A DNA stretch of 28,385 nucleotides. It comes from a virus. This document shows positions 1 to 28,385 of this stretch, piece after piece; the stretch's first letter is position 1, and every line of letters starts with the position of its first letter. The notes below the pieces were generated by a model. That model did no database searches, was not told the DNA's origin, and saw only the letters and a program-made list of their open reading frames with translations. The stretch covers positions 1 to 28,385 of the IMG/VR virus record IMGVR_UViG_3300036909_000074. One strand, written 5' to 3'. The position numbers and the translations under genes were made by a program.

Positions 1-270
1 TACTTCTGGAGCATGTTTATTGCAGCCGCAACTTGTGGTTCTTCCAGACTCAAGACTACTAGCTACCCGAACCACACTGTTTCCACAATCGCATAAACAC
101 AACCAAGAAAGTTGCCTCTTCGAGTTTCTTCCATACTCACACACAACCTCAAGTTTTCCGAATCGCATTCCAGTGAGGTTATGCGCATTATGATGAAAGG
201 TTCCCTCTGGGACCGTAATGGGTAGCGGTCCAGAGGAGAGACGTGTTTGCGCCTTCGATACGGACGGCAT
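1..270 (-). CDS. Phage zinc-binding protein with CxCDCG/SCGC motif (3' end outside window)
   Basis: The minus strand is open from an ATG at 270 to the window edge, giving 90 residues with no stop. The start follows the stop of the upstream gene (282) by 11 bases, with a GGCGGTGAG ribosome binding site. After a short N-terminal arm the protein reads LTGMRFGKLEVV, then WLCLCDCGNSV, then LESGRTTSCGC. This order (a TG.rFG.L.V strand, a CxCxCG knuckle, then SCGC) is a recurrent phage zinc-binding module, often found at the front of AP2- or HNH-type DNA-binding or homing proteins. Whether a nuclease or AP2 domain follows cannot be seen. Its place at the end of the packaging-side gene row fits an inserted accessory gene. 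The family call is good; the function is inferred. Confidence 0.75.
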   Translation of the reverse strand, partial: MPSVSKAQTRLSSGPLPITVPEGTFHHNAHNLTGMRFGKLEVVCEYGRNSKRQLSWLCLCDCGNSVVRVASSLESGRTTSCGCNKHAPEV

Positions 271-281
271 CGCTCACCGCC

Positions 282-1136
282 TTACTGCACCGAAACAGAA
301 TACTCCAGGATCACCTTCAAAGTTCCGGTTCCTGTAGTGAAGGCTCCGGTTGCATTGGTGATGTAGATGGGCTGATTGAGCACGTTAGCCGCAGTAAGGA
401 CCGCATTCAATACGCCGCTTTCATTGATCTCCTGCATAGTGGTTCCCGACGTGAGGAAAGCCGCTGCAACTGTCGATGCAAGAGCATTTGTGGCTGCCGT
501 TGTACCATATCCGACAGTCAGAACGCCTCCACTCGCATAGGCTGTGCCGGTATTCTCGTCAACGAGAGTCGCCTTCAGCACGTCATAAAACAGGCCGGTG
601 CCGGGAGCGGGAAGCAATTGAACCGGAGTTGCATACAGGGCGAGAACCTGGGCATTGGTAAGAGTCACGACCTGCCGCTGGACGCCCATGCTCGTAAAGT
701 ATTGAGTCGCCTCAAATACTCCACCATCCGATGCCCTCACCACATCTCCAGCACCATGCGCATAAGTGAAAGTCGCCGTCAATACGCATTGCTGGTAGCT
801 GTTCGCCTGGCCGGTTGTGCATGATGCCGAACTTGGAGTGACAACCTCGTAGGTAGCGCCGGAGCCGATGGCAAACGGAGGATAGGTAGTCCCTGAAAAC
901 GGATAAAGAGGATACGCGCCCACGCCACTAGAGGTCTTTCCATAATCCAGCGTGATTGAGTAGCTTCCCGAAGTTCCGCCGCCCGCACCAACAATAAGCG
1001 CCGGTCCGCCATTGGGTGTAACTCCATAGGCGAAGCTGTTGACATTGATGTCGCTGGCGTATTGGCCATAATACTGCGCTGAAACGGGCAGTGAAGCCAG
1101 AAGCAACGCGCCGATAATCAAGAGTGTCTTTTTCAC
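282..1136 (-). CDS. Secreted structural-type phage protein with N-terminal signal peptide
   Basis: This is a 284-residue protein starting with GTG at 1136 behind a strong AAGGAG site. Residues 1-21 form a classical Sec signal peptide: two lysines, a hydrophobic LLIIGALLLASL core, and VSA before QYYGQ. The middle is Gly/Ser/Thr-rich beta-type sequence with a Cys pair (SCTTGQ...QQCVL). The last ~130 residues (TLTNAQVLALYATPVQLLPAPG...YASGGVLTVGYG...) match a beta-rich motif seen in many uncharacterised phage virion-associated proteins, where alanine/threonine-rich strands precede a P-A-P-G turn. A signal peptide on such a protein is unusual. It might be exported during infection, or the signal may serve another purpose. 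The function is not known; the signal peptide and the phage-type C-terminus are what can be seen. Confidence 0.75.
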   Translation of the reverse strand: MKKTLLIIGALLLASLPVSAQYYGQYASDINVNSFAYGVTPNGGPALIVGAGGGTSGSYSITLDYGKTSSGVGAYPLYPFSGTTYPPFAIGSGATYEVVTPSSASCTTGQANSYQQCVLTATFTYAHGAGDVVRASDGGVFEATQYFTSMGVQRQVVTLTNAQVLALYATPVQLLPAPGTGLFYDVLKATLVDENTGTAYASGGVLTVGYGTTAATNALASTVAAAFLTSGTTMQEINESGVLNAVLTAANVLNQPIYITNATGAFTTGTGTLKVILEYSVSVQ

Positions 1137-1163
1137 GTCATTCTCCTTGGGCGTTCTGCCCGG

Positions 1164-1646
1164 TTACATTCCGCCCAGTGATGGGCCTTCCTCGTTCTCT
1201 TCTTCGCCGTGCGCGTGTTGCGGCTCCTGTGCCTCTTCGCCAAAGAACTTATCCAATGCGCCTTTGGCTTCATCGGCGGTGTTGTGTTCGCCATGATCCT
1301 CGTGATTCCCCGCCTCGTCAATCGAGTGGGAATGGGCTGAGATGCCGTCATGATGGAAGATGTGGTGCTTGTCGCCGTCCGTTACCTTGTGGCCAAGATG
1401 GGCAAGCATGTGCAGATGGTCTGGATGCTCTTCGCGGGTTCCGTCGGGATGCTCTGTGTGGAAAGTCCCATCGCCGTGATCGTGGATGCTGTGAACCTGT
1501 TCGCCAGCGTCTCCGCCCTCCATCGAATCGGCCTTCTTGCCTTCGGGAGCTTTCTCTGTGGTTTCTCCATGCGGCTTGGGGATGTAAGAGCTATTCCGCT
1601 CCCCGCCGCGCATCTTGCCGAGGCCGTCAAAACCATCTCGCGCCAT
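1164..1646 (-). CDS. Histidine-rich acidic phage protein, function unknown
   Basis: This 160-residue protein has an ATG at 1646 that overlaps the upstream stop as TAATG, with GTGAGG as ribosome binding site. The central part (about residues 50-115) is extremely rich in His, Asp and Gly, with phrases such as HSIHDHGDGTFHTEHPDG, HLHMLAHLGH and HHIFHHDG. The flanks are Glu/Gly-rich and look disordered. Similar 'HSIHDHGDGTYHTEH' proteins occur near portal or terminase genes of other phages, but I know of no assigned function. The density of His suggests binding of metal ions such as Zn or Ni, or a pH-responsive structural role; this is inference. It sits in the packaging/structural gene row downstream of the large terminase. 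Confidence 0.7.
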   Translation of the reverse strand: MARDGFDGLGKMRGGERNSSYIPKPHGETTEKAPEGKKADSMEGGDAGEQVHSIHDHGDGTFHTEHPDGTREEHPDHLHMLAHLGHKVTDGDKHHIFHHDGISAHSHSIDEAGNHEDHGEHNTADEAKGALDKFFGEEAQEPQHAHGEEENEEGPSLGGM

Positions 1647-1873
1647 TAACTGGCCTCACTTTCGGTCGATTCCGGCAAAGATTCCACCGGAGCAGGGTCC
1701 GCAACACTCGGCTCCTGCAAAACGACGTTGACGCCATCAGCAGCGGTAGGCTCTTGTGGAGCAACAGGCGCGTAGTTCTCGTCCAACAAAGCAGCGAACC
1801 GATCCGCAAGATGCGGGTCACGGGGCAGAATCAACTCATTCTGCAAGAGTTTTGCGAATTCACTCGATGTCAT
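1646..1873 (-). CDS. Small acidic phage protein, function unknown
   Basis: The protein is 75 residues when started at the ATG at 1873, which has a GGAGAA site seven bases upstream. An ATG 30 bases further upstream lacks such a site. The N-terminal half (MTSSEFAKLLQNELILPRD...FAALLDENY) is helical and amphipathic. The C-terminal half is Pro/Glu/Val/Ser-rich and strongly acidic, probably disordered. It overlaps the preceding gene by 14 bases and the following gene by one base, so the three are likely translationally coupled. No family is recognised. Position suggests a small virion-assembly helper, but nothing in the sequence proves it. Confidence 0.6.
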   Translation of the reverse strand: MTSSEFAKLLQNELILPRDPHLADRFAALLDENYAPVAPQEPTAADGVNVVLQEPSVADPAPVESLPESTESEAS

Positions 1874-2189
1874 TCTGTTCTCCAATCTCAGGTTGCAACC
1901 CAAACGCCGCTTCTGTCAATCGGCGCACATCCGCTGAAGACTTAGCCTTGATGGTTGAATTGTCTGCCTTTTCCGGCGGCGGTGTCAAAGGAATCTTGCG
2001 GAGGCGCTGAATTTCGGCCTCAAGCTGGGTGGTTCTGGTATTCCCGCGTTCTGCTAAATCCTGCCAATACTTAACCTTTGTTGAGATGTGCTCTCTTGCG
2101 GACTTGGCTTCTATTATAGACGCGCTCCAGCCAATCGCCAGAATCGCAACCACCACCAAAAGAACGAAGGTCACTGCCGCGCTGCCCAT
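1860..2189 (-). CDS. Single-pass membrane protein with coiled coil
   Basis: I choose the ATG at 2189 (109 residues), preceded by GAGGAAGGGG, over an ATG at 2225 with no clear binding site. Residues 4-24 (AAVTFVLLVVVAILAIGWSAS) form one hydrophobic segment. A long charged helix follows (AKSAREHISTKVKYWQDLAERGNTRTTQLEAEIQRLRK), which looks like a coiled coil, then a Pro-rich, Lys/Asp-containing tail. The start lies inside the 3' end of the large terminase gene. The layout resembles small phage inner-membrane proteins such as i-spanins or holin accessory proteins, but it sits outside the lysis cassette at 20-22 kb, so I leave the function open. Confidence 0.6.
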   Translation of the reverse strand: MGSAAVTFVLLVVVAILAIGWSASIIEAKSAREHISTKVKYWQDLAERGNTRTTQLEAEIQRLRKIPLTPPPEKADNSTIKAKSSADVRRLTEAAFGLQPEIGEQNDIE

Positions 2190-3718
2190 GCCGACCCCTT
2201 CCTCGGGTTGTTGTCCTGCTTCCATTTTGCCATAAGCACACTCTTTGCCGTCATGTCCGCTTTGGGACTCAAGCTCTGATAATACTCCTGTTGCCTCACT
2301 TGCAACGGTTTAGATGCCGGACGCCCAAAAATTGCATACAATCCATATCCAGAACCTTGAAGCGGAGAGTCTGAGCCGTCGCTCGAACCTTCAATCTGCT
2401 CCACCTTCACCGGGTCTGACTTCACCAGCGGAATGACCCGGCGCAACTGCTTGCACTTGTCGCTTACCATCCAGCCTGGATATTCCAACGGGTGCCCACT
2501 TGCATCCTCTCCGTACCTGATCCGCTTGGCAAGCAGCTCCCTCATCAGCGTATCGCGCCCCAGCTTGTCCCTGGTGCTCGGCAGCGGTATTGGGATGCCC
2601 TCGCGCCGGAGAACCGGTGTCATACGCTGATTCACGGACCGCATGTCCGCGCCCATCGTCGCTGTTGCCTTACTGTATTCCGCATCGAAAGAATGTGTGA
2701 AGTTGATGAATTGAGGAATCTCCATCTTGCCGTGCTCGTTCTCTTCGACCGCCCACTCTGCAATGTGCTCCGCCAGATCTTCAGGCTGCTCATGCTGCGT
2801 ATAAAGCTCATCGTATGTGTAGACTTCCCCGTTCGGACCCATACAATGCTTGTAATAGCTGGCTGGGTGCTCATAGCCCCAGTTGCCTGAAATCCAGCGG
2901 CGATACCAGTCCGGGAACCGCACACTGCCATCCGTGAAAACATGGATGTTCTCGTCCCAAACTCCTCTGAAGTATCCGCCGGCCGCTCCCCACAGGCCGA
3001 ACTTGAGCGCATCGCGCACGTCTGCAGGGTACGCCTCAAGATTCTTGAGGAATGTCGGATCGTTGGCGAAGATGGGGTTGTCGAGGTACGTTGCCGGAAA
3101 GTAGTCGTAATCAGATGGATCAAACGCCGCCTTTTGGCTCTCGTCCATCCCCATACAAGGAATCCCCTTGACGAACAAATCCTCTACCCACATCGCGCCA
3201 ATGCCGATAGGATTTCCTGCTCCATACTTGCGAGGCTTATCGCTTACCGGACAACGATTCCATGCAGCAACACTTGACCATTGTTTGAACGTGAACTCAC
3301 AAAGTTCATCGTAACCCATGTGAAACCACTGGCCTTGCCAGCCCCACACGTCGTGCTCGTACTGCATCGACCCGAACTTTGTAGTGGCGCCGTTGAGCCA
3401 AGTGACCTGATTTTTTCCCTCGTTGTACTGCCGGTAAAGCTCTTTGGGGAAAGACTCGCGGAACCTGGTAATGACCGTTGACTCAAGCATGGGGAATGTG
3501 CGCCGGAACAGAATCGTGTGGACTTTGGGACCATCCTCATTGCTGAATTCATTGCAGGCCTGGAACTGCTCCATCAGCATCCCCATCGTCTTCCCGGGTC
3601 CAGCCGCGCCGCCCATGAACCCGTATGGTGCTGCCGAAGCATGGAACCGGCACTGGAAAGGGTAGGGATCGTATATCTTGCGCGTGTCGATGACGAAGCG
3701 GTCAGCGCCGGTCTGCAT
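2171..3718 (-). CDS. terL: Phage terminase large subunit (packaging ATPase/nuclease)
   Basis: This is the motor that cuts concatemeric DNA and drives it into the prohead. I start it at the ATG at 3718 (515 residues), two bases after the upstream stop; a longer frame to 3781 would run into that gene. The ATPase half shows Walker A GGAAGPGKT at residues 36-44 and Walker B FHMGYDE at 132-138. The C-terminal RNase H-like nuclease half begins near residue 275 (WISGNWGYEHP), followed by VYTYDELY and a terminal SDGSDSPLQGSGYGLYA. Most relatives carry Asp in the first nuclease motif (G-D-W-G); here codon 279 is AAC, Asn. Length fits the terminase_6 type. The identity is firm; whether nuclease activity is intact is not. 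Confidence 0.95.
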   Translation of the reverse strand: MQTGADRFVIDTRKIYDPYPFQCRFHASAAPYGFMGGAAGPGKTMGMLMEQFQACNEFSNEDGPKVHTILFRRTFPMLESTVITRFRESFPKELYRQYNEGKNQVTWLNGATTKFGSMQYEHDVWGWQGQWFHMGYDELCEFTFKQWSSVAAWNRCPVSDKPRKYGAGNPIGIGAMWVEDLFVKGIPCMGMDESQKAAFDPSDYDYFPATYLDNPIFANDPTFLKNLEAYPADVRDALKFGLWGAAGGYFRGVWDENIHVFTDGSVRFPDWYRRWISGNWGYEHPASYYKHCMGPNGEVYTYDELYTQHEQPEDLAEHIAEWAVEENEHGKMEIPQFINFTHSFDAEYSKATATMGADMRSVNQRMTPVLRREGIPIPLPSTRDKLGRDTLMRELLAKRIRYGEDASGHPLEYPGWMVSDKCKQLRRVIPLVKSDPVKVEQIEGSSDGSDSPLQGSGYGLYAIFGRPASKPLQVRQQEYYQSLSPKADMTAKSVLMAKWKQDNNPRKGSAWAARQ

Positions 3719-3720
3719 CG

Positions 3721-4083
3721 TTATCTCGTGACAATCAGACTGCCAACCGTGGGAGCCGTGGCGAATACAAACCGTATCCACCTTGCATTAAATGGGAAAC
3801 TGACCGAAGTACCACTCGGAATCGTGACCGCCACATCCTGATAGAGTCCCGGGCTATAGGGCTCGTATTGGCTTGCTGTGTCTGTTGCCGCTGATTGGAC
3901 AGTTGCGAGTTGATCAGTGGTATTTGTGACCGTCAGCTGGTCTGAGCCGGACGAGTCCGGGCCAATAGCAAGCTGTTTAGTCGTCAGAATACCGCTATCA
4001 GCGGCGGCATTGTCCACCACTGAAATAGATGTCCAAGGATAAAGAGCGACTCGTGGACCGGCGACGGTGTTGTAGGCTGGCAT
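3721..4083 (-). CDS. Beta-rich structural-type phage protein
   Basis: This 120-residue protein starts at the ATG at 4083 behind a near-ideal GAGAGGTGAT site. It has no transmembrane segment. The sequence is rich in Thr, Ser, Val and Ala with alternating strands (AVTIPSGTSVSFPFNARWIRFVFATAPTVGSLIVTR), as in small beta-sandwich decoration or head-tail proteins. It lies between the tRNA/zinc-ribbon frame and the large terminase, and its stop is two bases from the terminase start, so the terminase may be translated by coupling to it. A structural-type gene between the two terminase genes is unusual. No named family is recognised. Confidence 0.65.
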   Translation of the reverse strand: MPAYNTVAGPRVALYPWTSISVVDNAAADSGILTTKQLAIGPDSSGSDQLTVTNTTDQLATVQSAATDTASQYEPYSPGLYQDVAVTIPSGTSVSFPFNARWIRFVFATAPTVGSLIVTR

Positions 4084-4093
4084 AGATCACCTC

Positions 4094-4372
4094 TCAGTAC
4101 ATCTTACGACAAGCTGTGCACCAGTAGCCGTCGGCACGCTGAAATCCTGTATGATCAGGTTGGGTGCATCTGGTGGGCCTAGCAGGACTCGAACCTGTAA
4201 CCTCGCGCTTAGAATGCGCTTGCTCTGTCCTTTGAGCTACAGACCCACTATCCCACTTACGAGAGCGACACTCGCGGCTGCGGCAGTGAGTTGGCTTTAG
4301 GCGGTCCGCAAACTTGAGCCATTGATACCCGCACACATCACACTGCCAAACCTTTGCCACGCTATCGCCCAT
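4094..4372 (-). CDS. Zinc-ribbon reading frame that runs through the tRNA-Arg gene (possibly decayed)
   Basis: The frame is open from ATG 4372 (or GTG 4405) to 4094. Its first ~40 residues hold a zinc ribbon (WQCDVCGYQW...HCRSRECRSRKWD) clearly related to the small protein at 9868-10020 (KCKRCGYDW...QCPHCKSPKWD). Where the paralogue ends a few residues after KWD, this frame continues into residues that are simply the tRNA read as protein (VAQRTEQAHSKREVTGSSPARPT). It then ends with another zinc-like motif (CTQPDH...WCTACRKMY). Neither start has a convincing ribosome binding site. Either a zinc-ribbon gene was joined to a tRNA and a second finger fragment, or the frame is chance continuation of a truncated gene. 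Expression of the whole frame is doubtful. Confidence 0.35.
   Translation of the reverse strand: MGDSVAKVWQCDVCGYQWLKFADRLKPTHCRSRECRSRKWDSGSVAQRTEQAHSKREVTGSSPARPTRCTQPDHTGFQRADGYWCTACRKMY
4171..4246 (-). tRNA. tRNA-Arg (anticodon TCT)
   Basis: The reverse complement of this 76-base stretch folds as a cloverleaf. The acceptor stem pairs GGGTCTG with TAGGCCC, with two G-T pairs. The D arm is GCTC..GAGC. The anticodon loop ATTCTAA carries TCT, with the stem AGCGC/GCGCG mismatched at its outer pair. The T arm pairs CAGG with CCTG around TTCGAGT, with an A-C mismatch at its outer pair. CCA is encoded. It would read AGA and AGG codons, which are rare in many high-GC hosts, a common reason for phages to carry such a tRNA. 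It lies between the small terminase gene and a structural-type gene, on the same strand. Confidence 0.88.
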
Positions 4373-4407
4373 GTGTACATTGTACACGCTCTGTGTACGT
4401 TGCACAC
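4373..4407. promoter_or_regulatory. Two tandem 15-bp palindromes, operator-like
   Basis: GTGTACATTGTACAC (4373-4387) is a perfect palindrome around a central base, and GTGTACGTTGCACAC (4393-4407) is a close imperfect copy. Their centres are 20 bp apart, about two helical turns, as expected for a pair of dimeric repressor sites on one DNA face. They fill the gap between the small terminase stop (4409) and the zinc-ribbon frame. The TTGCAC half also occurs in the palindromes at 5700, 10862 and 17369. A packaging (cos/pac) recognition role is an alternative given the neighbouring terminase genes. Confidence 0.5.
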
Positions 4408-4408
4408 A

Positions 4409-4816
4409 CTATTTAGGCGGCCTGGGGATGCTCGTGATTATCTGCACGGGCCCGCCACCATCGCCAGTGATGGCCGTCTTGTCGCCATAAACCTTAGGAT
4501 TGCGCTTGGCAACGATCCATTTCATTGTATCTACGCGAGTGCGCTGCCAATTCGCCCATCCAGGATCAATCCCATACTTTCCGCGCTCTGGTTCTGCGTT
4601 GATTGCGTCCGTAAGTCCTTCAAAATCAGTATCTGCCCTTATTTGTAACGCGCGCGCGTAGCGTTTACCAAACTCTTCACTATCGTCTTTATGGTTCAAT
4701 ATAGAAGCAGCACAAAACCCATTCTTTTCAGCAACTTGCCGCAATGAATCGCCAGATTCTATGCCGTCAATGACAGCATTTTCCAATTCCGGCGTCCATT
4801 GAATCGCTGCTGGCAT
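4409..4816 (-). CDS. terS: Phage terminase small subunit
   Basis: This is the DNA-recognition partner of the large terminase, which selects the packaging start site. I use the ATG at 4816 (135 residues), which has AGGAG eight bases upstream; the open frame extends 31 codons further without a better signal. The N-terminus (WTPELENAVIDGIESGDSLRQVAEKNGFCAASILNH) is a helix-turn-helix of the kind found in small terminases. A helical oligomerisation region follows (EEFGKRYARALQIRADTDFEGL), then the characteristic RVDTMKWIVAKRNPKVYGDK. The Gly/Pro-rich tail may contact the large subunit. It is the first gene of the minus-strand packaging row, facing the divergent control region. Confidence 0.9.
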   Translation of the reverse strand: MPAAIQWTPELENAVIDGIESGDSLRQVAEKNGFCAASILNHKDDSEEFGKRYARALQIRADTDFEGLTDAINAEPERGKYGIDPGWANWQRTRVDTMKWIVAKRNPKVYGDKTAITGDGGGPVQIITSIPRPPK

Positions 4817-5006
4817 ACCTATATCTCCTGCTGCCAGTATTCTAGCGCAATTCGTCTTTTTCCATTGATTTATGGCGAATATTAGGAGAAAGATTGTGCT
4901 GGCCATCACACCACACGCTATTATTCACTCTTTTCGTACGTTTTCCCTTGCATTCGCTCTTTTGATGCTGTACTCTTATCACAGATCAGAAGAGGGGGAA
5001 AACACA
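4817..5006. promoter_or_regulatory. Divergent intergenic control region between terS and the early operon
   Basis: This 190-bp AT-rich gap separates the leftward terminase genes from the long rightward operon. For the plus strand, TTGCAT at 4948-4953 with a 17-bp spacer to TACTCT (4971-4976) is a weak sigma70-like candidate, followed by the AGAGGGGGA binding site of the gene at 5007. For the minus strand, TAGAAT (complement of 4839-4844) is a fair -10 element 22 bp from the small terminase start; its -35 is poor. No strong operator palindrome is seen here. Promoter positions are guesses; the divergent arrangement is clear. Confidence 0.45.
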
Positions 5007-5375
5007 ATGATCAAGACATACGCAAAGTACGACGCCGAAAAGAAACACACTTTGCCCATCACGGTTGACGGCAAAACACGCTGGATCACCCCCGAACTGG
5101 CCCTTGCCATCGAAGGCTGGAAGCAAGCCGCCCTCGCTGACTACGTGGCCAAATCCGGGGATACGGTGACCAACAGCCATCGCATCTTTGTTATTTATCA
5201 ATCGCCCCGCTTTGATTACGTCTTGTCTGTTACCGACGCGGCCTTTGACGGACCAAACCTTTCCGTCGTCGCCTCTGTGCTTAGCATCAGCGATGTCACC
5301 AAGCAGTACGATGCCGATCCCCGCTGGCAGCGGATCGTAGCTGGTATCAATCCCATCTCTGACCTGATTGCATAA
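5007..5375 (+). CDS. Hypothetical phage early protein
   Basis: A 122-residue protein starts at the ATG at 5007, preceded by AGAGGGGGA; the open frame upstream to 4872 is the control region. It is soluble and has no repeats. Sequence such as KTRWITPELALAIEGWKQAALADYVA and RIFVIYQSPRFDYVLSVTDAAFDG suggests an alpha/beta fold. As the first gene after the divergent promoter region it is likely expressed early, a place where phages often keep host-takeover or counter-defence genes. I recognise no family. Confidence 0.6.
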   Translation: MIKTYAKYDAEKKHTLPITVDGKTRWITPELALAIEGWKQAALADYVAKSGDTVTNSHRIFVIYQSPRFDYVLSVTDAAFDGPNLSVVASVLSISDVTKQYDADPRWQRIVAGINPISDLIA

Positions 5376-5436
5376 CCTCCATCGCGCGGTCCTTACCGCA
5401 AACGACCCCAGTTGTAGTTGTTGATAGGAGTAAGCC

Positions 5437-5673
5437 ATGACGTCAGATTTTAGCTATCGGATTGACGGAATGTTCGCGTTGATCCTGCCCGAGAGCCCCG
5501 CTGGCGAGAAAGCAATGGGCGAAGTGATGGCGATGACAGACGGAACCGCCAAGGTATTTTCCTCTCAGCTTAACGCCCTAAAGTCCGATTTGCACCGCGC
5601 TGGTTACACTATTCGCAAACGGTCAGCGAGGAAAACATGCAGCAACGCAGACCTTGAACACTTGTTCAGGTAA
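5437..5673 (+). CDS. Small hypothetical phage protein
   Basis: A 78-residue protein with an ATG at 5437 behind ATAGGAG. The N-terminal half reads as beta strands (FSYRIDGMFALILPESP). A helix-rich middle (KAMGEVMAMTDGTAKVFSSQLNALKSDLHRAGY) and a basic C-terminus (TIRKRSARKTCSNADLEHLFR) follow and could bind nucleic acid. It is the second gene of the early unit, 61 bases after the first. No family is recognised. Confidence 0.55.
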   Translation: MTSDFSYRIDGMFALILPESPAGEKAMGEVMAMTDGTAKVFSSQLNALKSDLHRAGYTIRKRSARKTCSNADLEHLFR

Positions 5674-5699
5674 TCGATTTTAACGGCTCGTCAGAAAAT

Positions 5700-5717
5700 G
5701 GTGCAAAGCTTTGCACC
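5700..5717. promoter_or_regulatory. 18-bp perfect palindrome, operator-like
   Basis: GGTGCAAAGCTTTGCACC is fully self-complementary and lies in the 61-base gap between the genes ending at 5673 and starting at 5735. No run of T follows, so it is not a standard terminator. It shares GGTGCAA...TTGCACC arms with the 16-bp palindromes at 10862-10877 and 17369-17384. A dimeric repressor or activator site is the simplest reading. Confidence 0.55.
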
Positions 5718-5734
5718 TGAAAGGAAATCATCTC

Positions 5735-5944
5735 ATGCTCTGGGAAATCATCGCAGTCGTAGCAATCTTAGGAATCTACATTCTTGGCTGGGCCCTGTGG
5801 ATGGCTAAAGCGCATAACGACCGCTTAAATCGTGAGTACTTTCGCAATCGCGCGGAACTAGAAGCGCTGGCGCAGAAGTACCACTGCCACCTCACCGCAG
5901 AAGAGGCAGACGAGCTGATGCGCAGCAGATGGGACGGCGACTAA
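5735..5944 (+). CDS. Small single-pass membrane protein
   Basis: The protein is 69 residues from the ATG at 5735, with GAAAGGAAA upstream; a TTG at 5711 lies inside the palindrome and is less likely. Residues 1-22 (LWEIIAVVAILGIYILGWALWM) form a transmembrane helix with no charged N-terminus. A charged cytosolic-type region of about 45 residues follows (AHNDRLNREYFRNRAELEALAQKYHCHLTAEEADELMRSRWDGD), predicted helical. Phages use such early membrane peptides for superinfection exclusion or host takeover, but nothing here identifies the role. Its stop overlaps the next start as TAATG. Confidence 0.6.
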   Translation: MLWEIIAVVAILGIYILGWALWMAKAHNDRLNREYFRNRAELEALAQKYHCHLTAEEADELMRSRWDGD

Positions 5945-6114
5945 TGGAAAATCGTATGACCGTAACCGTGGATCGTTCGATTCTGATGCGCCTCGCCAAC
6001 GCGGCCGCCCGACGCGCATATGAGCAGACACAGGTGGTAGGCCCCAACAGCACCGCAGAGCATCTGTGCGCCATAGCCGTGGGCTACCTCAGCGCGGCAA
6101 GGGAGGCGCAGTGA
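5944..6114 (+). CDS. Small hypothetical protein, helical
   Basis: A 56-residue protein whose ATG overlaps the previous stop as TAATG; a second ATG twelve bases on, with GGAAAA before it, is possible. The sequence (MTVTVDRSILMRLANAAARRAYEQTQVVGPNSTAEHLCAIAVGYL) has a short beta strand and two helices, the pattern of ribbon-helix-helix-like or helical DNA-associated proteins. It ends in TGATG shared with the next gene. The tight coupling supports it as real; the function is unknown. Confidence 0.55.
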   Translation: MENRMTVTVDRSILMRLANAAARRAYEQTQVVGPNSTAEHLCAIAVGYLSAAREAQ

Positions 6115-6353
6115 TGGCGGACATTAAGCAGGCGGCGAAGTGGATTCAGGAAGGCAAGCGAGTGCGGCAACCACACAACCATAAAAACATATCCGTAGGA
6201 AAAACTCGTAACGAAGGTCTTTCACCTAGCGGGTTGCTGGTTGTATTTGTTAATGGAACAGAGCGCCCACAGGATGTTCAAGAATGTGTGCCGCTAACCA
6301 TTGAATCCCTATTGTCCGAAGACTGGGAGATAGCACCGGAGGTTCAGCCATGA
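6114..6353 (+). CDS. DUF2829/Tad2-like small protein, paralogue A
   Basis: A 79-residue protein with ATG at 6114, GGGAGG upstream, and a one-base overlap with the previous stop. It begins DIKQAAKWIQEGKRVRQP and ends TIESLLSEDWEIAPE. The gene at 17166 begins DIKQAAKWMQEGKK and ends DLLAEDWEIAE, so the two are paralogues. A short N-terminal 'A...GK.VR' helix and a closing LL.EDWEI strand are the signature of DUF2829. Some members are Tad2, a phage protein that sequesters the cyclic ADP-ribose-type signal of the Thoeris defence system. The middle is divergent, so an anti-Thoeris role is possible but unproven. Confidence 0.6.
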   Translation: MADIKQAAKWIQEGKRVRQPHNHKNISVGKTRNEGLSPSGLLVVFVNGTERPQDVQECVPLTIESLLSEDWEIAPEVQP

Positions 6354-6700
6354 CCACACTCATAGAAGATCGGGACGCGGAGTGGGAGAAGGCGATTGCT
6401 GCCTATCTGTCTAACAATTATGGCTGGGATGACGTCAATGCACTATCCATTGCCAACAAGATTCGCGCCCGTCTCACGCCGCAGCCGACAGCGCAGGATC
6501 ACGTAACGATTGAGCCCTGGATGGGCGGCTGGCGCATTGTGCGCGATGGGGAAGGCTTGTACTGGCAGTGGGATAAGGACACAGCAGACTTGATGGCTGA
6601 CGGCCTGCGCTGGCGGTTAGCGAAGGAGGCAGCAAAAACGCCTGATGAGGCCAAAACGGTGATCGAGAAGGTGTACGCGGCAGAAACGAGGGAACTGTGA
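6350..6700 (+). CDS. Hypothetical phage protein
   Basis: A 116-residue protein overlapping the previous gene as ATGA. It starts with an acidic helix (LIEDRDAEWEKAIAAYLSNNYGWDDVNALSIANKIRARL), carries a compact beta hairpin (IEPWMGGWRIVRDGEGLYWQWDK) and ends in a charged helix. Aromatic residues are frequent in the middle. No transmembrane segment or known motif is seen. The next gene starts with GTGA at its stop, so it is one link in a chain of coupled small genes. No family is recognised. Confidence 0.55.
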   Translation: MTTLIEDRDAEWEKAIAAYLSNNYGWDDVNALSIANKIRARLTPQPTAQDHVTIEPWMGGWRIVRDGEGLYWQWDKDTADLMADGLRWRLAKEAAKTPDEAKTVIEKVYAAETREL

Positions 6701-7329
6701 GCATCATTCTGCGTAATGGAAAGATTCTCAGTAACGAAGAGTTATTTGCCATTCCGGTTGATGGGGATGGTTGGCGAGTATTACCTGATGGCGACAGGGC
6801 TAGAATCGGCAACGAGGCCAGCATCGGCAACGAGGCCAGTATCGGCGACTGGGCTAGAATCGGCAACGAGGCTAGCATCGGCGACTGGGCCAGTATCGGC
6901 AACGAGGCCAGTATCGGCGACTGGGCTAGAATCGGCAACTGGGCCAGTATCGGCGACTGGGCTAGAATCGGCAACTGGGCCAGCATCGGCAACAGGGCTA
7001 GAATCGGCAACTGGGCCAGCATCGGCAACTGGGCCAGAATCAGCAACTGGGCCAGCATCGGCAACTGGGCTAGAATCGAAAAATCCCCTCTTGCTATACA
7101 GGGAACACGCCATCTAGTCACGCAGCATTCAAAAGGCATGATCGCAGTAGGTTGTCAAGTGCTCTCACACAAAGACTGGCTGCGACGCTATGTACGTATT
7201 GGCAAGTGCAACGGCTATACACCTCAAGAAATTGAAGAGTATGGGCGCATTCTCCATTTCGTGATTGATAACGCCGTGCCTATAGGCGTAGTTGAAGCCA
7301 AGGACGAGGCAGAAATGAGGAAACCATGA
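6697..7329 (+). CDS. Left-handed beta-helix hexapeptide-repeat protein
   Basis: A 210-residue protein starting with GTG overlapping the previous stop as GTGA. After a 34-residue leader (ILRNGKILSNEELFAIPVDGDGW) come 15 near-perfect six-residue units, A-R/S-I-G-N/D-E/W, covering residues 35-124. The Ile-Gly at fixed positions is the hexapeptide pattern that folds into a left-handed triangular beta helix. The C-terminal ~80 residues (TRHLVTQHSKGMIAVGCQVLSHKDWLRRY...GYTPQEIEEYGRILHFVI) form a separate conserved phage domain. Acetyltransferases with this fold have a catalytic His and longer, varied repeats; here the units are too uniform for enzyme loops. A structural or binding scaffold is more likely. 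The role is unknown. Confidence 0.8.
   Translation: MSIILRNGKILSNEELFAIPVDGDGWRVLPDGDRARIGNEASIGNEASIGDWARIGNEASIGDWASIGNEASIGDWARIGNWASIGDWARIGNWASIGNRARIGNWASIGNWARISNWASIGNWARIEKSPLAIQGTRHLVTQHSKGMIAVGCQVLSHKDWLRRYVRIGKCNGYTPQEIEEYGRILHFVIDNAVPIGVVEAKDEAEMRKP
6799..7068 (+). repeat. 15 tandem 18-bp units encoding A-x-I-G-x-x
   Basis: The DNA unit is GC(C/T)-AG(A/C/T)-ATC-GGC-(A/G)AC-(GAG/TGG/AGG). Changes are almost confined to the codons of outward-facing residues (R/S, N/D, E/W/R); one unit also has AGC for GGC. There is little synonymous drift, which implies recent expansion or homogenisation by unequal recombination. Confidence 0.9.
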
Positions 7330-7421
7330 GCTTCGCCGCCGATCTTCTGGACAGCGCGGCCAAAAGTAAGATTGGACAAAGTGCAGTAGCCACGCCAAGG
7401 AGGGCAGAATGGCTGATGTGA
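7326..7421 (+). CDS. Possible 31-residue protein
   Basis: An ATG overlaps the previous stop as ATGA, with GAGG six bases upstream. It opens a 31-codon frame (MSFAADLLDSAAKSKIG...RRAEWLM) that ends 13 bases inside the next gene and contains that gene's GGAGGG binding site. The N-terminal half would be an amphipathic helix. It fills what would otherwise be the only gap in this part of the operon. It is supported by spacing only and may be a remnant. Confidence 0.35.
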   Translation: MSFAADLLDSAAKSKIGQSAVATPRRAEWLM

Positions 7422-7984
7422 AGCGGTACGAACTGTTCGGAACATTCTCGCGCATGGAGGGATGTTCTGAGGGCGATTGGGTCACTGACACCGACTACGC
7501 TGCGCTTCTCAAGGTGGCCGAGGAGCTGGTGAATGCGCTGGAGGGAATGGTTGAATACTTTGGTGTTGGACCGCAGGGCTGTAATTGTATAAGGAACGAC
7601 TGCCCGATACGCATTGCCAAGGTCGCACTCACCAATGCGGCGAAGCTGGCCCCAACCCGTACCGGCGGCTCCGGCTACGAAAGGAAAACTATGCCGAGAT
7701 TTACTCCTGGACCCCACGCGCTCGATAGCATCTTTCCCGACGAAGATGGCTACAAAATAGTCAAGGAGGGGAGAAAGCCGCGGCTATTGGCAGTCGTAAA
7801 GAATCAAGGAAGTGCGCCTGTCCATGAAGCGCAAGGCAATGCTCGACTCTACGCTGCCGCACCTGCAATGTACGAGGCGCTGCATCGAGCTGTAACCGAA
7901 ATGGAGTTCTGGTCGAAGGGGTACTCTGACGCAGAGATCGCAATTGCGCGTGCAGCACTCGCCCAAGCCGAAGGAAAACTATGA
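7409..7984 (+). CDS. In-frame fusion of two phage hypothetical proteins
   Basis: A 191-residue frame from the ATG at 7409 (GGAGGG upstream). Residues 1-94 form one module (VKRYELFG...EGDWVTDTDYAALLKVAEELVNALEGM, then CNCIRNDC). Residues 95-191 form another that starts MPRFTPGPHALDS and ends with ARLYAAAPAMYEALHRAV...AIARAALAQ. That ending is a common stand-alone phage motif. The second module has its own ATG at 7691 preceded by GAAAGGAAAACT, nearly the same leader as the next gene's (GAAGGAAAACT). The first gene therefore seems to have lost its stop and now reads through ERKT into the second. Both the fusion and the short product may be made. Confidence 0.65.
   Translation: MADVKRYELFGTFSRMEGCSEGDWVTDTDYAALLKVAEELVNALEGMVEYFGVGPQGCNCIRNDCPIRIAKVALTNAAKLAPTRTGGSGYERKTMPRFTPGPHALDSIFPDEDGYKIVKEGRKPRLLAVVKNQGSAPVHEAQGNARLYAAAPAMYEALHRAVTEMEFWSKGYSDAEIAIARAALAQAEGKL
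7679..7693 (+). promoter_or_regulatory. Internal ribosome binding site and ATG of the second module
   Basis: GAAAGGAAAACT followed by ATG (7691) lies in frame within the fused gene. The gene at 7981 has the same leader less one base. It marks the ancestral start of the TPGP module and could yield a 97-residue protein independently. Confidence 0.55.
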
Positions 7985-8169
7985 AAAACGGTATCCCAGT
8001 AAAAGATGTGTACAGCATCAAGGAGGTCGCCACTATTACTCGTCTTGCCCCCTCGACCATCCGACGCTGGATTCTCACTGACCATCTCATGGCGCATCGA
8101 CTGGGCCAGAAATTTTGGCGCATCAACCAGGCAGACGTGGAACGCATCATCAACCCGAAAGCAGAGTAG
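7981..8169 (+). CDS. Excisionase/MerR-type helix-turn-helix protein
   Basis: A 62-residue protein overlapping the previous gene as ATGA, with AAGGAAAACT upstream. The sequence YSIKEVATITRLAPSTIRRWILTDHLMAHRLGQKFWRINQADVERII is a complete winged helix-turn-helix of the helix_turn_helix_17/excisionase class. An 'SIKEVA' helix, an 'APSTIRRWI' recognition helix and a 'WRINQADVE' wing strand are all present. Such proteins either direct excision by an integrase or act as small regulators. No integrase is in the window, so a regulatory role is equally possible. It is a candidate binder for the palindromes noted elsewhere, though nothing links them directly. Confidence 0.8.
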   Translation: MKNGIPVKDVYSIKEVATITRLAPSTIRRWILTDHLMAHRLGQKFWRINQADVERIINPKAE

Positions 8170-8236
8170 CTGGCCGCACTCGCCGCGCTTGTCCGGTAAC
8201 CTTGTCAACTAAGAAAAGAGGAAAGGTAGAAAACCT

Positions 8237-8929
8237 ATGGAAATTAAGAACATTTACGACGCAGCAATCTTTGTCTCATCCGCACTCACCATAAAAGACG
8301 CGTTGATAGAGGCCATCAACGCTAAAACCGACCTGCGCTGTGCCTACCTGCGCGGTGCCGACCTGAGCGGTGCCTACCTGCGCGGTGCCGACCTGCGCAG
8401 TGCCTACCTGAGCGGTGCCTACCTGAGCGGTGCCGACCTGAGCGGTGCCAACCTGCGCGGTGCCTACCTGCGCGGTGCCTACCTGCGCGATTCCGACCTG
8501 AGCGGTGCCAACCTGAGCGGTGCCTACCTGCGCGATTCCGACCTGAGCGGTGCCTACCTGCGCGGTGCCTACCTGAGCGGTGCCGACCTGCGCGGTGCCT
8601 ACCTGCGCGGTGCCGACCTGCGCTGTGCCTACCTGCGCGGTGCCTACCTGAGCGGTGCCGACCTGAGCGGTAAGAAAATCCATTCGCTACGCTCATTCTC
8701 TTCTTGTATTTATCCCTACGAAGTATGGGCTGTGCTTTATGAAGACGGGTCGCGCTCGGTACGAATGGGATGCTTATTCAAATCGCTGAAAGAGTGGGAG
8801 AATTATCCCATCCTCAAGAGCAACGTCGGAGAATTTCCCGATGATGGATCTGACGCCAGCCTCGACCGTGCTGCCATGTTTGAATTGGCAAAAGCAGCAG
8901 CTCTTCGGATGACCGTTCCCGAAAAATGA
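8237..8929 (+). CDS. Pentapeptide-repeat protein
   Basis: A 230-residue protein with ATG at 8237 and GAGGAAAGG upstream. The N-terminal 30 residues form a helix (IYDAAIFVSSALTIKDALIEAI). Residues 31-145 are 23 uninterrupted pentapeptides A-D/Y/N-L-R/S-G, which fold into a right-handed quadrilateral beta helix. The C-terminal ~85 residues (KKIHSLRSFSSCIYPYEVWAVLYEDGSRSVRMGCLFKSLKEW...) are a distinct domain. Some pentapeptide proteins mimic DNA (Qnr, MfpA) and shield gyrase, but those have bulges and negative surfaces. This one alternates Arg/Ser and Asp/Tyr very regularly, so the target is unknown. The next reading frame overlaps as ATGA. Confidence 0.88.
   Translation: MEIKNIYDAAIFVSSALTIKDALIEAINAKTDLRCAYLRGADLSGAYLRGADLRSAYLSGAYLSGADLSGANLRGAYLRGAYLRDSDLSGANLSGAYLRDSDLSGAYLRGAYLSGADLRGAYLRGADLRCAYLRGAYLSGADLSGKKIHSLRSFSSCIYPYEVWAVLYEDGSRSVRMGCLFKSLKEWENYPILKSNVGEFPDDGSDASLDRAAMFELAKAAALRMTVPEK
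8327..8671 (+). repeat. 23 tandem 15-bp units encoding A-(D/Y/N)-L-(R/S)-G
   Basis: The unit is GCC-(T/G/A)AC-CTG-(C/A)GC-GGT. Nearly all variation is at the first base of codon 2 (Tyr, Asp or Asn) and codon 4 (Arg or Ser), with a few units ending TGT, AGT or GAT. The DNA is otherwise invariant, pointing to recent amplification. All reading frames of the block stay open, which creates long spurious frames on the other strand. Confidence 0.92.
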
Positions 8930-9476
8930 CACCAAAACAGAAAGGCCCAATCCGGGAGGAAAGGGCCACTCTGCTTTACCGAAAGGAAAAACGCATACGA
9001 GGAGTCCACGCCGCGAATGCATTTACAGATTACCGCACCTGTGATACATTTGCAACTGTCCGCGTTGCTAGAATGCAAAAAACCACGACAATTCGTTGCA
9101 CCACGTCAAGGCTTCCGCTTTCCTGCGCCTGGGCAGTTTCTTGCGAATGCCTTTTTCTAAGCGTATGCTGGCCGGTCGGATATGGGTCTAATCCCCCCAT
9201 GACGTGCCAATCGGTATACGGACGGCTTTGGGCGCATATCCGGGCGGGAATACTCGCCTCTCATGGAAAACCAGAGACGGCACGGGGTCAACGTGCTTTT
9301 GGATCAGTGTGACGGGACAAGTTTCCGGCACATGACGGGGCCGGAAAACTCCACGCATAGCAAGCTAACTCCAGCAGCACCAAAGCCGAAGGTTTGCCTG
9401 ATTAGGGATCTGAACCCCATGAGCGCAATGCGACGGGTGCGCTGGTGAAAAGCAAAAACGCCGAGGATGGAAAATT
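8930..9476 (+). other. 547-base region without a confident gene; possible structured RNA
   Basis: A frame opens at 8926 (ATGA overlap with the upstream stop) and runs to 9312, but its translation drifts in composition and is not convincing. The region holds one small candidate gene (9017-9160). Two clean hairpins occur: TTTCCGG/CCGGAAA (9322-9328 with 9341-9347) and AGCGCA/TGCGCT (9422-9427 with 9438-9443). Short frames downstream of 9160 have no binding sites. This is the only long gap in an otherwise gapless operon, so a non-coding RNA or remnants of deleted genes are possible. Confidence 0.4.
9017..9160 (+). CDS. Possible 47-residue protein
   Basis: An ATG at 9017 has GAGGAG 13 bases upstream and opens 47 codons to a TAA at 9158. 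The sequence has strands and helix (MHLQITAPVIHLQLSALLE) and a basic-aromatic tail (KKPRQFVAPRQGFRFPAPGQFLANAFF). It lacks overlap with its neighbours, unlike most genes here. No family is recognised; it could equally be chance. Confidence 0.3.
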   Translation: MHLQITAPVIHLQLSALLECKKPRQFVAPRQGFRFPAPGQFLANAFF

Positions 9477-9746
9477 ATGGATGCTAAGAGCTTAGTTCTC
9501 AGCCAATTTCCGGATGCGTACATTTACAGAACGAAACCCAACGTAGATGTGCGTCGCCCCAGAACTAAAGATGATCCTCCTGCGCTCGTACACTATGTGC
9601 TGTTGAGCGGCTATCACGTGACCGATCCAATGGCGTGGGATGAAGCTGCCCGGAGACTTGTTCCCCGCGACCTGCAAGATAAGCCATGGGCGTGGGAAAT
9701 GTACGTTGCTCTTAAGAAAAAGAACGAAACCCAACAGCCCCACTAG
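9477..9746 (+). CDS. Hypothetical phage protein
   Basis: An 89-residue protein with ATG at 9477 and GAGGATGGAAA upstream. It reads as a compact alpha/beta domain: SLVLSQFPDAYIYRT, then a basic segment (VDVRRPRTKDD), VHYVLLSG, and a helical Trp-rich end (AWDEAARRLVPRDLQDKPWAWEMYVALKKKN). No membrane segment, Cys pair or catalytic motif is present. It restarts the operon after the non-coding stretch and precedes a likely internal promoter. No family is recognised. Confidence 0.55.
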   Translation: MDAKSLVLSQFPDAYIYRTKPNVDVRRPRTKDDPPALVHYVLLSGYHVTDPMAWDEAARRLVPRDLQDKPWAWEMYVALKKKNETQQPH

Positions 9747-9814
9747 GGGGAGATGTATCCAACAGAAAGGAAAACGAAAATTCACAGATTTCCACAAGAT
9801 AATGCAAATACCCA

Positions 9815-9845
9815 TTGATAACTAATACTATTATCATGCTATTAT
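9815..9845 (+). promoter_or_regulatory. Candidate internal promoter with extended -10 and inverted repeat
   Basis: TTGATA (9815-9820) and TGC-TATTAT (-10 at 9840-9845 with a TG extension) are separated by 19 bp in the most AT-rich stretch of the operon, just before the zinc-ribbon gene. TGATAA (9816-9821) and TTATCA (9831-9836) form an inverted repeat between the boxes that could be an operator. The 19-bp spacer is longer than ideal. It would drive the recombination block that starts at 9868. Confidence 0.45.
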
Positions 9846-9867
9846 CGTTGTGTTGGAGGAGAGCTAC

Positions 9868-10020
9868 ATGAGAAGTAAGACGCTTACGGTATCAAGATTG
9901 AAGTGCAAGCGCTGCGGGTACGACTGGCAGACCAGGACACCGGCAAAGCCTCGGCAATGCCCTCATTGCAAGTCACCCAAATGGGACACTGAACGGAAGA
10001 CATCCAGAGAGGAGAAGTGA
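9868..10020 (+). CDS. Small zinc-ribbon protein
   Basis: A 50-residue protein with ATG at 9868 and GGAGGAGAG upstream. It contains two CxxC knuckles, LKCKRCGYDW and RQCPHCKSPKWD, giving a four-Cys zinc ribbon, followed by a short basic/acidic tail (TERKTSREEK). The N-terminus is basic (MRSKTLTVSRLK). It is related to the N-terminal part of the frame at 4094-4372. Such stand-alone ribbons are common in phages and probably bind nucleic acid or RNA polymerase; the partner is unknown. The next start lies two bases after its stop, so translation is likely coupled. Confidence 0.75.
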   Translation: MRSKTLTVSRLKCKRCGYDWQTRTPAKPRQCPHCKSPKWDTERKTSREEK

Positions 10021-10022
10021 CC

Positions 10023-10331
10023 ATGACATTTGCAGAATCATTACGGGCGTACGCCGATTGGTGCGATGAACATCCCACGCTCCAACAGGACTCCCAAATC
10101 ACCACTTATGGAGAAACGGCAGAGCAGGCCAGGGACATCATGCTGGCCGATTCCTCCGCGAAACTCGATCTCTTGCAGGGAAACAGCGAAATTGTCTACC
10201 TGACGCAGACATTCGGCGAGATCACTATTAAGCATGTTCTGCACAAGCATGATGTGTGTGACTTGTCCATCGTAGACAACAAAGTTGTTGCGGGTCTCAA
10301 GCTGGAGTTCGCGAGGCTGGTCAGGCCATGA
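10023..10331 (+). CDS. Hypothetical phage protein upstream of ERF
   Basis: A 102-residue protein from the ATG at 10023, with GAGGAGAA upstream. It begins with a helix (TFAESLRAYADWCDEHPTL), then has alternating strands and helices (IVYLTQTFGEITIKHVLHKHDVCDLSIV). The opening 'F...LR.YADW.D.HP.L' resembles the start of several small phage proteins of unknown function. It overlaps the annealing-protein gene as ATGA, so it may be a recombination accessory factor. This is positional inference only. Confidence 0.6.
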   Translation: MTFAESLRAYADWCDEHPTLQQDSQITTYGETAEQARDIMLADSSAKLDLLQGNSEIVYLTQTFGEITIKHVLHKHDVCDLSIVDNKVVAGLKLEFARLVRP

Positions 10332-11290
10332 ATGAAGAAGAATCCGTTGCAGGTACGCCGATAGCTGTTCAATCGCTCGGCTATGTGACGCTTGCGGAAG
10401 GAACAATCGCATCCGACTATGCGTTGAAGAATCTCAACAAGTCACTCGGCGAAGCGCAGGTGGAATTTTTGCCAGCCGAGAAGAACGTGAAGAACGAATT
10501 TGTCGGCTACAAGTACACTCCACTCGTGGAAATCGTCGCCGCCGTTCGTCCGTCACTCACCAAGCACCATCTCACCGTGTCTCAGTTCCCGGTGGTCGAT
10601 CTGGACAGAAAGACGGTCACGGTTTACACCAGGCTCGTTCATTGGGATTCGGGCGAGTGGATGCAAAACGAAATTGAATTGCCGGGAGAGTTGGCACTTG
10701 GCAAGGGTGGAACTCCAGTCTTCAACCAGCAGACCATCGGCGGCTCTCAGACCTATGGCCAGAAGTACGGATACAAGGCCATCGTAGGTATAGCCGACTC
10801 GGAAGAGATGATCGACTCGACAGAGAAGGAAGCCGACTTGCCCTCCCGGCAGACTCGCCAAGGTGCAACGTTGCACCAAACCGCCAGCACGCAGCAGTCA
10901 AGCCAACAGGCCAACCAACGCGCAGCAGCCCCGCAGGAGCAAGCACGGCCCCAGGCAGGCCAATGCACATTCATCCCACCAAACGGCCTGACCACAGTTA
11001 TCAAGGGCGTCAAGGAAATTGCAGCACAGGAAGCCACTGAAGATCAGAAGGCTCGTAAGGGGTATCTGATGGTGACGTTCCTCGGCACCCACAACGGCCT
11101 CAACTTCGCCTCATGCTTCGACACAAAATATTGGGATGTGCTCAAGGAAAGTGTGGGCCTGGAGTGCTACTTCGTCATCAAGGAGGCCGACAAGAATAAC
11201 CAGCACTTCATGAACATCATCGACGTTCTTTTTGTTGATGGACAAGCGTACTTCGACGGTAAGCCGGTCGTGGAGGGGGAAGCACAATGA
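10328..11290 (+). CDS. erf: ERF-family single-strand DNA annealing recombinase
   Basis: This 320-residue protein would anneal complementary single strands during phage recombination or genome circularisation. Residues ~28-165 match the ERF core: YALKNLNKSLGEAQVEF, then FVGYKYTPLVEIVAAVRPSLTKHHLTVSQFPV, T-R-L-V-H-W-D-SGEW, and IGGSQTYGQKYGYKAIVGIADSEEMID (137-163). A Gln/Ala/Ser-rich linker (~167-212) carries a GGTGCAACGTTGCACC palindrome at the DNA level. The C-terminal ~110 residues (LTTVIKGVKEIAAQE...GYLMVTFLGTHNGLNFASCFD) look like a small beta-rich, possibly OB-type, domain. It overlaps both neighbours as ATGA. The family call is firm; the name Erf is by family. Confidence 0.88.
   Translation: MNEEESVAGTPIAVQSLGYVTLAEGTIASDYALKNLNKSLGEAQVEFLPAEKNVKNEFVGYKYTPLVEIVAAVRPSLTKHHLTVSQFPVVDLDRKTVTVYTRLVHWDSGEWMQNEIELPGELALGKGGTPVFNQQTIGGSQTYGQKYGYKAIVGIADSEEMIDSTEKEADLPSRQTRQGATLHQTASTQQSSQQANQRAAAPQEQARPQAGQCTFIPPNGLTTVIKGVKEIAAQEATEDQKARKGYLMVTFLGTHNGLNFASCFDTKYWDVLKESVGLECYFVIKEADKNNQHFMNIIDVLFVDGQAYFDGKPVVEGEAQ
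10862..10877. repeat. 16-bp perfect palindrome inside the ERF gene
   Basis: GGTGCAACGTTGCACC is self-complementary and lies in the sequence for the disordered linker, where codon choice is little constrained. An identical copy is at 17369-17384 and an 18-bp relative at 5700-5717. Confidence 0.7.
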
Positions 11291-12666
11291 CAGAGTTTTC
11301 AGCAGTAGACCTTTCGGAAGCGGAAGGGATGCAGTGGCAGAAGGTCGATTCCTCGCAAATCAGTGAGATCGGCTATGAGAGCCGGGCAGAGTATCCGCTT
11401 GGCATAAAATTCCCACCCAACAGGAAGCAGGTAGCGGCGGGCGAACCGGGAAGCGAGTACCACTACAAGAACATTACGCCGGAACTTCATGCGGAGTTTC
11501 TTGCGGCAGAATCCATCGGCTTATTCTTCGCCAAGAACATCAAGAGCAGGCCAGACTTGTACCCATTCTTGAAGGTAGAAGCGGACCCTCGGATTCCGTC
11601 TGCTGGTGTGGCGTTAAATACCCAGGCGGTCCAAGAGGATACGAATGGCGACCGACCGTCGCCCAGTACATCACTCTCCATCATCGACACGATGGCCGAT
11701 GATCTGCTTTTCACTCCCGGCGCAGTGACCGATGCGCAGCTTGCAGCCGGACGCGATTGGTACCTCACTGAAGCGAAGAAGTACGACATATCCACCGAGA
11801 AGGCCCGCACCGAACTGAAACGGTTTGCGCGTCCACTCCAGAAGCTCCGCACAGGAATCGAAGCGCGGGCGAAGGAACTGACCGGGGCGACAAAGCGGAA
11901 GATCGCGGCTATCGACTCAGAGAAGCGCCGCCTGGTGCTGCTCGTCGGCGGCATCGAAGATGAAGTTCTCCAACCGCTGACCGCGTGGGAGCAGGAGGAA
12001 GAGACACGAAAGGCAAATCTGGCCGGTATTGTGGCGTGGATGGCGGGGTTCGCGCAGAACTTCCATACCGACATTCCAACGCTGACAGCAGAGATTACCG
12101 AACTGGAATCCTTCGACCTTTCAACTATGCAGGAGTACAAGGTGGGAGCCGAGAGCGCTATTGCCGCATCCCTCCGCGTACTCAAGCCTGAATTGGAGCG
12201 GCGCAAGGTAGCCGAGGCTCAACTCGCCGAACTTGCCAAGCTACGCGCAGAGGCTGCAGAACGCGCAGAGCAGGACCGGCTTGCGGCTATCGAACACGCA
12301 GCGAAGGAACGCGCCGAGCGGGAAGCCGCAGAATCAGTAGCGGCCGCAGAGCAACGGGCGGCAGCGGCGGAAGCCAAGGCAAAGGCTGACCAGATCGAAT
12401 CCGAACAGCGGACACAAGAAGCCTTAAAAAGGGCCGATATTGAGCGCATAGCGGCGGTTGCGAAGGAGCGTCTCAGGATTGAAGACGAACAGCGCGAGGA
12501 GCGGATTGCCGCCGAAACTCGCGCCAAAAACAAAGCACATCGGCTCAAGATCGACAATGAGGCTCTAGGCGCAATTATTGCACTCGACATTCCAATGGAC
12601 CGCGCTCAAGACTTGCTCATTGCCATCGCCAAGGGCCTGATCCCTTACGTCACCATCACGTACTAG
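11287..12666 (+). CDS. KTSC domain fused to a long coiled-coil (DUF1351-like) protein
   Basis: A 459-residue protein overlapping the ERF gene as ATGA. Residues ~18-97 match the KTSC domain: a conserved VDSSQISEIGYE, a PLGIKF strand, YHYKNITPELHAEFLAAESIGLFFAKNIKSRPDLYPF. It is named for the lysyl-tRNA-synthetase C-terminal context in which it was first noted. After a Ser/Pro linker, residues ~145-260 resemble DUF1351-type phage proteins (KKYDISTEKARTELKRFARPLQKLRTGIEARAKEL). Residues ~300-420 are an Ala/Glu/Arg coiled coil. The end (LLIAIAKGLIPYVTITY) is a short motif seen in such proteins. These usually sit beside annealing proteins and may help recombination or act as nuclease inhibitors; this is inference. 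Confidence 0.7.
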   Translation: MTEFSAVDLSEAEGMQWQKVDSSQISEIGYESRAEYPLGIKFPPNRKQVAAGEPGSEYHYKNITPELHAEFLAAESIGLFFAKNIKSRPDLYPFLKVEADPRIPSAGVALNTQAVQEDTNGDRPSPSTSLSIIDTMADDLLFTPGAVTDAQLAAGRDWYLTEAKKYDISTEKARTELKRFARPLQKLRTGIEARAKELTGATKRKIAAIDSEKRRLVLLVGGIEDEVLQPLTAWEQEEETRKANLAGIVAWMAGFAQNFHTDIPTLTAEITELESFDLSTMQEYKVGAESAIAASLRVLKPELERRKVAEAQLAELAKLRAEAAERAEQDRLAAIEHAAKERAEREAAESVAAAEQRAAAAEAKAKADQIESEQRTQEALKRADIERIAAVAKERLRIEDEQREERIAAETRAKNKAHRLKIDNEALGAIIALDIPMDRAQDLLIAIAKGLIPYVTITY

Positions 12667-12697
12667 AACCGTTCTGATTCACCCAAGGAGAGAAGCA

Positions 12698-12874
12698 ATG
12701 CCTGAAGCAACAGCAGCAAAGAAGACGCGCACGAAGCCGGGATTTGTCGGCCGGTACGTGCATATCCCGCAAGCATCATGGGACAAACTCACAGCCTACA
12801 TCGACGCGCACGACCTGGACGACAGCAAGTTCCTGACGCGCATCGTGGCGAAGGCCGTGGACGAACTGAAGTAG
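12698..12874 (+). CDS. Small ribbon-helix-helix-like protein
   Basis: A 58-residue protein with ATG at 12698 and AAGGAG upstream. A basic N-terminal arm (TAAKKTRTKPG) precedes GRYVHIPQASWDKLTAYIDAHDLDDSKFLTRIVAKAVDELK: one beta strand and two helices in the order of an Arc/CopG-type ribbon-helix-helix domain. Such dimers bind palindromic or tandem operators and commonly regulate phage genes. It is a candidate reader of the palindromes in this genome. The fold assignment rests on pattern only. Confidence 0.6.
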   Translation: MPEATAAKKTRTKPGFVGRYVHIPQASWDKLTAYIDAHDLDDSKFLTRIVAKAVDELK

Positions 12875-12895
12875 TCAACCAAGAAGGGAATTGAA

Positions 12896-13192
12896 ATGCC
12901 AGTCTCGAAGAAGAAGTACGTAATCGTTCGTACACATAGCGCCGGAGTCTTTGCCGGTACGCTCGTTTCCCGTGATGGGAAGGAAGTACAACTCTCTGAT
13001 GCGCGTCGTCTGTGGTATTGGTCCGGAGCCGCATCGCTATCGCAGCTTGCTGTGGATGGAACATCGAAACCAGTGGAATGCAAGTTTCCTGTAGCCGTTC
13101 CATCGGTCACGCTCACCGAAGCCATTGAAATTCTTGATGTAACTCCGAAAGCGGAGACCTCAATCAAGGATGTTCCGGTATGGCGAAACTAG
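12896..13192 (+). CDS. DUF6948-type conserved phage protein
   Basis: A 98-residue protein with ATG at 12896 behind AAGAAGGGAA. The sequence KKYVIVRTHSAGVFAGTLVSRDGKEVQLSDARRLWYWSGAASLSQLAVDGTSKP...CKFPVAVPSVTLTEAIEILDVTP...SIKDVPVW follows the DUF6948 pattern as I remember it. Hallmarks are 'VR..SAGVFAG', 'ARR.WYWSGAASL' and the closing 'VPVW'. It is widespread in phages and has no known function. Its last four codons overlap the start of the Gly-Tyr repeat gene in another frame. The tight overlap suggests the two are used together. Confidence 0.78.
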   Translation: MPVSKKKYVIVRTHSAGVFAGTLVSRDGKEVQLSDARRLWYWSGAASLSQLAVDGTSKPVECKFPVAVPSVTLTEAIEILDVTPKAETSIKDVPVWRN

Positions 13193-13614
13193 GCTACGGC
13201 TCCGGCGACGGCTACGGCTCCGGCTACGGCTACGGCTACGGCTACGGCGACGGCTACGGCTCCGGCTACGGCTACGGCTACGGCTCCGGCTACGGCGACG
13301 GCTACGGCTCCGGCTACGGCGACGGCTACGGCGACGGCTACGGCTCCGGCTCCGGCGACGGCTACGGCTCCGGCTACGGCGACGGCTACGGCTCCGGCTA
13401 CGGCGACGGCGACGGCGACGGCTACGGCTCCGGCTCCGGCGACGGCGACGGCTACGGCTCCGGCTACGGCGACGGCGACGGCGACGGCTCCGGCTACGGC
13501 GACGGCGACGGCTACGGCTCCGGCTACGGCTACGGCTACGGCTACGGCTCCGGCTACGGCTACGGCTCCGGCTACGGCTACGGCTACGGCTACGGCTCCG
13601 GCTACGGCGAATAA
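13180..13614 (+). CDS. Gly-Tyr/Gly-Ser/Gly-Asp repeat protein
   Basis: A 144-residue protein starting at the ATG at 13180, with AAGGA ten bases before it. It is MAKL, then 139 residues in which every other residue is Gly and the alternate one is Tyr, Ser or Asp, then Glu and stop. No fold is expected. Composition resembles silk-like, adhesive or condensate-forming disordered proteins, with Tyr as 'stickers'. The repeat keeps all frames open; I choose this frame because of its start, its binding site and the invariant GGC. An Arg/Leu frame (13170-13712) is the main rival. Similar GYG/GDG/GSG proteins exist in other phages, without a known role. Confidence 0.7.
   Translation: MAKLGYGSGDGYGSGYGYGYGYGDGYGSGYGYGYGSGYGDGYGSGYGDGYGDGYGSGSGDGYGSGYGDGYGSGYGDGDGDGYGSGSGDGDGYGSGYGDGDGDGSGYGDGDGYGSGYGYGYGYGSGYGYGSGYGYGYGYGSGYGE
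13192..13608 (+). repeat. About 70 tandem hexamers GGC-(TAC/TCC/GAC)
   Basis: 417 bases consist only of GGC alternating with TAC, TCC or GAC. The combination GCC (Ala), which would complete the two-position T/G and A/C set, never occurs. There is no synonymous drift and no interruption, so the block is either very young or under strong constraint. Confidence 0.95.
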
Positions 13615-13708
13615 TTCAATCTAGGGGCAGTGCAAGCTGCCCCGCAACCCTACGAGATGCAATATCGTCGCTGGCGCTTGAGTACCTAACGAAAGAGAGG
13701 AAATCATC

Positions 13709-14269
13709 ATGACGGAAGTAGCCCAAGGAATCCTAGAAGTTGGCACGAACGGTGCTGGCGAAGTCGTCGTCAATCACCCTGATCTGATGCCAGACGAGAA
13801 CGGTGTTGGTCACATCGTATTCTCTGTTTCGCAAGCGCAGAACTTGGCTTCGTTGCTCTTGAAGAAGGCGAGTGAGGCAGCAAGCGAACTACAGGAGAAG
13901 CATAGGAAAGAGGCCGAGAGCGTCCCCGTTGACCGCTCCAAGCGCGTCCTAACGACTGGCGCTCCTGTTCCTGATGACAACAGCCACATGACAGATCGGG
14001 GTGACGGTCAACAGGTTGATTATGTCGTGCTGAGTGCCAATGAGCGTAGCAAGGGTTTTGTTCGGCCTTACCGTGATGCCTATCGGCATCTGAAGTGCGG
14101 CAAGATCACTACGATGGCCCGATCCATTGCGGAGACGTATGCGCGTGACCCGCATTTCTACACTGGCACATTCTGCACAACATGCGGGGCGCATTTTCCA
14201 ATCGGCGAGATCGGCGAGTTTGTCTGGTACGAGATGGATGGATCGACCGGGCCGAAGGTCGGGGTGTAG
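13709..14269 (+). CDS. Two-module phage protein with CxxC zinc knuckle
   Basis: A 186-residue protein with ATG at 13709 and GAGAGGAAA upstream. Residues 1-60 (VVVNHPDLMPDENGVGHIVFSVSQAQNLASLLLKKASEA) form one small phage module. After a charged linker, the C-terminal ~75 residues (SKGFVRPYRDAYRHLKCGKITTMARSIAETYARDPHFYTGTFCTTCGAHFPIGEIGEFVWYEMDG) are a widely conserved phage domain. A Cys (KCGK), a CTTC knuckle and His probably hold zinc. The two parts look like separate genes joined in frame; no internal binding site is visible before MTDRGDG. The function is unknown. Confidence 0.65.
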   Translation: MTEVAQGILEVGTNGAGEVVVNHPDLMPDENGVGHIVFSVSQAQNLASLLLKKASEAASELQEKHRKEAESVPVDRSKRVLTTGAPVPDDNSHMTDRGDGQQVDYVVLSANERSKGFVRPYRDAYRHLKCGKITTMARSIAETYARDPHFYTGTFCTTCGAHFPIGEIGEFVWYEMDGSTGPKVGV

Positions 14270-14297
14270 GCACCGTCGCGATAACGATAGAGGTTCC

Positions 14298-14636
14298 ATG
14301 AGTCAGTGTAAGCGATGCAAGAGAGACGGCCTACGATGGGTCCAGACGGACGGCAAATGGCGTCTCTATGCAGGCGAAACCCTCCATGTATGCCAGTGGA
14401 CCAAACCGCCCGTCAGAACGCCGCAGAGGGCACAGAGTGCATTTACTGCAGGTGCGGCGAAGTGGGAAGCAAAGCAGCCGCCGAAAGAGCCGTTTCCGCC
14501 AGAGGCCGATGGAGACTGGCAGCATTTGTATTGGACATTTCTCGACCACACAGGGATGACGAAGGCGTTGAAGAGGGAAGCGGATATGGGATACAAGACG
14601 CAACAGAACATTGTCTTTGAAGAGTTGGTGCCGTGA
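14298..14636 (+). CDS. Small protein with N-terminal zinc-finger-like motif
   Basis: A 112-residue protein from the ATG at 14298, with AGAGG upstream; the open frame upstream to 14127 is a shadow of the previous gene. The N-terminus MSQCKRCKRDGLRWVQTDGKWRLYAGETLHVCQW has a CxxC pair and a later His-x-Cys, a compact zinc-binding motif common in small phage proteins. The middle is Pro/Lys/Glu-rich (PPKEPFPPEADGD). The C-terminus is helical (LYWTFLDHTGMTKALKREADMG). It ends in TGATG shared with the next gene. No specific function is known. Confidence 0.6.
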   Translation: MSQCKRCKRDGLRWVQTDGKWRLYAGETLHVCQWTKPPVRTPQRAQSAFTAGAAKWEAKQPPKEPFPPEADGDWQHLYWTFLDHTGMTKALKREADMGYKTQQNIVFEELVP

Positions 14637-15058
14637 TGGGATGGATACCCGTAACAGATCAAAGACGAACGCCGGACGGAAACTGGGTACCTGTCAAGAA
14701 TCCCATGCGCGGGATGCGATTCTCTCCGATGGGAGATGGCACTGGATACCTGGCTGTGCGATACGACAAGGCGCGCTACATCTACGAGGGAGTGCCGCAG
14801 CATAGCGCCGATTGCCTCCAAACAACTCGCATGGCAAGCAGCTATCTACGGCAGCACATCCGGGACAAATGCACTTTCGTGGAGGTCAAGGCTTACGAAA
14901 ACTTGGAAGCGTACCAGGCGGATGAAGCGATCCCAGAGAAGAAGTTTGTGAGGGTGCAGGAAATTCCAGAAGGGACCGCAGAGCCGCAAATGTCACTGTT
15001 TGCGCTTCTGGACCTGAAGAAGAAAGGGAGAGGACATGAAAAAACTGAGAATAGGTGA
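14636..15058 (+). CDS. KTSC-like domain phage protein
   Basis: A 140-residue protein; the ATG at 14636 overlaps the previous stop as TGATG (a GTG three bases earlier is possible). The central part GYLAVRYDKARYIYEGVPQHSADCLQTTRMASSYLRQHIRDKCTFVEV has the KTSC arrangement of strand, Y-x-Y-x-x-VP, helix and a closing 'I+' strand. It lacks the leading 'VDS' seen in the protein at 11287. The C-terminus is acidic, then basic. It may be a second, divergent KTSC protein of this phage; the role is unknown. It overlaps the next gene by 23 bases. Confidence 0.5.
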   Translation: MGWIPVTDQRRTPDGNWVPVKNPMRGMRFSPMGDGTGYLAVRYDKARYIYEGVPQHSADCLQTTRMASSYLRQHIRDKCTFVEVKAYENLEAYQADEAIPEKKFVRVQEIPEGTAEPQMSLFALLDLKKKGRGHEKTENR

Positions 15059-15416
15059 TCTGGAGCAGGTTGGAACTTGCGTAATCGAAATCCCTTATGG
15101 TCGTACGAAATGGCCAGTATTCATGATTGTCGGTTTATGGGGATTAACTCCGCCTCCACAATATGGCACACGCAAGCCCAGTGTAGACAAGGAATGGATG
15201 GCAGTTACACACCTTCCCACGGGAGTTCGCGGCGGAGATGTGAGAGTTGACGATCCGAGCAAGAAGCAGAAATTGGAGAAGTATGCGCAAATGTTCGGCC
15301 GCGCTCGTACAGTCGATGGCACTCGGCGGAAATATCGCAAACTCTCGAAGTACCAGAAGTCGTGGATCAAGCGGCAAGTGGCGTGGCTGCTGCCTGCGAA
15401 GGTGGTGAAGCCATGA
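15036..15416 (+). CDS. Hypothetical basic phage protein
   Basis: A 126-residue protein with ATG at 15036 and AGGGAGAGG upstream. The N-terminal half is beta-type (VGTCVIEIPYGRTKWPVFMIVGLWG). The C-terminal half is strongly basic (DPSKKQKLEKYAQMFGRARTVDGTRRKYRKLSKYQKSWIKRQVAWLL), suggesting nucleic-acid contact. There is no Cys knuckle or catalytic motif. It overlaps the next gene as ATGA. No family is recognised. Confidence 0.55.
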   Translation: MKKLRIGDLEQVGTCVIEIPYGRTKWPVFMIVGLWGLTPPPQYGTRKPSVDKEWMAVTHLPTGVRGGDVRVDDPSKKQKLEKYAQMFGRARTVDGTRRKYRKLSKYQKSWIKRQVAWLLPAKVVKP

Positions 15417-15667
15417 GCAACGACACCGAGCTAGACCCGACCGCCCTCAATGGCGAAGTGCTTAGCCTCCTGAGAGAGCATCACGCCTGGCATACGCCCT
15501 ACACGCTACGGCAGCGCATCGAGGCACTGACGGGCCGGTGGGTAGCGGACTCCACGATTTGCAGCCGGATACGTGACCTGCGGCTGGACAAGTACGGTGC
15601 GCACCAGATTCTCACGGAGCGGTTGCCGCACTCGCACACTTGCAGGTATAGGCTGGTAGGGAAATGA
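15413..15667 (+). CDS. Small winged-helix-like protein
   Basis: An 84-residue protein from the ATG at 15413 (ATGA overlap, AAGGTGG upstream). The sequence LNGEVLSLLREHHAWHTPYTLRQRIEALTGRWVADSTICSRIRDLRLDKYGAHQILTERLP...CRYRLVG reads as three helices and a beta wing. 'YTLRQRIEALTG....STICSRIRDL' is the helix-turn-helix. This pattern is frequent in small phage proteins beside methyltransferase or replication genes. It is probably a DNA-binding accessory or regulator; the target is unknown. Confidence 0.65.
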   Translation: MSNDTELDPTALNGEVLSLLREHHAWHTPYTLRQRIEALTGRWVADSTICSRIRDLRLDKYGAHQILTERLPHSHTCRYRLVGK

Positions 15668-16299
15668 CGCCATATTACGAACATGCCGGGATTCAAATCT
15701 GGCTTGGCGACTGCCGCGAGATTCTGCCCACGCTGCAGGCAGACCTTGTGGTTACCGATCCCCCTTATGGCATGAACTTTAGGTCATGCTATCGCATCGT
15801 AAAGCACGATGCGATAGCTGGAGACGCATTCCTTCCTCTCGACCTGATAAACATGGCGATAGCGGCAGCGACCCGTGCAGCCTATGTATTTTGCCGTTGG
15901 GATAACCTATCAGACATGCCCAAACCCCAGAGCGTGCTTGCTTGGATCAAGAACAACTGGAGCATGGGCGACCTTAAGCACGAGCACGGCAGACAGTGGG
16001 AGGCGTGTTGCTTCTACCCTCAGTCCGACCACGAGTTCATAAAGAGAATCCCTGACGTGATCTTCGCGGAGCGCACAGGGAACGATCTTCACGCCACCCA
16101 GAAGCCCGAGAACCTTATGCGGACCATCATCCATGCCAATGTCGGGGATATGGTACTCGACCCCTTCATGGGCAGCGGCACAACGCTGGTAGCAGCGAAG
16201 AATCTAGGCCGCAAGGCAATCGGCATCGAGATCGAGGAACGATACTGCGAAATCGCGGCCAAGCGCCTGAGCCAGGAGGTATTCAACTTTGAGCAATGA
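15664..16299 (+). CDS. DNA methyltransferase, N6-adenine/N4-cytosine type (beta class)
   Basis: A 211-residue enzyme, ATGA-overlapped at both ends. Motif IV TDPPYG (residues 31-36) comes before motif I LDPFMGSGTT (165-174), the order of beta-class N6-adenine or N4-cytosine methyltransferases. 'QKPENLMRTII' just before motif I is typical of the N6_N4_Mtase family. It transfers a methyl group from S-adenosylmethionine to DNA. There is no partner restriction enzyme, so it is an orphan, most likely protecting the phage from host restriction. It is small; the recognition region lies between the motifs (about residues 40-160). DPPY favours adenine, but base and site cannot be told. Confidence 0.9.
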   Translation: MTPYYEHAGIQIWLGDCREILPTLQADLVVTDPPYGMNFRSCYRIVKHDAIAGDAFLPLDLINMAIAAATRAAYVFCRWDNLSDMPKPQSVLAWIKNNWSMGDLKHEHGRQWEACCFYPQSDHEFIKRIPDVIFAERTGNDLHATQKPENLMRTIIHANVGDMVLDPFMGSGTTLVAAKNLGRKAIGIEIEERYCEIAAKRLSQEVFNFEQ

Positions 16300-16799
16300 C
16301 CGCATCTGAACTGGCAAGACAACTCCACGGCAAGAAGGCAGGCAGGCGCTGGATGTGCCGTTGTCCGTGCACCACTATGCATCACAATGGAGACCGCAAT
16401 CGAAGCCTGAGTGTATGGCAAAGCGATGACGGTTGGGTGAGGGTCCACTGTTTCACGGGCTGCACACGGGAAGACATTCTTGCAGCGCTAGGGCTTAAGG
16501 TACGAGACCTGGCGCTGAATGAATTTAAACCAAATGCCGAGTGGGAGCAGCGGCGCAGAGATGAGGATCGACTCAAGCTCTTGGGGCACCAGCACGGACT
16601 CGCAATCATGGCTCAGGCCGTCATCCCCGAGAAGCGAAACTATTGGCGGGCGGTGGAGCGTAATATCGCTGTCAAGGGCCGTGCGCTGAGAGACAAACTA
16701 TATCCCGAAGAGAAGATACGACGGGACAAGGAACGGGAATTGCAGAGGATAATACGGGAGTACGGTGTGGAGGAACTGTGGAATTGTCTACCGAGATAA
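16296..16799 (+). CDS. Stand-alone primase-type CHC2 zinc-finger protein
   Basis: A 167-residue protein overlapping the methyltransferase as ATGA. Residues 21-60 (CRCPCTTMHH...RSLSVWQSDDGWVRVHCFTGCTREDILAALGL) form the zinc-ribbon of DnaG-type primases, with Cys21, Cys23/25, His29/30, Cys52 and Cys56. No Toprim catalytic core follows. The rest is a charged helical region (EWEQRRRDEDRLKLLGHQHGL...EEKIRRDKERELQRIIREYG). Many phage genomes carry the zinc domain apart from the polymerase part. It may recognise priming sites together with a catalytic subunit encoded outside this window, or act as a decoy. Confidence 0.75.
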   Translation: MTASELARQLHGKKAGRRWMCRCPCTTMHHNGDRNRSLSVWQSDDGWVRVHCFTGCTREDILAALGLKVRDLALNEFKPNAEWEQRRRDEDRLKLLGHQHGLAIMAQAVIPEKRNYWRAVERNIAVKGRALRDKLYPEEKIRRDKERELQRIIREYGVEELWNCLPR

Positions 16800-16960
16800 T
16801 GGCTGGCGACGCCCTTGAATTAGTTAAAGGATCGCGCAATCCTGCGGCCCAAAGGGATTTCCTAGTTGGGTTATGCTTGGCAGTTCAAATGATGTTAGAG
16901 GATGAACCAAACCCTGAAGATGAGCATCCATCGCCATTTCCTACCGGAGTAGAGGCATGA
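16778..16960 (+). CDS. Small acidic hypothetical protein
   Basis: A 60-residue protein starting with GTG at 16778 behind GGAGGAA; an ATG at 16799 that overlaps the previous stop lacks a good site. A helical N-terminal part (TEIMAGDALELVKGSRNPAAQRDFLVGLCLAVQMMLE) is followed by an acidic, Pro-rich tail (DEPNPEDEHPSPFPTG). It overlaps the next gene as ATGA. No family is recognised. The acidic tail might mimic nucleic acid, but that is only a possibility. Confidence 0.5.
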   Translation: MELSTEIMAGDALELVKGSRNPAAQRDFLVGLCLAVQMMLEDEPNPEDEHPSPFPTGVEA

Positions 16961-17169
16961 AAGACACGAAAAGAGTTCGCCGTATGCTGCTAGACGTAGT
17001 GGATGATTGCAAGGAAACTCCTCCAGAGCAGATGCGCATCCAGTTGCTTGCGGCTGGCTGGACTCCTGTCAATCAGAGCGTTTGGCGGCATCCTGATGGA
17101 ACGCTCCATATTGGACCCTATGGAGCATGGAAGAAAATGTGTGCGGAGATTCGCGGGGTGAAGGCATGA
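16957..17169 (+). CDS. Small hypothetical phage protein
   Basis: A 70-residue protein linked at both ends by ATGA overlaps. A basic helical N-terminus (KDTKRVRRMLLDVVDDCKETPPEQMRIQLLAAGW) is followed by a short hairpin (VWRHPDGTLHIGPYGAWKKMCAEIRG). 'AGW......WR.PDG....GPY.A' recurs in many small phage proteins and probably forms a compact, double-psi-like mini-domain. The function is unknown. Confidence 0.55.
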   Translation: MKDTKRVRRMLLDVVDDCKETPPEQMRIQLLAAGWTPVNQSVWRHPDGTLHIGPYGAWKKMCAEIRGVKA

Positions 17170-17354
17170 GCGACATTAAGCAAGCAGCAAAGTGGATGCA
17201 GGAAGGAAAAAAGATCACTGGCGGAAATGCCTTGCACCCGTTATTGCTCGTCAACGGGGAAATATGCTTCGATACAGGCAAAGGCGGGGGTCTATACCCT
17301 TACCACCTCGACGATTCAGACCTTCTCGCCGAAGACTGGGAGATTGCCGAGTGA
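17166..17354 (+). CDS. DUF2829/Tad2-like small protein, paralogue B
   Basis: A 62-residue protein, ATGA-overlapped with the previous gene. It begins SDIKQAAKWMQEGKKITGG, has a short central hairpin (HPLLLVNGEICFDTGKGGGLYPYHLDD) and ends SDLLAEDWEIAE. The first 15 and last 10 residues match the protein at 6114-6353, from which it differs by a shorter middle. The closing 'DLLAEDWEI' is typical of DUF2829, the family that includes Tad2 anti-Thoeris proteins. Two copies 11 kb apart suggest duplication and divergence toward different ligands; this is inference. Confidence 0.6.
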   Translation: MSDIKQAAKWMQEGKKITGGNALHPLLLVNGEICFDTGKGGGLYPYHLDDSDLLAEDWEIAE

Positions 17355-18031
17355 ACGATCTAGTCACAGGTGCAACGTTGCACCCCACGCTCTGCACTCC
17401 TGATTTTCAGGCCATAAGGCAATTGGGCAGACCCGAAGCAGGAACGCGCCTGAAGGCCATTCTGACCTCGCTGGTGGGTGCTGAGGAACACGCGCTAGAC
17501 ACGATATTCCACGTTCGCCTGCAATGCTTTCGGATGGTGCGAGAGTTGGAGACGTGGAAAGACGATGTAGACCCGGAGATGGACCGCCCGTTCAAGTCGC
17601 TTGACCGCTGGACAGAGTGCTTCTTTCCTGACCAGCCACGCTACGCCAAGGCAGCGAAGGCGGCTGATGAGTCCCTGGCCGGCGTTCCGATAGAGACGAT
17701 CAACAAGATCAGCGTATCGAATCTGATGCTGCTCTCCAGCCCCAGCGTGTCGGAGAAGGTGCGCACTAAGCCGGACGTGTTGCAGACCGCGCAGACATCC
17801 ACCAAGAGGGGTTTGCTTGACTACCTAAACGAAAATCATCACCAGAAGCTCGAACATGCTGAGCCGGTGATGCTGCCCAAGGATGGGAAAAGCCGGTTTG
17901 ATGTGGCGATCGCGATGGCGCTTGCCCTGGACGCAAAGACACAGCCAGAGGCAATCGAGTACATCGCTGAGACGTATATCAGCGAGAACGCGGTGCGGTA
18001 TGAGAATTGGCTTGAGGAGCAGAAAGCATGA
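17351..18031 (+). CDS. Hypothetical phage protein, helical
   Basis: A 226-residue protein starting with GTG that overlaps the previous stop as GTGA, with GGGAG upstream; the open frame back to 17192 shadows the previous gene. It is largely helical and soluble. Notable stretches are GTRLKAILTSLVGAEEHALDTIFHVRLQCFRMVRELETWKDDVDPEMDRP, NKISVSNLMLLSSPSVSEKVRTKPDVLQTAQ and EAIEYIAETYISENAVRYENWLEEQ. 'ISVSNLMLLSSPSVSEKVRTKPDVLQTA' resembles a ParB/KorB-type helical DNA-binding segment, but this is only an impression. The palindrome 17369-17384 lies at codons 7-12. Between primase-type and methylase genes, a replication-linked role is plausible. Confidence 0.55.
   Translation: MNDLVTGATLHPTLCTPDFQAIRQLGRPEAGTRLKAILTSLVGAEEHALDTIFHVRLQCFRMVRELETWKDDVDPEMDRPFKSLDRWTECFFPDQPRYAKAAKAADESLAGVPIETINKISVSNLMLLSSPSVSEKVRTKPDVLQTAQTSTKRGLLDYLNENHHQKLEHAEPVMLPKDGKSRFDVAIAMALALDAKTQPEAIEYIAETYISENAVRYENWLEEQKA
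17369..17384. repeat. 16-bp perfect palindrome near the 5' end of a gene
   Basis: GGTGCAACGTTGCACC, identical to the copy at 10862-10877, begins 18 bases after the GTG start at 17351. In this position a bound protein or an RNA hairpin could affect translation or elongation. Confidence 0.7.
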
Positions 18032-18180
18032 GGCGATACGACACAATTCGCAATCGGCTGGTGATCCATTATGGGCTGAGCGAGCGGCAGAGTAAGTTGC
18101 TCACAATTGATTTAATCTGGCAGTTATTCTGGTGCAGGGACGATTCTGCAAGACGGTTGATCTTGGGGGTTTCACGATGA
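18028..18180 (+). CDS. Small hypothetical protein (50 residues)
   Basis: An ATG overlaps the previous stop as ATGA and opens 50 codons that end in ATGA shared with the next gene, a spacing that is strong evidence for a real gene. The product is basic and helical (MRRYDTIRNRLVIHYGLSERQSKLLTIDLI, WQLFWCRDDSARRLILGVSR), without a membrane segment or known motif. It may be a small DNA-binding or accessory peptide for the methylase that follows. No family is recognised. Confidence 0.55.
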   Translation: MRRYDTIRNRLVIHYGLSERQSKLLTIDLIWQLFWCRDDSARRLILGVSR

Positions 18181-18824
18181 AGCTACTGGATTTATTTGCA
18201 GGAAGGCTCGGATGGTCTAAGGCGTTCCTTGAGCGCGGCTGGGAAGTAGTTGCGGTTGATCTCACCTTGCCCACGATGGATATTCCGGCCGGCGTGGATT
18301 ATCGGCTCATGGACGTTCTTACCATCACGCCAGAGTGGATAAAAGAGCAGGGGTTTGACTTCATCTGCGCATCATCGCCTTGCGAACAGTTCTCGGTCCA
18401 CGGGATGAAGTGCTTCCACCCTAACCCGCCATATCCTACATTAGGGATGAAGCTATTCAATCATACGCGGGAGATTTGCGAAGCGTCTGGGTTGCCGTAC
18501 ATCATGGAGAACGTGAGAGCAGCTCAGGCGTTCGTGGGAAATGCTGTTAATCACTGTGGACCGTTCTATTTATGGGGAAGCGCTGTTCCGATATTGTTGA
18601 ATCAGGGAATAAAAAAAGGTGCAGATATGGGGGGAAGTGTAGCCAAACCAGGGGTTCCCAGATCAACGATAAGGGAATATCGATATGGACAGGGCAAAGA
18701 TTATTGCTGTGATGAAAATGGGTACAGCAAGAAAAGAGGAGCCGCCAAAGTAGCTGAAATTCCCTCTGAACTCTCCCGCTGTGTAGTTGATTACGCTGAA
18801 CGCATATTGGAGATTCCAGCATGA
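18177..18824 (+). CDS. C5-cytosine-methylase-like protein
   Basis: A 215-residue protein from the ATG at 18177 (ATGA overlap). It opens with LLDLFAGRLGWSKAFLERGWEVVAVDL, the SAM-binding motif I of C5-methylases (D-L-F-A-G). It continues with FDFICASSPCEQFSVHG, where PCEQFS replaces the usual PCQ.FS around the catalytic Cys (residue 69), and IMENVR (motif VI ENV, residues 111-113). It is much shorter than standard enzymes (>300 residues) and lacks an obvious target-recognition domain. This fits the phage sub-family that either methylates a simple site or modifies cytosine otherwise. With the methyltransferase at 15664 it gives the phage two potential DNA-modifying enzymes. Confidence 0.82.
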   Translation: MKLLDLFAGRLGWSKAFLERGWEVVAVDLTLPTMDIPAGVDYRLMDVLTITPEWIKEQGFDFICASSPCEQFSVHGMKCFHPNPPYPTLGMKLFNHTREICEASGLPYIMENVRAAQAFVGNAVNHCGPFYLWGSAVPILLNQGIKKGADMGGSVAKPGVPRSTIREYRYGQGKDYCCDENGYSKKRGAAKVAEIPSELSRCVVDYAERILEIPA

Positions 18825-19210
18825 AACCACGCAAGCCATTACCGCGCAGCACAGTGCCGATCCCGAAGAAGAGCGCACGCATCCGCCGCAAGCCGTTTCC
18901 TGATGCGAAGGACAAGCGGGAGCCGGTAGCGGTGCGGGTGCTGGATGATGGGCGCGAGAGAATCAATATGCTCACGGCGGCTGGACGGGAGATATATCGT
19001 AGCCGAAAGCGGATTGCATGGTTAGCGCAAGGTGAACTCTGTGCAATATGCGGTAGGTATGTTTCGTGGGAAGAATGTGAAGCAGACCACATCCGGCCCC
19101 GATCATTGGAACGTGATGACCGGCAAGAGAATATCCAAGCAGTGCATCGCAGGTGCAATTTTCTCAAGGGTTCTCAACAGAACTATTCACCGAAAGAAAG
19201 GGGGGAATAG
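18821..19210 (+). CDS. HNH endonuclease
   Basis: A 129-residue protein with an ATGA overlap. A basic, Pro-rich N-terminus (KPRKPLPRSTVPIPKKSARIRRKPFPDAK) precedes the HNH core at residues 74-115: CAICG, EADHIRPR, ENIQAVHRRCNFLKGSQ. The catalytic His is His90 (DH), with Asn104 and His109, and Cys74, Cys77 and Cys112 likely hold structural zinc. Phages use such small HNH proteins beside terminase (packaging) or as free-standing nucleases. Here it lies far from the terminase genes and next to a VRR nuclease and methylases. Recombination, host DNA degradation or homing are all possible. Confidence 0.88.
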   Translation: MKPRKPLPRSTVPIPKKSARIRRKPFPDAKDKREPVAVRVLDDGRERINMLTAAGREIYRSRKRIAWLAQGELCAICGRYVSWEECEADHIRPRSLERDDRQENIQAVHRRCNFLKGSQQNYSPKERGE

Positions 19211-19522
19211 GTGAGCGAGACACAAGAGATTACCGGACCGCTTGTGAGCATGATCCGCCAGATGGGGATTCTTGTTCTGCGTATGAACTCTGGTAAGGTC
19301 AAGGTGCGCGGTGGGTGGATGCAGTTGCATGAAGCAGGAACCGCCGATATTCTTTGCTTTCCGCGTGGGCGTGTTGTGTGGTTAGAGACAAAGCACCCCC
19401 ATGGACACACAAACCGGGAGCAGATCGATAATCAGGCAGCGTTCAAGGAGCGAGTCGAATCTATCGGCCACAAATACTACCGCGTAACCAGCATTGACGA
19501 AGGGTTGGAGAAAGTAAAATGA
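19211..19522 (+). CDS. VRR-NUC domain nuclease (Holliday-junction type)
   Basis: A 103-residue protein starting with GTG right after the HNH stop, with AAGGGGGGA upstream. It has the VRR-NUC pattern: an N-terminal helix (ITGPLVSMIRQMGILVLRMNSG), a conserved AGTADILCFPRGRVVWLETKHPHGHTNREQ with Asp46 and Glu59-x-Lys61, and Gln71, then a helical end. These are PD-(D/E)XK nucleases that in phages resolve branched DNA and are often encoded next to recombination genes. Combined with ERF at 10328, it would complete an anneal-and-resolve recombination pathway. Its 3' end overlaps the next gene as ATGA. Confidence 0.85.
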   Translation: MSETQEITGPLVSMIRQMGILVLRMNSGKVKVRGGWMQLHEAGTADILCFPRGRVVWLETKHPHGHTNREQIDNQAAFKERVESIGHKYYRVTSIDEGLEKVK

Positions 19523-19761
19523 GCAACGATGCAATGATAGTACACAAGGAACGGATACCAAGACTGCACGCAGCCAAGCCGGTTTGCATCTGCCCAGATC
19601 CCATCGTGATCGACGGCGAGACGTTCATAGTCCGCAGTGCAGCGTGTGAGGTAGACGGGCACGGCTGCATTTCGATGTACATCCCGCAGGGAGGGAGCAC
19701 ATTGCAGGAGAAGCGAGTAGATGCCAAAAGGCACACGCAAGTTAGCGGACCAGCACAATAA
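19519..19761 (+). CDS. Small hypothetical protein, last gene of the rightward operon
   Basis: An 80-residue protein with an ATGA overlap. It contains CICPD and a later Cys pair (SAACEVDGHGC) that may bind zinc. The middle is beta-type (PIVIDGETFIVRSAACEVDGHGCISMYIPQGG) and the tail basic. The stop lies at the foot of a terminator hairpin. No family is recognised. Confidence 0.55.
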   Translation: MSNDAMIVHKERIPRLHAAKPVCICPDPIVIDGETFIVRSAACEVDGHGCISMYIPQGGSTLQEKRVDAKRHTQVSGPAQ

Positions 19762-19811
19762 AAGGAGGCCCCGAAAGGCCTCCCGCTCTGGACTTCGCAC
19801 ATCCTCCTTTT
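19760..19811. terminator. Terminator hairpins between convergent operons
   Basis: GGAGGCC (19764-19770) pairs with GGCCTCC (19777-19783) around CCGAAA. A longer outer pairing joins AAAAGGAGG (19760-19768) with CCTCCTTTT (19803-19811), followed by further T. The region sits exactly between the plus-strand operon end and the minus-strand lysis genes, so it can stop transcription from both sides. Confidence 0.75.
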
Positions 19812-19821
19812 TGAGTGGATT

Positions 19822-20319
19822 TTACTTCAAAGCTCTTGTTAGCCAGCCAGCCAAGTACTTTGCGTCCTGCGGCTGTGCGGCAACAATGGCACGGTAGTGG
19901 TCAGCACGGGCGTTCTGGAACGCCAAGACGAGCGTATCTCCCGCCCTGTTGACCGCGTTGAGAGTGACAGCACCGGGAAACCCATCCTGTGGGCACCCTG
20001 CCGCTTTCTGGAGAATCCTGTTAGCTGTTACCGAACCCATGTTCACCGCAGCGTCGAACACGCGCTTGGCTAGGTCGTCCGATGTCAACTGCTCCAGCCA
20101 TTGGTTCCAGAACGCATTCTGGTAGAAGTTTGCTACCAGCGGCGCACGCTCATCCTGTTCGGCGGCTGCGATCAGATGGTAGGCGACTGGGTTCTCTACG
20201 GAGTTCACGCCCGCAATAGCGAAGGCACCCGGGGGCGCATCAGGCGTGATCCTGTATTCGTGAGTGGGGTCTTCCCAGTTGTCGAGAGTCCAAGCCAGTG
20301 CTGTTGCGAAATTCGCCAT
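19822..20319 (-). CDS. Endolysin, GH108-type muramidase with PG-binding C-terminus
   Basis: A 165-residue protein with ATG at 20319 and GATGAGGA upstream. The N-terminal part (FATALAWTLDNWEDPTHEY...PPGAFAIAGVNS) aligns with the start of GH108 N-acetylmuramidases; the family's EGGY segment is replaced by WEDP, with Glu16 as the likely catalytic acid. The C-terminus (RVFDAAVNMGSVTANRILQKAAG...DGFPGAVTLNAVN...RADHYRAIVAAQPQDAKYLAGWLTRA) is the matching peptidoglycan-binding domain (PG_binding_3). It would cleave the glycan strands of the cell wall at the end of infection. It has no signal peptide, so it needs a holin; candidates lie just upstream. Confidence 0.82.
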   Translation of the reverse strand: MANFATALAWTLDNWEDPTHEYRITPDAPPGAFAIAGVNSVENPVAYHLIAAAEQDERAPLVANFYQNAFWNQWLEQLTSDDLAKRVFDAAVNMGSVTANRILQKAAGCPQDGFPGAVTLNAVNRAGDTLVLAFQNARADHYRAIVAAQPQDAKYLAGWLTRALK

Positions 20320-20326
20320 TCAGTCC

Positions 20327-20998
20327 TCATCTCAAAAGATAGCCGCCTACCTGGGCCCCAAAGAGAATATCACTCTTCAAAACACAAGGTAGCGTAGGGT
20401 GTAGCGTGCATTGAGCTAACTTCTGCTCAAGCTGAACTGCCGTGGTCGTGAACTGCGCACCGTTCGCCAGCATAATCGTGACATTCTGGCTTGCCATGAT
20501 GCCGTTGGCGGTTTTGATGGTGATGTCCAAGTCATTGCCAGTGGCAGTGTAGCTGGCTATGAGGGGCTTCAATTGCACCAGCAGGTCGTTGGCCGTCTGA
20601 GCATCTATTGTGAGCGTCTGAATGGCTCCTGTGGCCGCTGTGAACGTCCCTGCCGCTGTGTCTGCGGTTCCTTTGAGAGAATCAGCAGCCCCACTCAGAT
20701 GTACTGCCGCCGCCCCGAACTGGTCCATCGCCGCAGTGATGTGAGGCGTCGTGGCGCGTTCGACAAGCTGCGTCTGGACGATGGCATCACCGATCTTCAC
20801 CGCCGCCTTGTTGACCTCGTGGAGCGTCCCGCGCGGCCCACTGATGGCGTCCAGTGTTGGTTTCAGGTCAGGCGCAGCGTTTCCCCACTTATCCAACGCA
20901 ATAATTGCAGCATGATTGAGCCCAAAACAACCCCAGACGGTAAGCGCCGCGAGAGTGATGGCTCCCGCGGCGATTGCGACTTTGATTGCAGTGTACAT
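20327..20998 (-). CDS. Membrane-anchored helical protein of the lysis region
   Basis: A 223-residue protein from the ATG at 20998, four bases after the upstream stop. Residues 2-23 (YTAIKVAIAAGAITLAALTVWG) form an N-terminal transmembrane anchor or signal, with Cys24 after V-W-G. It is only a weak lipobox, because Trp at -2 is atypical. The rest is a long, Ala/Thr-rich helical region (AAAVHLSGAADSLKGTADTAAGTFTAATGAIQTLTIDAQ) resembling periplasmic coiled-coil proteins. Two Cys near the end (QCTLHPTLPC) could form a disulphide. Placed directly before the endolysin, it may act in lysis as a spanin-like or tail-associated factor; neither is proven. Confidence 0.6.
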   Translation of the reverse strand: MYTAIKVAIAAGAITLAALTVWGCFGLNHAAIIALDKWGNAAPDLKPTLDAISGPRGTLHEVNKAAVKIGDAIVQTQLVERATTPHITAAMDQFGAAAVHLSGAADSLKGTADTAAGTFTAATGAIQTLTIDAQTANDLLVQLKPLIASYTATGNDLDITIKTANGIMASQNVTIMLANGAQFTTTAVQLEQKLAQCTLHPTLPCVLKSDILFGAQVGGYLLR

Positions 20999-21002
20999 GG
21001 CT

Positions 21003-21599
21003 CTAGGCAACCGGGGAAGTCGTTGTAGGCAGCGCGCCCAGAAGCGCCTGGATTTCCTTGAGCACCAGGCTGATATTGGCCTGTGTTCCGGCTCCCTTGA
21101 ATCCACCCAACGCATTCAGGTCCGTCAGATCGGACTCGATGCCGGTAATCACGCTGGCGAATGTCGGGGTCACGCCGATAGCTGTAATCAGTCCCTTAGC
21201 CGCGACCATCTTCTGCTCGATGGTGTTAAGCAGGTTGGTGACAGCAGTTCCGGCGGTGGCTCCCGCTTCGATAGTGAATGCCGTCTCGATGATCGGGGCG
21301 ACGAACTCAAGGATCGTGGAGGCTACGGCAGCGATGGATGGGGCCTTTCCCCACAGTTTGGCCAGTTCCTTTTCAAACGAACTGGCGAAGGATGTAACGT
21401 CTTTGACGAGGTTGCTGAAACTGAACATGGTCTGCGCCTCCTTGGCGCTTGCGAGTGTGCCCATTGGGCGGGTTGGATCGAGGTTGATTACCTGATGCGG
21501 CGCGGGATCGTTCTGAATCAAGTCTAGACCGGGCGCACTCGCCAGCGGCACTATCGGCGGAGAATCTTTGGTAACCAACTTGTTACTTGTTGGATCCAT
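21003..21599 (-). CDS. Hypothetical helical protein, possibly with two start sites
   Basis: The frame is open from 21773, but the region above 21599 overlaps the holin-like gene in another frame. The ATG at 21599 gives 198 residues, with a Pro-rich segment (SPPIVPLASAPG...HQVINLDPTRPMGTLASAKEAQT) and no clear binding site. The ATG at 21428 gives 141 residues and has a textbook AAGGAGG eight bases upstream. The downstream part (FSNLVKDVTSFASSFEKELAKLWGKAPSIAAVASTILEFVAPIIETAFTIEAGATAGTAVTNLLNTIEQKMVAAKGLI) is amphipathic-helical, like small phage proteins found next to holins. No family is recognised. Confidence 0.55.
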   Translation of the reverse strand: MDPTSNKLVTKDSPPIVPLASAPGLDLIQNDPAPHQVINLDPTRPMGTLASAKEAQTMFSFSNLVKDVTSFASSFEKELAKLWGKAPSIAAVASTILEFVAPIIETAFTIEAGATAGTAVTNLLNTIEQKMVAAKGLITAIGVTPTFASVITGIESDLTDLNALGGFKGAGTQANISLVLKEIQALLGALPTTTSPVA

Positions 21600-21831
21600 C
21601 GGGAAAGGTGGCGCCAGGGTTGTTGATGGTAGCGTTGGGGCCGGTGGAGTTGCTGGTGCTAGCAAGATGGCCGGCAAAGGCTCCCAGGCCTCCGCTGATA
21701 AGGCTGTTGGCTGCGGTGAACATGGCTTGACGCGAGACAACATCTCCCGGAAGAACGAACCCAACGATTGCACAAAGCACCCCCAGAACCAGAATCAGAA
21801 TAGCCCACGCTTGCTGCGGAACTTGCATCAT
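21583..21831 (-). CDS. Holin-like small membrane protein
   Basis: An 82-residue protein with tandem ATG codons (21831 and 21828) behind AAAAGGAAA. Residues 8-28 (AWAILILVLGVLCAIVGFVLP) form one strong transmembrane helix. A second, weaker one is SLISGGLGAFAGHL (about 43-56). The C-terminus is polar and Asn/Thr-rich (STSNSTGPNATINNPGATFPDG). Size and layout fit a class II or III holin, which would open the inner membrane for the endolysin encoded ~1.3 kb downstream. The two Met codons are reminiscent of holin dual starts, but the usual charge between them is absent. Confidence 0.65.
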   Translation of the reverse strand: MMQVPQQAWAILILVLGVLCAIVGFVLPGDVVSRQAMFTAANSLISGGLGAFAGHLASTSNSTGPNATINNPGATFPDGSNK

Positions 21832-21900
21832 GATGTTTCCTTTTCTTAGAGATCGTCAGGTTGCGGAGGATCGTGAGGCGGTCTCGGTTTCATTTTACCC

Positions 21901-22182
21901 TCAGTGCTTAACCCATATCCATGTTGCGCCAAAAATCGCCAAAATCACAGCCCATGTGACCTTAAGCACTGTCCATAGGCTGCTTGTTGAGTTTTCATTT
22001 TCGCGTAGACGGCGGTGCAATTCCGGCAGCGGAGAAGTGTTGGCCTTAATCTCGGCGAGCGTTGCCCCATGCTCATTGATCGTGTTGCGAATGCCCTCGA
22101 TTGTTCTTTCAATCTGGAGCATCCGCGCAGCAGATGCCTCGCGTGCTTCTCTTGCTAATTCCGCTGTCGTAGATTCTGCCAT
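21901..22182 (-). CDS. XhlA-like coiled-coil membrane protein (holin accessory candidate)
   Basis: A 93-residue protein with ATG at 22182 and GAGGG upstream. Residues 5-65 form a helical, charged region (TTAELAREAREASAARMLQIERTIEGIRNTINEHGATLAEI). The C-terminal 20 residues (LWTVLKVTWAVILAIFGATWIWVKH) form one transmembrane helix. An N-terminal coiled coil with a C-terminal membrane anchor is the layout of XhlA-type phage proteins that cooperate with a holin in lysis. Sequence identity to XhlA is not evident; the call rests on layout and place. Confidence 0.65.
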   Translation of the reverse strand: MAESTTAELAREAREASAARMLQIERTIEGIRNTINEHGATLAEIKANTSPLPELHRRLRENENSTSSLWTVLKVTWAVILAIFGATWIWVKH

Positions 22183-22240
22183 CTACTGTACCCTCTTTCT
22201 TGGCCCTAGCATCCAGCCGCTCATCACTTCCAAAGTTTAA

Positions 22241-22429
22241 CTAACGACGAGGCGGCACCAAAAGTTCCGAAGCAGATTTGATGTGATCCTGCGAGGCGGA
22301 AATCTCCTTTAGAACCGCCAGCTTCGATTCTTCACTGCCATTGCACCTCAAGACCATTTCCATGCGATTGAACGATTCGCCGATCAACGCAAGCATATCG
22401 AGAAAACGCGCTCTGATTTCATCGTCCAT
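22241..22429 (-). CDS. Small helical hypothetical protein
   Basis: A 62-residue protein from the ATG at 22429 with GGAGGAATTT immediately upstream; the frame above this start is not used. It is wholly helical and charged (DDEIRARFLDMLALIGESFNRMEMVL, ESKLAVLKEISASQDHIKSASELLVPP) with one Cys, and could form a small coiled coil. It lies between the fibre gene and the lysis genes. It could be a fibre chaperone or lysis regulator, but nothing in the sequence says so. Confidence 0.55.
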   Translation of the reverse strand: MDDEIRARFLDMLALIGESFNRMEMVLRCNGSEESKLAVLKEISASQDHIKSASELLVPPRR

Positions 22430-22504
22430 AAATTCCTCCCTCTGTCTGGCATCATGCCCCCTTACCAAGCTCCTCAGGCACCGTAGCGCCCACGATCGGA
22501 GTTC

Positions 22505-25500
22505 CTAAATCTGGTTTGCTAAAACCCCGTATTTCTGATAAAGGTACGTCTGCATGGCCTTCACTTCGTCACTTGACAGAGCGCGGTCAAAATAAAACAA
22601 CTCCGCTAAAGCACCATTCAGCAATTGCAATGAACAATTTGAAGATTGCCCCCCTATGCAGTTGATTGGCTGACTGGCTATGAACGAAACGGTCCCGCTT
22701 CCATCAGAAGATACGGTCGCGCTGGTGATGGCTCCTAGGTTTAGAGTGGCCGTTGCGGGATAGGTTTCAAAACTCCCATTCATCTGGTACCAAGTCCCGG
22801 TGCTCCACGTTGCCGTACCTGTAAGAAGGCTTGCCGACTGAGCATTGACTAGGTTTGCTTCCGCCGCAGAGCCAAACTGTAACGCAAAGTTGCAGCAGAC
22901 GGTATTTCCGCTCACTACGCTTTGGTAGTTAGTGAATGTGCTTGCTTTGTAAACCACAAACAGCGTTCCTGCGAACGGGTTAAAGTATCTATCGTTAATA
23001 CTCATTGCACCTAGACCAGCAAACACAACCGCTGGATAGCCGTTGAGGGCGGAAGTATTAAAGGTTGGGGCCGTTGATCCAATCGCAAGCGAAGCAAGAT
23101 ATTTATTCCCTGAAGAATCGGGCCAGTAATTTACAGATGCCCCATTCGCCAAGGAGGACAACAGTGTATCGGCTTTGAACCACCACGCCAACCCAGCCAG
23201 ACTTGATGGAGTTACAGAACTAGGCGGAAGATAGGAAGAGATATTTATTGTAATACCTTTCGCGCCAACACTTGGGGGCAAAGGTATTGTTGCCTCGCCA
23301 TAGGTCACTTGACCGCGCAGTGTGTTATTCGGGTCATTGATGAGGTACTGTACACTTTGCTGTCCAAACGTATCAACAATTAAGGCAACAGGCGTACTGC
23401 TGAGCGAAATGATGCCAGTAGTACAATTTTCCGCCTCTAGCCTGTCCGCGTAAATAGGATGGACACCGGCAGACGTTGCGTAGCAGTTAGCAGCAAAAGC
23501 GGACCAAGCACCCCCAATAACGTCGGTATGCTCCCCTAAGATTTGATCAGTAAAGTATCCAGTTACAAAGGAAGCACTTAGAACATCATCACCCTCGTTA
23601 TCCGTCCCCGGCATATTCAAGCCAACGGAGTTAGAGTATGTAGGCATGGTCACTATGCAGCTTGTGACACCGGAATACCCGCACGTCGCCGGAAGTCCGG
23701 TGTCGATAACTAAGTTGGTCACACTAGCACGAGCCACTAACCCTAAATTTATAGCAGACACATTTGGATTATCATAAGTCCTGAAAATTAAATCCTTTAG
23801 GTTGACTTCGACGTTTGTGTAGTTTAAGTAGGCTCCCTCCGAATCTCCAGAAAGCATGGTAGTGCCAGTACGATCACTTTGAATTACTGGCCCGTAAAGA
23901 CTGCCCACCGAGGGCTGTGCTTGTCCTTCGATGTTCACTACAGTCGGAGACACGGTTGATCCTCCGGTTTCTATATAGGGTAGATACGGGCTGGATGGAA
24001 GGGTAACAATTGCAGTTAATGAAGACCCAGAAGAAGTCGTTTGTGCGGGGCCGTTCCAATTGTAATGACCATCTGGAACCACAATGTTGATACGAGGATT
24101 GGTAACAGTTGCAAGATTTATAGCAGCTTGGAATGCTGCCGTATCGTCGTGACGAACGAGTGCGCCTGTACTTATTGACGTGGATGTGGCTGGTGAAAGA
24201 GCAATCGTATTTGAGGAAACTCCCACAATTTTGCCGATATAATCCGCGCCGGAAATTCCTGCCCCGGCAATGAACACCCCCTGACCTATCGAATAGGTAG
24301 TGGCGTTTGCCACCACCATAGAACTTCCTGCCGAGGTTGTGCCCACGGTGCTTGTGTCTCCATCTGTCCATACCACGGGTGCACTTCCAGTAGTAACTTG
24401 AGTGGCAGGGGTAAAACTGACCAGGTTCCCTGTAATTCCCGTGATTGTCACCGACTGAATGTATCTAGTCGTGGCCGCTGCATTGATACGCATAGTCTGT
24501 CCAACTGAAAAGCCGATGACCGAAAGAAGCGTCATCGAAGTCGCTCCCGATGTAACAACGGCAGTGGCTTGTGAGATAGCCCGAAATCCGCTGGCGTTAA
24601 ATGGATCTGCTTTAACGCATATTTGGGATGATATAAGCACGGCAGGACAGGAATCCGCAAGAACGGCGGCGTTTGTAGTGCCAGCCGCTACGGTACTCGG
24701 CGTAATCGCCTGTCCATTGATTGCGGATTGGACCTGTGCTGTGGTTGGAGCATAAATTGGGATATTCAGTACCGTGCCAGTCAGGGTCGCTGCGCCGCTG
24801 GTGCCTAGGGTGGTGAGGGTGAAGCCGCTGCTACAACCTACGCAACTTGTGGTGGTAATTCCATCGGGGAAGATTGCGGCGTTGCCTGGAGCAAGTGAGG
24901 TGTTGTGCAAACTCAGCGTCTTGCACGCGGTTGGCACATTGGCTCCCGACTCCATCAGGATGTCGTATGTTGATCCGCAATTGATTGTGACTGAGCCGCT
25001 TCCGGGGACGTAATACTGATTCGGCCCTATGGTCTGATCCTGTGCTTCACTATCCACGCCAATGCTGCTTGCGTTAAGACCAGACCATAGGTTATTTTGA
25101 ATTACCATGTTTGGCGCGTTTGCCTTAAGTCCTGTCGATCCAAACGATAGGCACTTGTTGCCGATCACCGTCACTTGGGGCGCGGCGGAGTTCGTGGAGA
25201 TACAGGTATCAGCCAGAGTGATGTAATTGTTTTCTACCGTGCTCTCCTGGCTGTTGTCTTGTATGCCTACTGACCCCGTTCCAGAGCTATAGATAAAGTT
25301 GTCATGGATGTGGACTGCCGAGCCACTGGTGCCCGTGTAGATCGACGTTCCTACTCCCGACGGATCGCCAAACCAGTTGATGCCAATATCCAAGCCGTTG
25401 ATCACGCCATTTGCTTTGATCCCGTTCGGCCCCGATTCAAACACGTTGTCATGGATGTGACCGGTCTGAGCATTTGTCAGGTTGACCTGATAGTTGCTTA

Positions 25501-26725
25501 TAGTGTTTAAGGTTTGGAAATTGTTGCCGCTGATCTCGAATCCGTTGTTTTGCGCAGCCGCGTCGGGACTGTCAATGTCATAGTTGAAACTTGAGGTAAA
25601 GATGTTATCGTGGATGTAAAAATTCCCAGCGTTGGAGACATAGATTGCCTGCGGAAGAGTCACACCTGAAGCTGTGGAGAAGTTGATATTCTTCACTTCA
25701 ATACGGTTGGCAAATCCCGCCCCGGCCGCGCCGATGTTCACAATACAACCTGCGCTTGCGTTCATCGCCTCCAGCGTGCCGTTGTGAATGACAGCGTTTG
25801 TGAATCCGCTTCCCGTGAATTGCAGTAGACCGTTCACGCCTTCTGAGCAGGTACCCCCTCCGGTCCCAGTCATCTTGATCGTAGAGCCATTCAGATCGTA
25901 TTGGACTCCCGTATTGACTGACCACACCCCGCTGTAGACGCAAGTAGAATGCGCTGGGAACATGACCACGTTGTTAAAGTATGCGGCACTGAATGCTGTG
26001 GTAAGCGCCGCATCGTCATCCACACCCCCACACGCGGGAATGGCCACAATGTTGTTGAGTAGACTGGTGGTGACAGATGGGGCGGTGAGCGGCCCTGTCA
26101 GCGTGCCTCCTGTGATAGGAAATCCTCCTAGGTTAGCTAGCGTGGTTGCTGCCGTTCCTCCCCCGGTAAAGCCAAGAGGCCCCGTAAAAGTGCAACCGGT
26201 AATAGCGCAATCACCATTAGAGGGGGAAGGAGGATTGTAAGAATAAGGTCCATAGCTCCCATAACTCGACACAACCCAATAATCGAAAATTCCTCCCCCA
26301 TACCAGAAGCCCACGTTTGCCGTCGTTCCAGATGAAGCCGTGCAAGTATTTCCAGGAAGCTGCACCATCTGCGTAGCCGACGGGCAAGCCGTTCCTTCTG
26401 TCGAATCCGTGTAAGTAGTGATAAGTGATGCTTGGCAAGCGGCCAGCGTAGCCGATGGATGTGCGCAAACATAGACAAGCGAGTTTGATACCCAAAGCGC
26501 CTGCGGAAGAGGACCGCCGGTTATCGGAACGCTCGGCCCGGAAGTCAGCAGGGGGATATCCACACGGGCCGCCTGAGCGTATACTTTTGGAGAGGGAACA
26601 ACAAAACAGATGCTCATTATCATCGCAACAATCTGCACAAGTCTGGCGATCATTCTTCCCGTCGTCGAAGTCTGGCAGGAAAAGGATTGGCCCCGGTCCA
26701 CGATCTTTAGTTCTCTCTGCCTCAT
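22505..26725 (-). CDS. Tail fibre/spike with signal peptide, two pectate-lyase-type helices and LamG-like end
   Basis: A 1406-residue protein; the ATG at 26725 overlaps the upstream stop as ATGA, with AAGGACA before it. Residues ~25-52 (MIARLVQIVAMIMSICFVVPSPKVYAQA) form a Sec-type signal, placed after a 24-residue lead. Next is an N-terminal module rich in Cys, Tyr and Gly (to ~200), with a 'GCTFTGPLGFTGGGT' collar. Two pectate-lyase-3 type helices follow, at ~235-600 (GVDDDAALTTAFSAAYF, many NN-x-I turns) and ~858-1150 (HDDTAAFQAAINLATV). A LamG/concanavalin-like domain ends it (~1177-1406, LAGLAWWFKAD...YFDRALSSDEVKAM). It probably binds and may depolymerise host surface glycan. Catalytic residues cannot be assigned. 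Confidence 0.85.
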   Translation of the reverse strand: MRQRELKIVDRGQSFSCQTSTTGRMIARLVQIVAMIMSICFVVPSPKVYAQAARVDIPLLTSGPSVPITGGPLPQALWVSNSLVYVCAHPSATLAACQASLITTYTDSTEGTACPSATQMVQLPGNTCTASSGTTANVGFWYGGGIFDYWVVSSYGSYGPYSYNPPSPSNGDCAITGCTFTGPLGFTGGGTAATTLANLGGFPITGGTLTGPLTAPSVTTSLLNNIVAIPACGGVDDDAALTTAFSAAYFNNVVMFPAHSTCVYSGVWSVNTGVQYDLNGSTIKMTGTGGGTCSEGVNGLLQFTGSGFTNAVIHNGTLEAMNASAGCIVNIGAAGAGFANRIEVKNINFSTASGVTLPQAIYVSNAGNFYIHDNIFTSSFNYDIDSPDAAAQNNGFEISGNNFQTLNTISNYQVNLTNAQTGHIHDNVFESGPNGIKANGVINGLDIGINWFGDPSGVGTSIYTGTSGSAVHIHDNFIYSSGTGSVGIQDNSQESTVENNYITLADTCISTNSAAPQVTVIGNKCLSFGSTGLKANAPNMVIQNNLWSGLNASSIGVDSEAQDQTIGPNQYYVPGSGSVTINCGSTYDILMESGANVPTACKTLSLHNTSLAPGNAAIFPDGITTTSCVGCSSGFTLTTLGTSGAATLTGTVLNIPIYAPTTAQVQSAINGQAITPSTVAAGTTNAAVLADSCPAVLISSQICVKADPFNASGFRAISQATAVVTSGATSMTLLSVIGFSVGQTMRINAAATTRYIQSVTITGITGNLVSFTPATQVTTGSAPVVWTDGDTSTVGTTSAGSSMVVANATTYSIGQGVFIAGAGISGADYIGKIVGVSSNTIALSPATSTSISTGALVRHDDTAAFQAAINLATVTNPRINIVVPDGHYNWNGPAQTTSSGSSLTAIVTLPSSPYLPYIETGGSTVSPTVVNIEGQAQPSVGSLYGPVIQSDRTGTTMLSGDSEGAYLNYTNVEVNLKDLIFRTYDNPNVSAINLGLVARASVTNLVIDTGLPATCGYSGVTSCIVTMPTYSNSVGLNMPGTDNEGDDVLSASFVTGYFTDQILGEHTDVIGGAWSAFAANCYATSAGVHPIYADRLEAENCTTGIISLSSTPVALIVDTFGQQSVQYLINDPNNTLRGQVTYGEATIPLPPSVGAKGITINISSYLPPSSVTPSSLAGLAWWFKADTLLSSLANGASVNYWPDSSGNKYLASLAIGSTAPTFNTSALNGYPAVVFAGLGAMSINDRYFNPFAGTLFVVYKASTFTNYQSVVSGNTVCCNFALQFGSAAEANLVNAQSASLLTGTATWSTGTWYQMNGSFETYPATATLNLGAITSATVSSDGSGTVSFIASQPINCIGGQSSNCSLQLLNGALAELFYFDRALSSDEVKAMQTYLYQKYGVLANQI

Positions 26726-28155
26726 TGTCCTTGCCCTTCTCTGCGTTGCTGTCTGAGATTATCAATCAATGCCTGTATTGCTGGGGTCACGATAGCACGT
26801 CCCACCCGCGCCGTGGCAGGCGAATACATCGCTCTCGCCATAGCTATTTTAGCAGCAGGAGCGCTCATAATCTCCGGAGCGATCAGACCAGCCGCGCCGC
26901 CGGCAATCATCCCTGGAATGCCAGCCGTTCTCGCCCCGCCAGCCGCGCCCATCGCCGCACTCGTCAATGCTCCGGTTCGTGCTCCCACTCTTCCCATGAC
27001 GTTTCCCGCTACGGAAGGATCGTTGTGCACAAGGGTTCTGAGGCCGGACTGTGCGGGAATTAGATTATGAATCAGATCGTCCGCTTCCGTAGTTCCCGGA
27101 ACCTTCGCATGCAATTCGCCTGTGATCGCACCATATCCTTGTTTAGCCGCCGCTTGTGGTGCATCGTTCGTAACTTGTTTCCATTGACGATTGGAAACAA
27201 AGTTCTTGCCATATCCGCGTCGTGCGTCAAGAGCTTCTTGTGGCGTCAAGAGGGGAGGCCGCGCTGGTCCATATTCGCCTTCCCCGCGAAGAAAGTCCAT
27301 CAGCTTTTGAACTTCCGCCGTGTCTCCGGGGACCCGCTCACGGCCTGCAATGTCTAGCGCGGCTTGAACGGGTGTCTCTGCCGGCTGTAGTGAAAGCCGA
27401 GCATTGGGATGCGCCGCTACCGCTGCATCGAGATTCCGTCCAGCCTCGCCGATCTTCCCCTCTACGCCTTTTAGTACGGTTGAAGGGCGAATTCCTGTTG
27501 CGTGTTGCAGAACCGCCGCCGCCGTGTCTTTACCAACGTTTCCAGGGATAGCCGAGCGCATGAGCGGGTTTGCCAGCATCCTTCCACCTTCCCCAAGAAT
27601 CCCCGCCCCAGCCCCAAGTGCACCGCCAACGGCTGGGCTCTCCCGGTTCATCCCGCTCATAGCGGCATTGCTCACCGCAGACGTTCCGACACGGGCCAGT
27701 GGACGTAGCAAAGAGGGCAATTCCTCCGCAGCGTGGCCGGCGGCAGATTCAGCCTTCCATGGCAAAAGATAAGACCCCATTTCGGCACCCGTCTTGCCCA
27801 TCGCTTCGCCAATGTTCGCAGGCTTAGCAAGTTCGTCCAGTTGCCCCTGATGATGTTGCATGGATTGATCGAATTGGGAGCCGCTCACGCCTGGAATCAT
27901 CTCGAGTGCCTTGCGTCCGAAGGCGTGGGCACCAGAAAGCAAGTTCGCGCCTTCGCGTAGAACGCCGGTTCCCACCTGGCCAAGAGTAGGATTGACTACC
28001 TGCGTTCCAGCCGGATAGTTTGGACTTGAGCCCTGACCTTCGCCAGCGGGCGTCGATGCCCCATGTTTCGCAGCCAAAGCATCATAATCCACAGATGGAC
28101 CAGCGCCACCATGTTTTGCGGCGAGGGCATCATAATCTATAGTTGAGGCGCTCAC
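26722..28155 (-). CDS. Ejection/internal-virion-type protein
   Basis: A 477-residue protein starting with GTG overlapping the upstream stop as GTGA. The N-terminus repeats IDYDALAAKHGG and VDYDALAAKHGA, a short helical motif common in phage internal virion or ejection proteins. The body is Ala/Gly/Leu-rich with amphipathic helices. A Gly-rich hydrophobic stretch near the end (ALTSAAMGAAGGARTAGIPGMIAGGAAGLIAPEI) may insert into a membrane. The tail is basic (NLRQQRREGQGQ). Such proteins are packed in the capsid and form a channel during DNA entry. Here it is followed directly by the fibre gene. The function is inferred from composition and motif. Confidence 0.6.
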   Translation of the reverse strand: MSASTIDYDALAAKHGGAGPSVDYDALAAKHGASTPAGEGQGSSPNYPAGTQVVNPTLGQVGTGVLREGANLLSGAHAFGRKALEMIPGVSGSQFDQSMQHHQGQLDELAKPANIGEAMGKTGAEMGSYLLPWKAESAAGHAAEELPSLLRPLARVGTSAVSNAAMSGMNRESPAVGGALGAGAGILGEGGRMLANPLMRSAIPGNVGKDTAAAVLQHATGIRPSTVLKGVEGKIGEAGRNLDAAVAAHPNARLSLQPAETPVQAALDIAGRERVPGDTAEVQKLMDFLRGEGEYGPARPPLLTPQEALDARRGYGKNFVSNRQWKQVTNDAPQAAAKQGYGAITGELHAKVPGTTEADDLIHNLIPAQSGLRTLVHNDPSVAGNVMGRVGARTGALTSAAMGAAGGARTAGIPGMIAGGAAGLIAPEIMSAPAAKIAMARAMYSPATARVGRAIVTPAIQALIDNLRQQRREGQGQ

Positions 28156-28385
28156 TTAATCCCTGCTTCCTTCTTGAAGGCGTCCGCTGATGCTTGATCT
28201 TTGAATGGATAGACCTTGCCATTAGGAGCGGTCACGGTGATTCCGCCGCCCTGCGCTGGCTGGTTGCCGCCCTTTGATTCCATTGCACGCTCTTGCATAT
28301 AATTCACGAGCGCCTTAGTCCCACTCTTGAGCGTTGGACCGTCCATTTTACCGGAATCTGCCATTTCCACAAAATGCTGGAGCAT
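28152..28385 (-). CDS. Phage virion-associated protein, C-terminal part (5' end outside window)
   Basis: 78 codons (77 residues and the stop) are visible at the right edge. An ATG sits exactly at the edge, so the true start is probably beyond it. The visible part has a helical opening (LQHFVEMADSGKMDGPTLKSGTKALVNYMQERAM), a Gly/Gln-rich linker, and an end ITVTAPNGKVYPFKDQASADAFKKEAG. The last segment is a small beta-beta-alpha motif often found at the C-termini of phage ejection or structural proteins. It overlaps the next gene as GTGA. Confidence 0.6.
   Translation of the reverse strand: MLQHFVEMADSGKMDGPTLKSGTKALVNYMQERAMESKGGNQPAQGGGITVTAPNGKVYPFKDQASADAFKKEAGIK

What the first reader, a model, noticed from the sequence alone, without database searches (positions are those of the whole stretch)
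4094..4407. tRNA-Arg embedded in a zinc-protein reading frame
The same-strand frame has a zinc ribbon before the tRNA and a C/H..CxxC motif after it, and stays open right through the 76-base tRNA. The ribbon is paralogous to the small protein at 9868-10020. This looks like a tRNA gene captured within or against a zinc-ribbon gene, leaving either a readable chimera or a pseudogene. The tandem palindromes lie at its 5' end.
Basis: partly seen in the sequence, partly recalled or inferred. Interest (0 to 1): 0.5.

Follow-up and report, generated by a model that had tools for sequence, protein, structure and literature searches.

The report
tRNA serving as a protein linker
In a family of uncultured phages, a transfer-RNA gene sits inside a small zinc-protein gene and appears to be read through as part of the protein, and different phages carry different tRNAs at that same spot.

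Summary
A tRNA-Arg(TCT) (4171-4246, minus) lies inside one open frame (start 4372, stop 4094) next to the terminase genes. Relatives decide the matter. In 27 contigs, window included, the same kind of ribbon is followed at the same codon by a tRNA or decayed tRNA of at least six kinds (Arg, Trp, Met, Thr, a 79-nt kind with an odd anticodon loop, a Leu-like kind without a normal anticodon arm). In 26 of 27 the frame stays open into a second Cys/His motif; one (L078) stops inside the tRNA. Eighteen further contigs carry the ribbon with a plain linker and no tRNA, some with the same kind of tail.

Both protein ends are under purifying selection (pN/pS 0.10-0.17), and 11 of 17 variants have no in-frame ATG/GTG/TTG between ribbon and tail, so there the tail must be translated through the tRNA. 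Nine of 16 phage tRNA loci score below all 36 E. coli control genes; tRNA function is shown in none.

Best reading: a two-module Cys/His protein, possibly autoregulatory (palindrome abutting its start), whose flexible linker is an exchangeable tRNA-derived sequence. How whole tRNAs are swapped, and whether any are charged, is open.

The parts
4393..4407 (-). upstream palindrome GTGTGCAACGTACAC, second of a tandem pair
4373..4387 (-). palindrome GTGTACAATGTACAC abutting the start codon; candidate operator, overlapping a TACAAT hexamer that resembles a -10 box
   Evidence: 25 of 28 family members have a palindrome with at least 5 of 7 arm pairs ending exactly at the ATG
4094..4372 (-). whole chimeric gene, 92 codons plus stop, read through the tRNA
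4253..4372 (-). N-terminal zinc-ribbon-like module (C-x2-C ... C-x4-C, ends CRSRKW)
   Evidence: pN/pS 0.10-0.11 in two ribbon types
4169..4252 (-). 28-codon linker that contains the whole tRNA
4171..4246 (-). tRNA-Arg(TCT), 76 nt with encoded CCA, 19 stem pairs, one unpaired position in the anticodon stem and one in the T stem
4094..4168 (-). C-terminal module A, C-x4-H-x10-C-x2-C, with stop
   Evidence: pN/pS 0.13 over 12 variants
4409..4909 (-). terminase small subunit, upstream neighbour
   Evidence: Pfam Sf6_terminase 2.1e-19; PHROG 1482
3721..4083 (-). downstream neighbour, 120 aa, no family hit
2171..3781 (-). terminase large subunit
   Evidence: PHROG 2 and 979; 35 related loci

Best explanation
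The locus encodes one small phage protein made of two Cys/His modules joined by a flexible linker. In this phage group the linker is encoded by a tRNA gene sequence lying in the sense direction and in frame. The ribosome reads the tRNA sequence as about 26 codons of unstructured linker. A canonical tRNA can serve this way because one of its frames is often open and 76 nt plus 2 keeps frame. The linker position is tolerant, so tRNAs of different identity have been placed there and exchanged, and several have decayed as tRNAs while the frame survived. Shown by sequence: modular architecture, open frame, tRNA exchange, tRNA-less homologues, selection on both ends. Inferred: zinc binding, translation, and a regulatory role (the first module is swapped for a ribbon-helix-helix domain in relatives and a palindrome abuts the start codon, which suggests autoregulation of this gene and perhaps of the terminase genes near it).
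For: 27 contigs with ribbon plus tRNA or tRNA-like sequence at the same codon, 26 open to a C-terminal Cys/His module. At least six kinds there. tRNA-less homologues: 18 contigs, ribbon and Cys/His tail in one frame, plain linkers of about 7 to about 60 codons by eye (0 of 18 with a tRNA). Purifying selection: ribbon pN/pS 0.10 (9 variants) and 0.11 (4), tail A 0.13 (12), tail B 0.17 (3). No in-frame ATG/GTG/TTG between ribbon and tail in 11 of 17 variants. Linker substitutions within tRNA kinds: 13 amino-acid changes against 18.1 expected at random, P 0.02. Decayed copies keep the frame: L002/L017 and L003/L004 give no ARAGORN call (Rfam 29.9 bits for L017 and 35.3 for L003). The tails also sit on ribbon-helix-helix proteins. 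The AlphaFold model of the L005 protein has pLDDT under 50 at residues 43-63, inside the tRNA-coded stretch, and 75-80 at the tail.
Against: No expression or protein data. Open frames across tRNAs are common (15 of 23 distinct E. coli tRNAs), so openness alone is moderate evidence. Six of 17 variants do have a possible in-frame start in the linker. Selection inside the tRNA part is weaker (pN/pS 0.36-0.46, few changes) and cannot separate coding from tRNA structure: pair loss was also below random, 7 against 10.9, P 0.08. All tRNA copies seen are in sense orientation, which a pure linker would not require. L078 stops inside the tRNA and lacks a tail. The AlphaFold model is poor overall (pLDDT 62, pTM 0.30). 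Zinc binding is inferred from motifs only; no Pfam family passes its cut-off for the five family proteins tested.
Confidence: 0.8

Rival explanations
1. Working phage tRNA first: the tRNA is kept for decoding or to replace host tRNAs cut during defence, and the surrounding frame is open only because tRNAs tend to be open in that frame.
For: Several copies score like real tRNAs (L078 69.6, L048 69.1, L052 65.6 bits); encoded CCA and sense orientation in all 15 distinct copies; open frames across tRNAs are common; acceptor stems of different kinds are mostly self-paired.
Against: Tail conserved as protein with no ATG/GTG/TTG of its own in 11 of 17 variants; 9 of 16 phage loci score below the lowest of 36 E. 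coli tRNA gene matches; two kinds lack a normal anticodon arm or loop; L078 has a T-loop TTAGATT.
Confidence: 0.2
2. Both at once: the transcript has two fates. Uncut, it is translated through the tRNA into the fused protein; cut by RNase P at the tRNA, it gives a tRNA plus a stop-less ribbon message, tuning expression of the downstream genes.
For: Sense orientation in every copy seen; acceptor and T stems are largely kept even where the anticodon arm is odd or lost; in the L048 lineage the gene's stop overlaps the start of the terminase large subunit gene, and the same overlap is seen by eye in L046, L052, L080, L081 and L105.
Against: No RNA data; acceptor mismatches in L029, L010 and L052, T-stem mismatches in several, the window included; L105-L110 keep the same gene without a tRNA; in the window another gene stands between it and the large terminase gene.
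Confidence: 0.2
3. Decaying by-product: tRNAs were inserted by chance recombination, the gene is dying, and the open frame is residual.
For: L078 stops inside the tRNA; some tRNAs are degraded.
Against: Low pN/pS at both ends across diverged variants and 26 of 27 open frames.
Confidence: 0.07

Closest known systems
Spurious open frames across tRNA genes
   Same: The linker reads in the frame that tRNAs often leave open, with a GSSPAR-like end (that such peptides are common in databases is recalled, not from a call).
   Different: Here conserved protein modules stand on both sides and tRNA-less homologues exist.
Phage-encoded tRNA genes
   Same: Cloverleaf with CCA in many members.
   Different: In T5, the one phage looked at, tRNAs stand mostly between genes, a few overlapping a gene end; here the tRNA lies inside a conserved frame and is of variable identity and integrity.
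[quoted passage not shown] PMC6483171, title and start of abstract in the search listing only)
   Same: Small phage zinc protein; a self-complementary RNA is studied with it.
   Different: No Com family appears among the Pfam hits; no target is known here; two modules with a long linker.
CopG-type ribbon-helix-helix proteins (PF01402 on L020, above cut-off)
   Same: Same C-terminal module and same terminase neighbourhood (L016, L020, L024); 15-nt palindrome with 5 of 7 arm pairs at the start in L020.
   Different: The first module is a helix domain, not a zinc ribbon, and no tRNA is present (L016 keeps a tRNA-like 3' end at the junction).

Membership tests
Spurious ORF over a tRNA gene | no protein conservation beyond the tRNA | tested here: not met
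   ribbon pN/pS 0.10-0.11, tails 0.13-0.17
Functional tRNA gene | cloverleaf with standard stems | tested here: inconclusive
   window copy 19 pairs and 52.3 bits; other loci from no tRNA match (L008) and 29.9 to 69.6 bits against 48.5-79.2 for 36 E. coli tRNA gene matches, many of them identical copies
Functional tRNA gene | normal 7-base anticodon loop | tested here: inconclusive
   ARAGORN reads a 3-base anticodon in the Arg, Trp, Met and Thr kinds and a 4-base one in L008 and L023; no tRNA call for L002/L017 and L003/L004
Functional tRNA gene | expression, processing, charging | not testable with these tools
   no RNA data
Protein-coding gene through the tRNA | frame conserved in relatives | tested here: met
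   26 of 27 contigs
Protein-coding gene through the tRNA | no independent start for the tail | tested here: met
   met in 11 of 17 variants, the window among them; 6 of 17 have one or more ATG/GTG/TTG in the linker
Protein-coding gene through the tRNA | protein detected | not testable with these tools
   only metagenome contigs are at hand
Known zinc-ribbon family (Pfam) | score above curated cut-off | tested here: not met
   five family proteins, none above a cut-off
Known phage protein family (PHROGs) | E below 0.001 | tested here: not met
   four family proteins; best 0.053
Autoregulator | operator-like palindrome at its own start | tested here: met
   25 of 28 members with at least 5 of 7 arm pairs ending at the ATG; background 69 of 936 ATGs of the window (own site included) with one ending within 5 nt
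Autoregulator | protein binds that site | not testable with these tools
   needs binding assay

The most novel reading that the evidence does not exclude
One stretch of DNA makes two products by choice: uncut, the message is translated straight through the tRNA into a two-module zinc regulator; cut by RNase P, it yields a tRNA (or a tRNA-shaped processing signal) and a stop-less message. Phages exchange whole tRNAs at this codon, keeping sense orientation, CCA and reading frame, so that one cassette is under selection as RNA and as protein.
Probability: 0.2. Interest if true: 0.9.

Novelty: categorically new. Interest (0 to 1): 0.75.

Why it matters
It would be a case where tRNA genes become protein sequence repeatedly at one codon, which shows that a canonical tRNA is by its length and frame a ready-made protein linker. 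It gives a natural set of alleles (tRNA kinds, decayed tRNAs, no tRNA) in which to test whether one sequence can be selected as tRNA and as protein together, and how whole tRNAs are moved precisely. It also warns that gene callers that mask tRNAs would cut such genes in two.

Tried and rejected
Tried without result. Two genome-contig scans (ribbon-tail alignment A1; terminase alignment A3) found no relative, so the host, and whether host tRNA genes encode CCA, remain unknown. tblastn in cultured phages: no match for the tRNA-less L105 and L063 proteins; for the window chimera two partial matches, one on tRNA genes of a Salmonella phage and one in an Enterobacter phage with no annotation under it, both mainly in the tRNA-coded part. 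In plasmids one partial match in Burkholderia arboris (residues 26-90, 40% identity) was not followed up. Eight answered paper searches on this question (one search listed 15 of 111) showed no described case by title or abstract start; one more looked for Mu Com. No paper was opened, and the library lacks most subscription journals and all preprints. So novelty rests on a limited search.

Considered and rejected. Prophage attachment site: a full tRNA with both acceptor strands lies between terminase genes. Assembly artefact: 27 separate contigs. Chance open frame: see selection and tRNA-less homologues. A -10 promoter reading of the palindrome: TACAAT or TATAAT sits in many members but not in L132 and others, so it is left open. 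CCA as proof of copying from mature tRNA: the tRNA-less relative L135 has ACCAGACC at the same place, so part of the CCA may be target sequence.

Limits of the counts. Two pattern scans required the first bases of a tRNA-like sequence, so 27 against 18 contigs is not a frequency; none of the scans required an open frame across the tRNA. pN/pS uses uncorrected sums over non-independent pairs of 15 distinct variants (L078, L080, L081 left out; the third ribbon type, two variants, not computed). L011 and L033 in the bit-score count share one tRNA sequence.

Full report
What is there. The window is a 28,385-base virus record. On the minus strand lie a terminase small subunit (4409-4909; Pfam Sf6_terminase 2.1e-19), the chimeric gene (4372-4094), a 120-aa gene (4083-3721) and a terminase large subunit (3781-2171; PHROGs 2 and 979). 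Inside the chimeric gene is a tRNA-Arg(TCT) at 4246-4171, found by ARAGORN and Rfam (52.3 bits). The gene reads: ribbon MGDSVAKVWQCDVCGYQWLKFADRLKPTHCRSRECRSRKW, linker DSGSVAQRTEQAHSKREVTGSSPARPTR, tail CTQPDHTGFQRADGYWCTACRKMY, stop. The tRNA begins on a codon boundary.

Relatives of the same phage. The terminase large subunit found 35 loci. Twenty-six of them were aligned across the site; nine were not. Sixteen of the 26, plus the window, have ribbon, tRNA or tRNA-like sequence, and tail A, and all 17 are open from ribbon to tail. The tRNA is Arg(TCT), Trp(CCA), Met(CAT), a 79-nt kind with a 4-base anticodon in ARAGORN's reading, or a Leu-like one with a replaced middle (the Leu likeness is my reading). 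The other ten have something else: L016, L020 and L024 a ribbon-helix-helix domain fused to tail A (for L020, 77 for L016), L013 and L014 no gene there, L012, L015, L026, L027 and L034 another sequence.

Relatives in other phages. Pattern and profile scans of viral contigs added contigs from at least one lineage with a different terminase large subunit (L048: PHROG 3717) in which a ribbon of the window's type is followed by tRNA-Met or tRNA-Thr and then by another tail, HAPNCSCGMCRPSK or HHPRCGCSICK. In all, 27 contigs have ribbon plus tRNA; 26 are open to a tail and one, L078, stops inside the tRNA T-loop.

The empty site. Eighteen contigs carry the ribbon with no tRNA (ARAGORN 0 of 18). L105 and L110 read ..CRSRRWNSGKAPVPATPGHHPRCGCSICRPTK (L106-L109 differ by a few residues), and L132 and L154 read ..CRSRKWNHDPKQTRPAHDPTCRCMMCKPPK: the two modules are separated by only about 7 to 11 residues, with tails of the same kind as in the tRNA-bearing L080 and L046. 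L063-L069, L082, L083 and L133 have longer plain linkers and various Cys/His tails.

Selection. Summed pairwise pN/pS is 0.10 for the ribbon in the second ribbon type (9 variants), 0.11 in the window's type (4), 0.13 for tail A (12), 0.17 for tail B (3), and 0.36-0.46 for the tRNA part within kinds. In 11 of 17 variants the linker has no in-frame ATG, GTG or TTG; in 6 it has. So in most variants the conserved tail can only be made, by ordinary starts, by reading through the tRNA.

How special is an open tRNA? Read the same way, 15 of 23 distinct E. coli tRNAs and 6 of 23 T5 tRNAs are open, and 8 and 2 also keep the length rule. So the open frame of a single tRNA is weak evidence, but it explains why tRNAs can make linkers.

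Is it still a tRNA? Of 16 loci (window and 15 others), scores run from 69.6 to 29.9 bits, with L008 matched only to the tmRNA family below that family's cut-off; 9 of 16 lie below the lowest of 36 E. coli tRNA gene matches, 48.5 bits. Within kinds, 26 substitutions cost 7 stem pairs against 10.9 at random (P 0.08) and 13 amino-acid changes against 18.1 (P 0.02). Both constraints are hinted at, neither proved. Against a pure linker: all 15 distinct copies are in the sense direction and end in CCA, and different kinds have different but mostly self-paired acceptor stems at the same junction.

Modules and scars. The same tails occur on ribbon-helix-helix proteins. In L016 the helix protein joins tail A through CCCGCTCCACCAGATGC, which matches the 3' end of the 79-nt kind of tRNA; I read it as a recombination scar. 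Trp, Met and the 79-nt kind each occur with two ribbon types, so the modules are shuffled.

Regulation. A 15-nt palindrome ends exactly at the start codon in 25 of 28 members tested (at least 5 of 7 arm pairs), against 69 of 936 ATGs in the window with one ending within 5 nt; its sequence varies while the symmetry stays, for instance GTGTACAATGTACAC, GTGTATAATATACAC, GAGTGCATTGTACTC. With the swap of ribbon for a helix-type DNA-binding domain this suggests autoregulation; that is inference.

Verdict. The readable-chimera reading is well supported by sequence; translation, metal binding and tRNA function are untested. The family proteins tested match no Pfam model above cut-off and no PHROG below E 0.05, and three tblastn queries found no full relative among cultured phages.

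Noticed in passing
L029:2102-3210 (similar split of the large terminase match in L026, L027, L030-L035): The large terminase gene carries an insert of about 370 codons at the Walker A motif GPGK|T, ending MIPTHN|T, with intein-like and LAGLIDADG-like sequence (motif names recalled; read in L029 only); the window's terminase lacks it.
   Followed up: partly
4373-4407 and upstream of 25 of 28 family members: Palindrome abutting the start codon whose two arms change together between ribbon types; may be operator or RNA hairpin.
   Followed up: partly
L016:796-1180: Ribbon-helix-helix protein joined to the C-terminal module through a piece that matches a tRNA 3' end, a likely recombination scar.
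   Followed up: partly
L130, L131, L135, L140-L142, L144, L151: H-x-P-x-C-x-C-x2-C tail on helix-type proteins (by eye); in L135 with nearly the same DNA as in the tRNA-bearing gene.
   Followed up: partly
window 6697-7329, 8237-8929, 13180-13614: Three repeat-rich frames: IGNxAxIG repeats, GADLSGAYLRG pentapeptide-like repeats, and DGYGSGYG repeats.
   Followed up: no
L008:1020-1098: The 79-nt tRNA-like linker matches the Rfam tmRNA model below cut-off (26.4 bits); its origin is unclear.
   Followed up: no

Follow-up and report, generated by a model that had tools for sequence, protein, structure and literature searches.

The window analysed here is the whole 28,385-nucleotide stretch of the virus record IMGVR_UViG_3300036909_000074. 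Exactly three tandem arrays were detected in it with TRF, and placing their units in frame confirmed that the three repeat genes with near-identical units described in the first-pass annotation are real, with 16 hexapeptide, 23 pentapeptide and 70 Gly-X (GX) units, respectively. The hexapeptide array (6799-7086; 18-bp units; TRF 6797-7078, 15.7 copies) lies in a gene encoding a protein of 210 amino acids (6697-7329), and the pentapeptide array (8330-8674; 15-bp units; TRF 8331-8671, 22.7 copies) in a gene encoding a protein of 230 amino acids (8237-8929). The GX array (13192-13611; 6-bp units; TRF 13192-13608, 69.5 copies) makes up most of an open reading frame, also recognized from its relatives, for a low-complexity protein of 144 amino acids that consists of MAKL followed by (Gly-Tyr/Ser/Asp)n (13180-13614). 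It is preceded by a DUF6948 gene of 98 amino acids (12896-13192; Pfam PF22253, E 2.6e-31), the first gene of a two-gene module. The window also contains, as had been claimed, a gene for an ERF single-strand annealing protein (10328-11290; Pfam PF04404, E 4.5e-18; PHROG 155, E 2.7e-27). All these features are on the plus strand. The three repeat genes thus share one strand, terminator-like sites in the window did not exceed chance expectation, and a single operon containing all three is plausible.

The hexapeptide protein scored 61.2 bits with the Pfam Hexapep profile (cut-off 27 bits; E 5.1e-17), which places it among the hexapeptide left-handed beta-helix proteins, and the pentapeptide protein scored 141.2 bits with the Pfam Pentapeptide profile (cut-off 20.2 bits; E 5.8e-42). 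Silent drift had been described as nearly absent from all three arrays. This held for the GX array, with no silent change, and for the inner pentapeptide units, in which seven replacement variants and no silent variant were found. It did not hold for the hexapeptide array, where the silent variants GCT/GCC and AGC/AGT occur, mostly linked to the choice between Arg and Ser. In the hexapeptide and pentapeptide arrays of the window alone, the excess of replacement variants was not significant against the expected silent fraction (0.22-0.33 for hexapeptide and pentapeptide variants) because there are too few independent variants. When the arrays of relatives were pooled, which is what gives the hexapeptide and pentapeptide excess its significance, replacement variants exceeded silent ones in the GX (P 4e-8), pentapeptide (P 0.002) and hexapeptide (P 0.02) arrays, indicating that the claimed concentration of variation at replacement sites is real across arrays of relatives.

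The GX gene was found to accompany DUF6948 and not the hexapeptide or pentapeptide arrays, and the three arrays did not co-occur as a set at related loci; the view of them as one system was therefore abandoned. DUF6948 homologues were present in 66 of the neighbourhoods analysed, and the GX array was present, paired with DUF6948, at 80 of the 80 related viral loci fetched; the pair also occurred at most of the 64 bacterial genome loci. The next commonest neighbour was ERF, in 10 neighbourhoods, and none was comparably conserved. The two genes overlap by 13 nucleotides (13180-13192), from the GX start codon to the DUF6948 stop codon, with the GX ATG falling across the codon for Trp96, an invariant residue of DUF6948. 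The same 13-nucleotide overlap was present at 70 of the 78 junctions. The gene order was reversed in one phage (L201). Carriers included many unrelated phages, as well as prophages and MAG contigs from many phyla. PADLOC gave no useful match that would link the locus to a defence system, and no mention of DUF6948 was found in the literature searched. DUF6948-GX is thus apparently a widespread two-gene phage module that is undescribed in that literature.

The GX gene was homologous in position, and alike in start and composition, in 80 viral relatives, and no Pfam family was above cut-off for the Gly-X protein. The units in the window are GGC-TAC, GGC-TCC and GGC-GAC, with GGC-GAA as the last unit. 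In the 65 arrays from viral loci and the 38 from genomes, Ser made up approximately 36%, Tyr 29% and Asp 25% of the X residues; taken separately, the S/Y/D proportions were 0.36/0.28/0.25 in the viral arrays and 0.35/0.30/0.26 in the genome arrays. The order of the units followed no conserved pattern, and the composition was fixed. The silent bases were nearly fixed within one array and different between phages, the third base of the Gly codon being any of the four and that of the X codon C or T in approximately 98% of units. Equal S/Y/D proportions were found on the four main silent backgrounds; in the four arrays with GGA-NNC units, Tyr and Asp were kept and Ser was lower. One genome (L088) carries two tandem GX copies, one built of GGT-NNC and the other of GGG-NNT, and the presence of two silent backgrounds in one genome indicates that host codon usage is not their cause. 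Codon usage was also rejected as the source of silent uniformity because the same residues, if encoded with the codon usage of the locus, would carry 3.4 bits per GX unit compared to the 0.15 observed. Parsimony required 21 switches of silent background on a weakly resolved tree.

These data bear on whether the arrays are ordinary coding minisatellites, made and homogenised by slippage, with replacement variation arising by chance and an unselected residue mix. Coding tandem arrays are indeed common in these phages, and the hexapeptide and pentapeptide variants of the window are too few to reject chance. This explanation is nonetheless unlikely, since the two replacement positions were more variable than the two silent positions in 103 of 103 GX arrays, the S/Y/D proportions recurred after many switches of silent background, and Ser was retained in six arrays in which it had been recoded from TCN to AGY. 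GX arrays resemble VNTR and contingency loci in that short tandem repeats quickly gain, lose and reorder units, but with units of 6 nt the reading frame is left intact and on/off switching is not expected, and the residue mix is conserved from one silent background to another.

In gut prophages, a conserved and confidently modelled C-terminal domain, for which no match was found in the PDB, continues in frame after the GX array. The third-base pattern, the retention of Ser through AGY recoding and this in-frame domain speak for translation. The array is almost certainly translated and selected for its residue make-up, not for the order of its residues. The codon signature and the in-frame domain also weigh against a noncoding reading, in which the GX tract would serve as a guide RNA built of repeats, as vrRNAs do in VIPR (PMC13142463), and DUF6948 would be its RNA-binding partner. 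The likeness is superficial: in both, a small phage module carries tandem repeats of the GGY/NN type, here GG(C/T) with variable dinucleotides, beside a small gene for a protein with an RNA-binding type of fold, which for DUF6948 is predicted. In VIPR, the guides are noncoding 5-nt YNNGG repeats with hypervariable NN in 9-16 units, whereas the GX arrays consist of 12-74 codon repeats of 6 nt that encode Gly-X, the dinucleotides are mostly TA, TC and GA, and the constant base may also be G or A. Moreover, the VIPR partner is a RAMP protein (RRM core) of about 20 kDa, whereas the 98-amino-acid DUF6948 product matches Sm folds and not RRM or RAMP. With unit length, alphabet, codon signature, folded continuation and partner fold all against it, membership of VIPR was rejected, and a guide-RNA role is very improbable.

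Turnover of the array was evident from close relatives. The sequenced phage isolates Ymer and Amona showed no difference in flanks of at least 3000 and 1704 bp, and the GX array between these flanks was scrambled. In two contig pairs (L058/L059 and L068/L077) and in further isolates, array length and order also differed while the flanks were conserved, as the first-pass annotation had expected. The Ymer-genus genomes are short-read assemblies (PMC11445585) in which array order may contain assembly error, but eight contigs with identical flanks agreed wherever the array was covered. The possibility that the array is a recombination seam of mosaic phage genomes was rejected because identity blocks run beyond it on both sides. 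Duplicated multi-unit stretches exceeded those of shuffled arrays in only 13 of 37 long arrays, and simple segmental duplication is therefore not the whole story. These findings show that GX units turn over fast, with silent bases homogenised within each array and order scrambled between phages with identical flanks. There is good support for the combination of rapid unit turnover with selection on residue composition. In the pentapeptide gene, array change beside a fixed flank was seen in one pair, the two paralogues of L037, whose C-terminal flanks are identical at 228 of 230 bp and whose arrays differ; for that array the expectation was borne out to this extent.

The engine proposed earlier was ERF, within a recombination system that would need no reverse transcriptase to diversify binding surfaces carried by rigid or disordered scaffolds. 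Arrays that change between identical flanks, the excess of replacement variants, and ERF or other annealing genes adjoining the module in some phages are consistent with such a system. ERF, however, was present in just 12 of 50 module-bearing records and RecT in 4 of 41, which argues against ERF as the engine and leaves it as an unproven candidate for assisting the turnover of arrays. In addition, the genes lie among early genes and not among virion genes, and the three arrays are not found together. A patternless order with a fixed composition fits a disordered protein in which order is free and not a selected surface, so that the notion of variable surfaces is not supported for the low-complexity GX protein, and the system as proposed is improbable. 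The absence of reverse transcriptase did stand: PF00078 was detected in none of the 50 related records, with positive controls. This largely refutes a diversity-generating retroelement, or other targeted mutagenesis of the X codons, which we regard as scarcely credible. Such elements share with GX a concentration of replacement variation in a phage gene, here restricted to bases one and two of the X codons, but in GX no reverse transcriptase was found and the arrays also vary in length and in the order of their units. Turnover may instead proceed within the array through slippage during replication, through template switching or through recombination, drawing on whichever recombination functions phage and host provide.

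The DUF6948 product matched its profile with 108 bits (cut-off 27) and was modelled by AlphaFold2 from an alignment of 67 relatives with a pLDDT of 95 and a pTM of 0.86. In a Foldseek search of the PDB, Sm/LSm chains were at the top and made up nearly all of the list (E 0.003-0.03; best E 2.6e-3), with TM scores of 0.42-0.59 relative to the query length and as high as 0.70 relative to the target. No sequence relationship to known Sm proteins was found by profile search of the PDB, where the best match was unrelated (E 0.78). DUF6948 is thus predicted to be an Sm-like small beta-barrel, a match at the level of fold with weak E-values.

We consider it somewhat probable, at slightly better than even chances, that the cassette combines an Sm-like nucleic-acid-binding DUF6948 protein, possibly a ring, with a disordered GX partner whose composition is selected while its units turn over fast. 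The GX protein would be a separately encoded disordered tail or partner of the DUF6948 product; gene overlap and co-conservation are what suggest a physical interaction between the two. Tyr residues may act as stickers, Gly and Ser as spacers, and Asp as a source of negative charge, and the pair might form an RNA-protein assembly or tune RNA binding, by analogy with the disordered acidic tail of Hfq. In Hfq and LSm proteins with disordered tails (PMC5606850), an Sm-like barrel, predicted here, is likewise combined with an acidic disordered tract; the GX tract differs in being a separate overlapping gene with a fast-turning hexanucleotide array, and Sm membership here is a similarity of fold only. 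Distributed Tyr motifs act in phase separation, and the GX composition resembles such cases (PMC5704491). As in the [G/S]Y[G/S] domains of FUS type, Tyr is spaced by Gly or Ser and composition is thought to weigh more than order (PMC5704491), but GX is a phage protein, Asp-rich, hypervariable in length and order, and with Gly strictly at every second residue.

A doubtful alternative is a counter-host device in which the Sm-like protein and its acidic partner mimic nucleic acid or host Sm proteins and block Hfq or Rho, the scrambling being neutral. It draws on the predicted Sm-like fold, on Asp at approximately one quarter of the X residues and on the precedent of Rof, an Sm-like protein that blocks Rho (PMC11018626). 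DUF6948, however, does not match known Sm proteins in sequence, the pair is carried by phages of very different hosts, and Asp is no more constrained than Tyr and Ser.

If the cassette is instead an Sm-like protein with a disordered, composition-selected partner, the module suggests a phage Sm-like RNA-protein system. More tentatively, it is possible that phages widely carry in DUF6948-GX a new ribonucleoprotein device with a self-scrambling array, its recipe fixed and its length and sequence constantly changing, which would tune a condensate or keep the host from recognising the protein or its gene. The module offers a compact natural test of disordered-protein evolution, with composition conserved and order free, and the silent sites of the GX array record repeated rewriting of the whole array. 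Simple phages could be used to test whether selection on a low-complexity protein sees its composition alone. As a caution, repeats of the GG-NN type beside a small phage gene need not be guide RNAs.

The hexapeptide and pentapeptide genes would be separate beta-solenoid genes whose arrays evolve in the same mode as the GX array. By Pfam, NCBIfam and PDB matches they belong to the same repeat families as the LpxA/GlmU-like hexapeptide and Qnr/MfpA/HetL-like pentapeptide proteins, but neither reached an NCBIfam equivalog cut-off, and in both the DNA units are near-identical and the C-terminal domain is specific to phages. For the gyrase-protecting pentapeptide proteins, the MfpA model scored 65.9 bits (cut-off 360) and the Qnr model 42.6 bits (cut-off 240). 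Relatives of the pentapeptide gene were found in L037 (two copies), L038, L039 and L208-L211. Searches with the C-terminal domain of the hexapeptide protein (about 7087-7326), which is common to L121, L217 and L218, returned distant phage matches and no close relative; relatives of the hexapeptide array were either wholly identical copies or distant ones, with none in between. Shared ancestry of this domain and the C-terminal domain of the pentapeptide protein (about 8675-8926) was rejected, profile comparison giving a probability of only 5%. The short motif [IV]xxGC..[ST]xx[DE]W is common to both domains.

The three repeat arrays reported by the first-pass annotation were all found in the window, namely a hexapeptide array (6799-7086), a pentapeptide array (8330-8674) and a Gly-X array (13192-13611) of 16, 23 and 70 in-frame units, respectively, and TRF detected no further tandem array. 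The arrays sit among same-strand genes, the ERF gene included, in this IMG/VR record of 28,385 bases, and terminator-like sites in the window were not more frequent than expected by chance. Immediately 3' of ERF, positions 11287-12666 encode a protein of 459 aa that begins with a KTSC domain and also contains a region of the PHROG 1376 family. In the Gly-X (GX) array, Gly was always GGC and X was TAC, TCC and GAC in 35, 17 and 17 units, respectively, with GGC-GAA as the last unit; no silent change was found among the 70 units. The inner pentapeptide units had seven replacement variants and no silent ones. The near-absence of silent drift claimed for all three arrays therefore held for these two but not for the hexapeptide array, where silent variants (GCT/GCC, AGC/AGT) were seen, mostly tied to the R/S alternative.

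The GX gene is one half of a two-gene module with DUF6948 (12896-13192). When DUF6948 was used as query, 80 viral loci were found, and a Gly-X array adjoined its 3' end at 80/80, two of these arrays being short or degenerate (loci L066 and L115). At 70 of 78 junctions, the overlap between the GX start codon and the DUF6948 stop was exactly 13 nt. In neighbourhood clustering, 66 loci had DUF6948, against 10 for ERF, which ranked next among real neighbour families, indicating that the pair moves alone among otherwise different phages. Isolates carrying the pair were Ymer-genus Pectobacterium phages, Dickeya phage Setonix, Iodobacter phage PhiPLPE, Vibrio phage IKEMa6-1 and Chlorobiaceae phage CV-1-33. 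The genome search placed it on contigs labelled Acidobacteria, Bacteroidales, Clostridia, Chlamydiae, cyanobacteria and others, many of them MAGs with weak host labels. In a spring-water phage (L201) the array instead preceded DUF6948, the reverse of the usual order. No mention of DUF6948 was found in the literature searched. One phage had two tandem modules (L088:7303-8432), whose DUF6948 copies align at 241 of 272 bases. Another locus (L082:8370-9236) had one DUF6948 followed by several tandem GX genes with a common N-terminus (MATVNDSK) and C-terminus (GCGDSTGRG). In phage records L127 (MT192033.1), L128 (EU876853.1) and L202 (PP738966.1), GX genes were unannotated or assigned another frame, since two or three reading frames stay open through the repeat.

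Sequence comparison indicates that the GX array is almost certainly a protein gene selected for residue composition. Within single arrays, entropy at unit positions 1-6 averaged 0, 0, 0.10, 0.94, 1.05 and 0.18 bits over 65 distinct viral arrays, compared to 0, 0, 1.46, 1.19, 1.35 and 0.76 bits when arrays were pooled. Thus, the silent third base of Gly varies between phages but hardly inside one array, whereas the two replacement bases vary inside every array. The pattern recurred in 38 further arrays, taken from contigs of bacterial genomes, and the two replacement positions were more variable than the two silent positions in 103/103 arrays. X was Ser, Tyr and Asp in 36%, 28% and 25% of the viral set and 35%, 30% and 26% of the genome set, respectively. 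These proportions were near-equal across GGC-NNC, GGC-NNT, GGT-NNC and GGG-NNC backgrounds; four GGA-NNC arrays kept Tyr and Asp with lower Ser. The DUF6948 tree, which was poorly resolved, required 21 switches of silent background. Of the L088 tandem copies, one array was GGT-NNC and the other GGG-NNT, and with two backgrounds in one phage, host codon usage is unlikely to be the cause. Codon signs of translation were also found: the third base of Gly was any of four, about 98% of units had C or T as the third base of X, and Ser was encoded by AGY rather than TCN in six arrays. Silent variant alleles were in deficit in GX (25/201, 57 expected, P 4e-8), pentapeptide (11/81, 22 expected, P 0.002) and hexapeptide (3/35, 8 expected, P 0.02) arrays, the P values assuming independent arrays, which those of related phages are not. 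In gut prophages the GX N-terminus was conserved (M-E-x-I-x-x-F-L-x-V), and in many a conserved, confidently modelled domain without PDB or Pfam match followed the array in frame; in L164:4459-4914 and relatives it was conserved as FAHGxTLxEAF ... WHHxLTGSC. The GGG-NNC arrays (L058-L061, L084, L085, L097, L098) are (G3N3)n tracts in which strong coding-strand G-quadruplexes could form, a property not kept in other backgrounds.

Array length and order had been expected to vary between fixed flanks, and this was seen for GX. Across their aligned genomes, phages Ymer and Amona show about 5% difference, but around the array they are identical over at least 3,000 bp towards DUF6948 and 1,704 bp in the opposite direction; the two GX proteins, of 73 and 67 aa, respectively, are scrambled in order. 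Six Ymer-genus isolates shared 594-600 identical bases 3' of the GX gene, yet had five different arrays (Ymer = Abuela); the genomes are metaSPAdes assemblies of Illumina reads (PMC11445585), a caveat for array order. Contigs L058 and L059 had flanks matching at 996/1000, 278/278 and 830/843 and different arrays; in L059, one stretch of the array leaves the frame and then returns to it. The window and L042 were 91-94% alike in their flanks, with 70 and about 52 units in unrelated orders. In eight contigs with identical flanks (L042-L049), arrays agreed wherever covered, two contigs ending inside the array. L068 and L077 (flanks 265/266 and 686/686) had arrays of equal length with two in-place GAC/TCC unit swaps and almost nothing else changed. 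Two neighbouring bases must change for each swap, a pattern that looks like templated conversion of units and not like insertion and deletion. Duplicated multi-unit stretches beyond those in shuffles were found in only 13 of 37 long arrays, so that single-unit conversion or very fast turnover would be needed besides block duplication. For the pentapeptide gene, the expectation was borne out by one pair of copies in L037, with a C-terminal flank identical at 228/230 and different arrays. Hexapeptide relatives were all either identical or distant.

These findings support a model in which slippage, template switching or homologous recombination turns the arrays over, selection holds the Ser/Tyr/Asp mix and silent sites drift to fixation inside each array. 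ERF, proposed earlier as the driver, did not fit a general role, being present in 12/50 records (RecT in 4/41), although fragments may miss such genes. The proposed independence from reverse transcriptase was upheld, none being found in 50 related records.

The AlphaFold2 model of DUF6948 (67 relatives) was a confident small beta-barrel (pLDDT 95, pTM 0.86). Nearly all of its best 50 PDB matches were Sm/LSm, the remainder including Edc3 and NatC subunits. DUF6948 is thus predicted to be Sm-like by fold only, because the TM of about 0.5-0.6 by query length came with modest E-values (0.003-0.03) and a PDB sequence search found no Sm relationship. The overlap, co-conservation and co-transfer of the two genes support a joint function, and the GX protein may serve the Sm-like protein as a disordered partner. 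Tyr residues set among Gly/Ser are known to drive phase separation (PMC5704491), and in the Sm protein Hfq, RNA binding is regulated by a disordered acidic tail (PMC5606850). The nearest functional analogue may be an Sm protein carrying a disordered tail; in the phage module, protein and tail would be separate genes, the tail gene being a fast-turning array. The mode of working is unlike that of a diversity-generating retroelement, and the module would count as categorically new only if its function were the scrambling itself. The array layout resembles VIPR guide RNAs, where GGY alternates with NN (PMC13142463). However, VIPR units are 5 nt rather than 6 nt and the VIPR partner is a RAMP rather than a putative Sm-like protein; the GX array has mostly three dinucleotides and is almost certainly translated. 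VIPR membership was ruled out on these grounds.

No link beyond co-residence was found among the hexapeptide, pentapeptide and GX genes. The hexapeptide and pentapeptide proteins both belong to large known repeat families, and their C-terminal domains are common to other phage repeat proteins. In L208:2782-3291 the pentapeptide C-terminal domain sits behind a different repeat (GGxW), indicating that the cap is exchanged between repeat types. The entropy of codon given amino acid, H(codon|aa), was near 0 in most of 19 related arrays, with almost no silent variation, so that the pattern first noted in the window holds for such phage repeat proteins in general; one exception, L115, looks old. GX phages seem rich in repeat genes. 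A phage with GX and pentapeptide arrays also had a 27-bp coding array, HSATTG[YND][SY]A, of 25 near-identical units (L053:1-691). Near-identical coding arrays in other GX phages were located at L127:4426-4915 (NAENPEKAREYQRKW), L058:4724-5060 (LRPERVGH), L116:7166-7695 (leucine-rich) and L046:986-1157 (RDAAWDAA).
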